Of a stretch of DNA of 64,000 nt, positions 1-64,000 are shown piece by piece; position 1 is the first letter of the stretch; each line of letters begins with the position of its first letter. The position numbers and the translations under genes were made by a program. This stretch comes from Winogradskyella sp. (GTDB taxonomy: Bacteria; Bacteroidota; Bacteroidia; Flavobacteriales; Flavobacteriaceae). The notes below the pieces were generated by a model. That model had not been told where the DNA came from. It was given only the letters and a program-made list of their open reading frames with translations, and made no database searches. The DNA lies in NCBI RefSeq assembly GCF_028289625.1, contig NZ_JANQOM010000039.1, positions 1 to 64,000 of the forward strand, read 5' to 3'.

Positions 1-714
1 AAGGAATTGCGATTTTTAAACCCTTTGGTGAGTCGGCAACACCAGCATTCACATATTCCGAAATCTGATGAGTTTTTGGTAGAATTGATTGAAACTAAAG
101 ACGGTTATCATTTGTTCATGTATCCTTTTGAAGGTCGTTTAGTACATGAAGTATTCTCAGCGTTGGTTGCGTATCGTATTAGTAAACTAAAGCAGATTAC
201 TTTTACTATAGCTATGAACGATTATGGGTTTGAGTTACTAAGTGACCAACCGATTCCTGTGGATGAGAATAATGTTGAAGCATTGTTGAACAAGGATAAT
301 TTAATGGATGATGTTATTGCCAGTATTAATGCCTCAGAAATGGCATCACGTAAGTTCAGGGATATTGCTGTGATTGCAGGGTTGGTAGTGCAATCACAAC
401 CTGGAACTCGAAAAAACAATAAGAGTTTACAATCATCTTCAGGACTTATTTTTAGAGTATTAGAAGATTATGAGCAGGATAATTTATTATTGCGACAAGC
501 TTATACGGAGGTATTTAATCAGCAACTGGAAGAAGCAAGATTACAACAAGCTTTTAAACGTATTTCAAAAAGTAAAATCATTGTAAAGCATGCAAAGTCT
601 TTTACACCATTGAGTTTTCCACTTAAAGTAGATAGTCTTAGGGGCACTATGAGTAATGAGAATTTAGATAAACGGATACAACGTATTAAAGAACAAGCTT
701 TTAAAATTGATTAG
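1..714 (+). CDS. Ligase-associated DEXH-box DNA helicase, C-terminal part (5' truncated by window)
   Basis: The reading frame is open from base 1 to the TAG at 712-714, so only the last ~237 codons of a longer gene are present. The segment has no helicase motifs of its own, but the C-terminal sequence (SRQHQHSHIPKSDEF near the start, a VHE..SALVAYRIS stretch, and a late FQQLEEARLQQAF-type helix) resembles the end of the Lhr-like helicases that travel with ATP-dependent DNA ligases. The next gene is the ligase-associated phosphoesterase PdeM, which is the usual neighbour and the main support for the call. The TTG at 7 is not a real start. Role by family: DNA repair. Confidence is moderate because the catalytic part lies outside the window. 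Confidence 0.75.
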   Translation, partial: KELRFLNPLVSRQHQHSHIPKSDEFLVELIETKDGYHLFMYPFEGRLVHEVFSALVAYRISKLKQITFTIAMNDYGFELLSDQPIPVDENNVEALLNKDNLMDDVIASINASEMASRKFRDIAVIAGLVVQSQPGTRKNNKSLQSSSGLIFRVLEDYEQDNLLLRQAYTEVFNQQLEEARLQQAFKRISKSKIIVKHAKSFTPLSFPLKVDSLRGTMSNENLDKRIQRIKEQAFKID

Positions 715-717
715 AAG

Positions 718-835
718 GTCAGTTCGAGTATTTTCATTTCACCTTGTGAAATGAAAATGTATCGAGAATAACATGAAATTCTATCCTCGATATTATTTTC
801 CTCATTTTTAATTTCAAAAAACCACTCGAATTGAC
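718..835. repeat. Composite palindromic (MITE/REP-like) element between helicase and pdeM
   Basis: The ends are imperfect inverted repeats: GTCAGTTCGAGT (718-729) and ACTCGAATTGAC (824-835), complementary at 11 of 12 positions. Inside lie a perfect 13-bp stem with a 3-base loop (730-742 with 746-758) and a second 7-bp stem TATCGAG/CTCGATA (760-766 with 786-792). The element fills the whole intergenic gap and its right end covers the TTG proposed as the pdeM start. No coding content is visible. Confidence 0.7.
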
Positions 836-1508
836 GAATTTCACTTTTGATTTGAAAATAGTAACCGAAAATATCACCATACTAGATGAGGTTTTAACGT
901 TAACCAATCAACGTGCCATCTTTTGGGAAAGTCAGAACACTTTAATTCTCTCGGACATTCATATAGGTAAAACAGCACATTTCAGAAAGCATGGTATTCC
1001 AATGCCAGATGGTATCTTACAAAAAGATTTAAAGCGATTAGAACAGTTGATACTTCATTTTAGAGTCAAAAAATTACTGATAGTAGGTGATTTATTTCAT
1101 GCAGAGACCAATAGTGATATGGTGACATTTAAGTCATGGTTAGCGCAGTTTCAAGGTTTAAAGCTTGTTTTAGTAAAAGGTAATCATGATAGGTTATCTA
1201 AACGTAAACGTTTAATGGATGATTTGAACATTAAAGTAGTAAAGGAGTTGGTTGTTAGCCCATTTACATTTGTTCATGATAATTTAGAACGAAATTATGA
1301 ATCGTTTATGATTTCAGGTCATACACATCCAGGTATTTTGATAAAAGGAAAAGGTAAACAGAAGTTGAAACTACCATGCTATCAAATAACGTCGAAGCAA
1401 TTGATACTTCCAGCTTTTAGCCTGTTTACAGGTTTAAATACCAGAGCAAATCCTGATGAGTCCGTTTGTTATGCTTTTACTGATTCGACAATATTTAAGT
1501 TTAAATGA
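831..1508 (+). CDS. pdeM: Ligase-associated DNA damage response endonuclease PdeM (metallophosphoesterase)
   Basis: A calcineurin-like phosphoesterase of 225 residues. The metal-binding motifs are in order: DIH at 42-44, GDLFH at 86-90, GNHD at 117-120 and GHTHPG at 163-168. Residues 26-53 (NQRAIFW, then SDIHIGKTAHFRKHG) are typical of the family that accompanies ligase-associated helicases, and the preceding gene is such a helicase. By family it acts in DNA processing or repair. No ATG start is available: the TTG at 831 falls inside the terminal repeat of the upstream palindromic element, and a TTG at 852 is an alternative that keeps all conserved residues. Function is confident; the start is not. 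Confidence 0.88.
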   Translation: MTNFTFDLKIVTENITILDEVLTLTNQRAIFWESQNTLILSDIHIGKTAHFRKHGIPMPDGILQKDLKRLEQLILHFRVKKLLIVGDLFHAETNSDMVTFKSWLAQFQGLKLVLVKGNHDRLSKRKRLMDDLNIKVVKELVVSPFTFVHDNLERNYESFMISGHTHPGILIKGKGKQKLKLPCYQITSKQLILPAFSLFTGLNTRANPDESVCYAFTDSTIFKFK

Positions 1509-1624
1509 ATTGTATTTCATCGAATATTTAAGACTTTTTATCGACAATTCAATATAGTTTTATATGTTTGAAGTCCCAAATTGATTGTCATAGCTAATTC
1601 TGTGACAATAAAAATATTAACCAA

Positions 1625-2038
1625 ATGAAAAACCTACTTAAATTGACACAAATTTTGTGTCTTACTTTGATGCTAACTGCCTGTGCATCTGACTTGGACT
1701 TCAATGATAGTTTACAAGAAGTTACCCATTCACAATTAAGTGAACCTTGCGTAAATCAAGATCCCGCTGCAAGAGTTATCAATAATAGTACTGAAGCCTT
1801 TGATTTGCTTGTACTGGATACAGAAGGTACGGTTTTGGTAGAAATGTTAAGCATTCAAGCTAATACTACAACATCTTGGGCAAGTTTTCCAGAGGGTGAT
1901 ATCACATTCTCTCTTAACAGCAATGTTTCTACGACAGATGATATAGCAGTAGTATTGAAAATGGGCACTTGTATGGTATATGATATAGAAATTGACATTA
2001 ATAATCAAATAGTTTCTAATACACCTACAAGGCTTTAG
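1625..2038 (+). CDS. Hypothetical lipoprotein
   Basis: A 137-residue protein with a short basic N-terminus, a hydrophobic stretch and a lipobox (LTAC, Cys at about residue 20), so it should be an exported lipoprotein. The mature part is acidic, Ser/Thr-rich and predicted beta-rich, with two later cysteines that could pair. I do not recognise a family. It stands alone on the + strand and its 3' end overlaps by 14 bp the 3' end of the methyltransferase on the opposite strand, so the two transcripts converge. No terminator is obvious between them. Confidence 0.75.
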   Translation: MKNLLKLTQILCLTLMLTACASDLDFNDSLQEVTHSQLSEPCVNQDPAARVINNSTEAFDLLVLDTEGTVLVEMLSIQANTTTSWASFPEGDITFSLNSNVSTTDDIAVVLKMGTCMVYDIEIDINNQIVSNTPTRL

Positions 2039-3206
2039 AGCAAATAATAATAATTTTTGAGTTACTCTTGTCAGTTGTAAAAAAAAGATAACACTGCCCA
2101 CCATCTTTTATTCTTAGTTTTTTTCGAATATCACCTACGGAAAGTGGAAAATTTCTTGTGGTAACATTGGCTTTATCAATCTTCTCTTTTGCAAATGCCT
2201 TTTTGTTGAAAGGGATTATTTTTTCTATCTTAAATCGTCTACCAGGAAAATCTATTAGCTTTTCGGAAGTATATAAATGTGAATGTTTATGAAGCTTACT
2301 AACCTTAAATGCACTACTGACAGAATTAAAAGCACCAGCTTTTAAAATTGCCGAATTTGGCTCATACAAGTAGGCGAGTGGTTTTGAATATTCAACTAAA
2401 GTAGTGGCTTCTTCATTATACTTAAATTCAAAAGCTTGATGTATTGATTTTGAAATATTTATAGTCTTGATAATGAATTCAGTTTCGCTATTCCGTTCTA
2501 AAACCCATAATAATTCCTTGACTTCGTTATCTACGGCCACAATATGCAGTTCCTTAATAAATTTTAAATCGTTCGTAGTTGCTTTAATATCGAGCAATGG
2601 TGAGGTTTTAATCAATACGTTTTTAGCATACTTCAAAAACAAACCTTGAAACAGCTTTACATTTGGAGTACAATCAGACAGTAAAAATACTTTTTGTTTT
2701 GAACCGTCTCTTCGCGAAGGGTCAATATATATCCAATCAAACGCTTTATCAATTCGCTTTAGGGCGTCTATGCCACTTTCTTTAAGGCAAATAATATTAT
2801 TGGCATGAAGCTGTTGGTAGTTGTGCGAAACGATTTTAGAGAGCTCTACATTAATTTCGCAATGGGTAACTGATTCAATTTTTCTTGAAAAACAATAAGC
2901 ATCCACACCAAAGCCACCAGTAAGGTCGATTAAGGTATTTCCTGTAACTAAATCAGCTTTATACTTGGCGGTGACTTCAGATGAGGTTTGCTCTATGTTA
3001 AGTTTGTTAGGGTAGTAAATATTTTGGGCATTGAACCAAGTAGGCAACTTCTTTTTGCTCCGCTTTTTGGCTTCAATTTGTTCAACGATTTCTTGTGAAG
3101 ATGTACCTTCAAAATAGATGCCTCTCAATAATAAACTAGAAATGTCTGAATCTAAATTTGAGTTTATAAAGTTTTGAATTTCAATATTTAGAAGATTTAA
3201 ATTCAA
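2025..3206 (-). CDS. Class I SAM-dependent methyltransferase with THUMP-like C-terminal domain
   Basis: A 393-residue protein. A Rossmann-fold SAM-binding motif (LIDLTGGFGVDA, residues 92-103) is followed by an acidic CEIN loop near 116-119 and a DPSRRD motif at 162-167, as in putative RNA-directed methyltransferases. The C-terminal ~100 residues (FPGRRFKIEKIIPFNK onward, then an NVTTRNFPLSVGDIRKKLRIKDGG-like segment) match the THUMP-like domain that follows this methyltransferase in Bacteroidota. The likely substrate is RNA, which is inference from the domain. It lies 12 bp downstream of the haloperoxidase-like gene on the same strand, so co-transcription is possible. Confidence 0.8.
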   Translation of the reverse strand: MNLNLLNIEIQNFINSNLDSDISSLLLRGIYFEGTSSQEIVEQIEAKKRSKKKLPTWFNAQNIYYPNKLNIEQTSSEVTAKYKADLVTGNTLIDLTGGFGVDAYCFSRKIESVTHCEINVELSKIVSHNYQQLHANNIICLKESGIDALKRIDKAFDWIYIDPSRRDGSKQKVFLLSDCTPNVKLFQGLFLKYAKNVLIKTSPLLDIKATTNDLKFIKELHIVAVDNEVKELLWVLERNSETEFIIKTINISKSIHQAFEFKYNEEATTLVEYSKPLAYLYEPNSAILKAGAFNSVSSAFKVSKLHKHSHLYTSEKLIDFPGRRFKIEKIIPFNKKAFAKEKIDKANVTTRNFPLSVGDIRKKLRIKDGGQCYLFFTTDKSNSKIIIICSKAL

Positions 3207-3218
3207 GATTACTTTAAG

Positions 3219-4682
3219 TTATTGCGCTCCAATATGTTTTTTATAGAATTTCCAAACTTCCTTGGCGACTTGCCTTCCTAATTCTAATCCAGCTACATTA
3301 TCAGCTTGGATATGATATCCACCTAAAACTCTTGAAATTCCGGCCATTTCGGCAGTTTCTGTAAAAGTTGGAAACTCTAATGTTATAGTATCTCCTAGAT
3401 TATTGGGTTCAGTCATTGCGCCTGCAACCAACTGTGCACTCGAGCCAAATTCATCACTTCCTGTCCAGATTTTCAATGCTTCACCACAACCTCCACTTAT
3501 TGTGCTATGTCCTGAAACATAACTCGGGAAAGGCGGACACAAAAACGTTTCTGGAGAATAAGGCCGCCATTGCTCTCCATCAATTTCAATCATACCTTTA
3601 CCTTCACCACCCCAAGCTTTTATCTTTTGATTATCATAATATTCATGAACTAATGCATACGGTCTGGCATAGTCATAATACATTTTCGAATCCCAAGATG
3701 CAATAAATGCATCCATTGCGACCACTTGATTATAAAAATACATTTTGACATCTTGGTCAAGCGTATGAGTATCTCTTCTTGATACATCTTGAGCAAATTT
3801 TAGCCAATGTCCTGCTTGTTGTACTGATTGTGGGCCATCACGCATAAACTCTACTAAAGCTTTTTGATAATCCGTAAGATTTGCTTGCATTTGAATGACC
3901 TCTTTTACTTCAATTTCCAATTGTTCTGAACCAATCATTGGCGGTGGGCCAGGTCTAAATTGATCTCCAGATTTTAATGCAATAGGTTTAACCTTGTCCC
4001 AATAAGGGGTTAGGCATCCAGGTGCAAACTTCCCACCTTTACCATCAGAAAAGTATTTTGGTTGCCAACGGTTGGCATCAACATTATTATCTGCAGAATT
4101 AACAGGTTCATATCCAACATAATTAAAATAAGCTTCTCCATTAGATCCAGCTTCTTCTCCATACTGATTTGCACCATCTCCTTTACGCGCTTCTATGACT
4201 GCTTTTGCTGCTAGGTTACCAATACCTTCTGGTGAATTAGGATCAAGACTATTGTTATTGGGATCTAAGCCTAATTCTGTCATGAAATCTGCAAATAAAG
4301 CTTTATCAGAATAGTAGTATTCATTCATTGCTCTAAATGCCGCATAACTGATTGCGATTTCTTTATTTTTTAGTGTACATTCATTTTCTGGTCTTCTTTC
4401 TACATTTTTTAAATAAACAGGAATCGCTTTTTCGTCATATCGTGACCATGCATCAAAAACAGCTACAAATATTAATCCTAAGTAACGTGATGTCACTGTT
4501 GGTCTGGGTTGAAAACGTTCAGTGTCATTCGCAGTTGCTGTGAGTGCCATTCTTCCCCATTTATAAGCCATATTGTTGACTCCGATTGGTTCAGGTGTAA
4601 TGGTAATTTTATTTTTTTTGCTGTCTTCTTTACAGCCTAAAATGACTAGAGCAAAAAATATAACTAAACCGACTCTCTTCAT
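3219..4682 (-). CDS. Vanadium-dependent haloperoxidase / PAP2-type lipoprotein
   Basis: A 487-residue lipoprotein (lipobox VILGC, Cys17). The phosphate/vanadate pocket of the PAP2/vanadium haloperoxidase superfamily is visible: K333 and R340-P341 in a KMYYDYARP segment, SGHS at 390-393, and S450-R451 with H457 in SRVLGGYH. Family members either oxidise halides with peroxide or hydrolyse phosphate esters; the pocket residues alone do not decide which. The N-terminal ~250 residues are alpha-helical and match the long bacterial haloperoxidase-like branch. Its location should be periplasmic or outer-membrane attached. The gene follows an AI-2E-type permease gene by 18 bp on the same strand. Confidence 0.85.
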   Translation of the reverse strand: MKRVGLVIFFALVILGCKEDSKKNKITITPEPIGVNNMAYKWGRMALTATANDTERFQPRPTVTSRYLGLIFVAVFDAWSRYDEKAIPVYLKNVERRPENECTLKNKEIAISYAAFRAMNEYYYSDKALFADFMTELGLDPNNNSLDPNSPEGIGNLAAKAVIEARKGDGANQYGEEAGSNGEAYFNYVGYEPVNSADNNVDANRWQPKYFSDGKGGKFAPGCLTPYWDKVKPIALKSGDQFRPGPPPMIGSEQLEIEVKEVIQMQANLTDYQKALVEFMRDGPQSVQQAGHWLKFAQDVSRRDTHTLDQDVKMYFYNQVVAMDAFIASWDSKMYYDYARPYALVHEYYDNQKIKAWGGEGKGMIEIDGEQWRPYSPETFLCPPFPSYVSGHSTISGGCGEALKIWTGSDEFGSSAQLVAGAMTEPNNLGDTITLEFPTFTETAEMAGISRVLGGYHIQADNVAGLELGRQVAKEVWKFYKKHIGAQ

Positions 4683-4700
4683 ATTTTTAATTGCTATTAC

Positions 4701-5789
4701 TTATAATCCTTTTGTAAGTTTATTCACGATTTTGTATTCCGATAAGAACTCTTTTAATATCACTTTTATGGCAGTATAAGCAGGAACAGCAACAATCATT
4801 CCCACAATGCCGAATAGAATTCCTGCAATGATAATAACAAGGAATATTTCTAAAGGATGAGATTTGACACTCTTTGAAAAAATAAAAGGTTGACTAAAGA
4901 AATTATCAACTAATTGTGCTATGATAAATCCTATCATGACATAGGTCGTTTTTGGCAAAATCACGTCACTAAAACTTTCGCCCAAATTACTGGACATACT
5001 TAGTAAGAGCATTAAGAAACCACTAACCAAAGGCCCAACATAAGGAACTAAGTTGAGCAATGCACATAAAAAGGCAATAACTAAGGCATTATCGATTCTA
5101 AAAACCAATAATACGATGGTGTAGATTACAAAAAGAATTAAGATTTGGAATATAAGCCCAACAAAATAGCGCGATAAAAGATCTTTTATTTTATTCCATG
5201 AATGTCTTGAGCGCATTTCTTTACCATCGGGAACAAATATCATGATACCATTTTCGAAGAGTTGACTGTCCTTTAAAAAGAAAAATGAAATGAATAGAAC
5301 AGAGAACAGTCCTATACTAAAACTGCCTAAACCACTAACTATACCATTAAAAAAGTTGGGGATTAGAGAAAAATCCAATTTCGATAGTAGGTTAGAATCT
5401 TTTATGGATTGCTCAACATCGATATTGTTAAACTCAAAATAAGTGATAATCTGTTGGTAGAGGTCGTCGACATTTCGTTCTAATTGTTGAAAATCCAATA
5501 AGGCCAGATTTTTTCCTTGGTCAGCAATAAGTGGAATAAACATACTTATTAAGCTTAGTAATATACCAACAAATAAAATCATTGTAACTATTACGGCTAA
5601 GGTATTATTGAATTTCAGCTTGCGTCTTAAAAACAAGATGATGGGTCGCCCTATCAACGAAATCACAGCTGCTACGGCGATGTAAACGATGACCGATTGG
5701 ATTTTGTAGAGAAAAAACAAAACCAAGGTTATGGCAACCAGAATGCCTAAAGCTCTTAGAATACCATTAGCGATGATTTTTGAGTTCAT
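4701..5789 (-). CDS. AI-2E family transporter (permease)
   Basis: A 362-residue integral membrane protein. Pairs of hydrophobic segments occupy residues ~10-85. A less hydrophobic middle follows (~90-150, with a QQLERNVDDLYQQI helix), and further segments run to ~345 with the NLVPYVGPLVSG motif and the VDNFFSQPFIFSKSVKSHP region that are typical of this family. Members act as permeases or as sodium/proton antiporters, and the AI-2 export role is proven for only one. Substrate here is unknown. It probably shares a transcript with the haloperoxidase-like lipoprotein downstream. Start is the ATG at 5789. Confidence 0.9.
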   Translation of the reverse strand: MNSKIIANGILRALGILVAITLVLFFLYKIQSVIVYIAVAAVISLIGRPIILFLRRKLKFNNTLAVIVTMILFVGILLSLISMFIPLIADQGKNLALLDFQQLERNVDDLYQQIITYFEFNNIDVEQSIKDSNLLSKLDFSLIPNFFNGIVSGLGSFSIGLFSVLFISFFFLKDSQLFENGIMIFVPDGKEMRSRHSWNKIKDLLSRYFVGLIFQILILFVIYTIVLLVFRIDNALVIAFLCALLNLVPYVGPLVSGFLMLLLSMSSNLGESFSDVILPKTTYVMIGFIIAQLVDNFFSQPFIFSKSVKSHPLEIFLVIIIAGILFGIVGMIVAVPAYTAIKVILKEFLSEYKIVNKLTKGL

Positions 5790-5802
5790 AACTCAAAGAT
5801 GC

Positions 5803-5830
5803 TGAAAAAATTCCGATAACTATCGGAACA
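5803..5830 (-). terminator. Rho-independent terminator after the TrmH-family gene
   Basis: On the minus strand a perfect 8-bp stem TTCCGATA/TATCGGAA (5811-5828) with a 2-base loop is followed by six T residues. It begins about 15 bp beyond the stop of the TrmH-family gene. Confidence 0.8.
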
Positions 5831-5842
5831 GCGAGATAAATT

Positions 5843-6343
5843 TCATGAATTAAGCTGTTTGGTAATTTCGTATAACCCTATACTGGTAGCTTGTACGACA
5901 TTCATACTACTATTAGTCCCATACATATTGATATGCACTATGGCATCACACTGCTCTAAAACAGATTCTGAAATCCCAAAGTTTTCATCACCAATGACAA
6001 GCACAATTGGTTGATTCGTATTTAACTTGAACTTAGTTAATTCTATACTGTTTTCAGTAATCTCTAAAGCGATTATAAAGTGTTTAGTTTTGAGTTTGTT
6101 GATGACACTATTAATATCATTATCAATTCTATAATTGACATACTTCTCCGTAGAGCGCGATGTCTTGGACATGCGCTTTCCAATAGGAATAGTATCACCG
6201 TAGAATACAATCTCTTCAATATTAAAAGCGTCTGCAATACGAAATAGAGAGCCAATATTTGGTGCATTACTAATGTTATCACAAATCAAGGTAATGGGAT
6301 GCTTTTGTTTTTTGAAGTTTGAGTTGTAGTGGCTGAGTTGCAA
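5843..6343 (-). CDS. TrmH/SpoU family RNA 2'-O-methyltransferase
   Basis: A short (166 residues) SPOUT methyltransferase made of the catalytic domain alone. The three family motifs are present: NIGSLFRIADAF at 29-40 (motif 1, catalytic Arg35), LVIGDENFGIS at 114-124 (motif 2) and HINMYGTNSSMNVVQA at 137-152 (motif 3). The deep trefoil knot built by motifs 2 and 3 binds SAM. The target is probably tRNA or rRNA ribose; which nucleotide cannot be read from sequence. It lacks the N-terminal L30e-like substrate domain found in larger TrmH relatives. Confidence 0.9.
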   Translation of the reverse strand: MQLSHYNSNFKKQKHPITLICDNISNAPNIGSLFRIADAFNIEEIVFYGDTIPIGKRMSKTSRSTEKYVNYRIDNDINSVINKLKTKHFIIALEITENSIELTKFKLNTNQPIVLVIGDENFGISESVLEQCDAIVHINMYGTNSSMNVVQATSIGLYEITKQLNS

Positions 6344-6409
6344 ACTGATTCCAGATTTATGAATTATGATTTACGATTTATGGGTTCTAAAATTGTAAAT
6401 CTACAATCG

Positions 6410-7081
6410 TCAATTAGAGAAGGCATATTTTACAATATTGGCGCCCATTTTTAGGGCTTTCTCGCGTACATCTTCAGGATCATTGTGTACTTCTTGGTCT
6501 TCCCAACCATCTCCCAAATCACTTTCAAATGTGAATAAGAGTACCAATCGATTTTCATGAAAAATACCTAGGGCTTGAGGTGCTTTACCATCGTGCTCAT
6601 GGATTTTTGGTAAACCATTCGGGAAATTATATGCCGAATTAAAGATTTCGTGATTTTTGGGTATTTCTCTTAATTCATTATTTGGAAACACTTTTTTTAG
6701 TTCTTTGGTAATATAAGGCTCCATACCGTAATTGTCATCGATGTGAAGAAATCCACCAGAAATCAAGTACTTTCTTAAGTTTTCGGCATCATCATCGCTA
6801 AAAAACACATTGCCATGACCTGTCATATGCAACAATGGGAATTGAAAAATATCAATACTGCCCACTTCAACCGTTTGGATATTCTCATTGATATTAGTAT
6901 CAATATTATCATTACAATATTTAACCAAATTTGGTAAGGCTGTAGGATTACTGTACCAATCTCCACCACCTTTATACTTTAATACAGCAACATCTTGAGC
7001 TATAAGCTGAGCACTTGTTAAACTCATCATAATTCCTATGAGCAATGTAAGTGGTCTTGTTTTTTTCGACTGAAGGTTCAT
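6410..7081 (-). CDS. DUF4159 domain-containing exported protein
   Basis: A 223-residue protein with an N-terminal signal peptide (hydrophobic residues ~12-28, cleavage near SAQLIAQ). The mature part matches DUF4159: VLKYKGGGDWYSNP near the start, then MTGHG, SGGFLHIDDNYG and a late DLGDGWEDQ segment. The domain is related to class I amidotransferase-like folds found in cell-envelope proteins of Bacteroidota, and its function is not established. Its start is only 25 bp from the start of the divergent DUF1223 gene. A TACATTTG -7-like element on the minus strand (7086-7093) lies almost against its ATG. Confidence 0.85.
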   Translation of the reverse strand: MNLQSKKTRPLTLLIGIMMSLTSAQLIAQDVAVLKYKGGGDWYSNPTALPNLVKYCNDNIDTNINENIQTVEVGSIDIFQFPLLHMTGHGNVFFSDDDAENLRKYLISGGFLHIDDNYGMEPYITKELKKVFPNNELREIPKNHEIFNSAYNFPNGLPKIHEHDGKAPQALGIFHENRLVLLFTFESDLGDGWEDQEVHNDPEDVREKALKMGANIVKYAFSN

Positions 7082-7085
7082 ATTT

Positions 7086-7093
7086 CAAATGTA
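7086..7093 (-). promoter_or_regulatory. Possible -7 element of the DUF4159 gene
   Basis: TACATTTG on the minus strand fits the Bacteroidota -7 consensus TAnnTTTG. Only four bases separate it from the ATG, which would give a nearly leaderless mRNA. No convincing TTTG -33 element is visible, so this is tentative. Confidence 0.35.
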
Positions 7094-7106
7094 AAAAAGA
7101 AATCCT

Positions 7107-7832
7107 ATGAAGTCTATTCTCTTAACATTATTTATAATTCCTGTATTTATTTTTTCATTGTTTAAGGATAAACCTACTACTTCCAGTAATATAATAGTGC
7201 TTGAATTATTTACCTCACAAGGCTGTTCGAGTTGTCCGCCAGCAGACCGACTTTTGAACGAAGTAAAGAGCGATAATATCATTGCTTTATCTTATCATGT
7301 GGATTATTGGAATTATATAGGTTGGAAAGACCCTTTTAGTAAATCTGTATATACTGAAAGACAGCGTGATTATGGTATTAAGTTTAATAGTAGTACCATC
7401 TACACACCTCAATTGGTAATTAATGGGCAGGAACATATTGTAGGTTCTGACAGACGCTTGTTAAATCAAAAGATTGGAAAGTATTCTAAAACTGATAATT
7501 TGAATAGTGTTTCCTTGACTGAAGTTTCTAAATCTGAAGCTATTGTAAATTTCAATTACAAAGTAGTAGGGAATCTTGACGATACTTATATACGAACAAT
7601 TTTGGTTATTAATGAACGTAAAACCTCTGTGAAACGTGGTGAAAATAGAAATCGCGAACTCACCAATACTAATATTGTTGTTAATGAGCAGCGTTTTAAG
7701 CTAGAATCTAATTCTGGCAAAGGGTCTATCATAGTGCCAGAAATCGTTGCGTCTTCGGACGATTTATCCTTAATAGTTGTCATTGAGAATAGTAATCTAG
7801 ATATTACCGGCGCAAATATGGAAGAAATTTAA
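7107..7832 (+). CDS. DUF1223 domain-containing protein (thioredoxin-like fold)
   Basis: A 241-residue protein with an N-terminal hydrophobic segment (signal anchor or signal peptide, residues 3-18). The domain begins with VLELFTSQGCSSCPPADRLL, a thioredoxin-like CxxC pair at about 38-41, and continues with HVDYWNYIGWKDPFS, the signature of DUF1223. A redox role in the periplasm is plausible from the fold but not proven for the family. It is divergent from the DUF4159 gene with only 25 bp between the start codons, so at least one promoter must overlap coding sequence. Confidence 0.85.
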   Translation: MKSILLTLFIIPVFIFSLFKDKPTTSSNIIVLELFTSQGCSSCPPADRLLNEVKSDNIIALSYHVDYWNYIGWKDPFSKSVYTERQRDYGIKFNSSTIYTPQLVINGQEHIVGSDRRLLNQKIGKYSKTDNLNSVSLTEVSKSEAIVNFNYKVVGNLDDTYIRTILVINERKTSVKRGENRNRELTNTNIVVNEQRFKLESNSGKGSIIVPEIVASSDDLSLIVVIENSNLDITGANMEEI

Positions 7833-8179
7833 TTTTAAATATATTATCTCATGAGTTGGTTTGTTAATAAAGGTAGATGTGTAAAACTAGTATAAATACT
7901 TAATTGTTTTTAAATACAAGATTTTTAAATTTGTATATAAGAAAAAACCTCTTCAATACAACAGGAGAGGCTTTAACTTTAAACAGACCTATTGCTATCT
8001 TGGCTCTAACACAAAAAGAGATAAGTGGTTTTAGGTCTTTCTCAATTACAAAGGTTTGTAAAAAAAGTTAATCAACCTAGAATTTTGGAACTACAATCTC
8101 AACAGATCTTTAACAATCTAGTTGTTAATAAGTTAAGTTTTTTGTTAACAAGGCTATTGATAAAATACATATTAAAAAA
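7833..8179. other. 347-bp convergent intergenic gap with inverted repeats
   Basis: This gap lies between two 3' ends (DUF1223 on +, rsmE on -), where little sequence is expected. No open frame of note is seen. It contains paired AGACCTA (7985-7991) and TAGGTCT (8032-8038) enclosing CTCT/AGAG (8004-8007 with 8017-8020). It also has a terminator-like hairpin at 7941-7970. A small structured RNA is possible; nothing more can be supported. Confidence 0.5.
7941..7970 (-). terminator. Probable Rho-independent terminator on the minus strand
   Basis: On the minus strand CCTCT and AGAGG pair (7948-7952 with 7966-7970) around a ~13-base loop and are followed by a run of six T. It is 210 bp beyond the rsmE stop, so it either ends a long rsmE 3' leader or a separate small RNA. 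Confidence 0.5.
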
Positions 8180-8884
8180 CTACTTGTTTAAATAATTAAT
8201 TAAGCTACATGATACTATTGCGGCAGTTTCTGTTCTTAGTCGGGTATCACCCAAGGTCACTGGAATAAAATTGTCCTTAAGTGCTAGTGAGATTTCGTTT
8301 CTGCTAAAATCGCCTTCCGGACCAATTAAAATGGTGATATTTTTAGTTGAAACTAGTTCAGATTTGAGAGATTTTCGACCTGTATCCTCACAATGTGCTA
8401 TAAACTTCTGACTTGCGATATCTTGATTTATAAAATCTTTAAATGTTATAGGCTGATGAAGTTTGGGCAAATAACATTGTAGGGATTGTTTCATAGCCGA
8501 TTGAATAATCTTTTCAAAACGCTCTAACTTTACCACTTTACGTTCGCTATTATCGCAAATAATCGGTGTAATTTCATCAATGCCTATTTCGGTGGCTTTC
8601 TCTAAAAACCACTCGTAGCGATCGTTCATTTTGGTAGGTGCAACCGCAAGATGCAAGTTGTAGTTTCGTTTTGGCTGCAAAGTTTTAGAAACAATGGCAA
8701 CGGTGCAGTGTTTTATATCTGCTAAGGTCAACTGAGCTTCAAATAACCAGCCCTGGCCATTGGTAATATGAATGTTATCTCCAACTTTTTTACGCAGCAC
8801 TTTTACAATATGTCGACTTTCGTCTTTATCGAAGTCGAATTCCTCACTATGCTCAGAAATATTAGGATTATAAAACAATTGCAT
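8180..8884 (-). CDS. rsmE: 16S rRNA (uracil-1498-N3)-methyltransferase RsmE
   Basis: A 234-residue SPOUT methyltransferase that modifies U1498 of 16S rRNA using SAM. The N-terminal PUA-like region carries the usual HIVKVLRKKVGD and HITNGQG segments. The C-terminal knot shows TILIGPEGDFSRNEI and then LGDTRLRTETAAIVS, which are diagnostic for RsmE. Length matches the family. Its ATG overlaps by one base the stop codon of the upstream parvulin-like gene (TAATG), so the two are translationally coupled. Confidence 0.95.
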   Translation of the reverse strand: MQLFYNPNISEHSEEFDFDKDESRHIVKVLRKKVGDNIHITNGQGWLFEAQLTLADIKHCTVAIVSKTLQPKRNYNLHLAVAPTKMNDRYEWFLEKATEIGIDEITPIICDNSERKVVKLERFEKIIQSAMKQSLQCYLPKLHQPITFKDFINQDIASQKFIAHCEDTGRKSLKSELVSTKNITILIGPEGDFSRNEISLALKDNFIPVTLGDTRLRTETAAIVSCSLINYLNK

Positions 8885-9513
8885 TATTCAGTAACTTCAG
8901 TATATTTTAAAACCGTGATTTCTTCAATAGGCTTTGCATCGTGAGTTTTTAGAATGACGTAATACCAATTCTCCTCCTTAATATCCAGAGTGAAAATATC
9001 TTCGATATTATGGGATCTAATGGCTTCTTCAAATTCTGGATGTAGTTGCCCTTCGGGAAACCAGCCCAAATCACCACCTCTTTTAGAGTTTTGGCCCATA
9101 GAATGTATTTTTGCTAAAGCTTCAAATTTATAACCCTGTTTGTATTGCGAAATGATTTTAGAGCGTTTAGAATTTATATCATCAAGTGCCATTTTATGAC
9201 CATCAAAATAAATGTAACTCACTCTGTAATGGAGTGTTCTTTCTTTATCTATAATCTTATAGTAGGTTTTTTTATAATCTTTCTTCACAACTTTTTTACC
9301 ACCCTTTGATAACTTGAAAAGGTCATCTGCCAATCGTGTTTTGTGCTTTGCCTTATTAAAAGTTAAGACTTTACTCTTGTTAGCCTTCTTATAAGTTTTA
9401 GCAAAGAATTTTGCTTCTTCAATTGAGCTTACGGAATCGAGTTCTTCCTCCAAGGATTCTTGAGAGAGACTTAAAAGTGGCATAAAGAGTAGTAAAACTA
9501 ATAATTGCTTCAT
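8884..9513 (-). CDS. Exported parvulin-type peptidylprolyl isomerase
   Basis: A 209-residue exported protein when started at the ATG at 9513, which places a clear signal peptide (MKQLLVLLLFMPLLSLSQ) at the N-terminus; a start 39 bases upstream would bury it. The C-terminal ~110 residues match a rotamase domain: YKQGYKFEALAKIHSM, SKRGGDLGWFPEGQLHPEFEEAI, and VILKTHDAKP. Predicted role is periplasmic prolyl isomerisation and folding. The N-terminal 90 residues are lysine-rich and not assigned. It is coupled to rsmE through a TAATG overlap. Confidence 0.85.
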   Translation of the reverse strand: MKQLLVLLLFMPLLSLSQESLEEELDSVSSIEEAKFFAKTYKKANKSKVLTFNKAKHKTRLADDLFKLSKGGKKVVKKDYKKTYYKIIDKERTLHYRVSYIYFDGHKMALDDINSKRSKIISQYKQGYKFEALAKIHSMGQNSKRGGDLGWFPEGQLHPEFEEAIRSHNIEDIFTLDIKEENWYYVILKTHDAKPIEEITVLKYTEVTE

Positions 9514-9612
9514 CGTATAAAATTTTAATAGGATTTGGGTTACACAAATCAACTAAATTTTAAAATGGAATTAAGGTAATTGGTATTTGCTTATCAACAG
9601 ATGTTTTAACAA

Positions 9613-9984
9613 TTAGCTAGAGAATAAATAGTTCCAAGGAATTACAAAGGGGAGTATGACAACCCAAACTAAAAAGAAAATAGCCATTCCTTTCGGATAG
9701 GGGTTTTGGTTTATAATTGCAGGAATAGCGACGACCATAAGCCAAGTGCTTTTGTAAATTAATTGTAAGACTAATACTGGTGAAAAGGCTTGTGGTCTAA
9801 AAAGTCCAAATACAGATAGAATTGCAATGCTTAACCAGAGTGCACCAACTAATCGAATATACTCTGAATTTGAATAAGCATTTTCAAAAATGATACTTAC
9901 TGCAGTCTTTGGATAAAACAGTGACATAATGCCAATCCAACCTGCAACTATAACATTGGCTATATAAACTAGTTTTAGAATCAT
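9613..9984 (-). CDS. Small integral membrane protein, unknown
   Basis: A 123-residue protein with four hydrophobic segments (about 3-23, 44-62, 69-88, 95-118). No recognised motif; the YSNSEYIRLVGALWLSIAILSVFGL segment resembles small DUF-type membrane proteins of flavobacteria but I cannot name the family. It overlaps the upstream membrane-protein gene by four bases (ATGA), so the pair is an operon, probably continuing from tsaD. Confidence 0.7.
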   Translation of the reverse strand: MILKLVYIANVIVAGWIGIMSLFYPKTAVSIIFENAYSNSEYIRLVGALWLSIAILSVFGLFRPQAFSPVLVLQLIYKSTWLMVVAIPAIINQNPYPKGMAIFFLVWVVILPFVIPWNYLFSS

Positions 9985-10433
9985 TTGATTTTTCTTTGAA
10001 TTACTTTAATTATCGATACTGATAAATTAACTATAAGTATGAGTTGGGCTATCAAAAATGAAACTACTAAAATCTCGGTGTAAAAATCAAGATTATCACA
10101 ATAATCAAATAATGGGAATTCTCCACACTTCTTTTCATAGTATAATTTTATAAGTGGAGATGCTAATGTTGGTATAATGGTCAAAGTGAGATGAATAATA
10201 TTGAGCCTAGGGTAAAGTTTTATGTGTAGTTTTTCTGAAAATAAATAAACTAAACTAATTACAAACAACACTATTGCTAAAAGTATTGTGTAGTGTCTTT
10301 GAGCAATTACAAAATAGGTGTCGTAATAATTATAAACTATATCATTTTTTGATAATCTAAATTCCCGATAAACAGCAAATGAAATAATGCAGATCCAGAG
10401 AATTGTATATGGTTTCTTAAAAAATGATTTCAT
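9981..10433 (-). CDS. Small membrane protein with an oxidase-subunit-I-like motif
   Basis: A 150-residue protein with about four hydrophobic segments. Residues ~35-48 read NYYDTYFVIAQRHYTI, which resembles the DTYYVVAHFHY segment of heme-copper oxidase subunit I, where the histidines ligate heme and CuB. Only one of those histidines is kept and the protein is far too short to be an oxidase. It starts one base after the tsaD stop and overlaps the next membrane-protein gene by four bases. The function is unknown; the motif similarity may be distant homology or chance. Confidence 0.7.
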   Translation of the reverse strand: MKSFFKKPYTILWICIISFAVYREFRLSKNDIVYNYYDTYFVIAQRHYTILLAIVLFVISLVYLFSEKLHIKLYPRLNIIHLTLTIIPTLASPLIKLYYEKKCGEFPLFDYCDNLDFYTEILVVSFLIAQLILIVNLSVSIIKVIQRKIK

Positions 10434-10434
10434 A

Positions 10435-11457
10435 TCAAATCTTCAACCTCGCGGTAGCCATTACATCAAAATCCGAAAAATCCTGCTCTAAATATTTCAA
10501 ATAGCCTACAATGGCAATCATGGCCGCATTATCTGTGGTATATTCAAATTTTGGAATATAAGTGGTCCAACCATGTCTTTTTTCGGCTTCCTTTAAAGCT
10601 TTCCGAATACCAGAATTCGCAGACACACCGCCACCAATAGCAACATATTTTATACCTGTCTGCTTCACAGCTAGTTTTAGTTTATCCATCAAAATACCGA
10701 TAATGGTGTACTGAATAGAAGCACAAATATCATTTAAGTTCTCGGCAATAAAATCAGGATTGGCTTTGGTTTCGCGTTGCACAAAATACAAGATACCTGT
10801 TTTTAAACCAGAGAAGCTAAAATTAAGGCCATCAACTTTTGGTTTGGTAAATGGGTAAGCCTTTGGGTTACCAAGTTGAGCACGTTTATCAATTTCTGGA
10901 CCAGCAGGATACCCCAAACCTAAAACCTTTCCACTCTTATCATAAGCTTCACCGACAGCATCATCTATGGTTTCTCCTAAAACTTCCATTTCAAAATAAT
11001 TGGTCACTTTCACAATTTGGGTGTGTCCGCCAGAAATGGTCATCGCCAAAAAAGGAAAAGGTGGTTTGTTGTGATGTTCTTCATCTATAAAGTGTGCCAG
11101 TATATGTGCTTGCATATGGTTCACATCGATTAAAGGGATGCTCAATCCATAAGCTAAAGACTTTGCAAATGACGTGCCTACAAGCAAAGAACCCATAAGA
11201 CCTGGGCCACGAGTAAAGGCGATAGCACTCAATTGGTCTTTAGTGATTCCGGCTTTTTCCAGTGCTTGATGTACCACTGGAACAATGTTCTGTTGATGCG
11301 CTCTGGAGGCCAATTCTGGGACAACGCCACCATATTCGGCATGGATTTTTTGGTCGGCAACAACATTGCTCAAAATTTTGTCGTTACATAATATAGCAGC
11401 CGAAGTGTCATCACAAGAAGATTCAATACCTAGGATGTATATATTTTCTTTTTTCAT
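10435..11457 (-). CDS. tsaD: tRNA N6-adenosine threonylcarbamoyltransferase TsaD
   Basis: Transfers the threonylcarbamoyl group to A37 of ANN-decoding tRNAs as part of the TsaBDE complex. The 340-residue protein shows the ASKHA fold features ILGIESSCDDTSAAI at the N-terminus, HMQAHILAH (metal ligands), GGHTQIV, VGEAYDKSGKVLGLGYPGP-type segment and GGGVSANSGIR. The ATG at 11457 is preferred because conserved sequence begins at once; the frame extends six codons upstream. It is divergent from tamB across a 238-bp gap. Confidence 0.96.
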   Translation of the reverse strand: MKKENIYILGIESSCDDTSAAILCNDKILSNVVADQKIHAEYGGVVPELASRAHQQNIVPVVHQALEKAGITKDQLSAIAFTRGPGLMGSLLVGTSFAKSLAYGLSIPLIDVNHMQAHILAHFIDEEHHNKPPFPFLAMTISGGHTQIVKVTNYFEMEVLGETIDDAVGEAYDKSGKVLGLGYPAGPEIDKRAQLGNPKAYPFTKPKVDGLNFSFSGLKTGILYFVQRETKANPDFIAENLNDICASIQYTIIGILMDKLKLAVKQTGIKYVAIGGGVSANSGIRKALKEAEKRHGWTTYIPKFEYTTDNAAMIAIVGYLKYLEQDFSDFDVMATARLKI

Positions 11458-11695
11458 AGGCGATATTAGGCACAATAATTGTTAATTTTACCAGATATAG
11501 TCTAAGGTAGCATATTACAACGTACTGTAGTTGCAAAAGTACATGAATTTTTTAGTTTGAAAATTTGATAAATCAAACGAAAACAATTAATGTACTAACG
11601 AAGTGGTTCCTGATGTAAAACTAAATTTTGCAGATTTTTTCAAAAAAATTTTAGTTCTTACAGAAGAAAGTTAGTGAAGATTTCATCAATTCATA

Positions 11696-14600
11696 ATTAC
11701 AAACCGTATCAAAAGAATACTCAAAATAATAGGAAAAATAGCAGGTATCATTCTGCTCCTGTTTTTTATTGTGTTTTTGATTTTGGGTATTCCTGCCGTA
11801 CAAACCAAACTTGGTAAATATGCCACCAAGAAAGTCAATGAAGAATTTAAAACCAATATTAATATTGCAAAAGTCGGGCTTCAGCTGAATGGCGATATTG
11901 AACTCAAGGAAATTCTGATTAAAGACCATCAGGAAGATACGCTTATTAGTATTGGAGAATTGAATAGCTCAATCGTTAGTTTTAAAAATCTATATAACGG
12001 TAAACTGAATTTTGGAGATATCGATATTCAAAATCTCGTATTTAACCTTAAGACATACAAAGATGAAGAGGACACCAACCTCGATGTTTTTGTAGATAAG
12101 TTTGAAGATGATAATCCACGTGAAGGCCCAAGTGAGTTTTTATTCTCATCTAGTGACGTATCGGTAGAAAACGGAATTTTTAGATTGGTAGACGAAAATC
12201 TTGAAACTCCTGAAGTATTTAATTTCACGGAATTAAATATTAATACGACTAATTTTTTGATTAGTGGGCCAGATGTCAGCAGTCGGATCAATAAATTTAG
12301 TTTTAAGGACAGTAGAGGAATTGTCGTTGATAATTTAATGGCAAATTTCGAATACACGCTTAACCATATGAGTTTTGGGAATTTAGATATTAAAACCCAA
12401 AATTCTGAGCTCAAAGGTAACCTAAGATTTGACTATAAACGTGAGGACTTAAAGGATTTTACAGATAAAGTAAATGTAACAGCTAGTTTCAAGGATTCTC
12501 AAATATCGCTCACTGAGCTTAATGTTTTTTTTGATGAATTCGGAAAGAATCAACGCGCCAGTCTCAATGTTGATTTATCAGGTACACTAAACGATTTGGC
12601 AGCCAACAATCTCAAGGTCAGTACAACCAGAAATACAAGAATCGTAGGTGATATTAAGTTTAAGAATCTTTTTAGTAAGGATGATGATAGTTTTGCATTG
12701 GATGGCAAGTTCAAAAATCTGGCATCTAACTATAATGACTTAACGGCACTATTGCCAAGAATTTTAGGCAATGCCATTCCGACGGTTCTATCTAAGGTAG
12801 GTAATTTCAGAGTTAACGGAACCTCCCAAATTACAACCAAGCAGATAAATGCTGATATAGCTATTGATACAGATTTAGGTTTCATCAAATCTAATTTAGA
12901 ACTCACCGAAATAGACGATATTGATGAAGCAAGTTATATTGGGAATGTTGTTTTTGATGAATTTGATATCGGACAGCTAGTAGATGACCCCATGGCTAAA
13001 TATGTATCCGCTAATGTCGATGTTGATGGTAAGGGGTTTACACTCGACAATCTGCGAACAGATATTAAAGGTGATGTCTTTAGTTTAGATTACAACAGTT
13101 ATACATACGAAGGAGTTGCCATTTCTGGTGATTTAGGGAATAAAATCTTTAACGGAAGGTTGAAAGCAGACGATCCCAACCTGCAATTGGATTTTAATGG
13201 CTTAGTGGATTTTTCTGAAGAGCAAAAACAATTCGATTTTAAGGCTAACGTCGGTTATGCCAACCTAAGAGTACTCAACTTCGTTGATCGTGATAGTATC
13301 TCAGAGTTTAGAGGACTTGTGAATATAACAGCAGTGGGCAGTACATATGATAATGCAAGAGGTGCCGTAAACATAAAAAATACCACCTATAAAAATCAAG
13401 ATAGCAGATATAGATTCGAGGATTTTGATATCGTGTCATCATTTGAAGGAGAAGAACGAACCGTGACAATTAATTCACCCGATATAATAACAGGAAAAAT
13501 AAAGGGAAAGTTTAGAATTAGGGATATTCAAAAACTGACAGAAAATTCACTGGGAAGCATATATGCCAATTACGTGCCGTATGAGGTTGAAGAAGGGCAG
13601 TATATGGATTTTAGGTTCAATGTATATTCAAAGATTGCATCTGTATTTTTCAAAGATTTGTATTTAGGCAAAAATACCTTTATCGAAGGAAGAGTGGAGA
13701 CCGACGAAAAAGGATTTGAACTCACCTTTAATTCACCAGAGATTAAATTTCAGGATTATTTTGCAAATAATATCAATATCGAAGTCAACAATAACAATCC
13801 ATTATACAATACATTTATTGAAATTGATAGTTTGAGTGCTGGTATTTATGACGCATCGGATTTTACATTGGTTAATGTCACCAAAAGAGATACTCTACTG
13901 ATTAAGACTGAATTCAAAGGTGGAAAAAACAATAAAGATGAGTTTAATCTTAACCTTTTTTATACCATTGACGAAGCTAACAAATCCATTATTGGTTTTA
14001 GAAAGTCAGATGTATTATTCAAGGGCTATGAATGGTTTGTAAATTCAGAAAAAAATAATTTCAATAAGGTACGCTTTGATAAGGAACTAAAGTCGTTTGA
14101 TATTTTTCCGATTACCATAAACCAAGGGAATGAGGAAATTGAACTTTCGGGTATTATTAGCGATAGCATTAACAAAAATATAAGGGTTGATTTTAAGGAC
14201 GTAGAATTGGTTAAAATTACACCTCGTATAGATAGTTTGGCACTTGATGGAATAGTCAACGGAAAGTTTGATCTCAATCAAAGCAATGGTGTGTATTTGC
14301 CAAAATCCAATATAGAGGTCAACAATCTTTTTGTCAACGATTATGATCTCGGAAACCTAACAACAAAAGTTGAAGGGAACAATTCACTCACAGACTATAG
14401 CGTTGATGTATCCTTGGTGAATGATAATTTAACGTCGTTTTCGGCAAAGGGTGCCATAGATGTTGCCAAAACTAGACCGACCATAGATTTGGATGTAATC
14501 TTCGACGAGTTTTTACTCGACCCACTAAACCCTTTAGGAGAAGGTGTTATTAGCAATATAAGAGGTCAAGTGTCTGGAAACGCCAAGGTTACGGGAAGTC

Positions 14601-16162
14601 TAAAAAAGCCCAGTATCGATGGTGAGTTACTTCTCGATAGAGCTGGCCTTTCCATCCCTTATCTCAATGTAGATTACGGCTTTGATTTTGATTCTAAGGT
14701 CTCATTGCGGAAGCAGCAATTTATTTTCAATAATGTGGCTATGACAGATTCTGAGTATTTTTCACAAGGCTATCTAAACGGCTACATTGAGCATGATAAT
14801 TTTTCGGATTGGAAATTAGGTTTAGACCTCACCACAGATCGGTTATTGGTTTTAAATACTGAAGAATCTGAAGATGAATTATATTATGGTACAGCATTTA
14901 TTTCTGGTGATGCTACCATAAAAGGCCCAACGGACCAATTAATTATTGATGTAGAAGGGAGTACGGCACAAGGAACAGAGTTTAATATACCGTTGAACGA
15001 TTCTGAGAGCTTCGGTGACAACTCTTTTATACACTTCTTAAGTCCTGAAGAGAAAAAAGCTAGAGTAAGTGGGGAAATAGTTGAAGCTATAGAAGTGAAG
15101 GGATTAGAGCTTAATTTTGATTTGGATGTTAACCAAAACGCAACCATTGAAATTGTTATTGATAAAGATTCAGGCAGTACTATAAAAGGTAGAGGGGAAG
15201 GAAACCTTGTATTTTTAATAAATACCAATGGTAAGTTTAATATGTGGGGAGATTTCTCTGTCTTTGAAGGCTTATATAATTTTAGATATCGCGGACTTGT
15301 AGAGAAAAGATTCGATGTAGAGCAGGGAGGGAGTATTGTTTGGGAAGGTGACCCTTTAAAAGCCCAGATAGATATTAGAGCAGTTTACCAAGCTACTGCC
15401 AACCCATCAGTATTATTAGATAATCCGATAAGCCAATCCATTCCTGTTGAGGTAATCATTCATTTAACAGGTCAGTTAGAACAGCCAGATCCAGAGTTCG
15501 ATTTCAGATTCCCAACGGTTAATTCTACGGTTAAATCAGAGCTAGATTATAGGTTGTCATCTAAGGACGAACGCGATAATCAAGCCTTAATATTTTTGGC
15601 CACAGGTAGTTTTGCGAATGGAGTTAGTGGTCTCGATTTTTCTGGAACCATTGCAGAGCGACTTAGCGGTATCGTAAATAACCTTCTCGGTGGTAACAAT
15701 GGTGATTTACAGGTAGGGCTAGATTTTGAGCTTGGTCAGGATACACCAGAGCTACAAACCAATAGTCGAGTTGGATTAACACTACAGACTAAGATTTCCG
15801 ATAGGGTTTTAGTGAATGGAACCGTAGGTGTACCATTTGGTACAGCACAGCAGACCACGATTACAGGAGATGTGCAGATCGACTGGTTACTAAATGAAGA
15901 CGGTACATTACGGGCTAAAGTGTTTAACAGGGAAAATATCATCAGAAACTTTGGAGAGGAAATAGGCTACACTCAAGGTGTAGGTTTATCCTATAGTGTA
16001 GAATTTGACACATTTAAGGAACTTATAGATATCATTTTTTCAGGAAAGAATAGAAAGGATAAGAAAAATGAAAACGCCAATGAAAATCAAGAAGGTGAAG
16101 ACGATGATTTTATGCCAGAATACATTACCATGAAGAAAAAGAAAACAAAATCCAAGTCTTAA
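11696..16162 (+). CDS. tamB: Translocation/assembly module TamB (very large)
   Basis: An inner-membrane-anchored periplasmic protein of almost 1,490 residues that bridges to the outer membrane, with roles in outer-membrane protein assembly and lipid transport. It has an N-terminal hydrophobic anchor, a very long beta-rich middle with AsmA-like repeats (many NG/DG turns), and a C-terminal TamB/DUF490 domain (FNMWGDFSVFEGLYNFRYRG onward). The tail is lysine-rich. No ATG, GTG or TTG lies between the upstream stop (11675) and the anchor. The first usable start codon, GTG 11771, would cut the anchor in half. I give an ATT at 11696 as the most likely start, which adds a basic segment and a full hydrophobic helix. 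The end is certain. Confidence 0.88.
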   Translation: MTNRIKRILKIIGKIAGIILLLFFIVFLILGIPAVQTKLGKYATKKVNEEFKTNINIAKVGLQLNGDIELKEILIKDHQEDTLISIGELNSSIVSFKNLYNGKLNFGDIDIQNLVFNLKTYKDEEDTNLDVFVDKFEDDNPREGPSEFLFSSSDVSVENGIFRLVDENLETPEVFNFTELNINTTNFLISGPDVSSRINKFSFKDSRGIVVDNLMANFEYTLNHMSFGNLDIKTQNSELKGNLRFDYKREDLKDFTDKVNVTASFKDSQISLTELNVFFDEFGKNQRASLNVDLSGTLNDLAANNLKVSTTRNTRIVGDIKFKNLFSKDDDSFALDGKFKNLASNYNDLTALLPRILGNAIPTVLSKVGNFRVNGTSQITTKQINADIAIDTDLGFIKSNLELTEIDDIDEASYIGNVVFDEFDIGQLVDDPMAKYVSANVDVDGKGFTLDNLRTDIKGDVFSLDYNSYTYEGVAISGDLGNKIFNGRLKADDPNLQLDFNGLVDFSEEQKQFDFKANVGYANLRVLNFVDRDSISEFRGLVNITAVGSTYDNARGAVNIKNTTYKNQDSRYRFEDFDIVSSFEGEERTVTINSPDIITGKIKGKFRIRDIQKLTENSLGSIYANYVPYEVEEGQYMDFRFNVYSKIASVFFKDLYLGKNTFIEGRVETDEKGFELTFNSPEIKFQDYFANNINIEVNNNNPLYNTFIEIDSLSAGIYDASDFTLVNVTKRDTLLIKTEFKGGKNNKDEFNLNLFYTIDEANKSIIGFRKSDVLFKGYEWFVNSEKNNFNKVRFDKELKSFDIFPITINQGNEEIELSGIISDSINKNIRVDFKDVELVKITPRIDSLALDGIVNGKFDLNQSNGVYLPKSNIEVNNLFVNDYDLGNLTTKVEGNNSLTDYSVDVSLVNDNLTSFSAKGAIDVAKTRPTIDLDVIFDEFLLDPLNPLGEGVISNIRGQVSGNAKVTGSLKKPSIDGELLLDRAGLSIPYLNVDYGFDFDSKVSLRKQQFIFNNVAMTDSEYFSQGYLNGYIEHDNFSDWKLGLDLTTDRLLVLNTEESEDELYYGTAFISGDATIKGPTDQLIIDVEGSTAQGTEFNIPLNDSESFGDNSFIHFLSPEEKKARVSGEIVEAIEVKGLELNFDLDVNQNATIEIVIDKDSGSTIKGRGEGNLVFLINTNGKFNMWGDFSVFEGLYNFRYRGLVEKRFDVEQGGSIVWEGDPLKAQIDIRAVYQATANPSVLLDNPISQSIPVEVIIHLTGQLEQPDPEFDFRFPTVNSTVKSELDYRLSSKDERDNQALIFLATGSFANGVSGLDFSGTIAERLSGIVNNLLGGNNGDLQVGLDFELGQDTPELQTNSRVGLTLQTKISDRVLVNGTVGVPFGTAQQTTITGDVQIDWLLNEDGTLRAKVFNRENIIRNFGEEIGYTQGVGLSYSVEFDTFKELIDIIFSGKNRKDKKNENANENQEGEDDDFMPEYITMKKKKTKSKS

Positions 16163-16297
16163 ATCACGCATTTTTTCATTATTATTTAAAAATTTATTAA
16201 CGAAAACGTTTGAATTTATTTAGGCCTATTTTTTTTATGATTTAAGTCATAATATTGTGTGTTTTGTTTAGTAATTTTACTAAAAATAAAAAGGAAA

Positions 16298-17284
16298 ATG
16301 CTTCACACAATAAAAAAAGTTGCGGTCTTAACTTCTGGAGGAGACTCTCCAGGTATGAATGCTGCTATTCGTTCTGTAGTTAGAGCCTGTGCCTTTCACG
16401 ATATAGAATGTTATGGTTGCTACAGAGGATACCAAGGTATGATTGAAGGTGATTTTGAAAAAATGGATGCCCGTAGTGTAAAAGGTATCATCAATAAAGG
16501 TGGTACCATGCTCAAATCTGCAAGATCACAAGACTTTAGGACTAAGGAAGGACGCCAAAAAGCTTACAATGCATTAAGGAAAGCTGAAATCGATGCCTTT
16601 GTGGTTATTGGAGGAGACGGTAGTTTTACAGGCGCCATGATTTTTAATCAGGAGTTTGGTTTTCCTGTCATGGGAATTCCAGGGACTATAGATAATGATA
16701 TTTTTGGGACAACCCACACACTTGGCTATGATACGGCATTGAACACTGCTGTAGATGCTATTGACAAAATTAGAGATACTGCCAGTTCGCATAATCGCTT
16801 GTTTTTCATTGAGGTCATGGGACGTGATGTTGGTCATATTGCACTTAATGTAGGAGTTGGTGCTGGTGCTGAAGAAATTTTAATACCTGAAGAAGATTTA
16901 GGTCTAGATAGGTTGCTAGATTCTTTGAGGCGAAGTAAAGCCTCAGGTAAATCTTCTAGTGTTGTTGTTGTAGCAGAAGGAGATAAAATAGGTAAAAACG
17001 TATTTGAGTTAGCAGATTATGTTGAAGAAAATATGACCGAATATGAAGTTCGTGTTTCAGTTTTAGGACACATGCAAAGAGGAGGAAATCCTTCATGTTT
17101 TGATCGTGTTTTAGCGAGTCGTATGGGAGTTAAGGCTGTAGAGTCACTTATTACTGGTAAAAGTAATTTTATGGTAGGTCTCAAGAACGATATTATGGAT
17201 CTGACTCCATTTGACCAAGCCGTAAAAGGGAAATCAAAAATTAACATGGAACTACTTAGGGTTTCAGACATAATGACAATATAA
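16298..17284 (+). CDS. pfkA: ATP-dependent 6-phosphofructokinase
   Basis: Commits fructose 6-phosphate to glycolysis. The 328-residue protein has the ATP site (VLTSGGDSPGMNAAIRS and VIGGDGSFTGA), the catalytic GTIDNDI segment, the substrate-binding MGRDVGHIAL, and GHMQRGGNPS near the end, all as in type A PFK. Start is the ATG at 16298 because conserved sequence starts at MLHTIKKVAVLTSGG; the frame extends 13 codons further without similarity. The gap gene follows after 19 bp, so the two form a glycolytic operon. Confidence 0.96.
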   Translation: MLHTIKKVAVLTSGGDSPGMNAAIRSVVRACAFHDIECYGCYRGYQGMIEGDFEKMDARSVKGIINKGGTMLKSARSQDFRTKEGRQKAYNALRKAEIDAFVVIGGDGSFTGAMIFNQEFGFPVMGIPGTIDNDIFGTTHTLGYDTALNTAVDAIDKIRDTASSHNRLFFIEVMGRDVGHIALNVGVGAGAEEILIPEEDLGLDRLLDSLRRSKASGKSSSVVVVAEGDKIGKNVFELADYVEENMTEYEVRVSVLGHMQRGGNPSCFDRVLASRMGVKAVESLITGKSNFMVGLKNDIMDLTPFDQAVKGKSKINMELLRVSDIMTI

Positions 17285-17291
17285 AGACTAA

Positions 17292-18305
<1,014 letters not shown>

Positions 18306-18333
18306 TGCGTAATAATCTTAGATATTAATTATG

Positions 18334-18378
18334 AAATTCCGCAGTGCTATTATATTTTAAGCATTGCGGATTTTTTTT
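18334..18378 (+). terminator. Rho-independent terminator after gap
   Basis: ATTCCGCAGTGCT pairs with AGCATTGCGGAT (one G-U pair) across an ~11-base loop, followed by eight T. It separates pfkA-gap from the GlcNAc-kinase-like gene, which starts only 12 bp later. Confidence 0.85.
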
Positions 18379-18389
18379 AAATATAAATT

Positions 18390-19253
18390 ATGATTTTAAT
18401 CACCGATGGCGGTTCCACTAAATGCGACTGGATAGCTATAGATAATTCAGGTGAAAGACTGGCACAAAAAATAAGAACAAAAGGTCTTAATCCAGCAATT
18501 TTAACAGAAACTGAAATAAAGCAAATCATTAGTGGAAGTGACGAATTAATGCAGTTTAAGTCTGATGTTTCGCACATATTTTTCTATGGAGCTGGGTGTG
18601 GTACAGAAAAACCAAGAACTATGCTTACGCATGTGCTTCAGTTCTTGTTCCCATTAGCAAATGTTGAAGTACAGGAAGATACAATGGCAGCCGTAAGAGC
18701 ATCTCTTAATCACAATACCGAAGCTGCTGTAGTCTGTATTATGGGTACTGGTTCTAATTGTAGTTATTTTGACGGTAACAATTTACATCAACGCGTAAAG
18801 AGCTTAGGTTATACTTTAATGGACGATGCCAGTGGTAATTATTTTGGTAAACAACTAATACGTGATTACTATTTTAAGAAAATGCCAGAAACCATTGAGT
18901 TGGCTTTTGAACACAAGTACAATTTAGATCCAGATTATATAAAATTCAATTTATACAAACAGGCAAACCCTAATGCTTATTTAGCAAATTTTGCGGAATT
19001 TATGTTCTTGAATAAAGATTCAAATTATATTAAGGAGCTCATAAAATCTGGGATAAGGGTATTCACCGAGAATATGATTTTACAGTTTCGGGAAGAACTA
19101 AATACAGGTGTACCTGTACATTTTGCAGGATCTATTGCCTATTTTTCAAAAGATGAAATCCTAGAAATTGCAACGGAATACAGCTTTAAGGTTGGAAATT
19201 TTATAAGAAGACCAATCGATGGTTTAGTCGATTACCATGTAAAAAATTTATGA
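18390..19253 (+). CDS. BadF/BadG/BcrA/BcrD ATPase family protein (N-acetylglucosamine kinase-like)
   Basis: A 287-residue member of the ASKHA sugar-kinase superfamily. It opens with ITDGGSTKCDWIAID (phosphate 1 loop), has FFYGAGCGTEKP, and a central CIMGTGSNCSYFDG (phosphate 2/adenosine region) followed by YTLMDDASGNYFGK. This pattern is that of bacterial GlcNAc kinase-like proteins, which would phosphorylate an amino sugar such as recovered GlcNAc or MurNAc. The methylglyoxal synthase gene begins at the base after its stop (TGAATG), so the pair is coupled. Substrate is inferred, not seen. Confidence 0.85.
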   Translation: MILITDGGSTKCDWIAIDNSGERLAQKIRTKGLNPAILTETEIKQIISGSDELMQFKSDVSHIFFYGAGCGTEKPRTMLTHVLQFLFPLANVEVQEDTMAAVRASLNHNTEAAVVCIMGTGSNCSYFDGNNLHQRVKSLGYTLMDDASGNYFGKQLIRDYYFKKMPETIELAFEHKYNLDPDYIKFNLYKQANPNAYLANFAEFMFLNKDSNYIKELIKSGIRVFTENMILQFREELNTGVPVHFAGSIAYFSKDEILEIATEYSFKVGNFIRRPIDGLVDYHVKNL

Positions 19254-19616
19254 ATGGAAATAGCCATTATAGCTCATGACGGTAAAAAAGCTGACATGGT
19301 TCAGTTTTTAAATGAACATAGTGATATTTTGAACAAAAAAAATATTACACTTATATCAACGGGAACTACAGGAGAAAAAGTAATGAAGGCCGGATTTAAG
19401 GTCGATGCCTTATTATCTGGTCCACTGGGTGGTGATGCACAGATTGCAGCGAGGGTTGCTGAAGGGAAGTGCCATATGGTTTTATTCTTCAGAGACCCTT
19501 TGGATAAGCATCCTCACGAGCCGGATATTCTAATGTTAATGCGCTTGTGCGACGTTCATAATGTGCCATTAGCTACTAATGCTGCAACTGCAGAATTGTT
19601 GATTAGGGCTGTTTAG
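19254..19616 (+). CDS. mgsA: Methylglyoxal synthase
   Basis: Converts dihydroxyacetone phosphate to methylglyoxal and phosphate, an overflow branch of glycolysis. The 120-residue protein keeps IAHDGKK (phosphate binding), STGTTG, the catalytic SGPLGGDAQIA segment and FRDPLDKHPHEPDI, with length short but complete for the MGS-like domain. The start ATG abuts the stop of the GlcNAc-kinase-like gene. Placement just after pfkA-gap puts the bypass enzyme beside the two enzymes that set triose phosphate levels. Confidence 0.94.
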   Translation: MEIAIIAHDGKKADMVQFLNEHSDILNKKNITLISTGTTGEKVMKAGFKVDALLSGPLGGDAQIAARVAEGKCHMVLFFRDPLDKHPHEPDILMLMRLCDVHNVPLATNAATAELLIRAV

Positions 19617-19660
19617 TATTTATAGTGTTGAATAGGCTGTTAATAAATCTCACTTTTGCT

Positions 19661-19692
19661 ATTGTAAAGTTTATTATTTGGTCATATCTTTG
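19661..19692 (+). promoter_or_regulatory. Bacteroidota-type promoter for the 57-residue protein
   Basis: ATTG (19661-19664), a 20-base spacer and TATCTTTG (19685-19692) fit the flavobacterial -33/-7 pattern. The predicted transcript would start close to 19699, about 20 bases before the ATG at 19719. Confidence 0.6.
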
Positions 19693-19718
19693 CCATACAA
19701 CAAAAATGAAACCTAATT

Positions 19719-19892
19719 ATGTTTGAATTTGATCAATATCTGGGATTTTTAGCGTTTTTAACCATTTTAACAATTGGTTTCTGGCTAATGATTTTCCTTT
19801 TGACTTTTGTTATCCCTTACTGGGTGTTCGGTGCCGCAATTGAGCGTTTCAAAGAAATAAAAGAAGAGAAACGAGCTAAGCGAGAAGCTTAA
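19719..19892 (+). CDS. 57-residue single-pass or hairpin membrane protein
   Basis: A small open frame flanked by its own promoter and terminator. The product has an acidic start (MFEFDQYLG), a long hydrophobic stretch of about 34 residues (two short helices or one hairpin, ending IPYWVFGAAIE) and a highly charged Lys/Glu/Arg tail. No family is recognised. The isolated transcription unit, sensible codon use and clear membrane topology support a real gene that length cut-offs would miss. Confidence 0.7.
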   Translation: MFEFDQYLGFLAFLTILTIGFWLMIFLLTFVIPYWVFGAAIERFKEIKEEKRAKREA

Positions 19893-19916
19893 TCGCTAGT
19901 TCAAAAGTATATGACA

Positions 19917-19945
19917 AGAAAGAGTGCAATTTGCACTCTTTTTTT
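19917..19945 (+). terminator. Rho-independent terminator after the 57-residue protein gene
   Basis: AAGAGTGCA and TGCACTCTT pair almost without a loop and are followed by a run of seven T (ending 19945). It begins 25 bp after the stop of the small protein and would be crossed by an M24-peptidase start at 19911, which argues for the later start of that gene. Confidence 0.9.
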
Positions 19946-19988
19946 ATGCCATAATTTAGGTATTTTAGTGGTCTTAATTTCCTGTGCA

Positions 19989-21326
19989 ATGAAACGTTTT
20001 TTAATATTGATAGTGTTGATTAGTCTTAACCTTAAAGCCCAACAGATACTTCCTGAGCGGGAACGGGCCGAAGTGATTGATAAAATACTAAAGGAAAGGT
20101 TTGATAAGTTATTGCCGAAACTTATGGATAATACAGGTTTTGATATGTGGATTTTAATTTCACGAGAATATAACGAAGATCCTGTGTTAAAGACGATGTT
20201 GCCTGCGACTTGGCTCAATGCCAGACGAAGAACTATCCTCGTATTTTATAGGGATAAGGAAGCCAATACCATAGAAAAATTAGCTGTGGCACGTTATAAC
20301 TTTGGCGAAAATATTAAGTCTGCTTGGGAAAAGGAAAAAGAACCCAATCAGTGGAAACGATTAATACAAATTATTGAAGAACGACAGCCAAAATCAATCG
20401 GATTGAATTATTCCGAACATTTCAATATTTGTGATGGCATTGTAAAAACGGATTATGAAGCTTTTATGGATAACCTACCAGAAGATTATCAATCCAAAGT
20501 AAAATCTGCCGAACAGCTCGCCATTGGATGGATAGAAACCCGTACCGAAACAGAAATGATTATCTACAATCAATTAGTAGATATTACCCATGATATTATC
20601 GCTGAAGCTTTTTCAGAAAAAGTCATAACAACTGGAATAACAACTACAACTGATGTGGAGTGGTGGATGAGAGATAAAATCATTGCTTTAGGGTTGAAAA
20701 CTTGGTTTCATCCTACTGTAGATGTGCAGCGTACTGCGGAAGAATTAGGTAATCACTTGTATGCATTTTCCAATCGACCAGAAGATATGGTCATTCTTCC
20801 GGGTGACTTAGTACATTGTGATGTTGGGATTACATATCTTAGGTTGAATACCGATTGTCAGGAATTGGCTTATGTTCTAAAACCAAATGAAACAGAACCA
20901 CCAGAATTTTTGCAAAAAGCGTTAAAGGATGGTAATAGAGTTCAAGATATATTCACCTCAAATTTTGAGACTGGTAAAACCGGAAATGCCATTTTGAAAG
21001 CGTCACTAGCACAAGGTAAGTCTGAAGGTTTTCGACCGGCTATATACACACATCCCCTTGGAACTTATGGGCATTCCTCCGGAACGACTTTCGGTATGTG
21101 GGACGCACAAAACGGTGTACCAGTTAATGGCGATTATCCTTTGCGTGAAAATACGGTGTATGCGATAGAATTAAACACCACAGTGACCATCCCAGAATGG
21201 AAGCGCGATATACGTATTATGCTCGAGGAAGCCGGATTTTGGGGCGAAGATGGATTTAGATATGTCAATGGTCGACAGACGAAACTACTAACAATTCCAA
21301 GGGTAAAATCGCATCAAGGAAATTAG
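19989..21326 (+). CDS. Exported M24 family metallopeptidase (Xaa-Pro aminopeptidase-like)
   Basis: A 445-residue protein beginning with a signal peptide (MKRFLILIVLISLNLKAQQ), so it should act in the periplasm. The C-terminal half has the pita-bread fold ligand pattern: FHPTVDVQR, two Asp in VHCDVGITYLRLNTDCQ, His in THPLGTYGHSSG, Glu in YAIELNTTV and Glu in IRIMLEEAGFW. Family members cleave N-terminal residues before proline, or at other X-Pro bonds. Start at 19989 is chosen because an earlier ATG (19911) lies in the preceding terminator and would bury the signal peptide. Its stop overlaps the stop of the convergent MFS gene. Confidence 0.9.
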   Translation: MKRFLILIVLISLNLKAQQILPERERAEVIDKILKERFDKLLPKLMDNTGFDMWILISREYNEDPVLKTMLPATWLNARRRTILVFYRDKEANTIEKLAVARYNFGENIKSAWEKEKEPNQWKRLIQIIEERQPKSIGLNYSEHFNICDGIVKTDYEAFMDNLPEDYQSKVKSAEQLAIGWIETRTETEMIIYNQLVDITHDIIAEAFSEKVITTGITTTTDVEWWMRDKIIALGLKTWFHPTVDVQRTAEELGNHLYAFSNRPEDMVILPGDLVHCDVGITYLRLNTDCQELAYVLKPNETEPPEFLQKALKDGNRVQDIFTSNFETGKTGNAILKASLAQGKSEGFRPAIYTHPLGTYGHSSGTTFGMWDAQNGVPVNGDYPLRENTVYAIELNTTVTIPEWKRDIRIMLEEAGFWGEDGFRYVNGRQTKLLTIPRVKSHQGN

Positions 21327-22597
21327 GTAATGCGTTTTTGATGTTTGTAGAAGAAATAAGAAGCTGCTAAACCAACAAATGTAAACAAGCCCATAACTCC
21401 AAAGGCGTGTTGCAAACCTAAAGCACCTTCATTAGCATCTAAAAAATACCCCATCAATAAGCCAGCAAAAATATCTGGTGTATAACCGACTACTGAAATA
21501 AAACCAACAACGGTTCCTGTTATAGCTACTGGTATTTTGGCTTCTTCAAGCGTAGCAAAATATAAGACTCTGGCAGAATATACGCCAAGTGCCATGGTTC
21601 CAATCGATAGCACAAAGAAAAGTGTTTTTGAGTCATCAATTATTCCTAAGTAAAAAATGAGGCTGGTAATAGTCATTAACAAAAATCCTATGACAATCCA
21701 TAAGGAAGCTCTTGTTCTATCAGCCAACAAACCGATAATGACTCCAATTACAGGTCTTAAGTACAACAGATAAGTCCCGATTTTGGCGGCTTCAATTTTA
21801 TTGTATAGCATAACTTGCTCTGCATATTGGCTAAAAAGGTCGGTCATTTTATAACCATAATAGGCACAAAGAATGATAATCATCAGTAGCCAAACCGAAC
21901 GATATTTAGCAACATTTTTAAAATTGTTAATAGTCAATAATTTTACAGGCTTTTCAGAAGAATCCGTTGTCGATTCCTTAAACCTTAAAAAAACATACAC
22001 AATAATTCCAATAATTAGAACAGCCAAGGATGTGTATCTTATGACTTCTTTAAATGCTAATCGACGTTCTTCAACAGTTGTTAATTCAATATCTTTTGTA
22101 ATGAATAACGAGAATATAATGACACCTCCCGAACCAAAAAGCGCGGCGACCAAACCACGTCCGCCATCTAAAAAACCAAAAGCAATCCCTTGTTTATCAG
22201 ATCCGCCCCAAATTCTAGTTGCTTTTATCATAGCCGCCCAAAACAAAAAAATAGTTGTAAATCCCCAAAAACCGTAGAGCAGATGCAGATTAACAAGAGT
22301 GGGATAAATCGATAGGTAAAATCCACCCAACGCTGTTAAAATTAGTGCCGAAGACATTAAAACATTAGACTTAAATCGGTCCGCCAATGGTCCACCAAAT
22401 AAATAGGAAACCAAGGCTACAATACCATAGGCCGAAAAACAACTTCCTAATTCTGTTTGTGAAATTGAAAACGATTCTAAGAAGGTCGTTCTAAAAATGC
22501 GTTGCAAAACAAAGGGTAAAATAAAAATAGTCTCTGCCGCCAATATCAATAATAGTATGATATATAAAGGCTGTTTTTTATTTTCTTTATGCTGCAT
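21323..22597 (-). CDS. Major facilitator superfamily transporter
   Basis: A 424-residue protein with about 12 hydrophobic segments and the MFS loop-2 motif in the form GGPLADRFKSN (residues ~68-78), plus a second half with GLLADRTRA. Resemblance is to organophosphate/organic-anion type carriers, but the substrate cannot be read. Its ATG overlaps by one base the stop of the acyl-CoA carboxylase gene (TAATG), so the transporter is coupled to that enzyme and may import or export a related organic acid. Confidence 0.88.
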   Translation of the reverse strand: MQHKENKKQPLYIILLLILAAETIFILPFVLQRIFRTTFLESFSISQTELGSCFSAYGIVALVSYLFGGPLADRFKSNVLMSSALILTALGGFYLSIYPTLVNLHLLYGFWGFTTIFLFWAAMIKATRIWGGSDKQGIAFGFLDGGRGLVAALFGSGGVIIFSLFITKDIELTTVEERRLAFKEVIRYTSLAVLIIGIIVYVFLRFKESTTDSSEKPVKLLTINNFKNVAKYRSVWLLMIIILCAYYGYKMTDLFSQYAEQVMLYNKIEAAKIGTYLLYLRPVIGVIIGLLADRTRASLWIVIGFLLMTITSLIFYLGIIDDSKTLFFVLSIGTMALGVYSARVLYFATLEEAKIPVAITGTVVGFISVVGYTPDIFAGLLMGYFLDANEGALGLQHAFGVMGLFTFVGLAASYFFYKHQKRIT

Positions 22598-24243
22598 TAC
22601 ACCTGTAAAACACCTAAATTAAAAGGTTTCTCAATAGGTGCATGGTTGGCAGCCTCAATGCCCATACTTATCCAAGTTCTGGTGTCTAAAGGATCAATAA
22701 TGGCGTCTGTCCAAAGTCGCGCAGCAGCATAGTATGGAGATACTTGGTTATCATATCTCGACTTTATTTTATTAAACAACGCCTCTTCTTTTTCTTTGGT
22801 AATGGTTTCGCCTTTCTTTTTTAAGGAAGCGGTCTCAATTTGCAATAACACTTTGGCAGCAGATTTACCACTCATAACAGCTAGCTCCGCACTTGGCCAA
22901 GCTACAATCAATCTTGGGTCATATGCTTTGCCACACATGGCGTAATTACCGGCACCATAACTGTTGCCTATGACAATAGTGAATTTAGGTACTACTGAAT
23001 TACTAACAGCGTTAACCATTTTAGCACCATCTTTTATTATACCACCATGTTCGGATTTACTGCCCACCATAAATCCAGTAACGTCCTGTAGGAAGACGAG
23101 TGGGATTTTCTTCTGGTTGCAATTGGCTATAAAACGCGTGGCTTTATCTGCCGAATCGTTATAAATCACACCTCCAAACTGCATTTCACTAGGTTTCGTC
23201 TTCGCGCCTTTGGTTTTAACAATTTGCCGTTGATTGGCTACAATACCAACGGCCCAACCATCGATTCGTGCATATCCAGTAATTATGGTTTGTCCGTAAC
23301 CAGCCTTGTATTCTTCAAATTCCGAATTGTCTACTAATCGCTTTATGATCTCGTTCATATCATACTGATCAGCTCGACTATTGGGTAAGATACCATAGAT
23401 ATCTTCCGGATTTTCTTCAGGTTTGGCGGCTTTTATTCGGTTATAACCTGCTTTATCAAAATCACCGATTTTATCAACGATGTTCTTAATGGTATCCAAA
23501 GCATCTTTGTCATCTTTAGCTTTATAATCCGTAACTCCTGAAATTTCACAGTGCGTTGTCGCCCCTCCAAGCGTTTCGTTATCTATAGTTTCTCCAATGG
23601 CCGCCTTAACCAAATAGCTTCCTGCTAAAAAGATACTACCAGTTTTGTCAACGATAAGAGCTTCGTCACTCATAATAGGTAAGTAAGCACCACCAGCAAC
23701 GCAACTACCCATTACTGCTGCGATTTGTGTAATTCCCATACTGCTCATAATGGCATTATTTCTAAATATGCGACCAAAATGTTCCTTATCTGGAAAGATT
23801 TCATCTTGCATAGGTAAAAATACACCTGCACTATCAACAAGGTAAATAATAGGTAAGCGATTTTCGATGGCTATTTCTTGAGCTCTTAAATTCTTTTTCC
23901 CTGTAATTGGAAACCAAGCTCCAGCTTTAACTGTAGCGTCGTTAGCAACGACCATGCATTGTTTTCCTTTTATGTAACCTATTTTTACGACTACACCACC
24001 TGATGGACAACCACCATAATCTTTATACATATCCTCTCCAGCAAAAGCACCAATTTCTATGGACTTTGACTTAGAGTCGAGTAGATAATCAATACGTTCT
24101 CTCGCTGTCATTTTTCCTTTGCTGTGGTGTTTTTCTATACTTTTTTCACCACCACCAAGCTTAACCTTGGCTAATCGTTTTTTTAAATCTGAGAGTAAAA
24201 GTTTATTATGATCTTCGTTTTTATTGAATTTAATATCCATCAA
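22597..24243 (-). CDS. Acyl-CoA carboxylase beta (carboxyltransferase) subunit, methylcrotonyl/propionyl-CoA type
   Basis: A 548-residue carboxyltransferase with both crotonase-fold halves. The N-terminal half has MTARERIDYLLD, the AGAWFPITGKKNLRAQEIA segment, VDSAGVFLP and GSCVAGGAYLP. The C-terminal half has FLQDVTGFMVG, GAGNYAMCGKAYDPR and AVMSGKSAA. It transfers carboxyl from carboxybiotin to an acyl-CoA; the match to methylcrotonyl-CoA carboxylase beta is closest by memory, which would place it in leucine breakdown. The biotin-carrying alpha subunit is not in this window. Two adjacent ATG codons (24241-24243 and 24238-24240) could start it. Confidence 0.9.
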   Translation of the reverse strand: MMDIKFNKNEDHNKLLLSDLKKRLAKVKLGGGEKSIEKHHSKGKMTARERIDYLLDSKSKSIEIGAFAGEDMYKDYGGCPSGGVVVKIGYIKGKQCMVVANDATVKAGAWFPITGKKNLRAQEIAIENRLPIIYLVDSAGVFLPMQDEIFPDKEHFGRIFRNNAIMSSMGITQIAAVMGSCVAGGAYLPIMSDEALIVDKTGSIFLAGSYLVKAAIGETIDNETLGGATTHCEISGVTDYKAKDDKDALDTIKNIVDKIGDFDKAGYNRIKAAKPEENPEDIYGILPNSRADQYDMNEIIKRLVDNSEFEEYKAGYGQTIITGYARIDGWAVGIVANQRQIVKTKGAKTKPSEMQFGGVIYNDSADKATRFIANCNQKKIPLVFLQDVTGFMVGSKSEHGGIIKDGAKMVNAVSNSVVPKFTIVIGNSYGAGNYAMCGKAYDPRLIVAWPSAELAVMSGKSAAKVLLQIETASLKKKGETITKEKEEALFNKIKSRYDNQVSPYYAAARLWTDAIIDPLDTRTWISMGIEAANHAPIEKPFNLGVLQV

Positions 24244-24339
24244 TACATTTTTATTTGCTACGAATTTACGAAACTATACCATTAATTGTTAAAGCTGTTT
24301 TCTAAATGAAACGTTAAATATTTATTACATGGAAATATA

Positions 24340-24349
24340 TTCCTTGGAA
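24340..24349. promoter_or_regulatory. Putative MarR operator overlapping the -33 element
   Basis: TTCC-TT-GGAA has the same half-sites as the perfect 18-bp palindrome before the pirin gene (25671-25688). It covers the CTTG -33 element of the promoter at 24343-24374, so a bound repressor would block transcription of the group that encodes MarR itself. Confidence 0.5.
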
Positions 24350-24374
24350 AACAAATTTTATTTTTCTAAATTTG
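24343..24374 (+). promoter_or_regulatory. Bacteroidota-type promoter of the FMN reductase-GNAT-MarR group
   Basis: CTTG (24343-24346), a 20-base spacer and TAAATTTG (24367-24374) fit the flavobacterial -33/-7 consensus. The ATG of the first gene lies 25 bases after the -7 element. Confidence 0.65.
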
Positions 24375-24398
24375 TATAAACAAAAAAGGAAAACAGAA

Positions 24399-24929
24399 AT
24401 GAGAAAAATAATAGTGTTAGCTGGAAGCAATAGCAGTACATCTATAAACAAGCAACTAGCTACTTATGCATCAAGCTTGGTAAATAATGTTGAAGTTAAG
24501 GTTCTGGACCTTAATGATTACGAAATGCCAATCTACAGCTCGGATAGGGAAAAGGAATCTGGTCACCCAAAAGAGGCAGTAGCTTTTGTTGACGAAATAA
24601 GACGTGCAGACGGTATTGTTGTGTCTTTAGCCGAATATAATGGAGCTTATTCGGGTGCATTTAAAAATGTATTTGATTGGGCAACACGAGTAGAGCAAAA
24701 AACCTTTTTAGGAAAACCCATGTTACTAATGGCGACATCACCAGGACAACGTGGAGGGCTTTCTGTAATGGGAATGGCTTCTGATCGTTTTCCGAGACAT
24801 GATGCCAATATTGTTGGGAAATTTTCTTTACCAGCATTTCATAACAATTTTTCAGATGGAAAAATTACCAATGAAGAACTAAACAATGAATTATTAGAAG
24901 AAGTGAAACAATTTGAAGACAGTTTATAA
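24399..24929 (+). CDS. NADPH-dependent FMN reductase family protein
   Basis: A 176-residue flavodoxin-like reductase. The FMN phosphate loop is AGSNSSTSINKQLA near the N-terminus, and the flavin ring contact is SLAEYNGAYSGAFKNVFDW (~residues 72-90). Members reduce FMN, quinones or azo compounds with NAD(P)H. Start at 24399 is chosen because the family start is MRKIIVLAGS; the frame opens nine codons earlier. It heads a MarR-controlled group, as is common for reductases induced by electrophiles or quinones. Confidence 0.9.
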   Translation: MRKIIVLAGSNSSTSINKQLATYASSLVNNVEVKVLDLNDYEMPIYSSDREKESGHPKEAVAFVDEIRRADGIVVSLAEYNGAYSGAFKNVFDWATRVEQKTFLGKPMLLMATSPGQRGGLSVMGMASDRFPRHDANIVGKFSLPAFHNNFSDGKITNEELNNELLEEVKQFEDSL

Positions 24930-24931
24930 TT

Positions 24932-25213
24932 ATGAATATCCAACAGTCAGAAAATGAAAAGAAAGGCGAGTTCTATTATGAAGTAGATGGTCAAAAATTA
25001 GGCTTAATGACCTATAGCTATGCAGGTCCAGACAAGATTATTATTGACCATACTGAAGTCGATGAGTCTCAAAAAGGTCAAGGTATTGGTTACAGCTTGG
25101 TTGAAGCTGCAGTCAACTTTGCGAGAGAGAATAACTTAAAGATTATGCCGCTTTGCCCTTTTGCCAATGCTGTTTTTAGAAAGCGCAGTGAATATAACGA
25201 TGTTAGATTTTAA
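24932..25213 (+). CDS. Small GNAT-related acetyltransferase (YjdJ/Acetyltransf_CG type)
   Basis: A 93-residue protein with the compact GNAT fold that lacks the usual N-terminal strand pair: DHTEVDESQKGQGIGYSLVEAA (acetyl-CoA loop QKGQGIG) and the late MPLCPFANAVF motif with its conserved Cys. Substrate is unknown. It starts two bases after the stop of the FMN reductase and ends one base before the MarR gene, so the three are one operon. Confidence 0.88.
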   Translation: MNIQQSENEKKGEFYYEVDGQKLGLMTYSYAGPDKIIIDHTEVDESQKGQGIGYSLVEAAVNFARENNLKIMPLCPFANAVFRKRSEYNDVRF

Positions 25214-25214
25214 T

Positions 25215-25652
25215 ATGGGAGATTTAGCAAAGGATATCAATTCAAAATTCGAAAATAATAGAGTAAAAGCTTTACTTAATATTATTTATACAGCCAATTG
25301 GATTAACAGTTGCCAAAATGAATTTTTTAAGGATTATGGTATTTCGCCACAGCAATACAATATTCTAAGAATATTGAGAGGTGCTGGTGAGCCACTAAAA
25401 GTTCAGGTGATAAAAGATAGAATGTTAGAACGCTCACCAAATGCCACCCGATTAATGGATAAACTTTGTTCCAAAAACTATATTGAGCGCTTGCCGTCAG
25501 AACATGATAGGCGCGTTGTAAAAATTGCAATAACAGAAGAAGGCAAAGACTTATTAAAATCTATACCTAATAAAATAAACAAAGAGTTGCTTAAGAATTT
25601 AAGCGAAAAAGAAGCAGAACAATTGAGCAACCTCTTAGACAAAATGCGATAA
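25215..25652 (+). CDS. MarR family transcriptional regulator
   Basis: A 145-residue winged-helix regulator. Helix 1 is followed by FKDYGISPQQYNILRIL, the recognition helix is RSPNATRLMDKLCSKNYIERL, and the wing is PSEHDRRVVKIAITEEG, as in MarR proteins. Start at 25215 is chosen: it lies one base after the stop of the GNAT gene; two earlier ATG codons in frame would overlap that gene. Likely local repressor. TTCC-N2-GGAA sites occur at 24340 (in the group's promoter) and at 25671-25688 (before pirin), fitting autoregulation. Confidence 0.92.
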   Translation: MGDLAKDINSKFENNRVKALLNIIYTANWINSCQNEFFKDYGISPQQYNILRILRGAGEPLKVQVIKDRMLERSPNATRLMDKLCSKNYIERLPSEHDRRVVKIAITEEGKDLLKSIPNKINKELLKNLSEKEAEQLSNLLDKMR

Positions 25653-25670
25653 TACATTTTTTTAACCAAA

Positions 25671-25688
25671 TATTTTCCATGGAAAATA
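25671..25688. promoter_or_regulatory. Perfect 18-bp palindrome before the pirin gene (putative MarR operator)
   Basis: TATTTTCCATGGAAAATA is fully self-complementary. It lies 18 bp after the marR stop and 17 bp before the preferred pirin start. It shares TTCC-N2-GGAA half-sites with the element in the promoter of the FMN reductase gene. The centre contains an ATG (25679) in frame with pirin that I regard as accidental. Confidence 0.6.
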
Positions 25689-25705
25689 ATATAATAGAAA
25701 TTAAA

Positions 25706-26578
25706 ATGAAAACAAATACAATAAAACGAGTAGGGCGTAGTGACTTTGTAAATATGGGTCCTATACGACTACGTCAACCACTACCAACACAACAAATAGA
25801 AATGATAGACCCATTTATATTGTTACACCACTACGGACCATATACCATAAGTCCTGAAAGCAATCCTTTTGATTTAGGACCACATCCTCACAGAGGATTT
25901 GAGCCAGTCACCTTTTTGGTACAAGGGGAACAATTGCATCGCGATTCACTCGGTCATGAAAGTGTGGTCAAAGCTGGTGACGTACAGTGGACTACTGCTG
26001 GCAGAGGTATTATCCATGCTGAAGGTCCAACCAAGGAGTTTGTAAGCAAAGGAGGAACTATAGAAGGTATTCAACTATGGTTGAATTTACCTGAAGAAAA
26101 GAAAATGATTCAGCCCAATTACCAGCACGCTAAAAGTGAAGAATTTGAAGTGGTTAGTTCGCCTGATAATAAGGTAAAAACGAAAATTGTAGCAGGTTCA
26201 TTAAATGAAAAACAAGGCAAAATTGTAACGCAAACGTCGGTCAATGCATTTATGATTGAAGCTAAACAAGGCGGAACGGAAACGGTTCATTTTACTAGCT
26301 CACACCAAGGTATGTTGTATCTGCTAAAAGGAAAAGTAAGGGTAAATAATGAAACCACTTTGGAATTGAATAAAAACCAGTTGGTTTATTTTAACCAAGA
26401 TGGAGATGGTTTTAAGATCGAAGCAGAAAATAATAGTTTACTATTGTTTCTATCTGGTGAACCCTTTAATGAGGAAGTGGCCACTTATGGGCCTTATGTT
26501 ATGAACACACAAACAGAATTGCTCGAAGCTATGCGCGATTACCAGATAGGAAAGATGGGATTTCTTCCAGTAAGTTAG
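25706..26578 (+). CDS. Pirin family protein
   Basis: A bicupin iron protein of about 290 residues. The pirin signature is seen in the first cupin: GPHPHRGFEPVTFLVQGE with metal-binding histidines, then a glutamate-containing AGRGIIHAEGP. The second cupin (MLYLLKGKVRVNNE) is less conserved. Some pirins oxidise flavonols such as quercetin, others are regulators; here the function is open. Start is given at 25706 because the ATG at 25679 is the centre of an 18-bp palindrome; the earlier start would add nine residues. It follows the MarR gene and ends at a strong terminator. Confidence 0.88.
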   Translation: MKTNTIKRVGRSDFVNMGPIRLRQPLPTQQIEMIDPFILLHHYGPYTISPESNPFDLGPHPHRGFEPVTFLVQGEQLHRDSLGHESVVKAGDVQWTTAGRGIIHAEGPTKEFVSKGGTIEGIQLWLNLPEEKKMIQPNYQHAKSEEFEVVSSPDNKVKTKIVAGSLNEKQGKIVTQTSVNAFMIEAKQGGTETVHFTSSHQGMLYLLKGKVRVNNETTLELNKNQLVYFNQDGDGFKIEAENNSLLLFLSGEPFNEEVATYGPYVMNTQTELLEAMRDYQIGKMGFLPVS

Positions 26579-26681
26579 TTTAGCTGTGTCATTACTTCCC
26601 AACTGCTAACAAAAACTCAGATTCAGTTATTATGGCAGAACGGATGCCTTAGTTTCAATAAAAATCGATAGTCATAAATTT

Positions 26682-26711
26682 AAAAGCATTCTTATTAAAG
26701 AATGCTTTTTT
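26682..26711 (+). terminator. Rho-independent terminator after the pirin gene
   Basis: AAAAGCATTCTT and AAGAATGCTTTT form a perfect 12-bp stem around a 4-base loop and run into further T residues. It closes the FMN reductase-GNAT-MarR-pirin region. Confidence 0.9.
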
Positions 26712-26767
26712 GGTTTATTTCACGATATTTGTGTTTCAACTAACTATCTAATAAAATTTTTAAGATT

Positions 26768-26950
26768 ATGGCGATGAATAAAAATACCGTACTCGCATGG
26801 GCTACGGTACTCATGATAATAATGGGTATTTTATTAATTCTGATGGGTGCTTACCGATACGATGATGTTGCAGGTTGGGGATTTGCAACCGTAGGCATTG
26901 GTTTTTTTGCAATAGCATGGGTGTTTAATGCTTTAAAAGGACGTGTATAA
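26768..26950 (+). CDS. 60-residue membrane protein (CAL67264-type)
   Basis: A small protein with two hydrophobic segments (about 8-28 and 36-54) joined by a short polar turn ([10 protein letters not shown]). From memory this matches a small flavobacterial membrane protein family that lies directly before ettA. Its function is unknown. The ettA gene starts two bases after its stop, so it is the first gene of an ettA operon. The position, conserved layout and good start support a real gene despite the size. Confidence 0.75.
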
Positions 26951-26952
26951 TT

Positions 26953-28644
26953 ATGAGCGACGATAAAAAAGTCATTTTTTCAATGTCTGGTGTTACCAAG
27001 ACATTTCAATCAGCTAATACTCCAGTACTCAAAAATATATATCTCAGTTTTTTCTATGGTGCTAAAATAGGTATCCTGGGTCTTAATGGGTCGGGTAAAT
27101 CAACGTTACTAAAAATAATTGCTGGAGTTGATAAAAACTATCAAGGAGATGTTGTGTTTTCCCAAGATTATTCAGTAGGCTATTTGGAGCAAGAGCCACA
27201 ATTGGATGATGAAAAAACCGTAATGGATGTAGTAAAGGAAGGCGCTGCAGAAACTGTGGCTATTCTTGACGAGTACAATAGCATCAATGAGCAGTTTGGT
27301 CTAGAAGAAGTTTATAGCGATCCAGATAAGATGGAAAAGCTGATGAATCGCCAAGCAGAGCTTCAAGATCAAATCGACGCTTCTAATGCCTGGGAGTTGG
27401 ATACAAAACTCGAAATTGCTATGGATGCTTTAAGGACTCCAGACAGTGATAAAAAGATTAGTGTGCTTTCTGGTGGTGAGCGACGTAGAGTAGCTTTATG
27501 TCGTTTATTGCTTCAAGAACCTGATGTGTTACTTTTGGATGAGCCAACCAACCATTTAGACGCAGAATCGGTACATTGGTTAGAGCACCATTTGGCACAG
27601 TATAAGGGAACTGTGATTGCTGTAACTCACGATAGATACTTTTTAGATAATGTAGCCGGTTGGATTTTAGAGCTCGATAGAGGAGAAGGGATTCCTTGGA
27701 AAGGCAACTATTCATCCTGGCTAGACCAAAAGTCTAAGCGCTTGGCTCAAGAAAGTAAATCAGCATCAAAGCGTCAAAAAACATTAGAGCGAGAGTTAGA
27801 ATGGGTAAGACAAGGCGCTAAAGGTCGTCAAACAAAGCAAAAAGCACGTTTGAAAAATTATGACAAACTGATGAACCAAGACCAAAAGCAGCTCGATGAA
27901 AAATTGGAAATCTATATTCCCAATGGTCCACGTTTAGGGACTAATGTTATTGAAGCTATAGGAGTTGCTAAAGGTTATGATGACAAATTACTTTATGACG
28001 ATCTAAATTTTAAGTTGCCACAAGCAGGTATTGTAGGAGTTATTGGGCCTAATGGAGCAGGTAAGACCACTATTTTTCGAATGATAATGGGAGAAGAAAC
28101 TCCAGATAAAGGTGAATTTGAGGTTGGTGAGACTGCCAAGATTGCTTACGTGGACCAAAAACATGCTAACATAGATCCAGAAAAAACGATTTGGCAAAAC
28201 TTTAGTGATGAACAAGAGTTGATAATGATGGGTAATCGTCAAGTAAATTCTAGAGCGTATTTGAGTCGTTTTAATTTTTCCGGAAGTGAGCAGAATAAAA
28301 AGGTGAAGCTATTGTCCGGAGGTGAAAGAAACCGATTGCACTTAGCAATGACATTAAAAGAAGAAGGTAATGTATTACTTTTGGATGAGCCCACCAATGA
28401 TTTAGATGTCAATACATTAAGAGCTTTGGAAGAAGGATTGGAGAATTTTGCGGGTTGTGCTGTTGTCATTAGCCATGATAGATGGTTTTTAGATAGAATT
28501 TGTACCCATATACTTGCCTTTGAAGGCAATTCACAAGTCTATTTCTTCGAAGGTGGTTTTAGTGATTATGAGGAGAATAAAAAGAAACGACTCGGAGCAG
28601 ATCTAATGCCCAAACGTATTAAATATAAAAAGTTAGTTAGATAA
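26953..28644 (+). CDS. ettA: Energy-dependent translational throttle protein EttA (ABC-F ATPase)
   Basis: A 563-residue soluble protein with two ABC domains that binds the ribosomal E site and gates translation with energy status. Domain 1 has [12 protein letters not shown] and [13 protein letters not shown] with [11 protein letters not shown]. The linker is a charged coiled coil (about residues 255-320, with [21 protein letters not shown]). Domain 2 has [24 protein letters not shown] and [11 protein letters not shown]. Length and the arginine-rich linker match EttA rather than other ABC-F members. A 24-bp perfect hairpin follows the stop. Confidence 0.95.
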
Positions 28645-28655
28645 TAACACACATT

Positions 28656-28709
28656 AAATAATCAAATAAAAAGGCCTGCTAAATTGCAGGCCTTTTTATT
28701 TGATTATTT
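28656..28709. terminator. Bidirectional terminator with a perfect 24-bp stem
   Basis: Bases 28656-28679 and 28686-28709 are exactly complementary around a 6-base loop. The GC-rich core GGCCTGC is flanked by A-rich and T-rich arms, giving T-tracts in both directions. It lies between the ends of ettA (+) and the 73-residue membrane protein (-). Confidence 0.92.
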
Positions 28710-28718
28710 GTTATTATT

Positions 28719-28940
28719 CTAGTTGTCACCGTATAAATGACCCGTAAATTCTTTATCTGTTGCTTCGTAATCTTTAAAAGCGTTGGTTTCCATAAGCTTT
28801 TTGTTTTCAGCTTTTAGCTTGTACATTTTTATAATGGCAATAATAATAAATACAAGGAATATAGATGCTACGGCTATCAGAATCATAGTTAATTGTGTGG
28901 TTGTCACTATTAAAGCCTTGGAAAGCAGTTTATTAAGCAT
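28719..28940 (-). CDS. 73-residue membrane-anchored protein, unknown
   Basis: A small protein with one hydrophobic segment (about residues 14-37, TTTQLTMILIAVASIFLVFIII region), then a charged helix with a coiled-coil pattern (KMYKLKAENKKLMETN) and an acidic C-terminus. No family is recognised. It is transcribed toward ettA and shares the bidirectional terminator with it. The arrangement, a clean start and bacterial-like composition support a real gene. Confidence 0.65.
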   Translation of the reverse strand: MLNKLLSKALIVTTTQLTMILIAVASIFLVFIIIAIIKMYKLKAENKKLMETNAFKDYEATDKEFTGHLYGDN

Positions 28941-29448
28941 GGTTAAAACGGTTAGATTTGGGTTCTATGGTGCTAATATAGAAAAAAAACCTAAGCCAAT
29001 TACTTAATTTTAAAGAAATTACAGTTTTCTTATAAACAATTTTATCGTTAAAACGAATAAAATATTCGATAAAACGCAGTGTTTTCGGTTAAAAGACAGG
29101 TTTTGCTAAGTTGTTAACAACTCAAAAATTTAACATTTCTAAAATCACTCAATAGTAATTCAAAAAACCTTTTTGATAGAATTATCAACTGTACTTTAGT
29201 TGTAAAATCTTACAGATAAAACTAAAAGAGACAATATTTTATCATTTTGCAACAAAAAATAGTCTTTTCAAATACCAGGTAGAGGTCTTTATTATATGCT
29301 GAGATTCAATAATTGGTAACATTTAAAATAGTGTAACAATTTTATTATTAATGCTACCTATAATTTGAAGGTAAAGTTTTTATAGTCTTAAAAAATTGCC
29401 GAAATTGCTTATCCTAAAATTTGTTCAACTAAAATAACTTGATATAAT
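28941..29448. other. 508-bp AT-rich upstream region with palindromes
   Basis: This divergent gap lies between the 73-residue membrane protein and the coiled-coil gene at 29449. No open frame is credible. It holds a 6-bp hairpin CGAATA/TATTCG (29054-29068), a perfect 14-bp palindrome AGTTGTTAACAACT (29109-29122), and a CAACT...AGTTG pair near 29188-29203. No clear -33/-7 pair was located. It is probably the regulatory region of the following gene block. Confidence 0.5.
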
Positions 29449-30786
29449 ATGTCTGATGATTTTGATTTATTAGAGACCAACTCACAAGAAAAAACTGAAA
29501 AAGTAGAAGTCAACTGGGGAAAAGCCATAGACCAAATGAAGTCTAAATTGGCTCAAGAAGATGATCCCGAAAGTCGTCAGAAGATCTTAAATGCCACATT
29601 AGACAATGTTGTGGATATGGCAGAGAAGGACAGAACAACACTTTTGGATGCTATTAAGGATTTAACAGATTATCAAGATGAGGTAGGGATTATGTTTGAA
29701 GGGTTCTCCGCGCTTAATGCCGCTGAACAAAAAATCATCGATGATGCCGTTAAACGTTTAGAGCGTGCCAAAGTTGAACTAGAAGATGCAAAAGCTAAAC
29801 CAGACACATGGTGGAATAATCTTTGGGGACGCAAAAGTAAAATTAAAAAGGCCGAAGACGAATTAACCGCTGCCCAAAAACAACGTGATGGTGCCGATAA
29901 TAGAGCCAAGGCGATGTTCCAAGAGCGTATCGAAACTGCTGATGTGCAAACCCTACTCAATGAATTATCGTTTAAGAGTCAAGCTGCCATTAAACGTTTA
30001 AAAGATAGAGAACTCGAAATCAAGGAAGTTGAGGAGAGCTTAAAAGTAGCCATTGTTGAAGCTAGTAACAACCACACTAAAGCACTTCAAAAGAAGGAAG
30101 AAGTTGAAGCAAGACTCGAAGAACAGTATGCTTTGTTAAAGCAGGCAAGACAGGCTTTAGAAGAAGTTGCCGATAAGCAATCTCCTGAATATTCCGAGGC
30201 TTTAGAGAGAGTAACACAACTCGAACAAAAAGTAGAAGAACTGGAAGGTCTTAAGAATGCTTATACCACATTAGCCGCTTCTAAAGATAGTTTTGTACAT
30301 AAACATAACTTAACCATTAAGGTATTGACCTCTCTAAGAAGTAATTTGCAAACCCATCGTGCTAAGCTTAAATCGGATACAGATGAGCGTTTAAAATATT
30401 ATGATGGTTATGTTGTGGCCTTAAAAGCACGTACAGATCAAGAGTTTGCAGCAATTTTAGAACATTTAGGTGTAAAAACCGATGAGCATATTGGTGAAAC
30501 CCTAGCTGCTATGCATACAGCAAGTGCTAAGGCGCGTCAAGAAATGATGGATAACATTCCAGTACACGAGAAAGTGATGCAAGGGATTTATGGCAGCTAT
30601 GCTGAAGCTTTAAAAGATATACGATCTAAAGATGCCGAAATTCAGAAAAACTTTGCCGATCGTTATGGCATCGATATGAAAGAGATTTTTAACGAATACT
30701 ATAATGCCGATTCTAATGCACCAAGCGATGGTGGAGGTGAGCCCGAAGGTGAACCAAAACCAGAAGCAGATGATTTACTTGGATAG
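29449..30786 (+). CDS. Long coiled-coil protein (TelA / 'microtubule-binding'-like), unknown function
   Basis: A 445-residue soluble, highly charged protein. Heptad-rich coiled coil occupies about residues 90-125, 185-280 and 300-400, and the last 25 residues are acidic and Gly/Pro-rich. The first 70 residues form a separate helical region with an FDLLET start. It resembles toxic-anion-resistance (TelA-like) and other cytoplasmic coiled-coil proteins by composition only; I cannot name a domain with certainty. It heads a co-directional block that includes an AAA+ ATPase and two membrane proteins, so a scaffold or adaptor role is plausible. Confidence 0.75.
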   Translation: MSDDFDLLETNSQEKTEKVEVNWGKAIDQMKSKLAQEDDPESRQKILNATLDNVVDMAEKDRTTLLDAIKDLTDYQDEVGIMFEGFSALNAAEQKIIDDAVKRLERAKVELEDAKAKPDTWWNNLWGRKSKIKKAEDELTAAQKQRDGADNRAKAMFQERIETADVQTLLNELSFKSQAAIKRLKDRELEIKEVEESLKVAIVEASNNHTKALQKKEEVEARLEEQYALLKQARQALEEVADKQSPEYSEALERVTQLEQKVEELEGLKNAYTTLAASKDSFVHKHNLTIKVLTSLRSNLQTHRAKLKSDTDERLKYYDGYVVALKARTDQEFAAILEHLGVKTDEHIGETLAAMHTASAKARQEMMDNIPVHEKVMQGIYGSYAEALKDIRSKDAEIQKNFADRYGIDMKEIFNEYYNADSNAPSDGGGEPEGEPKPEADDLLG

Positions 30787-30847
30787 ATGGTAATCAGTTG
30801 CCGATTTAAACACTATTCACGGCCTTTGTAAATTGGATACTTGAAGA

Positions 30848-31894
30848 ATGATAGTTACTCCCTTAGATTCAGCAACTCTAGATTCTAAAGAGCAATATAT
30901 ATTCTATCATAAAATGATAGATTTTACGCTCAAAGAACTTATAACAGCAGTTCAAGCCAAACAAATATTGAATCAACAAGAAGTTTTGCTATTTAAGCAA
31001 TATACAGACTTACTGTTGTATTCCATTGAGGCTATGCGCGTGAAATATATGTACAATGACGATGAGAATATGAAGGTAGACTTAACAGATTCCAGCTTCC
31101 CAAATTATTTGGAGTTCCGTTACTTGTTCAATGATTTAGAGCTCAGGGAAGAATTTCTCGGCAGACTTACAGATGTGGATGTCCTAAAAGATGAATTTTT
31201 GGATACCTTAATGCGAAAAAAGCAGCCTATTTCTAAGCGAAAGCTGTTTCAGGCTTCATCGATAGTGTATTATACGTCTGCTAGAAAGGAATATATTTTC
31301 AATCGTTTTGTACAAGGAAAGATTATTGGTGCTCCAAAAGGTTCGCAAGCAGAGCATTTGGTCAGTTGGAGTTTTTACGACGTTACGCACAACAGACCCT
31401 TTATTTGCTATATGTATTTTAACTATGACGGAAGGGATGTTCAAGGTTATAAAGACGAAATTTACAGTGTTCTCAAAAACACTTCTGACCGTGAAATGGC
31501 TTTAGATACGATGGCTTATGCTATAGATAAACGACTGCCAAAGGTATTGCCTAAATTAATCAGACGTATCGATCTAGGGCCAATTCATAATGTATTTGCT
31601 AAAGACGAAAACGACGTAACGCATGCAATTTTAGATGGGATATCAAAAAAGACCATACCGTTAGAGTCTTATGCAGTGTCTTTTAAAGTAGACGAACTTG
31701 GTTCTAAAAGTGAATTTAAGGAAGGGGGCTTTTTCAACAAGCAAATCTTTCAAAAATGGGGAAACACATTTAGACAGCGTTATGTATTTGCACCACATAG
31801 AATTATACAATTATTATACAATAAAACACCAGAAATAATGAACAAGTTGGCTATTCCACCAGTTCAGGTTTCTGATTTAAAAATTAAGGATTAA
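30848..31894 (+). CDS. Conserved-looking cytoplasmic protein, unknown
   Basis: A 348-residue protein with no signal peptide or membrane segment. The N-terminal 150 residues are helical and acidic; a central beta-rich part has SWSFYDVTHNRPFICYMYFNYDG (two short stretches seen, positions ~170-195); the C-terminus is helical and basic. I do not recognise a family. It lies 61 bp after the coiled-coil gene and nine bp before a lipoprotein gene, so it belongs to the same block as the AAA+ ATPase. Confidence 0.75.
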   Translation: MIVTPLDSATLDSKEQYIFYHKMIDFTLKELITAVQAKQILNQQEVLLFKQYTDLLLYSIEAMRVKYMYNDDENMKVDLTDSSFPNYLEFRYLFNDLELREEFLGRLTDVDVLKDEFLDTLMRKKQPISKRKLFQASSIVYYTSARKEYIFNRFVQGKIIGAPKGSQAEHLVSWSFYDVTHNRPFICYMYFNYDGRDVQGYKDEIYSVLKNTSDREMALDTMAYAIDKRLPKVLPKLIRRIDLGPIHNVFAKDENDVTHAILDGISKKTIPLESYAVSFKVDELGSKSEFKEGGFFNKQIFQKWGNTFRQRYVFAPHRIIQLLYNKTPEIMNKLAIPPVQVSDLKIKD

Positions 31895-31902
31895 AATTTA
31901 TT

Positions 31903-32457
31903 ATGAAAAACAAACTAAAGTTTTACGCACTTTTCCTCTGCACACTCATTGTTTTTGGTTGTTCAAATGATGATGATAATGGTTCGTCAAATGACATCAC
32001 GGCCATTAATCTTGTAACTGGTGTGAATGCAAAATCAGATGTAAATAATATTTTTAGGTTGGGCAATCCAAACGTAAGAATGCCAATCGGCATATCTTCA
32101 GTAGCTATAATAGCCTACCCTAATCCCGTAATTAGTGCTCTAACTATAGAGATTTCACAGACCAATGAAGTTATGACTGATGTTTGGTTAGTTAGTGCAA
32201 ATGCTCAGCAAATTTATCAGGATACCGATTTTGATGAAATCCTAAATGAGAACACTTATACAGTAAACGAAATTTCCCAAGCTTCTGTGCAAGCTTTTAA
32301 TGGCCTGTCAAATACCAATATTACTTTAAATCTAGATGGTTTTAGTACAGGCTACTATCGGGTTTTCATTAAAACTAACCAAAGCTTATATTGGGATAAT
32401 ATTTACATAGACAACAATGGAACGGATATAACCGAGTTTTTCGAATCTTGGGAATAA
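31903..32457 (+). CDS. Lipoprotein of unknown function
   Basis: A 184-residue lipoprotein with lipobox VFGC (Cys about residue 20) followed by a poly-Asp/Asn/Ser segment, which in Bacteroidota often marks export to the cell surface. A later AYPNPVISALTIEIS stretch resembles the beginning of type IX sorting-like beta domains. No known family is assigned. It sits inside the co-directional block between an unknown cytoplasmic protein (8 bp before) and the AAA+ ATPase (33 bp after), and may be a passenger or a surface partner. Confidence 0.7.
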   Translation: MKNKLKFYALFLCTLIVFGCSNDDDNGSSNDITAINLVTGVNAKSDVNNIFRLGNPNVRMPIGISSVAIIAYPNPVISALTIEISQTNEVMTDVWLVSANAQQIYQDTDFDEILNENTYTVNEISQASVQAFNGLSNTNITLNLDGFSTGYYRVFIKTNQSLYWDNIYIDNNGTDITEFFESWE

Positions 32458-32490
32458 GTCTATTCTTTCAATATAATTACATAAATCTAA

Positions 32491-34452
32491 ATGGAACACA
32501 ACTCAACCTTCCCTATAAAACAAAATGAACTCGATATGCTTCGAGATGAAGCGACGTCTTATCTAAAATCCATTCAATGGGAGCAGAGTCAGCGTGTTAA
32601 GAATAGAGATAACGATGGTAAGGACGGGTCGATTCTTTTGTATCTGTCAAGAGCCAATAATGGCAGTAGCGTTGCCGTAACATCGGTTTCTAAAACGATT
32701 TTAGCTTTAAAGAAACGCTTGTTGCCAGAATCTGTGGCAATTCCTATTGATTTAAATCACTCTTTGTTTGGTGTACAAGAAGGCATCACACTAGGTTTAT
32801 GGATTAAGGACAGTTATTATGATGCTTCAGGATTATCCACCTTACACGAAAACAGGTCTGCGTTAGATAGGGCAGGAAAGCGGGAATATGAAAGCAAAAT
32901 GCAAACGGCAACGGCATTTATGTTGTTTGCAACGGCTTATAAAATACTTCATGATTTAAAACCGCATGCTTCAGACGATTTATCAGTAATGAAACAAAAA
33001 TTTGCAGGTATTCCAGAAGTATCTTTGTTATCTCCATTGAAGGGAATTTCCTGTCAGTTATTTTATTATGACAAGTATTTAGGGCATCCAGACATTATTA
33101 AAACCGATAGAGATGTCATTGACTTTACGGTGGTTTACTTTGAAGCGTTGATTGATGAAATTCAATTGCGAAAAAGTAGTTTAGAATATACTGAAACCAT
33201 TGTCGATAGGGCCTATAAATTAGAGAATTCCGATTTTGCTGTTGATGGCTGGAACAACGTCTTTCAAGGTACAGCGGTTAGTGTGGAATTCAACAAAGTA
33301 CAGTTTGAGCAAATTGTTGGTAATAAAGATGCTAAGCACTTCGCCAGACGTTTAACGGAAAGGCTCCTGAGCTATGACTTTGAAGCCAAGAAGAATCCAT
33401 TTCAAGAATTGGGAGGTTTTATGCCAGTGTTCATGGGTTATGGAATTCCCGGTACAGGAAAAAGTATGCTCATTGCTGCCATAGCAACGCGATTGAAGGA
33501 ACATAGTGAGCATCTGGAAATTCCATTTTTGTTTCATCCTATGCCAGATACAATTGTAAGTACGTTTCAAGGAGGCTCAGCAGAAAAGATGGTAGAGTGG
33601 ATGAAACCCTTACAAGACCCGACTCGATTGATTTTTGCACCAATTGATGATGCAGAAAACAACCTACAAGAACGAACAGCGCAAGGGGTTTCTGCAGGAG
33701 TAAAAGAGGTGATAGGTGTATTTTTAAGGTATACAGAAGGTGCTTACGCGGTTAACTATGGCAACAGTTCTATCGGCTTATTTACCAACTTACCAGAAAT
33801 GTTAGATAAAGCGGTGATTTCGCGTGTTCAAGGCCGTTTTAAGATTGATGGAGCACGTAATGAAAAAGATTTTGTAGATCAGGATTATTTATGGTGGCGA
33901 AAATTAGAGGATACCATGCCAGATTTCATTAATATGGATAATCCTGAAGATTACAAGTTTCTCGATGCGCAAAAGGTGGCAAAGAACCTTGGTGAGATAT
34001 TAGAAAAAATTGATAAGCCAACTGAAGAGCGTGTGCTTGAGACTTTTGAAGAAGTCGCTAAGAAGTATGACGATGATGATCATATGTTCTATGCACATTT
34101 ATATACCGAGATGCAGAAGATATTTCCATTCTTTTCATCGCGCGATGTGAGGAATATTCAAAAAGCAGTTTCACTGCGTTTAACGGATTTTGATTTAGAA
34201 CCCGATTGGTTCGATAATCCTGAAATCTATTTCAAAAAAGATTACGATACCAAATTCGGCATGTTGCAAGAGCTGATGCGTGCCAATATGAAAGGACTAG
34301 ATTTTAGCGATATTAGACGCCAAGAGGTAGTACGTTATTTAGATAATGTGGCTACCATTGCGGATACTGACTTTAAGCGTAAAGTGGATGCCAGAATTAA
34401 TCAGCTGAATATTGAAACTGAAGCAAGGGAGCGGTTTGAAAGAGAAAATTAG
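32491..34452 (+). CDS. AAA+ family ATPase
   Basis: A 653-residue protein. The first ~300 residues are helical and unassigned. The ATPase core follows: Walker A GIPGTGKS (33452-33475) and a STFQGGSAEKMVEW segment like the pore-loop/Walker B region of classical AAA proteins. Walker B reads LIFAPIDDAEN, with Asp where the catalytic Glu is usual. A likely sensor 1 (GLFTNLPE) and an Arg-containing ISRVQGRF arginine-finger region come next. The C-terminal ~200 residues are helical. No protease domain or membrane segment is visible. It is the only enzyme-like motor of the block, so it probably remodels the neighbouring proteins. Confidence 0.85.
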   Translation: MEHNSTFPIKQNELDMLRDEATSYLKSIQWEQSQRVKNRDNDGKDGSILLYLSRANNGSSVAVTSVSKTILALKKRLLPESVAIPIDLNHSLFGVQEGITLGLWIKDSYYDASGLSTLHENRSALDRAGKREYESKMQTATAFMLFATAYKILHDLKPHASDDLSVMKQKFAGIPEVSLLSPLKGISCQLFYYDKYLGHPDIIKTDRDVIDFTVVYFEALIDEIQLRKSSLEYTETIVDRAYKLENSDFAVDGWNNVFQGTAVSVEFNKVQFEQIVGNKDAKHFARRLTERLLSYDFEAKKNPFQELGGFMPVFMGYGIPGTGKSMLIAAIATRLKEHSEHLEIPFLFHPMPDTIVSTFQGGSAEKMVEWMKPLQDPTRLIFAPIDDAENNLQERTAQGVSAGVKEVIGVFLRYTEGAYAVNYGNSSIGLFTNLPEMLDKAVISRVQGRFKIDGARNEKDFVDQDYLWWRKLEDTMPDFINMDNPEDYKFLDAQKVAKNLGEILEKIDKPTEERVLETFEEVAKKYDDDDHMFYAHLYTEMQKIFPFFSSRDVRNIQKAVSLRLTDFDLEPDWFDNPEIYFKKDYDTKFGMLQELMRANMKGLDFSDIRRQEVVRYLDNVATIADTDFKRKVDARINQLNIETEARERFEREN

Positions 34453-34518
34453 AAATAAATACTGTGGATTTATCATTCCGGTAGAGTGAGAAACTAACGA
34501 CGAGGAATCCCATAACGA

Positions 34519-35097
34519 ATGAAAAGTCTAAAAAACATAGAACACATCAACCTCTCTAATGATTGGGCAACATTGCACAGGATAGATTATGACTTTCAAT
34601 TTAAGAATGGCCAATGGAAACGCTTATCTCGCGAAACTTATAATCGTGGTAATGGTGCCGCTATATTGTTGTACAATAAAGACAAAGGCACAGTTATATT
34701 AACTAGGCAATTCCGAATGCCGATTTATGAGAACGATACTAAGGATAGTATGTCAATAGAGGTTTGTGCTGGCGCCATTGATGGCAACGATTCACCTTTG
34801 GAAACTATTATAAGAGAAACCGAAGAAGAAGTGGGCTACAAGATTGAGAATGCTAAGCAAGTGCTAACAGCATATACATCACCAGGTGCATTAACAGAAA
34901 AAATGTACTTATTTGTTACGGAATATGATGACAGTATGAAAATAAACGATGGTGGTGGCTTAGAAAGTGAGCACGAAGAAATAGAGCTCATAGAAATACC
35001 ATTTAAAAAAGCAATTAGGATGATGGAAGACGAAGAGATTATTGATGCCAAAACAATTATGCTATTGCAGTATGCTCAAATCCATAAGTTGTTGTAA
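34519..35097 (+). CDS. Nudix hydrolase (GDP-mannose pyrophosphatase NudK-like)
   Basis: A 192-residue Nudix protein. The Nudix box is GAIDGNDSPLETIIRETEEE with a following VGY: GX5, Asp instead of the usual Glu, then X7 and RETEEEVGY. The substrate-side features and N-terminal beta sheet fit the NudK/ADP-ribose pyrophosphatase group, which hydrolyses nucleotide sugars such as GDP-mannose. Its stop overlaps the start of the next gene by one base (TAATG), so it is coupled to the 411-residue unknown protein. Confidence 0.85.
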   Translation: MKSLKNIEHINLSNDWATLHRIDYDFQFKNGQWKRLSRETYNRGNGAAILLYNKDKGTVILTRQFRMPIYENDTKDSMSIEVCAGAIDGNDSPLETIIRETEEEVGYKIENAKQVLTAYTSPGALTEKMYLFVTEYDDSMKINDGGGLESEHEEIELIEIPFKKAIRMMEDEEIIDAKTIMLLQYAQIHKLL

Positions 35098-36332
35098 TGC
35101 AAAAATTAAAGGAAGCCAATCTATATAGAAGTGAACTGATTCCGGTAAGTGGAAAACTGGTCGAACGTTATAATAAATGCTTAAAAACCTTAGGATTCAA
35201 AACAACAAAGCTCAAATCCTTCTCTATTGACGGAGTGGGATGGAGTCCAGAAGTGGCAGAAGAAAAGAAGGATGTCCACTATTTAAACCATGGTGATGCC
35301 AATCCACATGGTATTATAATTTCACCTTTACAGAAAGGAAAACCTGTTTATTTACCGTTTCATTCCTTCGATAGGGAAATGATGCGGCATATTTTTAAAA
35401 CACATGGTAGTAAAATTAATGATATCACGAGAGATTCTGCGATTTGTATTGATTTCGACCAAGACATAGATGTTTTTTATGAACCTTTGGATGTTCTTAA
35501 ATACGAAGATGTTAGTATCACCTTTAGGTTAATAGATAATCTCGTAGAAAAACAAAAAGAACAGCTTCAACTTGTCGATAAATTTAGAACGGGAAATAAT
35601 TTTATAGACGAACGCATCCACAAAGAATTATTGGATTCCGCAAAGACTTATGGCGATTTACGCAATAGGGATTTAAACCTTCATCCGCTAAATTTTTCTA
35701 CGGACTCCTTTTATACAAGAGCTTTTGACGGTGTTTACCTATTAAGAGACTTCATCAAGCCTATTTTGGTTTTTGAAAGTGAAGACGCATATAAAGAAGC
35801 CATTAAGGATACCATTCACGATGTACTGATTTATCATATTGACCAGCCAGAATTGGTTGACAAGCTAAAGAGTCACATCATTATTGAATGCGATTTGGAG
35901 TATATGGTAAAAACACCAAACTATGATCGCATCAAAAAATTTGAGCTGTATCAATTGCTTAAAGATGCAGAACATCCTATAAAAGAAATCTTGGATAGCA
36001 AGTCCTTATTTAGGAGTTATCTTAACAAAATTGATATAAAATCCAGAAAACAGATCATGGGTGCTGAGCTATATCTCGAAAGACTCGAACGCAGTAATGC
36101 TTTCAAAATTGAAGATATGGTCGATCAGTCCATGTATTTTGCATTGCACCAACCGCATTCTTCGCTATCTACTAAGCATCGTGACCTCATACATAAGTTA
36201 TTGATTAATATTTCACCTAAGGATGTTTTGTTTTTGTATTGGTATGATAAAGAGCAGTTTTATAAAAGTTATGAGACTTGGGATGATTCATTTAGAGATT
36301 GGGTGATTGAAACAATTCGTAACAATATTTAG
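35097..36332 (+). CDS. DUF6638-like protein, unknown function
   Basis: A 411-residue cytoplasmic protein with no signal peptide. From memory it matches a flavobacterial family labelled DUF6638, with SIDGVGWSPEVAEEK and YLNHGDANPHGIIISPLQKGKPVY in the N-terminal third (residues ~42-95, seen as separate stretches) and a long helical C-terminal part. The His/Asp-rich N-terminal part could bind a metal, which is inference. It is translationally coupled to the Nudix gene and lies 42 bp before the membrane protein. Confidence 0.7.
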   Translation: MQKLKEANLYRSELIPVSGKLVERYNKCLKTLGFKTTKLKSFSIDGVGWSPEVAEEKKDVHYLNHGDANPHGIIISPLQKGKPVYLPFHSFDREMMRHIFKTHGSKINDITRDSAICIDFDQDIDVFYEPLDVLKYEDVSITFRLIDNLVEKQKEQLQLVDKFRTGNNFIDERIHKELLDSAKTYGDLRNRDLNLHPLNFSTDSFYTRAFDGVYLLRDFIKPILVFESEDAYKEAIKDTIHDVLIYHIDQPELVDKLKSHIIIECDLEYMVKTPNYDRIKKFELYQLLKDAEHPIKEILDSKSLFRSYLNKIDIKSRKQIMGAELYLERLERSNAFKIEDMVDQSMYFALHQPHSSLSTKHRDLIHKLLINISPKDVLFLYWYDKEQFYKSYETWDDSFRDWVIETIRNNI

Positions 36333-36374
36333 GAATTTTAGACTAATTTTATAAAGAACCTTAAATTCAATAAA

Positions 36375-36923
36375 ATGGGATTAGGAATCGACATCATAAT
36401 TTTTGTTTCAGCTATCCTCGTAGGGATTTTTATATACTGGCGAGAATCTAATGGAAACGGCGCTTACCGATTTATTAATAAAATAATGAATAGTAAAGAA
36501 CTCCAGATGAGTGCTGATAACCCAAAGGGGTTTATCTATAAGCAACCCTTCATACCTAGATTACTGTTTGTGGTAATTTCTCTTTTGGTCGTTGGATTAA
36601 TTCTTCAATTCTTAACACCAATTAAGGTTTTTTCAAATTTCTATGGCTTATCTGGTTTGGCCACCTTTGCTACAGGAACCATAATCGGAACTTATCTGGC
36701 AAATTTTGTAATCAAATCATCCAAAGTCATTGAAGAAAAAAGTGATTCTATTGGTGATTTGTTAGGTGATGCTGTTGAAAAGGGCAAGGATTTGATTGAA
36801 GACTTAAAGCCAGACACAACCAAGGAAATTAAAGAAACCAAAGAAGACATACAAACAGAACCCGAGCCTGAAGCTGAAAAGAAAAGTGCACGAGACCGAT
36901 TAAAGGATAAGGGTCTGATGTGA
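36375..36923 (+). CDS. Membrane protein with charged cytoplasmic tail, unknown
   Basis: A 182-residue protein with three hydrophobic segments (about 4-20, 60-80 and 90-113), then a charged tail of about 65 residues rich in Lys/Glu (TKEIKETKEDIQTEPEPEAE). The tail could contact the coiled-coil or AAA+ protein of the same block. No family is recognised. The 117 bp that follow hold a palindromic repeat. Confidence 0.7.
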   Translation: MGLGIDIIIFVSAILVGIFIYWRESNGNGAYRFINKIMNSKELQMSADNPKGFIYKQPFIPRLLFVVISLLVVGLILQFLTPIKVFSNFYGLSGLATFATGTIIGTYLANFVIKSSKVIEEKSDSIGDLLGDAVEKGKDLIEDLKPDTTKEIKETKEDIQTEPEPEAEKKSARDRLKDKGLM

Positions 36924-36926
36924 AAA

Positions 36927-37030
36927 TGTCATTACGAGGAATGAAATGACGACGTAATCTTTTTAAATTGAAAATCTAACTATAAACTAAAAGATTGCCA
37001 CATCCCAAAATTTTGGGATTCGCAATGACA
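36927..37030. repeat. REP/MITE-like palindromic element between the two membrane proteins
   Basis: The ends are inverted (TGTCATTACGA at 36927-36937; TCGCAATGACA at 37020-37030), with an inner pair GTAATCTTTT / AAAAGATTGC. It also has a local palindrome CCCAAAATTTTGGG (37003-37016). This is the common Bacteroidota interspersed repeat type with TGTCATTnCGA ends. Confidence 0.7.
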
Positions 37031-37040
37031 ACTAATTACC

Positions 37041-38735
37041 ATGATTAAAAACTATTGGAATAAAGGAGCAAAACAAAAACGAATCGCTGTTATCGTTGGA
37101 ATTTTGCTCGTACTTGCGCTCTTCTTTTTTAGGGACGATTATCAACCTGTCTTACTTTTTCTAAGAAAATATATATTCATAATTCTTGTGAGCCTATTGA
37201 TTTTAATTTTGGGACTCAGAAAATTCAGAAGGACAGCCAGTACTGGCGGACGTTTAGGTATTCTAGGTCTTTTAATCGTATTTTTTGGGCTATTGTATTT
37301 TTTAGGTTGGAACCAAGGGCTCTACGATTATATGAAAACCTATAATGTGTTCAATAATCTCAATAGGGTAGAAATAGATGAACTCCCTTTAACACAAAAT
37401 GAGCGTATACAACCATTGCGAAACATATTTTCAATGGCTAATGAAAGTGTTGGGGAAACTAAAGACGTGTCTTTGCCACATTTAGTACGCATTGGTACAG
37501 AAAATAAATGGACGATGGCCATTCAGCCTAGTGAAAAATATATTATGCAGCGTATCAGTGATAATACAGAGGAGGTATTTTCTGTAAGTAGCACTACGCC
37601 ATTTCCAAGGTTTTCAAATGAAAACCGTGTCGATATTACGTTTTCAATAGGCGAATCACTCATGTTTAGCAGAAACACCTACAATGCAGTGGTACAGCGT
37701 TTTAATCCTTGGATGTTATTTAATTATGAACCAAGCGATACCTTTTACATGAAAAATGATGAAGGCGTATGGGTGCAAGTGGTGAGTTTAATAAAGTGGA
37801 AAGGCTTTTTCTTTCCATATCCAACGTTTGGTGGTGTGATGATTATTGATAATGGTGATCATAATTTTAATGACTATTTAGAACGTATAACCATTGGAAA
37901 GGGAACGTTTATAAATCCTGATGAAGTAAAAAACTATAAATTTTTAACCAAGCAAAATACATTATCTGAAAAAGTATCTCAACTACAGGCAGAGTCTTTA
38001 AAATTTTTAGGAGGTTTTAGTGATCCTTTACCTTGGAATATGGAAACTGCGGTTAAAATACCTTTGATGCCTAAGGACCAAAACCAACAACCTTATGTAA
38101 CGGATTTTGATTTTGCCGGAAGTAATTCGGATGCCTACAGCGGATTATATCATTGGTTTGGTTTAGAACCTGTTGGTGATGAGCGAACAAGTCTAAGTTA
38201 TAGTGTTTTCGTACCCGCTGATGGTACGGACAGGTTATATTATTATGACCATGCTACGAAGAAACAAGGCTATGCTGGCGTTTCTGCCATGCCATTAAAG
38301 GTTAAGGAATCTAGAAAAGAATACGATTGGAATGCCAGCACACCAGTAGAATTTAGGCCTTACATTAAAGATATAGCAGGTAGAAAACGTATGTTTTTTC
38401 TAGGCACTATTTCTTCTATAAGCGCCCAGAACGCACAACAGTTTGATGGTGCTGCTACGCCAGATTTGGTCTTGATAGATAGTGAGTATCGAGATGTGGT
38501 TTGGATAGATGTGAAGCATCCTAGCACTTGGGACGAGAACGTTTATAGTCAGTTAAACGAAGCTTGGAGATCAGAAGAAGGCATTGGTTATTACTATAAT
38601 GAAACACCAAAAGACGAGGATATGATTGAGCAAGCCATAGACTCCTTAAAAACAATTCCTAAAGTAGATGATAATACCAAACAAATCGAGGCACTACAGC
38701 GTCAGATCGATTCTTTAAAGGCCATTAAGAATTAA
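37041..38735 (+). CDS. Large membrane-anchored protein, unknown
   Basis: A 564-residue protein with three N-terminal hydrophobic segments (about 18-34, 45-60, 75-93), then a soluble ~460-residue domain without recognised motif, and a C-terminal coiled-coil-like tail (IEALQRQIDSLKAIKN). The soluble part begins after residue ~105 and is beta-rich. It may lie in the periplasm or cytoplasm; topology is unclear. It is the last gene of the AAA+/coiled-coil block, three bases before the lipoprotein gene. Confidence 0.7.
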   Translation: MIKNYWNKGAKQKRIAVIVGILLVLALFFFRDDYQPVLLFLRKYIFIILVSLLILILGLRKFRRTASTGGRLGILGLLIVFFGLLYFLGWNQGLYDYMKTYNVFNNLNRVEIDELPLTQNERIQPLRNIFSMANESVGETKDVSLPHLVRIGTENKWTMAIQPSEKYIMQRISDNTEEVFSVSSTTPFPRFSNENRVDITFSIGESLMFSRNTYNAVVQRFNPWMLFNYEPSDTFYMKNDEGVWVQVVSLIKWKGFFFPYPTFGGVMIIDNGDHNFNDYLERITIGKGTFINPDEVKNYKFLTKQNTLSEKVSQLQAESLKFLGGFSDPLPWNMETAVKIPLMPKDQNQQPYVTDFDFAGSNSDAYSGLYHWFGLEPVGDERTSLSYSVFVPADGTDRLYYYDHATKKQGYAGVSAMPLKVKESRKEYDWNASTPVEFRPYIKDIAGRKRMFFLGTISSISAQNAQQFDGAATPDLVLIDSEYRDVVWIDVKHPSTWDENVYSQLNEAWRSEEGIGYYYNETPKDEDMIEQAIDSLKTIPKVDDNTKQIEALQRQIDSLKAIKN

Positions 38736-38738
38736 TCC

Positions 38739-39236
38739 ATGAAAAAGGGCTACAGCTATTTTTTTGCAATTTTGTTTGTAATAATGTCTTGTTCTTCAGA
38801 AAAATTCGATCTACCTCAAAATGCCATGGAATTACTAACAAGTAATTCATCAAAGACTTGGAAATTGGCCAAACGGTATAATGATAATTATCGTATGAAT
38901 ATGGGTGACTGTTTTCTTTCTTATAGAGTAACCTATAATTCTAATGGAATGACTACAGATAATAACTCTAAAAATAGAGATTGTGGTGAATCTATGGAAG
39001 CTAATTGGTCCTTCTATACCAATGATAAAGGTGCTTATATTAAGTGGAAAGGCGAAAAGGTAAAGACATTATTAAATCAAGAGAATGATTATAAGTTCTT
39101 TAAGATTAAGGCACTTTCGGATACACTTTTAATAATTAGTTTTAAGCATAAGCAGTTCGGCAATACCGAACGTACTATTTTAGATCATCTGGTGCCAGAG
39201 CATATAGAAGTAAAGGATAGAAACTATCATAATTAG
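38739..39236 (+). CDS. Small lipoprotein (lipocalin-like)
   Basis: A 165-residue lipoprotein with lipobox VIMSC (Cys about 18). The mature part begins with a SKTWKLAKRY segment and continues with alternating strands (FLSYRVTYNSNG, ANWSFYTND, IKWKG), a pattern seen in the lipocalin-like small lipoproteins of Bacteroidota. Two further Cys (near 60 and 83) may form a disulfide. Location: outer membrane or periplasm. It directly follows the large membrane protein and may be co-transcribed with it. Confidence 0.75.
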   Translation: MKKGYSYFFAILFVIMSCSSEKFDLPQNAMELLTSNSSKTWKLAKRYNDNYRMNMGDCFLSYRVTYNSNGMTTDNNSKNRDCGESMEANWSFYTNDKGAYIKWKGEKVKTLLNQENDYKFFKIKALSDTLLIISFKHKQFGNTERTILDHLVPEHIEVKDRNYHN

Positions 39237-39248
39237 TTTTGTTTTAAG

Positions 39249-39962
39249 TTGTCTTTATACGAAATCATAAAAATTTCTGAACAGAAAATTAAACTTGACT
39301 TTGAACTTTTTCATTGTGATGATATTGGACTTTATGTAATTGGTAAATACCCAAGATTCAAGTATGGTGATTTTTCTAATTCTGAAAACTTCAATTGGAA
39401 GTTTCACACCATTGCGACCATAAGACTTACCATTTTAAATCTCATTAATAGAAACATTGTTGAGATTTATCAAGTTCAGAAAGTCCATAGATACATTTTC
39501 GGTTTAATTGAAAAGGAAGCTACAGATTATTATTTTAAAGTTGTAGATCTTCACTTGGATAAGGATTGGTTTTCTGTATTGGTACATGATGCCATTAACG
39601 AAGTTAATCGATCAAAAAATCCAAATCTTTATAAATACATTAAATTAATTTTCGATGAGATCATTTTTTCACATAGTGACTATAGAGATCCTTCGAGAGC
39701 TTTTATAATCCAAATATTAAGGAAGTATTCCAATCTATTCGAATGGATAGAATTAATCAAAAAGAAGAAATTTTTTAAGCTATTAGATGACTATGAGGTC
39801 AAGGTAGAAGAGATTTATATTCCTAGAATTAATATGCAGCATAAATCTTTAACTGCTTTAGATAGTAGGCTTTATCATAATCATCGAGATTATTCGGATT
39901 TCTATCATAGTTTAGAATCTGCAATATCTAGAGATCTCGAAAGACGAAAAAGAAAGAATTAA
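39249..39962 (+). CDS. Hypothetical protein
   Basis: A 237-residue, strongly charged, predicted mostly helical protein with no signal peptide, membrane segment or recognised domain. The only start in front of the conserved-looking frame is TTG (39249), 12 bases after the stop of the lipoprotein gene, so it is probably the distal gene of that transcript. A basic C-terminus (SRDLERRKRKN) ends it. Confidence that it is expressed is moderate. Confidence 0.6.
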   Translation: MSLYEIIKISEQKIKLDFELFHCDDIGLYVIGKYPRFKYGDFSNSENFNWKFHTIATIRLTILNLINRNIVEIYQVQKVHRYIFGLIEKEATDYYFKVVDLHLDKDWFSVLVHDAINEVNRSKNPNLYKYIKLIFDEIIFSHSDYRDPSRAFIIQILRKYSNLFEWIELIKKKKFFKLLDDYEVKVEEIYIPRINMQHKSLTALDSRLYHNHRDYSDFYHSLESAISRDLERRKRKN

Positions 39963-40162
39963 TCATAACTAGTTCTTTTAACTTATAATTACTTTCAGGG
40001 TATTAAAGCGTTTAAGTATTCAAAATCATAAATTTACGTTAATATTTCCTAGCACAGTTTTTGTAAAATTTGTTTAACGTTTATTTTTATTGTCTAATAT
40101 TTTAACATAAATCATTAAACAAAAAAAATAATACACACTAAAAATTTAACGTAAAAACTAAA

Positions 40163-40675
40163 ATGAAACAAGACGAAAACACATTAACAGTTTATTCTAC
40201 AGATCCTATTACTGAAGCTGAAGTTGTAGCGGCACAGAAAGCTTGGGGTGAAGGTATAGTTCATATCGGAAAAGTGTTCACTGATGGCGGTGACTACGAA
40301 AAAGCGGCATCCGACCATATTCAAAATCATTATGCTTATGATTTGGGTATGGTGCTTTTTAAACCAACCCTAGCATCTGAAGATCAGTTTAGAGGTACCT
40401 TCGATGCGGCTTTGTCTTATTTTATTGGAGGAAATGAAACGTACCCTGAGGATGGTGGATTCGCCATAAAGCCTTGGACGAATGTACGTTGGAAAAATAT
40501 AGGCATCATTAATGGCGGGACTAATATGGCTGTGGCTATGGGTAACTATTTCTTTACAACTACTGATGGTGATGAAGTTAAAGTAGAATACACATTGGGA
40601 TATGTAAAAGATCGAGAAGGCAAATTGCGAATTGTTGTTCACAAGTCATCTTTACCATATAATCCCAATAATTAA
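40163..40675 (+). CDS. NTF2/SnoaL-like small protein, unknown role
   Basis: A 170-residue soluble protein. The helix-strand order and the motif YSTDPITEAEVVAAQKAW, then VRWKNIGIINGGTNMAVAMGNYFFT and VEYTLGYVKDREGKLRIVVHKSSLPY, fit an NTF2-like (alpha+beta barrel) fold. In flavobacterial annotations such proteins are sometimes labelled phosphoribosyl-AMP cyclohydrolase, but no such catalytic motif is present here and I do not use that name. It precedes the SulP transporter by 129 bp, with a terminator-like hairpin between. Confidence 0.7.
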   Translation: MKQDENTLTVYSTDPITEAEVVAAQKAWGEGIVHIGKVFTDGGDYEKAASDHIQNHYAYDLGMVLFKPTLASEDQFRGTFDAALSYFIGGNETYPEDGGFAIKPWTNVRWKNIGIINGGTNMAVAMGNYFFTTTDGDEVKVEYTLGYVKDREGKLRIVVHKSSLPYNPNN

Positions 40676-40703
40676 AATGTCACTCATTTTTTCTTAAGAT
40701 AAT

Positions 40704-40780
40704 AAACCTTTCAGGTTAGAACATTATACAATCTGCTAAGTGTATTAAAAGTTCTATTTTACCTGAGAGGTTTTGTTTTT
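40704..40780 (+). terminator. Rho-independent terminator between the NTF2-like gene and SulP gene
   Basis: AAACCTTTCAGGT pairs with ACCTGAGAGGTTT (one G-U pair) across a long loop that contains a further AGAAC/GTTCT pairing, and T-rich sequence follows. It suggests that the SulP gene has its own promoter or depends on read-through. Confidence 0.65.
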
Positions 40781-40804
40781 TATTTCACTAACTAATTCAT
40801 ATTT

Positions 40805-42460
40805 ATGTTTTCAAAATTCTACGATTTTAAATATTTGAAGGGTGACTTAACAGGTGGTTTGGTTGCTGGTGTTGTAGCCTTACCATTGGCTTTGGCTTTT
40901 GGTGTACAATCAGGTCTTGGTGCTATTGCAGGTTTATACGGAGCTATAGCTGTTGGGATATTTGCGGCTATTTTTGGTGGTACGGCAACTCAAGCCAGTG
41001 GTCCTACAGGTCCGATGACTGTGGTTTCTGCCGCACTAGTTGCTGCAGCCATTGAACTTACAGGAAGTTTGGAAGCAGCCTTGCCTATTATTATTCTAAC
41101 GTTTTTACTTGGTGGAATTTTTCAGATTGTTTTTGGTCTAATTAATATTGCAGGCTACGTTAAATACTTTCCGTATCCTGTGGTTTCTGGTTTTATGAGT
41201 GGTGTAGGTTTGATTATTGTTATTTTACAAATATTTCCGTTCGTTGGTCTAGATTCCGCAAAATCAACTTGGTTGGTTATTCAGGATTTACCACGTTTAT
41301 TTTCGGATTTCAATTGGCAAGCACTTGCCTTGGGAGCTTTAACCGTTCTGATATATTATGTGTTTCCATATATAACTAAAGTGATTCCTAGTGCATTAGT
41401 GGCCTTAATCGTCGCTTCAATTGTTGGCTATTTTCTTAAATGGGATGTGCCGATTATTGGTGATATTCCATCAGGACTACCTTCTTTACAATTGGATGGA
41501 ATTTTTTCAATAGACGCAAGTGCCTATATGCTTATAGGTGAATATGCAACGGTATTAGCGATTTTAGGCTCCATTGATTCTTTGTTAACTTCTGTCATTG
41601 CTGATAATATGACCAAAACTAAACATAATAGTAATAAGGAGTTGATCGGTCAGGGAATAGGAAACTCCATTGCTGCAATTTTTGGTGGTATTCCAGGTGC
41701 AGGTGCCACAAAAGGTACTGTTGTTAATATTAATGCTGGAGGTCGTACACGTCTTTCAGGAACTATTCATGGCTTATTTCTGTTGGCAGTTCTGTTGGGC
41801 TTAGGTAAACTTGCAGGTTATATTCCTTTATCCGTACTAGCAGGCTTGTTAATTCCCATCGGTTTTAAAATAATTGATACCAAAGGCCTAAAACATTTAT
41901 TGATAGTTCCTAGAGCTGATGCTATCGTTCTTATTTTAGTACTACTAGTGACCACATTTGGCAGTTTAATACAAGCAGTTGGCATGGGCTTATTATTGGC
42001 TTGTTTATTGTTTATGAAACAAGTAGGCGACATTGGCGAAAAAGGTATGGAAGTGGGGACCTTAGCTGGTTTTGATGGTGAGAAACCTTGGCAAGATGAA
42101 GTTGAATTTTATAACAAATACAAGGACAAAGTATATATAAAGCATCTGTATGGTCCTTTGTTTTTTGGTTTTACGTCTCATTTTCAAGAGGAAATAAAGA
42201 ATATACCTGAAGGTGTAAAAGCATTGATAATCCGTATGGACCGTGTACCTTATGTTGATCAATCCGGATTATATGCCTTGGAGAATGCCGTATTGGATTT
42301 AGAGCAAAGCGGAATATGTGTTTTACTCACTGCTTTACAAGAACAGCCTAAGGATAAGTTGGTGTCTATAGATATAGTTCCCGATTTAATTTCCGAAGAA
42401 CATATTTTTGAAAATATTAATGATGCGTTTGATTACTTAAAAGCTGAATTCAAACTCTAA
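40805..42460 (+). CDS. SulP family inorganic anion transporter (STAS domain)
   Basis: A 551-residue membrane protein. The transport part has about 10-12 hydrophobic segments with the SulP signature GDLTGGLVAGVVALPLALAFG near the N-terminus, and QASGPTGPMTVV around residues 60-75. A C-terminal STAS domain (about 440-551, with IIRMDRVPYVDQSGLYALEN) regulates the carrier. SulP proteins move sulfate, bicarbonate or other anions; sodium-bicarbonate import is common in marine bacteria but cannot be read here. Its 3' end overlaps the convergent GNAT gene by 11 bp. Confidence 0.92.
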   Translation: MFSKFYDFKYLKGDLTGGLVAGVVALPLALAFGVQSGLGAIAGLYGAIAVGIFAAIFGGTATQASGPTGPMTVVSAALVAAAIELTGSLEAALPIIILTFLLGGIFQIVFGLINIAGYVKYFPYPVVSGFMSGVGLIIVILQIFPFVGLDSAKSTWLVIQDLPRLFSDFNWQALALGALTVLIYYVFPYITKVIPSALVALIVASIVGYFLKWDVPIIGDIPSGLPSLQLDGIFSIDASAYMLIGEYATVLAILGSIDSLLTSVIADNMTKTKHNSNKELIGQGIGNSIAAIFGGIPGAGATKGTVVNINAGGRTRLSGTIHGLFLLAVLLGLGKLAGYIPLSVLAGLLIPIGFKIIDTKGLKHLLIVPRADAIVLILVLLVTTFGSLIQAVGMGLLLACLLFMKQVGDIGEKGMEVGTLAGFDGEKPWQDEVEFYNKYKDKVYIKHLYGPLFFGFTSHFQEEIKNIPEGVKALIIRMDRVPYVDQSGLYALENAVLDLEQSGICVLLTALQEQPKDKLVSIDIVPDLISEEHIFENINDAFDYLKAEFKL

Positions 42461-42920
42461 ACTGCAACAACATTTTTATATCAGAACGTTTGTAGGGACT
42501 ATCCTTTTCGAGTTCTAGTTCTTTAAAGCCATATTTTCTGTATAAGTAAATGGCGTTTTCTAGTTTCGTATTAGAGTAGAGCATAAGGGCTTTTAACTTT
42601 TTGGTTTTGGCAAAATCTATACAATGTCGTAATAATTGCTGACCAATCTTTTGCCCACGCTCTTTAGGGGATACTGCCATTTTGGTGAGTTCTAAGATAG
42701 CTTCTTGTTTAGTTGGCATCAGTGCTACGGTACCTACGACTTTTTCATTTTTTAGCGCAAAGAAAATAAAGCCTCCTTTATTGATAATGTAGATATCGGG
42801 TTTACTCAGTACTTCTTCATCAAATGGCTCAACATAAAAAAAGGTTTTGAGCCATTCTATATTTAAATCGTAAAAGTACTTGGCATGTGCGTTGCTATAA
42901 TCAATAATTTTAATTGCCAT
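42450..42920 (-). CDS. GNAT family N-acetyltransferase
   Basis: A 156-residue GNAT protein. The acetyl-CoA-binding motif A is ELTKMAVSPKERGQKIGQQLLRH with the Q/RxxGxG loop RGQKIG, and the last region has YLYRKYGFKELEL, typical of the C-terminal strand. Substrate is unknown. Its start overlaps by 11 bp the 3' end of the hutG gene on the same strand, so the two are probably co-transcribed. Confidence 0.9.
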   Translation of the reverse strand: MAIKIIDYSNAHAKYFYDLNIEWLKTFFYVEPFDEEVLSKPDIYIINKGGFIFFALKNEKVVGTVALMPTKQEAILELTKMAVSPKERGQKIGQQLLRHCIDFAKTKKLKALMLYSNTKLENAIYLYRKYGFKELELEKDSPYKRSDIKMLLQFRV

Positions 42921-43923
42921 TTGCTCTGATAAAATCAGTGATTAAATAGGTGATGAGTTTACCTACTTTATACTGTGATTTTTTTCTTGGTGCTGCTTCA
43001 CAAATATGCAAATAAGCCGATTTTTTATGTTTCCCAAAATAATGTACAAATTGTCTAGCTTGCTTTGTATTGAAACCACTCGGTGTTTCAGCACTACTTG
43101 GAATATTTTCTATGGCATCACAATCGATTTCTATCCCAAAAAACTTTCCCGAAATATGATCAGTAGCCCTTTCCATTTCAGAATTAAAATCAAGTTCTTT
43201 ACTAATCTCAAGAGCCTCGTAAGTGTTGTATTTAATGTTCTTAATCTTCTTTAGGGTTTTAAATAATTTTTCTGATGTATAGTTTTCGTGCAATCCAAAA
43301 ATGAAATAATTCTTCAAGAAGCCTTCCGCATAAGCGTAACTAAAACCATTGCCACTATGTCTGCCTTCCTCAGGTCTAAAGTCAGTGTGGGCATCAAAAT
43401 TGACAACATTCACCTTGTCATTTTTAGCAAGAGCTAAGCCTTTAATATTTCCATAGGCATTATTGTGACCTCCACCAATAATGATAGGGGTTTTACCTGC
43501 CTTAATAATTGACGATACAAGGTAAGTCACATCCTTATCTATAGCTTCTACCAGTTGTCGTGCTTTTGATATTGATTTTTTATTGGGTTCTTGGCTCAGC
43601 TTATCCCAATCACTAGTGTAATCTAAATATCCGAGAATTAAAACGCGTTTAGCCTTTGAAAAAGGATTACTCTGGATATTTAACAAAAATTTTTTTACAA
43701 CAGACCAAGCTTTGTAAGTTCCTGTTTTTCCGTGGTTTGCGTAGACTCCAATATCTTCACAGATACCAAAAATTACGTACTCAACATCTAAATTGACAAT
43801 GTCATCGTATATGTTAGTGAGTTTAGGTATTAACCGAACATGTTCTCCAAATTTTGATTCTCCTTTACGACGCTTTAAAAGTGTATCGCGATCTTTTGAA
43901 GTGAATAATACGAGATTCTTCAT
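42910..43923 (-). CDS. hutG: Formimidoylglutamase (arginase family)
   Basis: A 337-residue member of the arginase/agmatinase fold. The manganese ligands are in IIGGGHNNAYGN (His), NFDAHTDFR (Asp, His, Asp) and FGIEIDCDAIEN (two Asp), followed by SSAETPSGF. The presence of hutI just downstream on the same strand makes formimidoylglutamase, the last step of histidine breakdown, the best choice; another arginase-type amidine hydrolase is possible. The gene is separated from hutI by a + strand coiled-coil gene. Confidence 0.85.
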   Translation of the reverse strand: MKNLVLFTSKDRDTLLKRRKGESKFGEHVRLIPKLTNIYDDIVNLDVEYVIFGICEDIGVYANHGKTGTYKAWSVVKKFLLNIQSNPFSKAKRVLILGYLDYTSDWDKLSQEPNKKSISKARQLVEAIDKDVTYLVSSIIKAGKTPIIIGGGHNNAYGNIKGLALAKNDKVNVVNFDAHTDFRPEEGRHSGNGFSYAYAEGFLKNYFIFGLHENYTSEKLFKTLKKIKNIKYNTYEALEISKELDFNSEMERATDHISGKFFGIEIDCDAIENIPSSAETPSGFNTKQARQFVHYFGKHKKSAYLHICEAAPRKKSQYKVGKLITYLITDFIRANGN

Positions 43924-44033
43924 TTGGATTTTAATTAAAAGATTAAAATAAAAATATAGCTTTATTTAAACAATAATAATGTTTTAATTTAATTTAAAAA
44001 CAAGAATTGACAATAACTTAAATACTAAAAATT

Positions 44034-44921
44034 ATGGAAGGTTCACAAAAATCAAATACAGGTCTTAAAATAGGATTAGGGATGCTTTTGGTCCTTTTTT
44101 TAGCAACTGCATTTTATGCATCAAAACTGTATTCTGACAGTAAAGAGCAAGAAAAAGAGTTGATTTCAGAGAAGCAATTAGTGATGAATGATCTCAATAA
44201 CATGGCAAAGCAATATGATCAAGCTATTGCCGAAAGTGAAATTAAAGATCAGGATTTAGTCGCTGCCAGAGAACGCATTCAGGGTCTAATGGATTCTTTA
44301 AAGGTTTCCCAAAACAGTGTCAATAGCTTATTTAGATATAAGAAAAAATTCTTGGCCTTACAGGAAGAAATGGATGAGTTGCTTGCGGAAAATGACCGTT
44401 TAAAGGTAGAAAACGAATATTTGGCGACGTCGTTGGATAGTACTCAAGTGCAGTTGGCCGAACGTACGGTTTTTACAGATTCCTTATTGGTGCAAAATAC
44501 CGAATTGGCAAATGTTGTTGAGGATGCAGCAGCATTACAAACTGTTGGGTTAATTGGTATGGGTGTACTTGAAAGAAGTAGTGGAAAACAAGTGCCTATG
44601 GAACGTGCGCGTAGAACTGATAAGATTAAGGTCTGCTTCACCGTAGCTAAAAATACCTTAACAGAGGCTGGTGATAAAGAGTTATATATTCAAGTAATTG
44701 ATCCTAAGAACAATGTTTTAGGGTCTAATAATCAAGTTCAGTTTGAAGATCAGGTGTTGAACTACAGTTTGATAAGCCGATTTAACTATGAGAATAGAAA
44801 CTTGAATATCTGCGAGTATGTTTCAAAGCCAAGTGATTCTAAATTTGAAAAAGGACGCTATCAAGTAAGTGTATTTAACGATAAAGAGATGATTTCTTCA
44901 TCAGAGTTTGTTCTGAAATAA
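44034..44921 (+). CDS. Membrane-anchored coiled-coil protein, unknown
   Basis: A 295-residue protein with an N-terminal anchor (about residues 11-31) and a long coiled coil (about 35-165, rich in Glu, Leu and Lys), followed by a C-terminal beta-rich domain (about 200-295, ending SEFVLK). Similar proteins occur in Bacteroidota but no function is known to me. It is the only + strand gene between hutG and hutI. A strong terminator follows and overlaps the end of hutI. Confidence 0.75.
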   Translation: MEGSQKSNTGLKIGLGMLLVLFLATAFYASKLYSDSKEQEKELISEKQLVMNDLNNMAKQYDQAIAESEIKDQDLVAARERIQGLMDSLKVSQNSVNSLFRYKKKFLALQEEMDELLAENDRLKVENEYLATSLDSTQVQLAERTVFTDSLLVQNTELANVVEDAAALQTVGLIGMGVLERSSGKQVPMERARRTDKIKVCFTVAKNTLTEAGDKELYIQVIDPKNNVLGSNNQVQFEDQVLNYSLISRFNYENRNLNICEYVSKPSDSKFEKGRYQVSVFNDKEMISSSEFVLK

Positions 44922-44946
44922 GAAATTTCTATTTGATTAATAGCTA

Positions 44947-46215
44947 TTAAATCCGGAAGTTTTCTTCCGGATTTTTTATATCCTTAAGTTGGCCATTAAT
45001 CACGATTTGCTCTATAGGATTATGAGCGAACGCATAAGGGATTTCGCTATAATGGTTCAAGGGTTTTGTAATGATTACATTAGCTTTCTTTCCGCGTGTG
45101 ATACTACCGTACATATTACTGATTCCCATAGCATAAGCACCATTAATTGTTGCCGCATTTATGGCTTCTTCTGGTGTCATTTTTAATTTTATGCAAGCAG
45201 TGCTAACAACAAAATTCATGTTGCCACTAGGTGCAGAACCAGGATTATAATCCGAGGCTATAGCCAATGGTAAACCTGCATCGATAAGTTGCCTTGCTGG
45301 TGTGTAAGGAATGCCCAAAAAGAAAGAGCAACCTGGTAAGGCGACAGGTATGGTATCCTTATTTTTTAAGGCTTTGATATCTTCAGCATTCAATTCTTCC
45401 AAATGGTCTACGGACAGTGCGTTATACTTTGCACCTAAAGCTACGCCACCAAGAATATTAAATTGGTTGACATGAATTTTAGGTCTGAATTTATACTTTT
45501 GGCCAGCTTTAAGAATGGCTTCCGTATCGTTGATGTCAAAATAGCCATCTTCACAGAACACATCAATATAACGAGCGATGTTTAGTTTGGCCGCTTTTGG
45601 AATAAGCTCTTCAGTAATGAGTTTGATGTAGTCCGGTTTTTTCTCGCGATAGTCTTCTGGAATGGCATGTGCTGCCAAAAGGGTGGGTGTTATTTTTGCT
45701 AAACTTTCTAGTTTAATACGTTTGATAACACGAAGCATTTTTAGTTCGGCTTCTACCGTAAGTCCGTAACCCGTTTTGATCTCAAAAGCGCCTGTACCTA
45801 TTTTAATGAGTTCTTCCAGTCGATTTATAGACTGTTCGTATAAATCCTCTTCAGAAGTATCTTGCAATAGTTTAGCAGAATTCAAAATGCCTCCTCCACG
45901 ATTGGCAATTTCTGCATAGCTTAAGCCATTGATACGATCTACGAACTCTGTGGTTCTATTACCAGCATACACCAAATGCGTATGGGAATCGCACCAAGAA
46001 GGCAAAACAATCTTGCCAGTGGCATCAACAATGGTTTCCGCTTCTATACCTTCACAGTATTTCATATCACCATATTCTATGATGGTATCGTGTTCTATAT
46101 ACAAATAAGCATTTTCAAGTACAGAGAGGGTTTTCATGGCTTCACCTTTAAGAATCAATACATTATGATCATGTACTTGTAAAAGTTGCTTAATATTTGT
46201 AATAAGTATAGACAT
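44947..46215 (-). CDS. hutI: Imidazolonepropionase
   Basis: Hydrolyses imidazolonepropionate to formiminoglutamate in histidine breakdown. The 422-residue amidohydrolase has SHTHLVYAGNRTTEF (metal-binding HxH), a lysine/glutamate segment FEIKTGYGLT, HAIPEDYREKKPDYI, HVNQFNILGG and SVDHLEEL, and ASDYNPGSAPSGN close to the C-terminus. All fit HutI. HutG lies upstream across the coiled-coil gene. The start ATG is at 46215. Confidence 0.95.
   Translation of the reverse strand: MSILITNIKQLLQVHDHNVLILKGEAMKTLSVLENAYLYIEHDTIIEYGDMKYCEGIEAETIVDATGKIVLPSWCDSHTHLVYAGNRTTEFVDRINGLSYAEIANRGGGILNSAKLLQDTSEEDLYEQSINRLEELIKIGTGAFEIKTGYGLTVEAELKMLRVIKRIKLESLAKITPTLLAAHAIPEDYREKKPDYIKLITEELIPKAAKLNIARYIDVFCEDGYFDINDTEAILKAGQKYKFRPKIHVNQFNILGGVALGAKYNALSVDHLEELNAEDIKALKNKDTIPVALPGCSFFLGIPYTPARQLIDAGLPLAIASDYNPGSAPSGNMNFVVSTACIKLKMTPEEAINAATINGAYAMGISNMYGSITRGKKANVIITKPLNHYSEIPYAFAHNPIEQIVINGQLKDIKNPEENFRI
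44949..44979 (+). terminator. Rho-independent terminator of the coiled-coil gene, inside the hutI 3' end
   Basis: AATCCGGAAG and CTTCCGGATT (44950-44959 and 44964-44973) form a 10-bp stem around TTTT, followed by more T. The hairpin lies over the last codons of hutI on the opposite strand. Confidence 0.9.
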
Positions 46216-46254
46216 AGAGATGGCTTTCTGTAAAGTTGTCGATTTTTTTTGAAT

Positions 46255-46285
46255 AAAAAAAACGCTAGTAGTTAGTGCTAGCGTT
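46255..46285 (-). terminator. Rho-independent terminator after the FG-GAP protein gene
   Basis: On the minus strand AACGCTAG/CTAGCGTT (46261-46268 with 46278-46285) form a stem, followed by a run of at least six T (46255-46260). Confidence 0.8.
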
Positions 46286-46310
46286 AATTTATGGAACTAT
46301 AAATTACATA

Positions 46311-47717
46311 TTAGTCTTTGATAAACTTAGACATAAATTCACCATTAATGTTTAAGGAGTATATGCCATTTGCTAGCGTTGAGACATCAAGTGGTTGATT
46401 GACATCGTGAGATTTCACCATGACAACTTTACCTAGGATATCAAAAATGGCTATATTGATAACAGTAGCATCGAACACTTCAAAATTTAAAATATCCGAT
46501 GTTGGGTTAGGGAAGACGGATATGGTTTGCTGCGAAAAATCATCGATATCCAAGGACTCCAGTAAGTTTTCAAAATAATTTAAATCATTTTGGTTATAAG
46601 CACAACTCACAATATCATTATCACCATCGTTATCAAAATCATTGATGGTATAAACAAATGCTTGACTTTGTGTATTGTCAATAACAGTTTCACTACCAAA
46701 ACTTCCCGATCCATTATTCTTAAACCATACTAAGTCATCACCAGCACCAGAGGACCCGCTACTTAAAACGATATCGTTAAGACCATCCGCATCCAAATCT
46801 TTAAACTGAGCAACGGATGGATTAACAATTGCGGTTGTAAATGCCGTTTCCGTAAAACCTGAACCATTATCCTCATACCAGTAAAGACTTCCTGTAGGCC
46901 CACCGCCAACAGAAACCTCAGTAGCTAAAATATCGAGGTTAGTATCTCCGTCTAAATCTTCAAAAGAAGCACTAAAAATACCAGTTTTTCCTGTTGCCAC
47001 TGAGTTAGTATCCTTAGTAAAGGAAACCGTTCCGCTAGGAATTAAATTGTTTCTAAAGATTTCGATGACATCATTACCGTCATAGGCAGTTGTTGCAATC
47101 AAGGCGTCTAAATCGCCATCTCCATCAATGTCGCTCAAATTAATGACACTTGGTGCATTTAAGGTATTATCAATTCTGGTGGTTTCGAGGGTAAAATTAC
47201 CTGCACCATTACCAGAAAACCACATCACTTCGTCATTATCGTAGGCTGTAACTGCAATATCCAAATGGGCATCGTTGTTAATATTGCCAAGTGCTATACC
47301 TGAGGCACCGCTTATACCATTTGAAATCACATTTTGGTTTACAAAGTTGCCGTTACCGTCATTTGCGATCCATACCATACGGTTATTATTATAACCCGTA
47401 GCCAAAATATCCAAGAAGGTATCGCCATTAAGGTCAACGAGCTTTAATGCTCCTATGCCATCCAGAACATTAGATACCAAGGGTTGTATAGTAAATGTAC
47501 CATCACCATTATTTTTATACCATTCAATGGTATTCCCGATATAAGTCCCGATTACGATATCTGGAAGCGCATCAGCATCAACTAGGCCACTAGCTATCGC
47601 GTATGGCGCATCACCTGTATTACTATTTATAGTTGACTTGGCAGCCCAAACCGTTTGTGCTTGGGTTGTCATTAATACGGATAGTGTTAATAAGAGGGCT
47701 AGTAAAGAATGTTTCAT
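46311..47717 (-). CDS. Exported FG-GAP/VCBS repeat protein with type IX sorting domain
   Basis: A 468-residue protein with a signal peptide (hydrophobic residues ~5-18, ending QAQT). About six FG-GAP-like repeats follow, each with a DxDxDGxxD-type calcium-binding loop (for example DGDGDLD, DLDGDTNLD, DNDGDNDI); such repeats form beta-propellers. The last ~70 residues (VFPNPTSDILNFEV, then DILGKVV, and LANGIYSLNI) are a type A C-terminal sorting domain for the type IX secretion system, so the protein is secreted or surface-attached. An ATG six bases earlier is an alternative start. Confidence 0.9.
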   Translation of the reverse strand: MKHSLLALLLTLSVLMTTQAQTVWAAKSTINSNTGDAPYAIASGLVDADALPDIVIGTYIGNTIEWYKNNGDGTFTIQPLVSNVLDGIGALKLVDLNGDTFLDILATGYNNNRMVWIANDGNGNFVNQNVISNGISGASGIALGNINNDAHLDIAVTAYDNDEVMWFSGNGAGNFTLETTRIDNTLNAPSVINLSDIDGDGDLDALIATTAYDGNDVIEIFRNNLIPSGTVSFTKDTNSVATGKTGIFSASFEDLDGDTNLDILATEVSVGGGPTGSLYWYEDNGSGFTETAFTTAIVNPSVAQFKDLDADGLNDIVLSSGSSGAGDDLVWFKNNGSGSFGSETVIDNTQSQAFVYTINDFDNDGDNDIVSCAYNQNDLNYFENLLESLDIDDFSQQTISVFPNPTSDILNFEVFDATVINIAIFDILGKVVMVKSHDVNQPLDVSTLANGIYSLNINGEFMSKFIKD

Positions 47718-47794
47718 GAGCATTGCATTAATTTTTACACCAATGTAAGCATATATTCAGTGCGGATTTTGAAACTTCTATAATGTAATTAACA

Positions 47795-49192
47795 TTATTT
47801 TAAACTCCCTACCATATCCTCGGGTTTAACCCATTCGTCATATTCCTCAGCGGTAACATAGCCTAAATTAATGGCTTCCTCTTTTAAGGTCGTACCATTT
47901 TTATGGGCGGTGTTTGCAATCTCAGCCGCTTTATAATAACCGATTTTTGTGTTTAAAGCGGTGACTAACATTAATGAGTTATTGAGCAATTGTTTTATGA
48001 CGGAATGGTTAGGCTCAATACCAATAGCACAGTTTTCCTCAAAGCTGACACAAGCATCACCAAGCAGTTGTGCCGATTGCAGAATATTGGCAGCCATTAC
48101 TGGTTTAAAGACATTAAGCTCATAATGGCCTTGCGTACCACCAACACTAATCGCAACATCGTTACCCATCACTTGGGCACAAACCATGGTTAAGGCCTCG
48201 CATTGTGTAGGATTCACTTTTCCTGGCATTATGGAACTACCAGGTTCGTTGGCAGGAATAATAATCTCACCAATACCAGAACGTGGACCAGAGGCCATCA
48301 TTCTAATATCATTGGCTATTTTATTTAAGGAAACGGCCAATTGCTTTAAAGCTCCATGCGTTTCTACAATTGCATCATGCGCAGCCAAGGCTTCAAATTT
48401 GTTTTCTGCAGTGACAAATGGTAAGCCTGTAAATTCAGCGATGTATTTGGCAACTAATACATCATAACCTGCAGGTGTGTTGAGTCCGGTGCCTACAGCG
48501 GTACCACCTAAAGCGAGTTCACTTAAATGCGCTAAGGTATTTTCCAAGGCTTTTAGACCATGATCCAATTGCGAAACATAACCTGAAAATTCTTGGCCTA
48601 AAGTCAATGGTGTGGCATCCATAAGATGTGTACGCCCGATTTTTACGCAATCCTTGAATTCCAAAGCTTTCTTATGAAGCGTGTTTCGTAATTGGATTAC
48701 GCCTGGAATGGTGGTTTCTACCACTTTTTTATAGGCGGCAATATGCATCCCAGTAGGGAAGGTATCGTTAGACGATTGCGATTTATTAACGTCATCGTTT
48801 GGCTGAATGGTTTTATCCCCTTCACCTATCACTTTACCTGCAATTTGATGGGCTCTATTGGCAATGACTTCATTCACGTTCATATTGCTTTGTGTCCCGG
48901 AACCCGTTTGCCAAATCACTAAAGGAAACTGATCATCATGCTGACCATCCAAAATCTCATCACAGACTTGGGCAATGAGATTGCGTTTGTCTTTATCTAA
49001 AACGCCTAATTCGCAGTTGGCATAGGCTGCTGCTTTTTTAAGATAGGCAAAACCATACACCACTTCTAATGGCATTGAGGCTGGTGTTCCAATTTTAAAA
49101 TTATTACGCGAACGCTCGGTTTGTGCTCCCCACAATTTATCGGCAGGTACCTTAACCTCGCCCATGGTATCTTTTTCTATTCTGTATGACAT
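47795..49192 (-). CDS. fumC: Fumarate hydratase class II
   Basis: Interconverts fumarate and malate in the TCA cycle. The 465-residue protein has [25 protein letters not shown] substrate segment (residues ~185-205), and the superfamily signature [15 protein letters not shown] with its catalytic Ser. Length matches class II fumarases and the enzyme needs no iron-sulfur cluster. A putative promoter -7 element lies at 49217-49224 on the minus strand. It borders the orphan cassette array upstream. Confidence 0.96.
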
Positions 49193-49216
49193 GATGTGTA
49201 AGTTTTTTAGGAATTA

Positions 49217-49224
49217 CAAAATTA
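49217..49224 (-). promoter_or_regulatory. Possible -7 element of the fumC promoter
   Basis: TAATTTTG on the minus strand matches TAnnTTTG. It lies 25 bp upstream of the fumC start. The -33 region is weak (TTTT about 16 bases upstream). Confidence 0.45.
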
Positions 49225-49286
49225 CAGATTTAGACTGTTTAAAAGCTGAAGAATGTCATATATTTTAAGTGCTTATAAATATGAAA

Positions 49287-49306
49287 AATACGTAGTTCTA
49301 CGTATT
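49287..49306. promoter_or_regulatory. 20-bp palindrome upstream of fumC
   Basis: AATACGTAG-TT-CTACGTATT has perfect 9-bp arms. It lies about 95 bp upstream of fumC and 127 bp upstream of the first orphan cassette gene. Such ACGTAG/CTACGT palindromes look like regulator sites, but no regulator is identified. Confidence 0.5.
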
Positions 49307-49408
49307 GACTTTTGTGTTTTAACTAATTAATTTTAACGGAAATAAGTTATAGCGCTGTATACTTATGAGATTTAAAAAAAAGGGACTTAAATACAGATAT
49401 GTTTACTA

Positions 49409-49417
49409 GTTAGCAAC
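49409..49417 (+). repeat. Left boundary of cassette 1 (attC-like terminal sequence)
   Basis: GTTAGCAAC is exactly complementary to GTTGCTAAC at 50417-50425, the start of the palindrome that follows the first orphan gene. No left half of an attC-like site is clear upstream, where a degenerate ATAAGT...ACTTAT pairing occurs at ~49342-49366. Confidence 0.5.
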
Positions 49418-49432
49418 AAGCAAAAGAAAACT

Positions 49433-50410
49433 ATGGAAGAAAACAACATCTTACCAAATAATCCAGAGCATAGCGGACAGGTATCATTACCTTTCAATGA
49501 AAACCAGTTTAAGGATTTCATTGTAAGTTTATTAGGTAAACCTCAAACTATTACAAAACATTTAAGAGGTAAGTTTGAAATAGACAAAAATAATCTTACA
49601 AGTATCTTTGAAATAATTAACCAACGGATTTACCAACAGAATGATGCTAAACTCATACAATTTAGAGCATCAATTTATTATAATGACAATACAACTGTAA
49701 CTTTAAATGGTTATGACCATTTGGTAAATTATAATGAGAAACTACCTTTAATTTCTCAAGCAGTTCATTTAACTTGGCAATATTTGGTGAAATTTAAAGA
49801 TAAGGGCTCTTTTGAAAAACAAGAGATTGCTCTTTCATTTATTACTGAAACAGACGGATCTGTTCCTTTTGTGGATGAAACATTTGCTCGACCATATTAT
49901 GACAGTGGAGTGAGTTTTAGAATTTCTCATACTGGCAGAACTTGGGGTGCTGATATAGAAGCCATTTTGACTAAACACCTTGAGACTTTAGTTCAAAAAG
50001 AATCAAAATTCGTACGCTTTTTTAAATATAATAGCGATAGTGCAAATCACGTTTTATCTGCAATATTAGTTGGAATCACTTTGTTCTTTGCCATTTTTAG
50101 AACTGAAAGATTGAGACTTATTAATGCCAATAATGAAGATTCTCTATTTTGGATTCATCATTATGGGAGTTATATTTTTTTATTTTTTGGAATATACTTT
50201 TTGTATAGGATAACTATGATTCTACTCGAAGAATTTCAGTATTATGGCGCACCAAGTTTCGTTCTGTTAACACCCGAAAGTGAAAAGTATAAAACTAAAA
50301 GACTATCGAGTTATAGAAAAGAGGTGTTTAAATATATTGGGACTTTAGTTATTAGTATAATAATAGGCTTGGTTACAAATATACTTTACAATCACTTTTT
50401 GAATAAATAA
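49433..50410 (+). CDS. Orphan cassette gene 1: membrane protein, unknown
   Basis: A 325-residue protein with an N-terminal soluble domain (about 1-200, beta-rich) and three hydrophobic segments near the C-terminus (about 205-222, 240-262, 298-318). No family is recognised; there is no signal peptide. It is the first of four same-strand genes separated by attC-like palindromes, with unit boundaries GTTAGCAAC and GTTGCTAAC complementary at 9 of 9 bases. An accessory, exchangeable function is plausible but unknown. Confidence 0.75.
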   Translation: MEENNILPNNPEHSGQVSLPFNENQFKDFIVSLLGKPQTITKHLRGKFEIDKNNLTSIFEIINQRIYQQNDAKLIQFRASIYYNDNTTVTLNGYDHLVNYNEKLPLISQAVHLTWQYLVKFKDKGSFEKQEIALSFITETDGSVPFVDETFARPYYDSGVSFRISHTGRTWGADIEAILTKHLETLVQKESKFVRFFKYNSDSANHVLSAILVGITLFFAIFRTERLRLINANNEDSLFWIHHYGSYIFLFFGIYFLYRITMILLEEFQYYGAPSFVLLTPESEKYKTKRLSSYRKEVFKYIGTLVISIIIGLVTNILYNHFLNK

Positions 50411-50416
50411 AAGCCA

Positions 50417-50552
50417 GTTGCTAACAATGGCTATAATTCATTGCTATGAATAAACTAAAAACAAAATAACTAAATTTATTTCGGCTGATTTCTACGGTTG
50501 AAAATCTATCGATTTTCTTACCACAACGAAATCATAGCCGAGACCGTTGTGC
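50417..50552 (+). repeat. attC-like palindrome B (between cassette genes 1 and 2)
   Basis: A 136-bp imperfect palindrome. The left arm is GTTGCTAAC-AAT-GGCTATAATT and the right arm AATCATAGCC-GAGACC-GTTGTGC, so the GGCTATnATT parts pair and the outer parts pair loosely. A GAAAATC/GATTTTC stem is in the centre. The ends behave as in integron attC sites: the left end pairs with the start of cassette 1 and the right end with the end of cassette 2. The strict GTTRRRY consensus is not met. Confidence 0.6.
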
Positions 50553-50570
50553 TGAATTAGAATCATAAAT

Positions 50571-51200
50571 ATGGAACAAGAATTACTTAAATCACTTGGT
50601 CAAATTGCTGGATTAGCAGGAATTGTGTCTGGAATAGCTTTAATACTCTTTAGACAGATAATTCAAAAACAATTCTTCTCAAGTCTTACGAAAAAGCACT
50701 CGTATAGAATAATTTTAACTATAACGATAGCTGTATGGACAATTGCTCTTGCAGGAATTGGAGCTTGGGCCTATGTTGAAATCAATGGCAAAAAACCTAT
50801 TGAAACTACCTCTGAAGTATCATTAGATTCATTTAAACTACCAATAAATACGGGATGGGTGTTTGTCGGATATTTTGATATTGACAAAGAATTTTGGACT
50901 GAGGGTCCCTATATATCGATAATAGAGACTAATTCAAGGGGACAGCGTAACTACGTTGAAAAGGGAGACATAGTTCAAATGAAGGTTTCAAGTGATTTAA
51001 TTGTGAATAATTACAAAAATAGTGGAATGAGTCAAGCTTTTGTTTCACCAGTTCAAGATGAACATCTGAATCCAGCAGATTATACCGATTTTAAAGTTCC
51101 AACAAATTCGAAATGGTTAGTCAGAGATGTTCAAGAAGGCTCATGGATTGGAAGTCCACAGGCTGGTATGTGGATTAGAATTGTAGATATTCCAGAGTAA
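50571..51200 (+). CDS. Orphan cassette gene 2: membrane-anchored protein, unknown
   Basis: A 209-residue protein with two hydrophobic segments (about 8-30 and 46-68), followed by a ~130-residue beta-rich domain that could be an SH3-like fold (residues ~85-205, with GWVFVGYFD and GMWIRIVDI). No close family is recognised. Unit boundaries GTTGTGCTGA (50546) and TCAGCACAAC (51204-51213) are complementary at 10 of 10 bases, which defines it as a separate cassette. Confidence 0.75.
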   Translation: MEQELLKSLGQIAGLAGIVSGIALILFRQIIQKQFFSSLTKKHSYRIILTITIAVWTIALAGIGAWAYVEINGKKPIETTSEVSLDSFKLPINTGWVFVGYFDIDKEFWTEGPYISIIETNSRGQRNYVEKGDIVQMKVSSDLIVNNYKNSGMSQAFVSPVQDEHLNPADYTDFKVPTNSKWLVRDVQEGSWIGSPQAGMWIRIVDIPE

Positions 51201-51203
51201 AAC

Positions 51204-51262
51204 TCAGCACAACAAAACCTAAACTGCATTAAAACGTAGTTTAGCCAAAACCGTTAGGTGCA
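51204..51262 (+). repeat. attC-like palindrome C (between cassette genes 2 and 3)
   Basis: A 59-bp element and the best match to a canonical attC. The left end is GCACAAC, the inner CTAAACTGC/GTAGTTTAG pair at 8 of 9 positions, and the right core GTTAGGT satisfies GTTRRRY. Its size fits the known attC range. Confidence 0.65.
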
Positions 51263-51278
51263 ATTTGGAAATTCAATT

Positions 51279-51824
51279 ATGAAAAAGAATCTTTTGATAA
51301 TTACAATTTTACTAATTGGAATTATAGCAGTCTATTTTCTTGAATTGAACGACCGACTTTATAATAATGGAGATGGATTTTCTTATATGACTTTTATAGA
51401 TAACGAATATCGTCTTGGAGATGAGAAAAAAGACAAAGATTATCCTAAAGAACTTTACAAACGGAATTTTCTAAATGAGGACTATAAATTTCCAAGAATT
51501 AAAGTGGATGATATCAAAATATATAGGAATGTACCTTTTGTTAGTAGACTAACTGGTAAAAGTTTGTCAGAAAATCAAAGACTCGAAGTACAAAAGTTCT
51601 TTAATTCACCAGAAAATTTTGATTGGGCTGAAACTACTTGGACTTTAAGAGAATCTGACTATATTTTGCGCTTTTTTAACCAAGAACAAGTTGAAATTGG
51701 AAAGGTATGGCTTTGTTTAAATAATTGCGGAATGACATTCTCAAATCCTTTTTCACTGAATATGAAATTTGGAAGTTTGAGTAATGCTGGAATTAAAAAA
51801 ATAGAATCAATACTTAAATTATAA
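51279..51824 (+). CDS. Orphan cassette gene 3: small anchored protein, unknown
   Basis: A 181-residue protein with an N-terminal hydrophobic anchor or signal (about residues 5-22; MKKNLLIITILLIGIIAVYF), then a charged, Asp/Lys-rich domain. No family is recognised. The start ATG at 51279 is preferred because the signal follows directly. The unit starts with GTTAGGTGCA (51253) and ends near CTAAC (51828-51832); complementarity is weaker (5 bases, GTTAG with CTAAC) than in cassettes 1 and 2. Confidence 0.7.
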   Translation: MKKNLLIITILLIGIIAVYFLELNDRLYNNGDGFSYMTFIDNEYRLGDEKKDKDYPKELYKRNFLNEDYKFPRIKVDDIKIYRNVPFVSRLTGKSLSENQRLEVQKFFNSPENFDWAETTWTLRESDYILRFFNQEQVEIGKVWLCLNNCGMTFSNPFSLNMKFGSLSNAGIKKIESILKL

Positions 51825-51827
51825 AAA

Positions 51828-51966
51828 CTAACCACAATAACGGCTATAGTTCATAGCGGCTTAAATTCCAACTCTGAATTCCTTGCAATTTGCTATCTTT
51901 AATCCACGGTGGAATATCACTTCGTGTCATCAGGCAACGAAGCCATACACAAAACCGTTGTAATAC
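51828..51966 (+). repeat. attC-like palindrome D (between cassette genes 3 and 4)
   Basis: A long imperfect palindrome. The left part has AACGGCTATAG, and the right part GAAGCC followed by AAAACC-GTTGTAATAC (GTTG starts at 51957). It shares the GGCTATA motif with sites B and E and the ACC-GTT right boundary with sites B and C. Confidence 0.5.
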
Positions 51967-51976
51967 TTTATAAAAA

Positions 51977-52645
51977 ATGCTATTCTACAGTAAAAATTCA
52001 AAAGCCATTTCATTAGACGAAATTAGAATTGAGTTAATTCAATTAATATCTAATCAGTTAAGCCAAACTAGGAATCAAAACGAATTACTTCTATGGATCA
52101 ATGAAACCAACTCTTATGTTTCCTGTCATTGGTATGATTCGGAAAAAGGAATTACCGATGATTCTGATAATTATTCTGTAGTTGAATTTGACGAACTACA
52201 AGATTTGGAACTAGAAGACATAGATGGCTTTTATGAAAAAATACTAAATGCCTTAAAAACATTCTCAAGCGATACTTTCAAAAATCAAAATATTGATAAT
52301 GCCAGTATTTATGAAAGTGATGAAATAGACGAGCCAACAAAAATTATTGAAATAGAAAAAGGGAGTTTAAAAATAATTGAATCTACAAAAGAAGATTGGA
52401 AAAATAATCTCATTAAAGAGATTGAAAATAATGAAATTTTAACCGAAGAATTCAAAAAAAAGAAATTAATTCTTTGGTTAATTAGAACAATAATTGCTGT
52501 TATTCTATATATTATATTTTGGAAGTATGAGTGGGTGAGGTGGTCATTATTAATCTATATTCCACTAAATTTATTTTCGTTGTTATCTATTTTCTTTTGG
52601 AGAAATTTAATTGGTAAAAAATTGAGCAAAATAAAAAATAAATAA
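51977..52645 (+). CDS. Orphan cassette gene 4: membrane protein, unknown
   Basis: A 222-residue protein with an acidic, soluble N-terminal part (about 1-150) and two C-terminal hydrophobic segments (about 166-182 and 188-208). No family is recognised. The unit begins GTTGTAATAC (51957) and ends GTAGTACAAG (52648-52657), complementary at 8 of 10 bases. Like the other three units it is on the + strand with its palindrome downstream. Confidence 0.7.
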   Translation: MLFYSKNSKAISLDEIRIELIQLISNQLSQTRNQNELLLWINETNSYVSCHWYDSEKGITDDSDNYSVVEFDELQDLELEDIDGFYEKILNALKTFSSDTFKNQNIDNASIYESDEIDEPTKIIEIEKGSLKIIESTKEDWKNNLIKEIENNEILTEEFKKKKLILWLIRTIIAVILYIIFWKYEWVRWSLLIYIPLNLFSLLSIFFWRNLIGKKLSKIKNK

Positions 52646-52941
52646 CGTAGTACAAGAATGGCTATAAGTAACTACTTTTATTAGTCTAACTTTTACTTAA
52701 TCTACAGTCTTCCCATCCAAATCGTCAGCTTACAACTCGCTATATTTTAACATCGTCGCTTCGCGCTGATTTTCAATTTTTTAGTTGAAAAACAAGACCA
52801 TCTGTATTCCGAAAACGATATAGTTAATAATTTTTTTATTATTGACGTTTAATTAACGTTGGTTTTCTCTTGATATTGAAGGAAATACCATAATTTTGCA
52901 CCCTCAAAAAAATAGTATAAAACAACTATAAAACGTATCAA
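52646..52941 (+). repeat. attC-like half-site E and leader of the amidoligase operon
   Basis: A 296-bp region with no gene. The first ~180 bp hold a degenerate attC-like structure: GTAGTACAAG-AAT-GGCTATAAG (52648 onward), a CGCTTCGCG segment, a TTTTCAA/TTGAAAA stem (52770-52791) and a possible right boundary GTTAATA near 52823. The last part holds the promoter of the following operon (52870-52898) and an AT-rich leader. Confidence 0.5.
52870..52898 (+). promoter_or_regulatory. Bacteroidota-type promoter of the amidoligase operon
   Basis: TTG (52870-52872), an 18-base spacer and TAATTTTG (52891-52898) match the flavobacterial consensus well. The first start codon (TTG 52942) lies about 43 bases after the -7 element. 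It marks the start of an independent operon after the cassette array. Confidence 0.7.
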
Positions 52942-53646
52942 TTGAAAGAAGAATATTTTAAGTGGTATTCGCCAACACTCAGTAAGGATATAGAAATGCT
53001 TGTTTTTGGTCATCAAGGGTATCCTGTAATCTTGTTTCCTACAACTGGGGGTCAGTATTACGAGTGTAAAGATAGAGGTTTAATAGAATCTGCAAGGTGG
53101 TTTTTGGAGCAAGGTTTGGTTCAGATTTATTGTCCGGATAGTATAAACGATATGAGCTGGTACAATAGAGGTCTGCACCCTGCTGACAAAGTAAAAAATC
53201 ATATATGGTATGATACGTTCATCTTAAATGAACTGGTCAATAAAATTTGCCAAGAGAAGCAGATGCACAAAGTTGCTGTTGCAGGCCCAAGTTTTGGTGG
53301 CTATCAAGCCGCAAATTTTGCGTTTAGACATCCAGATCGCGTGAGCCATATGTTTAGTATGAGTGGTGCATTTGACATAAAGTCGTTTTTGGATGGCTAT
53401 TACGATGATAATGTGTATTTTAACAATCCAGTGGACTATTTGCCAAATGCTAACCATCCAGATTTATGGCACATGAAAATTGTTCTTGGAGTCGGTGAGT
53501 GGGATATTTGTTTAGATGCCAATAAGCATATGGCTAAGATACTCTCAGATAAAAATATACCATTTTGGCATGATGAGCGTAAATGGGCAGAACACGATTG
53601 GCCGATATGGTGCCAAATGTTTCCACATTATTTATCAAAAATTTAG
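52942..53646 (+). CDS. Esterase-like alpha/beta hydrolase
   Basis: A 234-residue alpha/beta hydrolase of the esterase-D/putative esterase type. The nucleophile elbow is GPSFGGYQA (Ser about 119), and a late EHDWPIWCQMFP segment carries the likely catalytic His. It has no signal peptide, so it should act in the cytoplasm. It starts at TTG (52942); no ATG precedes the conserved sequence. It is the first gene of a cluster of peptide- or amide-forming enzymes and may hydrolyse or transfer an ester on their product. Confidence 0.85.
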   Translation: MKEEYFKWYSPTLSKDIEMLVFGHQGYPVILFPTTGGQYYECKDRGLIESARWFLEQGLVQIYCPDSINDMSWYNRGLHPADKVKNHIWYDTFILNELVNKICQEKQMHKVAVAGPSFGGYQAANFAFRHPDRVSHMFSMSGAFDIKSFLDGYYDDNVYFNNPVDYLPNANHPDLWHMKIVLGVGEWDICLDANKHMAKILSDKNIPFWHDERKWAEHDWPIWCQMFPHYLSKI

Positions 53647-53676
53647 TAATCAATTTTAAAAACTAATCATAGAACT

Positions 53677-54711
53677 ATGAAAAAAATAGGAATACTATTT
53701 GGTCAAGAAGATACCTTTCCATGGGCATTTATTGATAGGGTTAATGAAAAGATAAAGGAGCAAGGCATCAAAAACATGATGGCCGAAGCTGTATTGATTG
53801 ACACCGTAGAGCAGGCAAAGTCAGACGAATACGCAGTAATTATAGATAGAATTTCTCAAGACGTACCGTTTTACAGAGCGTATTTAAAGAATGCAGCAAT
53901 CACGGGAACTGCTGTGATTAACAATCCTTTTTGGTGGAGTGCGGATGAGAAGTTCTTTAACAATGCATTAGCTGAAAAAATAGGTGTTCCTGTACCAAAA
54001 ACATTTATTCTTCCAACCTCGCACCGACCACAAAATACAGATGAAAATTCATTCAGAAACATGAAGTTTCCTTTCGACTGGGAAAAAATGTTTGATACTA
54101 TCGGTTTCCCTGCATATATGAAGCCTCATGATGGTGGAGGCTGGAAAAGTGTTTATAAGGTTGAAAATCCTGAAGATTTATGGGCTAAACATGGCGAAAC
54201 CGAGCATTTGGTAATGATGCTACAGGAAGAAATTCAATTTACCGAATACTTTAGATGTTATGTTCTAGGAACAGATAATGTCCATATTATGCAATACGAA
54301 CCTAGGAATCCACATCATTTGCGATATGTCATCGATGGTCCTCCTGTGGATAAAAAGCTATTGAATTTAGTGGAAAAGTACTGTATAAAGCTCAATAAAG
54401 CCTTGGGTTATGATTTTAATACCGTAGAGTTTGCTGTAAGGGACGGAGTGCCTTATGCCATTGATTTTTGTAACCCAGCGCCAGATGCAGATATACATTC
54501 CGTAGGTCAGGACAACTTTGATTGGATTGTTGAAAATGCTGCGAATATGGCTATTGAAAAGGCGAAACAATACAAAAAGGGAAAAATGAATCTCACTTGG
54601 GGAACATTTGTAACGAATCAAATATCAGCTCCAAAAACAGCAGCCAAAAAGACTCCTGCTAAGAAGCAAACGACGAAGACAACTAAGCGGGCATCTGCCA
54701 AGAAAAAATAA
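53677..54711 (+). CDS. ATP-grasp domain protein with lysine-rich C-terminal tail
   Basis: A 344-residue protein. A RimK-like ATP-grasp fold is suggested by FPAYMKPHDGGGWKSVYKV (ATP-binding loop, around residues 145-160), a glutamate-rich LVMMLQEEIQFTEYFRCYVLG segment, and NTVEFAVRDGVPYAIDFCNPAPDAD with metal-binding Glu/Asp/Asn. Members join a carboxylate to an amine using ATP. The last ~30 residues are Lys/Thr/Ala repeats like histone H1 or PBCV-type tails, which is unusual for this family. It follows the esterase gene by 30 bp. Confidence 0.85.
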   Translation: MKKIGILFGQEDTFPWAFIDRVNEKIKEQGIKNMMAEAVLIDTVEQAKSDEYAVIIDRISQDVPFYRAYLKNAAITGTAVINNPFWWSADEKFFNNALAEKIGVPVPKTFILPTSHRPQNTDENSFRNMKFPFDWEKMFDTIGFPAYMKPHDGGGWKSVYKVENPEDLWAKHGETEHLVMMLQEEIQFTEYFRCYVLGTDNVHIMQYEPRNPHHLRYVIDGPPVDKKLLNLVEKYCIKLNKALGYDFNTVEFAVRDGVPYAIDFCNPAPDADIHSVGQDNFDWIVENAANMAIEKAKQYKKGKMNLTWGTFVTNQISAPKTAAKKTPAKKQTTKTTKRASAKKK

Positions 54712-54770
54712 GAGAACTGTAGTCATGTATTTAAAAGATCATGTTTGGAAAGTCAAAAATTACTTAAATC

Positions 54771-54842
54771 TGTCACATTGAGCGCATTCGAAATGCATTA
54801 AAAGTGCGTGCTAAAGATTTCTCGAAGAGGCTCGAAATGACA
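54771..54842. repeat. REP-like element before the carboxylate-amine ligase gene
   Basis: Ends TGTCACATTGAG (54771-54782) and CTCGAAATGACA (54831-54842) are imperfect inverted repeats. The left part closely matches a half-element at 59305-59329. Confidence 0.65.
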
Positions 54843-54888
54843 TCAATATGAGCTTTTCAAAAAGCACCTTAATTAATCAACTAAACAT

Positions 54889-55983
54889 ATGAAGTTTACA
54901 TTAGGTATCGAAGAAGAATACCAGGTCATTGATCCTGAAACAAGAGAGTTGGTTTCCCATGACCAGAAAATTGTTGTTGAAGCTGAGAAGGTTTTGGGCG
55001 AACAGGTTAAAGCAGAAATGCACCAAGCTGTTGTTGAAGTAGGTACCAATATATGTCAGGATATTACCGATGCGCGTCAACAGATTAAACATCTTCGTCA
55101 ATCCATATCCAATATTGCTAATGATTTAGGGTTCAATATTGCAGCAGCAGGGACACATCCATTTTCAAAATGGGAAACACAACTATTGACGCCGAATCCT
55201 AGATATGATGAAATCATTAATGAACTACAAGACACCGCTCGTTCTAATTTAATTTTTGGCCTGCATGTGCATGTAGGTATTGCGGATAGGGATTTAGCAC
55301 TTCATATTTCCAATGCCATGCGTTATTTTTTACCGCATATTTACGCACTATCATCCAACTCACCATTTTGGGAAGGTAGAAATACAGGCTTTAAATCATT
55401 TAGGTCTAAAGTATTTGACAAATTTCCGAGAACAGGAATTCCTGGGATTTTTGACAACTATGCACAGTACCAAAATTATGTGGATACGCTTGTAAAAACG
55501 AGATGCATAGACAATCCGAAAAAAATATGGTGGGATATTCGAATACACCCAACGTACCCAACGATTGAAGTACGTATTTGTGATGTGCCAATGACCTATG
55601 AAGAAACCCTAAGTATAGCAGCTTTGATTCAGGCTTTGGTTGTAAAGTTGTACAAGTTGAAGTGTCAAAATTTAAACTTTATCATTTACCACCGAGCGCT
55701 TATCAATGAAAATAAATGGAGAGCCAGTCGTTATGGTTTGGGAGGTAAAATGATAGATTTCGGAAAACAGACCGAAGTTGCTACTACTGTTTTAATGGAA
55801 GAACTTTTGGACTTTATTGATGATGTAGTTGATGAATTGGGCTCGAGAAATGAAGTAGAAAACGTTCGCCAAATGCTTAAAAAAGGCACTGGAGCTGATC
55901 GTCAGCTAGAAGTTTATGAAGAAACAAAAGACCTCACTAAAGTTGTTGACTATATTAAAGAACAAACAATTTTAGGCCTATAA
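54889..55983 (+). CDS. Glutamate-cysteine ligase type 2 (YbdK-like) carboxylate-amine ligase
   Basis: A 364-residue member of the GCS2 family. It opens with TLGIEEEYQVIDPETREL (ATP/Mg-binding Glu residues), has GLHVHVGIADRDLALHISNAMRYFLP with metal-site His, and NPKKIWWDIRIHPTYPTIEVRICDVP. The reaction by family is ATP-dependent amide bond formation between a carboxylate and an amine; the natural substrates are unknown. Its place next to two ATP-grasp-like enzymes suggests a multi-ligase pathway. It is separated from the preceding ATP-grasp gene by a REP-like repeat. Confidence 0.92.
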   Translation: MKFTLGIEEEYQVIDPETRELVSHDQKIVVEAEKVLGEQVKAEMHQAVVEVGTNICQDITDARQQIKHLRQSISNIANDLGFNIAAAGTHPFSKWETQLLTPNPRYDEIINELQDTARSNLIFGLHVHVGIADRDLALHISNAMRYFLPHIYALSSNSPFWEGRNTGFKSFRSKVFDKFPRTGIPGIFDNYAQYQNYVDTLVKTRCIDNPKKIWWDIRIHPTYPTIEVRICDVPMTYEETLSIAALIQALVVKLYKLKCQNLNFIIYHRALINENKWRASRYGLGGKMIDFGKQTEVATTVLMEELLDFIDDVVDELGSRNEVENVRQMLKKGTGADRQLEVYEETKDLTKVVDYIKEQTILGL

Positions 55984-55998
55984 TTACCTACAATAAAA

Positions 55999-56817
55999 AT
56001 GACAGAAAAAATAAAACTGGCTATCTTGGATATGAACGATGCAGAACCCAATCAAGGGTTGCGCTGCATTGAGGAAATTGTCCAAAAATTTCAAAGCGAG
56101 ATAGAATACAAGATATATGATGTTAGGGCAAAAAATGAAATTCCGAATAGTTCCTATGATATTTATATATCCAGCGGTGGTCCAGGAAGTCCCTTAGAGG
56201 ATGAGGCATGGCGACAACCTTATCTAAATTTGATGCAAGAGCTTTGGGATTTTAATAAATCATCAACCCATCAAAAAAAGTATGTGTTCTTTATCTGTTA
56301 TTCATTTCAGGTGATTTGCGATTATTTCCAACTGGGAGACGTAAAGCCTCGACGTAGTACTTCGTTTGGCATCTTACGCGTACATAAAACCAAAAAAGGA
56401 CACAACGATCTAATCTTAAAAGAACTTAATGACCCATTTTATGCCGTTGATTCGAGGGATTGGCAATTGGTACAGCCCAAGCTTACGGTTTTTAAGAAGC
56501 ATGGAGCCGAAATTTTGAGTTTAGAAAAAATCAGAACTCATGTTGAACTGGAGCGTGCCATTATGGCCGTACGTTTTTCGGATGAATTTGTGGGGACTCA
56601 GTTTCATCCAGAAGCTGAACCTGTTAGTATGGAGGCATTTTTTAAGCTAGAGGAGAATAAAAAAATAGTTGTAGAAAGCTTTGGAGAGGAAAAGTATGAC
56701 CAAATGATGGATAGGGTAGATGACCCTGACAAGTTATTTATGACTTACAATACCATTATTCCGAGGTTTATTCAAAATGCAATTACTCAAATAAAGCAAC
56801 CTTTAATGTCAGACTAA
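55999..56817 (+). CDS. Class I glutamine amidotransferase-like protein
   Basis: A 272-residue protein with the GATase-I catalytic triad region: SSGGPGSPLEDEAW (oxyanion loop), FFICYSFQVIC with Cys nucleophile about residue 98, and FVGTQFHPEAEP with His/Glu. The family releases ammonia from glutamine, or acts on gamma-glutamyl amides. In this cluster it could supply amide nitrogen or hydrolyse a gamma-glutamyl intermediate. It lies 15 bp after the GCS2 gene and 2 bp before the next gene. Confidence 0.9.
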   Translation: MTEKIKLAILDMNDAEPNQGLRCIEEIVQKFQSEIEYKIYDVRAKNEIPNSSYDIYISSGGPGSPLEDEAWRQPYLNLMQELWDFNKSSTHQKKYVFFICYSFQVICDYFQLGDVKPRRSTSFGILRVHKTKKGHNDLILKELNDPFYAVDSRDWQLVQPKLTVFKKHGAEILSLEKIRTHVELERAIMAVRFSDEFVGTQFHPEAEPVSMEAFFKLEENKKIVVESFGEEKYDQMMDRVDDPDKLFMTYNTIIPRFIQNAITQIKQPLMSD

Positions 56818-56819
56818 CA

Positions 56820-58022
56820 ATGATAAAGAATGTAAGAGCTGCATATAACCAGAACTTTTCTGAGGATAAGTACCAAGCCTTATTAAAGGATATCAATGAC
56901 GCATTTAGTTATGATGTAAGGTTTAAGATTGCCGAAACTCCGATTTTTATTCCCAAAACCCTAAAGGAAAAGCTGATTGAAGCCTGTGAAGATATTATGA
57001 AGGTTATTAATCAGCCCAACTTTAAGGATTTAACGCGAGGCGCTTTTTTTGATGAAAATTCTATTGTTCCTAATGAAGATGAACGGCCAAAGTTTATACA
57101 ATTGGATTTTGGAATCTGTAAGGATGAGCACGACGAACTAGTGCCTAAGTTAATTGAATTGCAAGGATTCCCATCACTATATTTTTTTCAAGAACTTTTA
57201 GGTAGAATGCATAAAAAGCACTTTGGCGATAACATTCCAAAGGCTTATTCACAACATCCCAATGGAATGACGACGGAAGAATATATTGCGCTTTTGCGAA
57301 CTGAAATCGTCGGTGACACCGATCCGAAACAAGTTGTTTTATTGGAAGTGGAGCCACATGAACAACCCACAGCTATTGATTTTTATGCTACTGAAGCCAT
57401 ACTGGGCATTAAGACAATTGATTTTACGGATTTAATTAAAAAGGGTAAGCAACTGTTCTATAAAGATGAAAATGGTGAAGTGGTACGCATCTTAAAGATA
57501 TATAATCGTATTATTTTTGATGAACTACACCATCGAAAGGACATCAAAGGAGAATTTAAGTTTCAGGATGAAGTTGATGTGGAATGGATTGGGCATCCTA
57601 ATTGGTTTTTTAGGATTAGTAAGTACACCATGCCTTTATTGAACGGTAAATACATACCAAAATCGTATCACTTAGACAAGTTAGAGGATATACCCGAAGA
57701 TCTTGAAAATTATGTGTTAAAGCCATTATTTTCTTTTGCGGGCTCAGGTGTGCATATTAATGTAACCCGAAATACCATTGAAAGTATTGCTAATAAATCC
57801 AATTATTTACTACAGGAAAAGGTTGCTTATACGCCAATTATAGAAACCATGGATGTGCCTGCAAAATGTGAAATCCGTATGATGATGGTTCATAATAGTA
57901 AAACAGACAGCATAGAAATTGTTAGCAATTTGGTGCGCTTAAGTAAAGGGGAAATGGTAGGAGTTAAATATAATAAGGACAAAACTTGGGTTGGTGGTAG
58001 TACTGGTTTTTTTGAGAATTAA
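56820..58022 (+). CDS. Putative ATP-grasp-like protein, unknown
   Basis: A 400-residue soluble protein. The C-terminal half has features of an ATP-grasp fold: YVLKPLFSFAGSGVHINV (Lys and a Gly-rich loop) and an LLQEKVAYTPIIETMD segment, with CEIRMMMVHN and IEIVSNLVRLSKGE beyond. The N-terminal half is unassigned. I am fairly sure it is an enzyme of the cluster because it starts two bases after the amidotransferase stop. Substrate unknown. It may be the glutathionylspermidine-synthase-like type of ligase, which is inference. Confidence 0.7.
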   Translation: MIKNVRAAYNQNFSEDKYQALLKDINDAFSYDVRFKIAETPIFIPKTLKEKLIEACEDIMKVINQPNFKDLTRGAFFDENSIVPNEDERPKFIQLDFGICKDEHDELVPKLIELQGFPSLYFFQELLGRMHKKHFGDNIPKAYSQHPNGMTTEEYIALLRTEIVGDTDPKQVVLLEVEPHEQPTAIDFYATEAILGIKTIDFTDLIKKGKQLFYKDENGEVVRILKIYNRIIFDELHHRKDIKGEFKFQDEVDVEWIGHPNWFFRISKYTMPLLNGKYIPKSYHLDKLEDIPEDLENYVLKPLFSFAGSGVHINVTRNTIESIANKSNYLLQEKVAYTPIIETMDVPAKCEIRMMMVHNSKTDSIEIVSNLVRLSKGEMVGVKYNKDKTWVGGSTGFFEN

Positions 58023-58079
58023 TAGGTAAGTCTTTTCCAGGATTTGAATGTCAACCAATAGCTATACATTACATTTTGA

Positions 58080-59279
58080 TTACTCGGACTTATCTGGCGC
58101 AGGTAAACTTGCATGAAAATCCGTTGCAATACGTTGCGCATAACCATCCAATAATTCCATAATACGTTCGCTAGAATCTGAAACTACGATGAGTCCAATA
58201 TGCCAAGCTTTGTTCATTCGCCAAACAATTTCTTCATCTGTAAAACTTGAGGTGTCAGGATATTCATAACGGCTCAACGATACAACAATACCAGCATATC
58301 GATTATTGATTTTTGGGAGCTTGTAAGCTTTGTTTTTAAGATTCGCTGTTTCAATTCTTGCCCATTCCTCCCACAGATTAACTCCAGAAGCGTAATGTAC
58401 CATTTCGGCTAAATTGGCACCACCAACACGAGAAGATGTTTCTAAAAAAAACAATTCACCTGTGGCTTTAGATTGTATAAATTCCGTATGTGAGGCTCCG
58501 AATTGCATTCCAAAAGCTTTCATCACCTCTGCATTCATTTTTTGCAACTCCTTTTCTATTTTTGAACCTATTTCGCAAGTTGCCGATCTAAAAATACCAC
58601 CACCATGGGCTACTTCAAAAGGGGTGTCCAGATATTTACTTACCCTCGAAAAGGCGACTTTACCATTAACATTTAGGCCATCCACGTGATAAACATCTCC
58701 AGGCGCAAACTTTTCTACTAAGTAGTTATCACGCTCGTCTCCCAACTCATGAACAACTTGCCATAATTCATCCTTACTGTGAATTTTTTTAATGCCTGTG
58801 GCCGAGGCTTCCATTCGAGGTTTAATTAACCAAGGTGGATTTACACGATTGGCATAGGTGTTAATATGCTCATCATAAAACAAATCGGTAAACTCAGGAA
58901 CGTTAACACCTTCTTCCTTTGCTTTAACACGCATGGCTAACTTGTCTCTAAAGTAATGGGCCGTGGTACGACCCATTCCGGGCATTCTGAAATGTTCGCG
59001 AAGTAAAGCTACTTTTTCAACATCAAAATCATCAAGAGCTACAAAGCGATCGAACTTTATTGACCTAAATTTATAAGCAATACCTTTGGTTACATTTTCC
59101 TGATTCCATTCCTCTATATAATAAACATCATCAATAACCTCCCAAGGCCAAGCTTCGTATTCATGTTTTTTCTTTGTGAGTAAAAAGACATTGTTACCTT
59201 CGGCTTTACAGCTCTTTAGAAAATCCTCTCCTTTAAAATATGTAGAGATACAGAGAAAGTTTAGCGGTTGATTAGACAT
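58080..59279 (-). CDS. ATP-grasp domain protein (carbamoyl-phosphate-synthase-like type)
   Basis: A 399-residue soluble protein. The ATP-grasp core shows WLIKPRMEASATGIKKI (ATP-binding Lys and loop, ~150-167), YLVEKFAPGDVYHVDG, and a metal site in HTEFIQSKATGELFFLETSSRVGG with Glu and Asn-like residues. The N-terminal domain begins FLCISTYFKG. It is convergent with the preceding five-gene operon, so two opposing transcripts meet at 58.0 kb. By family it joins a carboxylate to an amine; partners unknown. It lies 129 bp downstream of the aminopeptidase gene on the same strand. Confidence 0.88.
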   Translation of the reverse strand: MSNQPLNFLCISTYFKGEDFLKSCKAEGNNVFLLTKKKHEYEAWPWEVIDDVYYIEEWNQENVTKGIAYKFRSIKFDRFVALDDFDVEKVALLREHFRMPGMGRTTAHYFRDKLAMRVKAKEEGVNVPEFTDLFYDEHINTYANRVNPPWLIKPRMEASATGIKKIHSKDELWQVVHELGDERDNYLVEKFAPGDVYHVDGLNVNGKVAFSRVSKYLDTPFEVAHGGGIFRSATCEIGSKIEKELQKMNAEVMKAFGMQFGASHTEFIQSKATGELFFLETSSRVGGANLAEMVHYASGVNLWEEWARIETANLKNKAYKLPKINNRYAGIVVSLSRYEYPDTSSFTDEEIVWRMNKAWHIGLIVVSDSSERIMELLDGYAQRIATDFHASLPAPDKSE

Positions 59280-59304
59280 GGTCGGTAGTTTGAATTGTAT
59301 TGAA

Positions 59305-59329
59305 ATGTCACATTGAGCGCAGTCGAAAT
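59305..59329. repeat. Half of a REP-like element
   Basis: TGTCACATTGAGCGCA then TCGAAATG matches the left half of the element at 54771 with one difference over 25 bases. No right half is seen. Confidence 0.6.
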
Positions 59330-59408
59330 GTTTTTGAGTATCAGAACTTAAGATTTTCGATTGTGCTTATACAGACAAATTGCAATCTCAATTTACAAAA
59401 ACTACGAG

Positions 59409-60821
59409 TTATTTAGAAGCCTTTTCTTTAATAAATTCAGTAATCAACTGAATACCATATCCTGAAGCACTTTTCATTTTGGCATAGGGCGAAGCCCCAA
59501 AAGCAACTCCTGCAATATCGAGATGTAGCCAATTTTGATGTGCTTCGGTAAATACTTCCAAAAATTTTGCTGCATTAATAGCACCAGCAATGGGCTTGCC
59601 ACTAAAATTACGAACATCGGCAATATCGCTATGTAAATCACTTTCGTAATCTTCAAACATAGGTAAGCGCCAAACACGTTCGTGGACTTTATAGCCTATA
59701 TCCGACATGGTTTTTGCCATCTCGTCATTGTTAGTAAACATACCAGCCGCAGAATAGCCAAAGGTTCTCACAACACTCCCTGTTAAGGTTGCTAAATCAA
59801 TAAGGTAATCAGGTTTTATGTTTCTAACCGCATAACTAATCCCATCAGCTAGGCATAGGCGACCTTCAGCATCAGTATCAATAATTTCAATGGTTTTTCC
59901 AGAGTAGGAGTTAATGACGTCACCTGGCCTGTAACTTTCAGCATCTACTGCATTCTCTGCTGAACAAACAATTCCGGTAACATTGATTTTTAGTTTTAAT
60001 TTAGCAATCAATTCTACAACACCTAAAACTACTGCAGCACCTCCCATATCACTTTTCATGTAATGTAAGTTGGTCGATGGCTTTATGGAAAGTCCACCAG
60101 AATCAAAAGTGATTCCTTTTCCGACAAGCACAATATCCGTCTTTTTAGCAGCTTTTCCTTTATATTCATTGATAATGACAACGGGTTTGTTGACACTTCC
60201 TTTTCCCACAGATAGTACAGCATCAAAACCTTGTTTCTTAAGTTCCTTTTCTTTAAGTATTGTACATTTATAATCTGCAATAACAGAAGATTTATTAGCC
60301 CATTCACCTAAGAATTCAGGTGTTTTTACATTAGGTGGTGCATCAACTAAAGCTTTTATTCGGTTAATGGTTTCTCCAGTATACTTTCCTTCATCTAAAA
60401 TCTTTCTTATAGATTTTGAAGCATGGAATGTTACTGTGACGTTATTGGTTTTTTCTTTTTTAGACTTGAATTCACCGATTACATATTGTGCCATTTCTAA
60501 GCCAATCACTGCTTTTCTGATGTCATCATCATTTAGATGTTCAGCATAAACTTGAATGGATTTTCCCCAATACTGTTTGGTGTCGTAACATAGCTTTCTA
60601 AACGTATCTTCAATTTGCGATGCATGTTTATCTTCACCCAAGCCTAATAGGTAGATTCTATTACCATGAGTTCCATAAAGTAGTTGGTATGTCCCAAAAC
60701 TACCATCAAAATCGGGTTGTGATACAGGTAGTAAATCTTTTACAGCATCGAGATTATTCTTTCTACAGGGTAGAATAACATCTTTTGTGGTATCTATTTT
60801 TTTTGAATGCTTATAAGTCAT
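59409..60821 (-). CDS. M17 family leucyl aminopeptidase-like metallopeptidase
   Basis: A 470-residue cytosolic aminopeptidase. The metal and substrate motifs are GKGITFDSGGLSIKPS, MKSDMGGAAVVLG and NTDAEGRLCLADG (the M17 signature), and the N-terminal domain is shorter than in PepA. It removes N-terminal residues from peptides. In this cluster it may recycle or trim the peptide made by the ligases. It overlaps the downstream-strand esterase gene at its start by 11 bp, so both are in one transcript. Confidence 0.93.
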   Translation of the reverse strand: MTYKHSKKIDTTKDVILPCRKNNLDAVKDLLPVSQPDFDGSFGTYQLLYGTHGNRIYLLGLGEDKHASQIEDTFRKLCYDTKQYWGKSIQVYAEHLNDDDIRKAVIGLEMAQYVIGEFKSKKEKTNNVTVTFHASKSIRKILDEGKYTGETINRIKALVDAPPNVKTPEFLGEWANKSSVIADYKCTILKEKELKKQGFDAVLSVGKGSVNKPVVIINEYKGKAAKKTDIVLVGKGITFDSGGLSIKPSTNLHYMKSDMGGAAVVLGVVELIAKLKLKINVTGIVCSAENAVDAESYRPGDVINSYSGKTIEIIDTDAEGRLCLADGISYAVRNIKPDYLIDLATLTGSVVRTFGYSAAGMFTNNDEMAKTMSDIGYKVHERVWRLPMFEDYESDLHSDIADVRNFSGKPIAGAINAAKFLEVFTEAHQNWLHLDIAGVAFGASPYAKMKSASGYGIQLITEFIKEKASK

Positions 60822-61602
60822 GTTTATCGTATGGATTAAAAAAGAGCCATTTTACGGCTTTTGGAAACTCTTCGCGCCAATGGATTTCCGCATGGCTACC
60901 TTCTTCATTTATTGAAAAATAAAAATCAATATGATAGCCTTTTATCATCTTTTCCTTGATAATGCTTCCCAATTTTTTTGCATTTGGTAAATGTTCAATA
61001 CTTTCTTTTCCACCTGCATAAAGATAAATCTTTGATTCCTCTAATGGCTTAAAGGATTTGGTATTTTTGAAAATCATGTTGGAAATCCAAAGACTAGGTG
61101 AGAAAATCATCATTTTCCCGAATACACCAGGATTTTGAAGACCTGCATGTAGACTAATTAATCCTCCCATGGAACTACCACCAATTCCTGTATTTTCAAA
61201 GTCGGTCAAAGTTCTATAATGACTATTGACGTATGGAATCAGTTTTTCAATCATAAACTGAATGTAAAAGTTGCCTTTGCCTTCACCAAAACGAGGGTGG
61301 TAGTAAGGCAAGTACTCACTTATGCGTTCCTTTTCACCATGATCCACGGCAATGATTATTAAATCTCCGAAGCCTTCCTCAGCTAACTTTTTCATCGATT
61401 TATCTATTGCCCAATCTCCATATGGTGCTAAGGGGTTAAATAGGTTTTGACCATCTTGCAAATACAGAACAGGATAGCGCTTTTCTGTTTCATAATAGTT
61501 ATGTGGTAATAATGCCGAGATCTTTCTTGTAGCATTAAGATGTGGAATTTCGTAGGCTTCTTCTAGAACTTCAATAATAGGTTCAAACTCCGTCACTGTC
61601 AT
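60811..61602 (-). CDS. Esterase (putative esterase/enterochelin-esterase-like alpha/beta hydrolase)
   Basis: A 263-residue alpha/beta hydrolase. The motif TGIGGSSMGGLISLHAG has the nucleophile elbow GSSMGG (Ser about 146), and a late EGSHAEIHWREEFPKAVKWLF segment has the catalytic His. No signal peptide is seen. The gene is the first of the minus-strand transcript toward the M17 peptidase and ATP-grasp genes. Together with the esterase at 52942 it brackets the cluster with two hydrolases of the same broad family. Confidence 0.88.
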   Translation of the reverse strand: MTVTEFEPIIEVLEEAYEIPHLNATRKISALLPHNYYETEKRYPVLYLQDGQNLFNPLAPYGDWAIDKSMKKLAEEGFGDLIIIAVDHGEKERISEYLPYYHPRFGEGKGNFYIQFMIEKLIPYVNSHYRTLTDFENTGIGGSSMGGLISLHAGLQNPGVFGKMMIFSPSLWISNMIFKNTKSFKPLEESKIYLYAGGKESIEHLPNAKKLGSIIKEKMIKGYHIDFYFSINEEGSHAEIHWREEFPKAVKWLFFNPYDKHDL

Positions 61603-61819
61603 TTATTTATTCTTTAAGGGAAAGCGAAAATACAGATTTATGGTTTTAAAAACCACAAAATAAAATACAGATATTAACAAAGGCTTAAAGATTTGATAAA
61701 CTTGGTTTGCTGAAACTTCAATTATTTATTTATCAGCAATTTCCATCAAGTTTATTTAAGGAACTATCAGTAAATAGAATAATCGTCTTTAAATGAGTCG
61801 TATACTAAAAATCATCCTA

Positions 61820-61831
61820 GGGACTAGTCCC
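61820..61831. promoter_or_regulatory. 12-bp GC-rich palindrome (putative operator)
   Basis: GGGACTAGTCCC is fully self-complementary in an otherwise AT-rich region. It is about 44 bp upstream of the -7 element of the esterase gene, where an activator could act. Confidence 0.5.
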
Positions 61832-61874
61832 AATTTCAGCCCATAGTCATAAAAAAATCACGGTATTCTTAAGA

Positions 61875-61882
61875 TACATTTG
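61875..61882 (+). promoter_or_regulatory. -7 element of the CBM20-esterase gene
   Basis: TACATTTG matches TAnnTTTG and lies 22 bp before the ATG. No TTG is present at the -33 position, so activation is probably needed. Confidence 0.5.
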
Positions 61883-61904
61883 CCTAAAGAAAAAATCAAA
61901 AATC

Positions 61905-63605
61905 ATGAATCAAAAAATTATTGTATTAGGATTGGCAATCCTTTTCGTAGCCAACGTATTCGGGCAGGAAAAAAGAACCATTAAGGTCATTGTACCCAAT
62001 AAGACCGATGAGGTGTTTATTACGGGCAACCAGGAATCCTTAGGAAACTGGAATCCAAATCGTGTTAAAATGGAAAAGGTATCGGACTATGAAAGAAGCT
62101 TAACGGTTGATCTCAACTATCCAGCTGAATTCAAATTCACAAAGGGCGACTGGAATTCTGAAGCTATCATTAAAAAACTCCACGATAATCCTAACTTGAG
62201 ATTAGAGAATCGCGACTCTAAAAACATCTTTATGGTTAAAGGCTGGTCTAATGATAAAGCTGGAGACTTCGGATTAGATTACAGCGTAGCGTTTTTTCCA
62301 TCAAAATATGTGAATGAAGGGAGACAAATAAAAGTTGTACTTCCCAAAAACTATGATGCTCAGAAAAAATATCCTGTTTGCTACATTACTGACGCCGAAT
62401 GGAGAAACTTTGAAGTAGCTAAGAACTATTTGGAAAGTCTTGCAGGCGAACCTTATGACATTGTGCCTGAAACGATACTTGTAGGAATCGTTCATGGTAT
62501 GACTGGCAATGTTAGTAACAGAAACAAAGATCTTGATGTGTATTACAATGTGTCGGGTAAAAAATTCAAGAACTTTTTATTCAAAGAATTAATCCCTCAT
62601 ATTAATGATACTTATAGTACTTCTGGCTTTAATGTTATGATTGGTCATTCCAATGGTGCTGAGTATAGCCATCATTTGTTACTAGAACAAGATAATCCGT
62701 TCAGAGGATTTATTTCCATATCCACTAACTTCTATAGTAGGGATGTTCGCAGGGAAATGGCTGAATTTATGAGAAACTATGGTGGTAAGCCCATGTACTA
62801 TTTTGTAGCCAATAGTGAGTTTGATTCACCTGATAGAATAGAAGCTGGGGATGATTATGAAAAGATCTACAAGGCCAATAAAAATGATAGAATTTCTTTT
62901 CAGAAAAAGCTATTTGAAGGCGGCCATAATTCTATGGTGCCAGCATCACTTTTTGAAGGATTACGGTTCATATTTAAGGATTTTAAAAATCAAAAGAACT
63001 ATCCGACATTTTATGCGTACAAAAACAACTATTTAAAAGATATGAAAGCCATTTATGGGTTAGAGGTCAACTATAACCTTAGCGACATGGGCAATCTTCT
63101 AAATGCTATTTTTGATAACAAAAAAGAAAGTGAATTGACAGATTACTTTGATTTTGTTGAGGAGCATAAACTATGGCAAAACTATTACATGAAAGAACCA
63201 GGTGGACTTGATGCTATGAACAAAGGAAATCAGTACTTCGTGATAGAATCCTACAAAAAGAGTGCAGAACAATATGCAATGGCTTTGGAACAACTTGAAA
63301 TTACTGTAGAACCGGCAGTGTATTATTACAACTATGATAAAATTGTAGAGAGTTTTAAGCAAATAGGTCAGTACAACGCATTAATGGAACTCTTAATTAA
63401 AAGTAAGGACTTGCTTTACAACAACCCAGAATTTTTAAGTAAGAGTCAAAAAGTGATACTTTTAGCACTGAATTTTGAAATAGCTAAACTATTTAATGAG
63501 CAAAACATCAATAGGAAAGCAGGTAAAAAAGCCTTGAACTATTGTAAAGAAAACTTTGTTAAAAACAGTTACTTTACTTTAGAAGAACTTGAGGAGTTGA
63601 TATAG
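61905..63605 (+). CDS. Exported esterase with N-terminal starch-binding (CBM20-like) domain
   Basis: A 566-residue protein with a signal peptide (ending NVFGQ, about residue 21). A CBM20-like domain follows (about 24-115): FITGNQESLGNWNPNRVKM and then FKFTKGDWNSE. An esterase-D-like alpha/beta hydrolase domain comes next (about 125-380) with nucleophile elbow MIGHSNGAEYSH and a later GGHNSMVPASLFEGLRF with the likely His. The C-terminal ~190 residues are helical and may hold TPR-like repeats. The function may be hydrolysis of an ester on a glycan or storage polymer. It is controlled by its own promoter. Confidence 0.82.
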   Translation: MNQKIIVLGLAILFVANVFGQEKRTIKVIVPNKTDEVFITGNQESLGNWNPNRVKMEKVSDYERSLTVDLNYPAEFKFTKGDWNSEAIIKKLHDNPNLRLENRDSKNIFMVKGWSNDKAGDFGLDYSVAFFPSKYVNEGRQIKVVLPKNYDAQKKYPVCYITDAEWRNFEVAKNYLESLAGEPYDIVPETILVGIVHGMTGNVSNRNKDLDVYYNVSGKKFKNFLFKELIPHINDTYSTSGFNVMIGHSNGAEYSHHLLLEQDNPFRGFISISTNFYSRDVRREMAEFMRNYGGKPMYYFVANSEFDSPDRIEAGDDYEKIYKANKNDRISFQKKLFEGGHNSMVPASLFEGLRFIFKDFKNQKNYPTFYAYKNNYLKDMKAIYGLEVNYNLSDMGNLLNAIFDNKKESELTDYFDFVEEHKLWQNYYMKEPGGLDAMNKGNQYFVIESYKKSAEQYAMALEQLEITVEPAVYYYNYDKIVESFKQIGQYNALMELLIKSKDLLYNNPEFLSKSQKVILLALNFEIAKLFNEQNINRKAGKKALNYCKENFVKNSYFTLEELEELI

Positions 63606-63659
63606 TTTTCTAATTAATACTTCCTAATGTTTTAAATAAGTATTCTATAATTCCAAAAC

Positions 63660-63702
63660 AAAAAGTGTGGCTGACAAAAACAATGGTTAGTCACACTTTT
63701 TC
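63660..63702 (+). terminator. Rho-independent terminator after the CBM20-esterase gene
   Basis: A stem of about 16 bp (AAAAAGTGTGGCTGAC with GTTAGTCACACTTTTT; two G-U pairs) around a ~10-base loop ends in a T-tract. Confidence 0.85.
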
Positions 63703-63862
63703 ATTCAATCGATTTGAAAATGATATAAGGCAAATCTAGTTGTCAGATTTTAACAGTTCGTAATAATCCATAATTCAAAACGTGAAAAGTTTATTTGTTT
63801 AGGGTATTAAAGTTTTTTTGATTTTATCAATCATTGAAATTCTTTAATTTTGAAACCCTAAT

Positions 63863-64000
63863 ATGAAACGAATAGTCTTTTTTCTTGGGTTTTTCTTTTT
63901 TGTGGTATTAAGTCAATTCTGTTATGCACAATATTCCATTTCGGGTTATTTAGATACTCCAGAAAAAAATAAAAAGGTATACCTAAGCTTGCTGAAATAT
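63863..64000 (+). CDS. Exported protein, N-terminus only (3' truncated by window)
   Basis: Forty-six codons are present. The product starts with a clear signal peptide (MKRIVFFLGFFFFVVLSQF, cleavage near CYAQ) followed by YSISGYLDT and KVYLSLLKY. The beginning resembles DUF4369-type domains that precede TlpA-like thiol-disulfide proteins in Bacteroidota, but too little is visible to be sure. Confidence 0.65.
   Translation, partial: MKRIVFFLGFFFFVVLSQFCYAQYSISGYLDTPEKNKKVYLSLLKY

Follow-up and report, generated by a model that had tools for sequence, protein, structure and literature searches.

Probable cassettes of an integron-like Bacteroidota system at the fumC-esterase junction of a Winogradskyella genome

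Introduction

Four consecutive genes located between fumC and an esterase gene, in the 64-kb stretch of Winogradskyella DNA analysed here (the window), are very probably cassettes of an integron-like system of the Bacteroidota, inserted at this junction away from an integrase. This large gene-shuffling system, integron-like but found beside a different kind of recombinase, is apparently undescribed, as no description of such a Bacteroidota system was found in the open-licence papers of PMC.

Organization of the fumC-esterase locus

A sequence-only reading of the window had proposed four same-strand genes between fumC, on the minus strand, and the esterase gene, separated by palindromic sites. 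This arrangement is confirmed by the open reading frames and by the matches of a covariance model, R1, trained on 72 sites that all come from other loci. The features of the locus are the following:

47795..49192, minus strand: fumC, left chromosomal neighbour and conserved flank (ORF, named by sequence reading)
49409..50425, plus strand: putative cassette 1, own ends GTTAGCAAC / GTTGCTAAC, 9/9 paired
49433..50410, plus strand: ORF 1, 325 aa, membrane protein on reading by eye
50416..50555, plus strand: attC-like site B, R1 E 5.2e-12, 120-nt core, outer R boxes and inner L boxes
50546..51213, plus strand: putative cassette 2, own ends GTTGTGCTGA / TCAGCACAAC, 10/10 paired
50571..51200, plus strand: ORF 2, 209 aa, membrane protein on reading by eye
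51204..51262, plus strand: attC-like site C, R1 E 2e-5, short type, core of about 39 nt
51253..51838, plus strand: putative cassette 3, weak own-end pairing (CTAAC only)
51279..51824, plus strand: ORF 3 (the ORF list starts it at GTG 51258)
51829..51966, plus strand: attC-like site D, R1 E 8.6e-10
51957..52655, plus strand: putative cassette 4, own ends GTTGTAATAC / GTAGTACAAG, 8/10 paired
51977..52645, plus strand: ORF 4, 222 aa, membrane protein by eye, weak DUF2207_C match under the Pfam cut-off
52646..52799, plus strand: terminal site E, apparently decayed, left half GGCTATAAG kept, right half shrunk to ..ACAAGACC
52942..53646, plus strand: esterase ORF, right chromosomal neighbour and conserved flank

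In the whole 64 kb, R1 finds exactly three sites, each at an inter-gene junction and on the strand of the genes, the next match having an E value of 0.94; an Rfam scan of the window gave no match. Site E stays below significance in the covariance model (4.9 bits), the left border of the array is not a full site, and the native flank seems to resume from position 52800 (ATCTGTATTCCGAAAACG), which by eye resembles the flank of the related locus L007. The motif GGCTATA, proposed as common to the sites, is present in B, D and E but not in the short site C. The short type of site C also occurs in locus L053. A literal pattern, GGCTATA..ACCGTT, was dropped because of its matches inside genes and in the control: it had four matches in the own genome, at least two of them inside genes by eye, and three in the control.

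The proposed complementarity between the first and the last bases of each unit stands for units 1, 2 and 4, but not for unit 3, whose five-base CTAAC pairing is not beyond chance and lies 6 bases out of register; in the register expected from the model the word is TAACCACAAT and the pairing 2/7. Decay seems to have affected both unit 3 and the terminal site. Chance own-end pairs of 9 bases are in fact common: 26 per strand turn up in the 64 kb on a simple scan, and a slightly different cut gives 38 own-end pairs versus 42 in the control. The signal that exceeds chance is the set of three R1 matches at the junctions.

Gene content turns over at this junction. A tblastn search with the FumC protein returned matches beside the esterase in eight relatives of the genus and none of the eight carries the four genes there; the conserved gene order in relatives that the sequence-only reading had named as refuting the cassette model was thus not found. 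Between fumC and the esterase, L009, L010 and L013 have 257-373 nt, and L011, L012 and L014 have 450-465 nt. The nearest relative, L007, with an esterase 92% identical, holds one different cassette, whose ends GTTGGGCATT/AATGCCCAAC are paired 10/10 and which has an R1 match at 4.7e-14.

The genes themselves are sparsely distributed. ORF 1 has 94 relatives in a protein set of 5.8 billion, and occurs in the own genome only among 68 genus genomes and in 3 of 397 family genomes, with weak matches in two; ORF 2 is present in the own genome only, that is, in 1 of 249 family genomes. For ORF 4, seven relatives were found in the set of 5.8 billion and matches in 6 of the 68 genus genomes, the five besides the own one being partial, and model sites were absent from the five fetched loci with partial matches. 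By these searches, therefore, the window's own cassettes were not traced to another array.

A family of sites in arrays across the Bacteroidota

The genus, placed in the Flavobacteriaceae by its nearest named relatives, carries the sites in all 17 genomes searched, with 12 to at least 122 per genome and 46 in the own genome. The palindromes thus occur genome-wide; the sequence-only reading had held that this would refute the cassette model if they lay away from gene boundaries. However, 45 of the 46 own-genome sites have no overlap of more than 30 nt with an ORF of at least 100 aa, whereas 82% of random stretches from the same regions overlap one. The sites form chains of up to 17 units (control maximum, 3), with inter-unit gaps that pile up at 117-121 nt; the hairpin core, too, mostly measures 117-121 nt, with further classes at about 180 and 40-55 nt.

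Arrays headed by a recombinase are found in relatives of the genus and in other Bacteroidota, including a plasmid of Rufibacter tibetensis. Recombinase and downstream cassettes read on the same strand, and the array starts about 28-180 nt past the recombinase stop in the loci compared (about 300 nt in L112); with regard to a possible attI next to the integrase gene, the first cassette begins, in 6 of 20 loci, after TATAACNAG, shortly past this stop. A Persicobacter plasmid has one model site and no clear chain. One cassette of 830 bp is found in several genomes beside other neighbours.

Candidate cassettes were picked by own-end pairing of at least 8/10, in sets of 448 and 160 units, some of which are chance pairs and whose mean own-end values are high because of this selection. 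Own-end pairing looks identical from either strand; the larger set is free of units read on both strands and of a false pair located around 31 kb in the window. Its longest ORFs run forward in 360 units and in reverse in 31, while 57 have none of 50 aa, and median ORF coverage is 0.90. Many of the cassette genes are of unknown function and a few are defence-like; one protein set comprised 80 listed proteins, minus three (one false call and two duplicates), plus two ORFs of the window.

The recombinase linked to the arrays

Several recombinase types occur near arrays. The alignment of the array-linked type (A1) holds 17 of 20 fetched proteins, after removal of a near-duplicate, one of 278 aa and one cut at a contig end. 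Profile alignments show that these proteins lack the IntI insertion. Specifically, when the profile is aligned to 2a3v, IntI4 has 63 residues between two matched stretches versus 20 in the profile; in a comparison over a longer stretch, 11 IntI-clade proteins have 297-322 residues and the array-linked ones mostly 255-299, and the profile matches of the IntI-clade proteins break there. In the tree, the IntI clade (11 rows, support 100/99) excludes the array-linked Bacteroidota proteins. The L043 protein scores 218.8 bits against TIGR02249 (cut-off 265) and 226 bits against the XerA/XerC/XerD-type model NF040815 (cut-off 220). The system seems to behave like an integron, yet falls outside the IntI type by the insertion, the profile score, the clade and the core site.

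These findings make it very improbable that the window holds a classical CALIN, in which an ordinary IntI integrase, later lost, would have put canonical attC sites in place. The same own-end pairing is indeed seen in classical loci (from Pseudoalteromonas, Vibrio, Pseudoduganella and others), where some units likewise depart from the GTTRRRY start. Moreover, within the literature cited here (PMC8618304, PMC9668308, PMC8138268, PMC2426708 and PMC9024848), reviews and other papers list Bacteroidota among the integron-bearing phyla, and the IntI insertion is called essential for integron function, yet is reportedly not fully conserved in its subgroup (PMC8138268). Against such a classical origin, besides the structure and phylogeny of the recombinases, TIGR02249 exceeds its cut-off in none of 60 genomes of relatives, five classical integron loci are devoid of R1 matches at E 0.1, and GTTRRRY starts only 23 of the 448 candidate cassettes (15 of 160 in the smaller set), classical units having been counted differently. 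The sequence-only reading had offered two interpretations, integrase-less attC sites or a related cassette system of Bacteroidota; the latter agrees best with the data, because the site family is found in Bacteroidota and its arrays follow a recombinase other than classical IntI.

We consider it equally improbable that host XerC/XerD, or another recombinase, moves the sites and that the array-adjacent recombinase is there by coincidence. The variety of recombinases near arrays speaks for this possibility, as do three site-bearing genomes (the own assembly, G255 and G257) with no A1-type match at E 1e-80; it is contradicted by the arrays that start shortly past the recombinase stop, on its strand, at many loci, including the Rufibacter tibetensis plasmid. 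Under the preferred reading, the integrase that served the window array probably acted in trans, or has since been lost or is missing from the assembly. Phage records gave no recombinase match at E 1e-40.

In addition, the array-linked recombinase bears an N-terminal extension of about 95 residues, whose predicted fold is b-b-a-b-b-a-b. Its best score against HARP (PF07443) is 18.4 bits, under the gathering score of 25; the top Foldseek rows include 4o66 and archaeal XPB entries, while 4o66 is missing from the 50 rows of a second structural search, and a sequence search against PDB chains gave nothing useful. The domain may be weakly HARP/XPB-DRD-like.

Strand asymmetry and complementary ends

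The site alignment A2 comprises 72 of 88 listed sites, after removal of near-duplicates, of L049 and L112 and of two L088 sites (other families). The stem covaries, with a score of 0.288 versus 0.112 when shuffled and at most 0.110 when slid. On A2, the top-strand stem mismatches are A.C in 179 cases and G.T in 2, which indicates that it is the bottom strand that folds. Predicted DNA folding agrees: in 295 of 300 sites the bottom strand has the lower value (292 for the core alone). In 292 of 300, too, predicted folding is better for the own circle than for the array form, an advantage due in part to the selection of units on own-end pairing. The sites display attC-type features: an imperfect inverted repeat, AAC/GTT outer boxes and predicted bottom-strand folding.

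The unit-specific pairing noted by the sequence-only reading holds in an unbiased version of the own-end count, limited to units defined by model-found sites: in 87 of 99, the two ends agree at no fewer than 5 of the 7 variable bases, versus 18.8% with the ends of other units. Among homologous cassettes, 13 of 14 changes at the start are mirrored at the other end.

Ordinary intergenic repeats among resident genes (terminators, REP-like elements, chance palindromes) can practically be dismissed, since, even if hairpins between same-strand genes resemble terminators and simple 9-base pairs arise by chance, a hairpin in RNA should accept G.U but not A.C, the opposite of the mismatch counts, while the two ends of a unit, although separated by hundreds of bases, correspond to each other rather than to those of other units, and the gene content of the junction turns over.

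Proposed mechanism and implications

We infer that the recombinase acts on these sites, that a single strand is exchanged and that the N-terminal domain has a role. Each cassette has GTTR and free sequence at the start and the complement at the end, after which comes the hairpin core; its circle would carry one complete hairpin. Once single-stranded, the bottom strand would fold into a near-continuous stem, in which the top-strand A.C mismatches would become G.T wobbles. The tyrosine recombinase, devoid of the IntI insertion and with its possibly HARP/XPB-DRD-like N-terminal domain, would bind the folded site and exchange a single strand at the GTT end, leaving replication to complete the process. 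Cassettes could in this way be cut out, shuffled and inserted anew, either next to the integrase or at secondary sites, the fumC-esterase junction being one.

A broader proposal, which we judge to be evenly balanced, is that Bacteroidota harbour a further lineage of integrons, separate from those with IntI, in which a tyrosine recombinase with a HARP domain, lacking the IntI insertion, recognises hairpins of single-stranded DNA and drives cassette stores that exceed 100 per genome on chromosomes and plasmids, hairpin-templated copying keeps the ends of each cassette complementary, and hairpin cores are swappable between genes. If the mechanism is true, the phylum has a large cassette system that may escape tools based on IntI and its attC model, and nature provides a test for an alternative to the IntI insertion.

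Comparison with known systems

A CALIN is defined by at least two attC sites spaced within 4 kb and no integrase; the window has three R1 sites within 1.6 kb, as measured with the model made here, and cassettes without an integrase, the assembly giving no A1-type match at E 1e-80, but differs in that R1 recovers no site in the five classical loci. With simple recombinases of the XerA/XerC/XerD type (NF040815), the Bacteroidota recombinase shares the core-binding and catalytic domains, and is set apart by its N-terminal extension and the cassette arrays downstream. The HARP domain of SMARCAL1 and the N-terminal DRD of archaeal XPB may share the b-b-a-b-b-a-b domain predicted for the extension; the similarity is weak, below the Pfam cut-off, and the recombinase has no ATPase motor.

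Several features are shared with integrons such as the chromosomal arrays of Vibrio: mostly one-ORF cassettes, in tandem and in one orientation; AAC...GTT outer boxes, inner L boxes, own-end complementarity and a folded bottom strand (here predicted); arrays adjoining a tyrosine recombinase, and dispersed integrase-less clusters. Unlike integrons, the Bacteroidota system has a recombinase without the IntI insertion, extended at the N-terminus and outside the IntI clade, outer boxes made of GTTR plus free sequence, and conserved A.C mismatches. Moreover, classical intI is usually divergent from its cassettes, whereas the Bacteroidota recombinase and its cassettes lie on one strand.

Cassette array and junction turnover

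The ORFs found between fumC and the esterase bear out the four same-strand genes proposed by the sequence-only reading (units 1 to 4, 49409..52655, forward strand). A unit is a cassette with complementary end words, and the pairing claimed for these words holds in unit 1 (9/9), unit 2 (10/10) and unit 4 (8/10); in unit 3 the five bases do pair, but fewer than 5 of 7 variable positions match when model-found sites are used. As chance own-end pairs of nine bases are frequent (26 per strand in a scan of the window), independent tests were sought. With a covariance model trained on 72 attC-like hairpin sites from other loci (the site model), the three inter-gene junctions were the sole significant matches in 64 kb.

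Eight genus relatives with the fumC-esterase neighbourhood were compared for the empty or changed junction expected of a cassette locus: none carries the four genes, and gene content turns over. The junction measures 257-373 nt in three relatives and 450-465 nt in three others. In another (L008) it spans 1369 nt and holds an ORF that is hydrolase-like by reading; the model finds no site there at E 0.1. In the nearest relative (L007; esterase 92% identical) it contains a single cassette, with a gene differing from the window's, whose ends GTTGGGCATT and AATGCCCAAC pair 10/10 and whose site is matched by the model at 4.7e-14. Downstream of the esterase (window 53677-58022), ATP-grasp, glutamate-cysteine-ligase-like and related enzymes, read by eye, form a cluster that reads as ordinary chromosomal.

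Own-end pairing and homologous cassettes

Chains of units with self-complementary ends lie downstream of proteins of about 370-415 aa, on the same strand, the longest having 17 units in 20 kb; in a control with the variable bases reversed, no chain exceeds 3. Gaps between units peak at 117-121 nt, with smaller groups at about 180 and 40-55. In an unbiased test on 99 units, defined solely by consecutive model-found sites, own ends agree at no fewer than 5 of 7 variable positions in 87 units (7/7 in 60) and fall short in 12, window unit 3 included; when ends are compared between different units of one locus, this agreement is reached in 18.8%. At L055 13903-15062, one cassette stands in two tandem copies, with 500 bases identical and start and end words alike.

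Among 448 units chosen by end pairing, 15 families of homologous cassettes were found, with end words differing in 9. Of 14 changes in start words, 13 are mirrored by the end word of the same unit, over 6 families (19 end changes in total); this supports the pairing rather than proves it, because selecting units by their pairing favours such matched changes. One 830-bp cassette is shared by genomes G253, G296 and G157 and Algibacter onchidii, with different neighbours and cores; in the A. onchidii copy the end words are altered in step at three positions. Other families retain their cores, and homologous recombination is a possible source of the unlike ones. A cation-efflux-like membrane protein cassette moves between genomes with differing hairpin cores (L054 6332-7181, L058 10965-11815, L069 14522-15371).

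Structure and distribution of the sites

In a structural alignment of the 72 sites, the 25-pair structure, outer box included, has a covariation score of 0.288, against 0.112 for shuffles and at most 0.110 for slid versions; in the two inner helices, 83.6% and 98.6% of cells are paired. Among five covariation measures, that of further pair types was the one not above shuffles. On the top strand, the 16 inner column pairs comprise 943 Watson-Crick cells, 179 A.C, 2 G.T and 27 others, one column pair being A.C in 72/72 sites and another in 63/72. Since top-strand A.C is G.T on the bottom strand, the constrained strand is the bottom one and not a transcript. In predicted DNA folding, the bottom strand does better than the top one at 295 of 300 sites (core alone, 292/300).

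The site model was run on 27 genomes: each of the 17 genus members has 12 to at least 122 sites, the window's own genome having 46, while the 10 genomes from outside the family have 0 to 5 each. The cassette model had been said to fail if palindromes occurred genome-wide away from gene boundaries; 45 of the 46 own-genome sites overlap no ORF (at least 100 aa, by more than 30 nt), whereas such an overlap is seen in 82% of random stretches.

The recombinase, its spread and the cargo

No protein of 60 relatives exceeded the cut-off of TIGR02249 (integron integrase); many proteins of about 370-415 aa matched it in two parts. By Pfam, the tyrosine recombinase encoded just upstream of the arrays has core-binding and catalytic domains and no others. 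A 95-row tree groups 11 classical IntI proteins in one clade (100/99) that contains no array-linked Bacteroidota protein; the array-linked ones are scattered on several branches with weak deep support. The N-terminal extension is repeated in some proteins. Its HARP matches are all sub-threshold (2/10 in one set, 2/17 in another), and DUF5710 has 3 in the 17-protein set. Its predicted structure has a mean pLDDT of 89.9, and archaeal XPB and SMARCAL1 HARP are among its top structural matches (Foldseek E at least 0.08, Z at most 6.8). The DNA recognised by HARP and by the XPB domain is forked or distorted. At L105, L109 and L112 the recombinases measure about 680-720 aa; their N-terminal domain is repeated and part of the core is duplicated, and an array of attC-like sites lies downstream at L112.

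A recombinase match at E 1e-80 is present in 59 of 68 genus genomes, with none in the window's own. The 312 of 395 phylum genomes matched at 1e-50 are no count of the array-linked family, because this looser cut-off admits Xer proteins. The site model has a match at E 0.01 in 14 of 44 named loci, including Winogradskyella ursingii, Seonamhaeicola aphaedonensis, Algibacter onchidii, Zunongwangia mangrovi and a Rufibacter. On a mobilizable plasmid of Rufibacter tibetensis, 8 units are chained behind the recombinase; the Chryseobacterium plasmid NZ_CP041688.1 has a chain of 3 units, and four sites on it score below 1e-4 with the model. Its cassette stretch (L247 16266-20048) also holds genes for an IS110-family transposase and for a group II intron reverse transcriptase, elements of kinds that target attC sites in classical integrons. 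Many sites are also seen on the 242-kb second of two contigs of G253 (C2; L230, L231), possibly a plasmid. In the own genome and G157, 79 cassette proteins match 28 Pfam families at 1e-5, most through one protein, and 14 PADLOC models, one protein each (e.g. SoFic and candidate PDC families).

Relation to classical integrons

Judged from sequence, the Bacteroidota cassette system is integron-like in its working. It fails two defining tests of the IntI integron: its recombinase lies outside the IntI clade and, aligned against IntI4 (2a3v), lacks the IntI insertion. In addition, most of its cassettes depart from GTTRRRY. Own-end pairing is a shared integron property, as classical integron loci fetched with the same query have it too.
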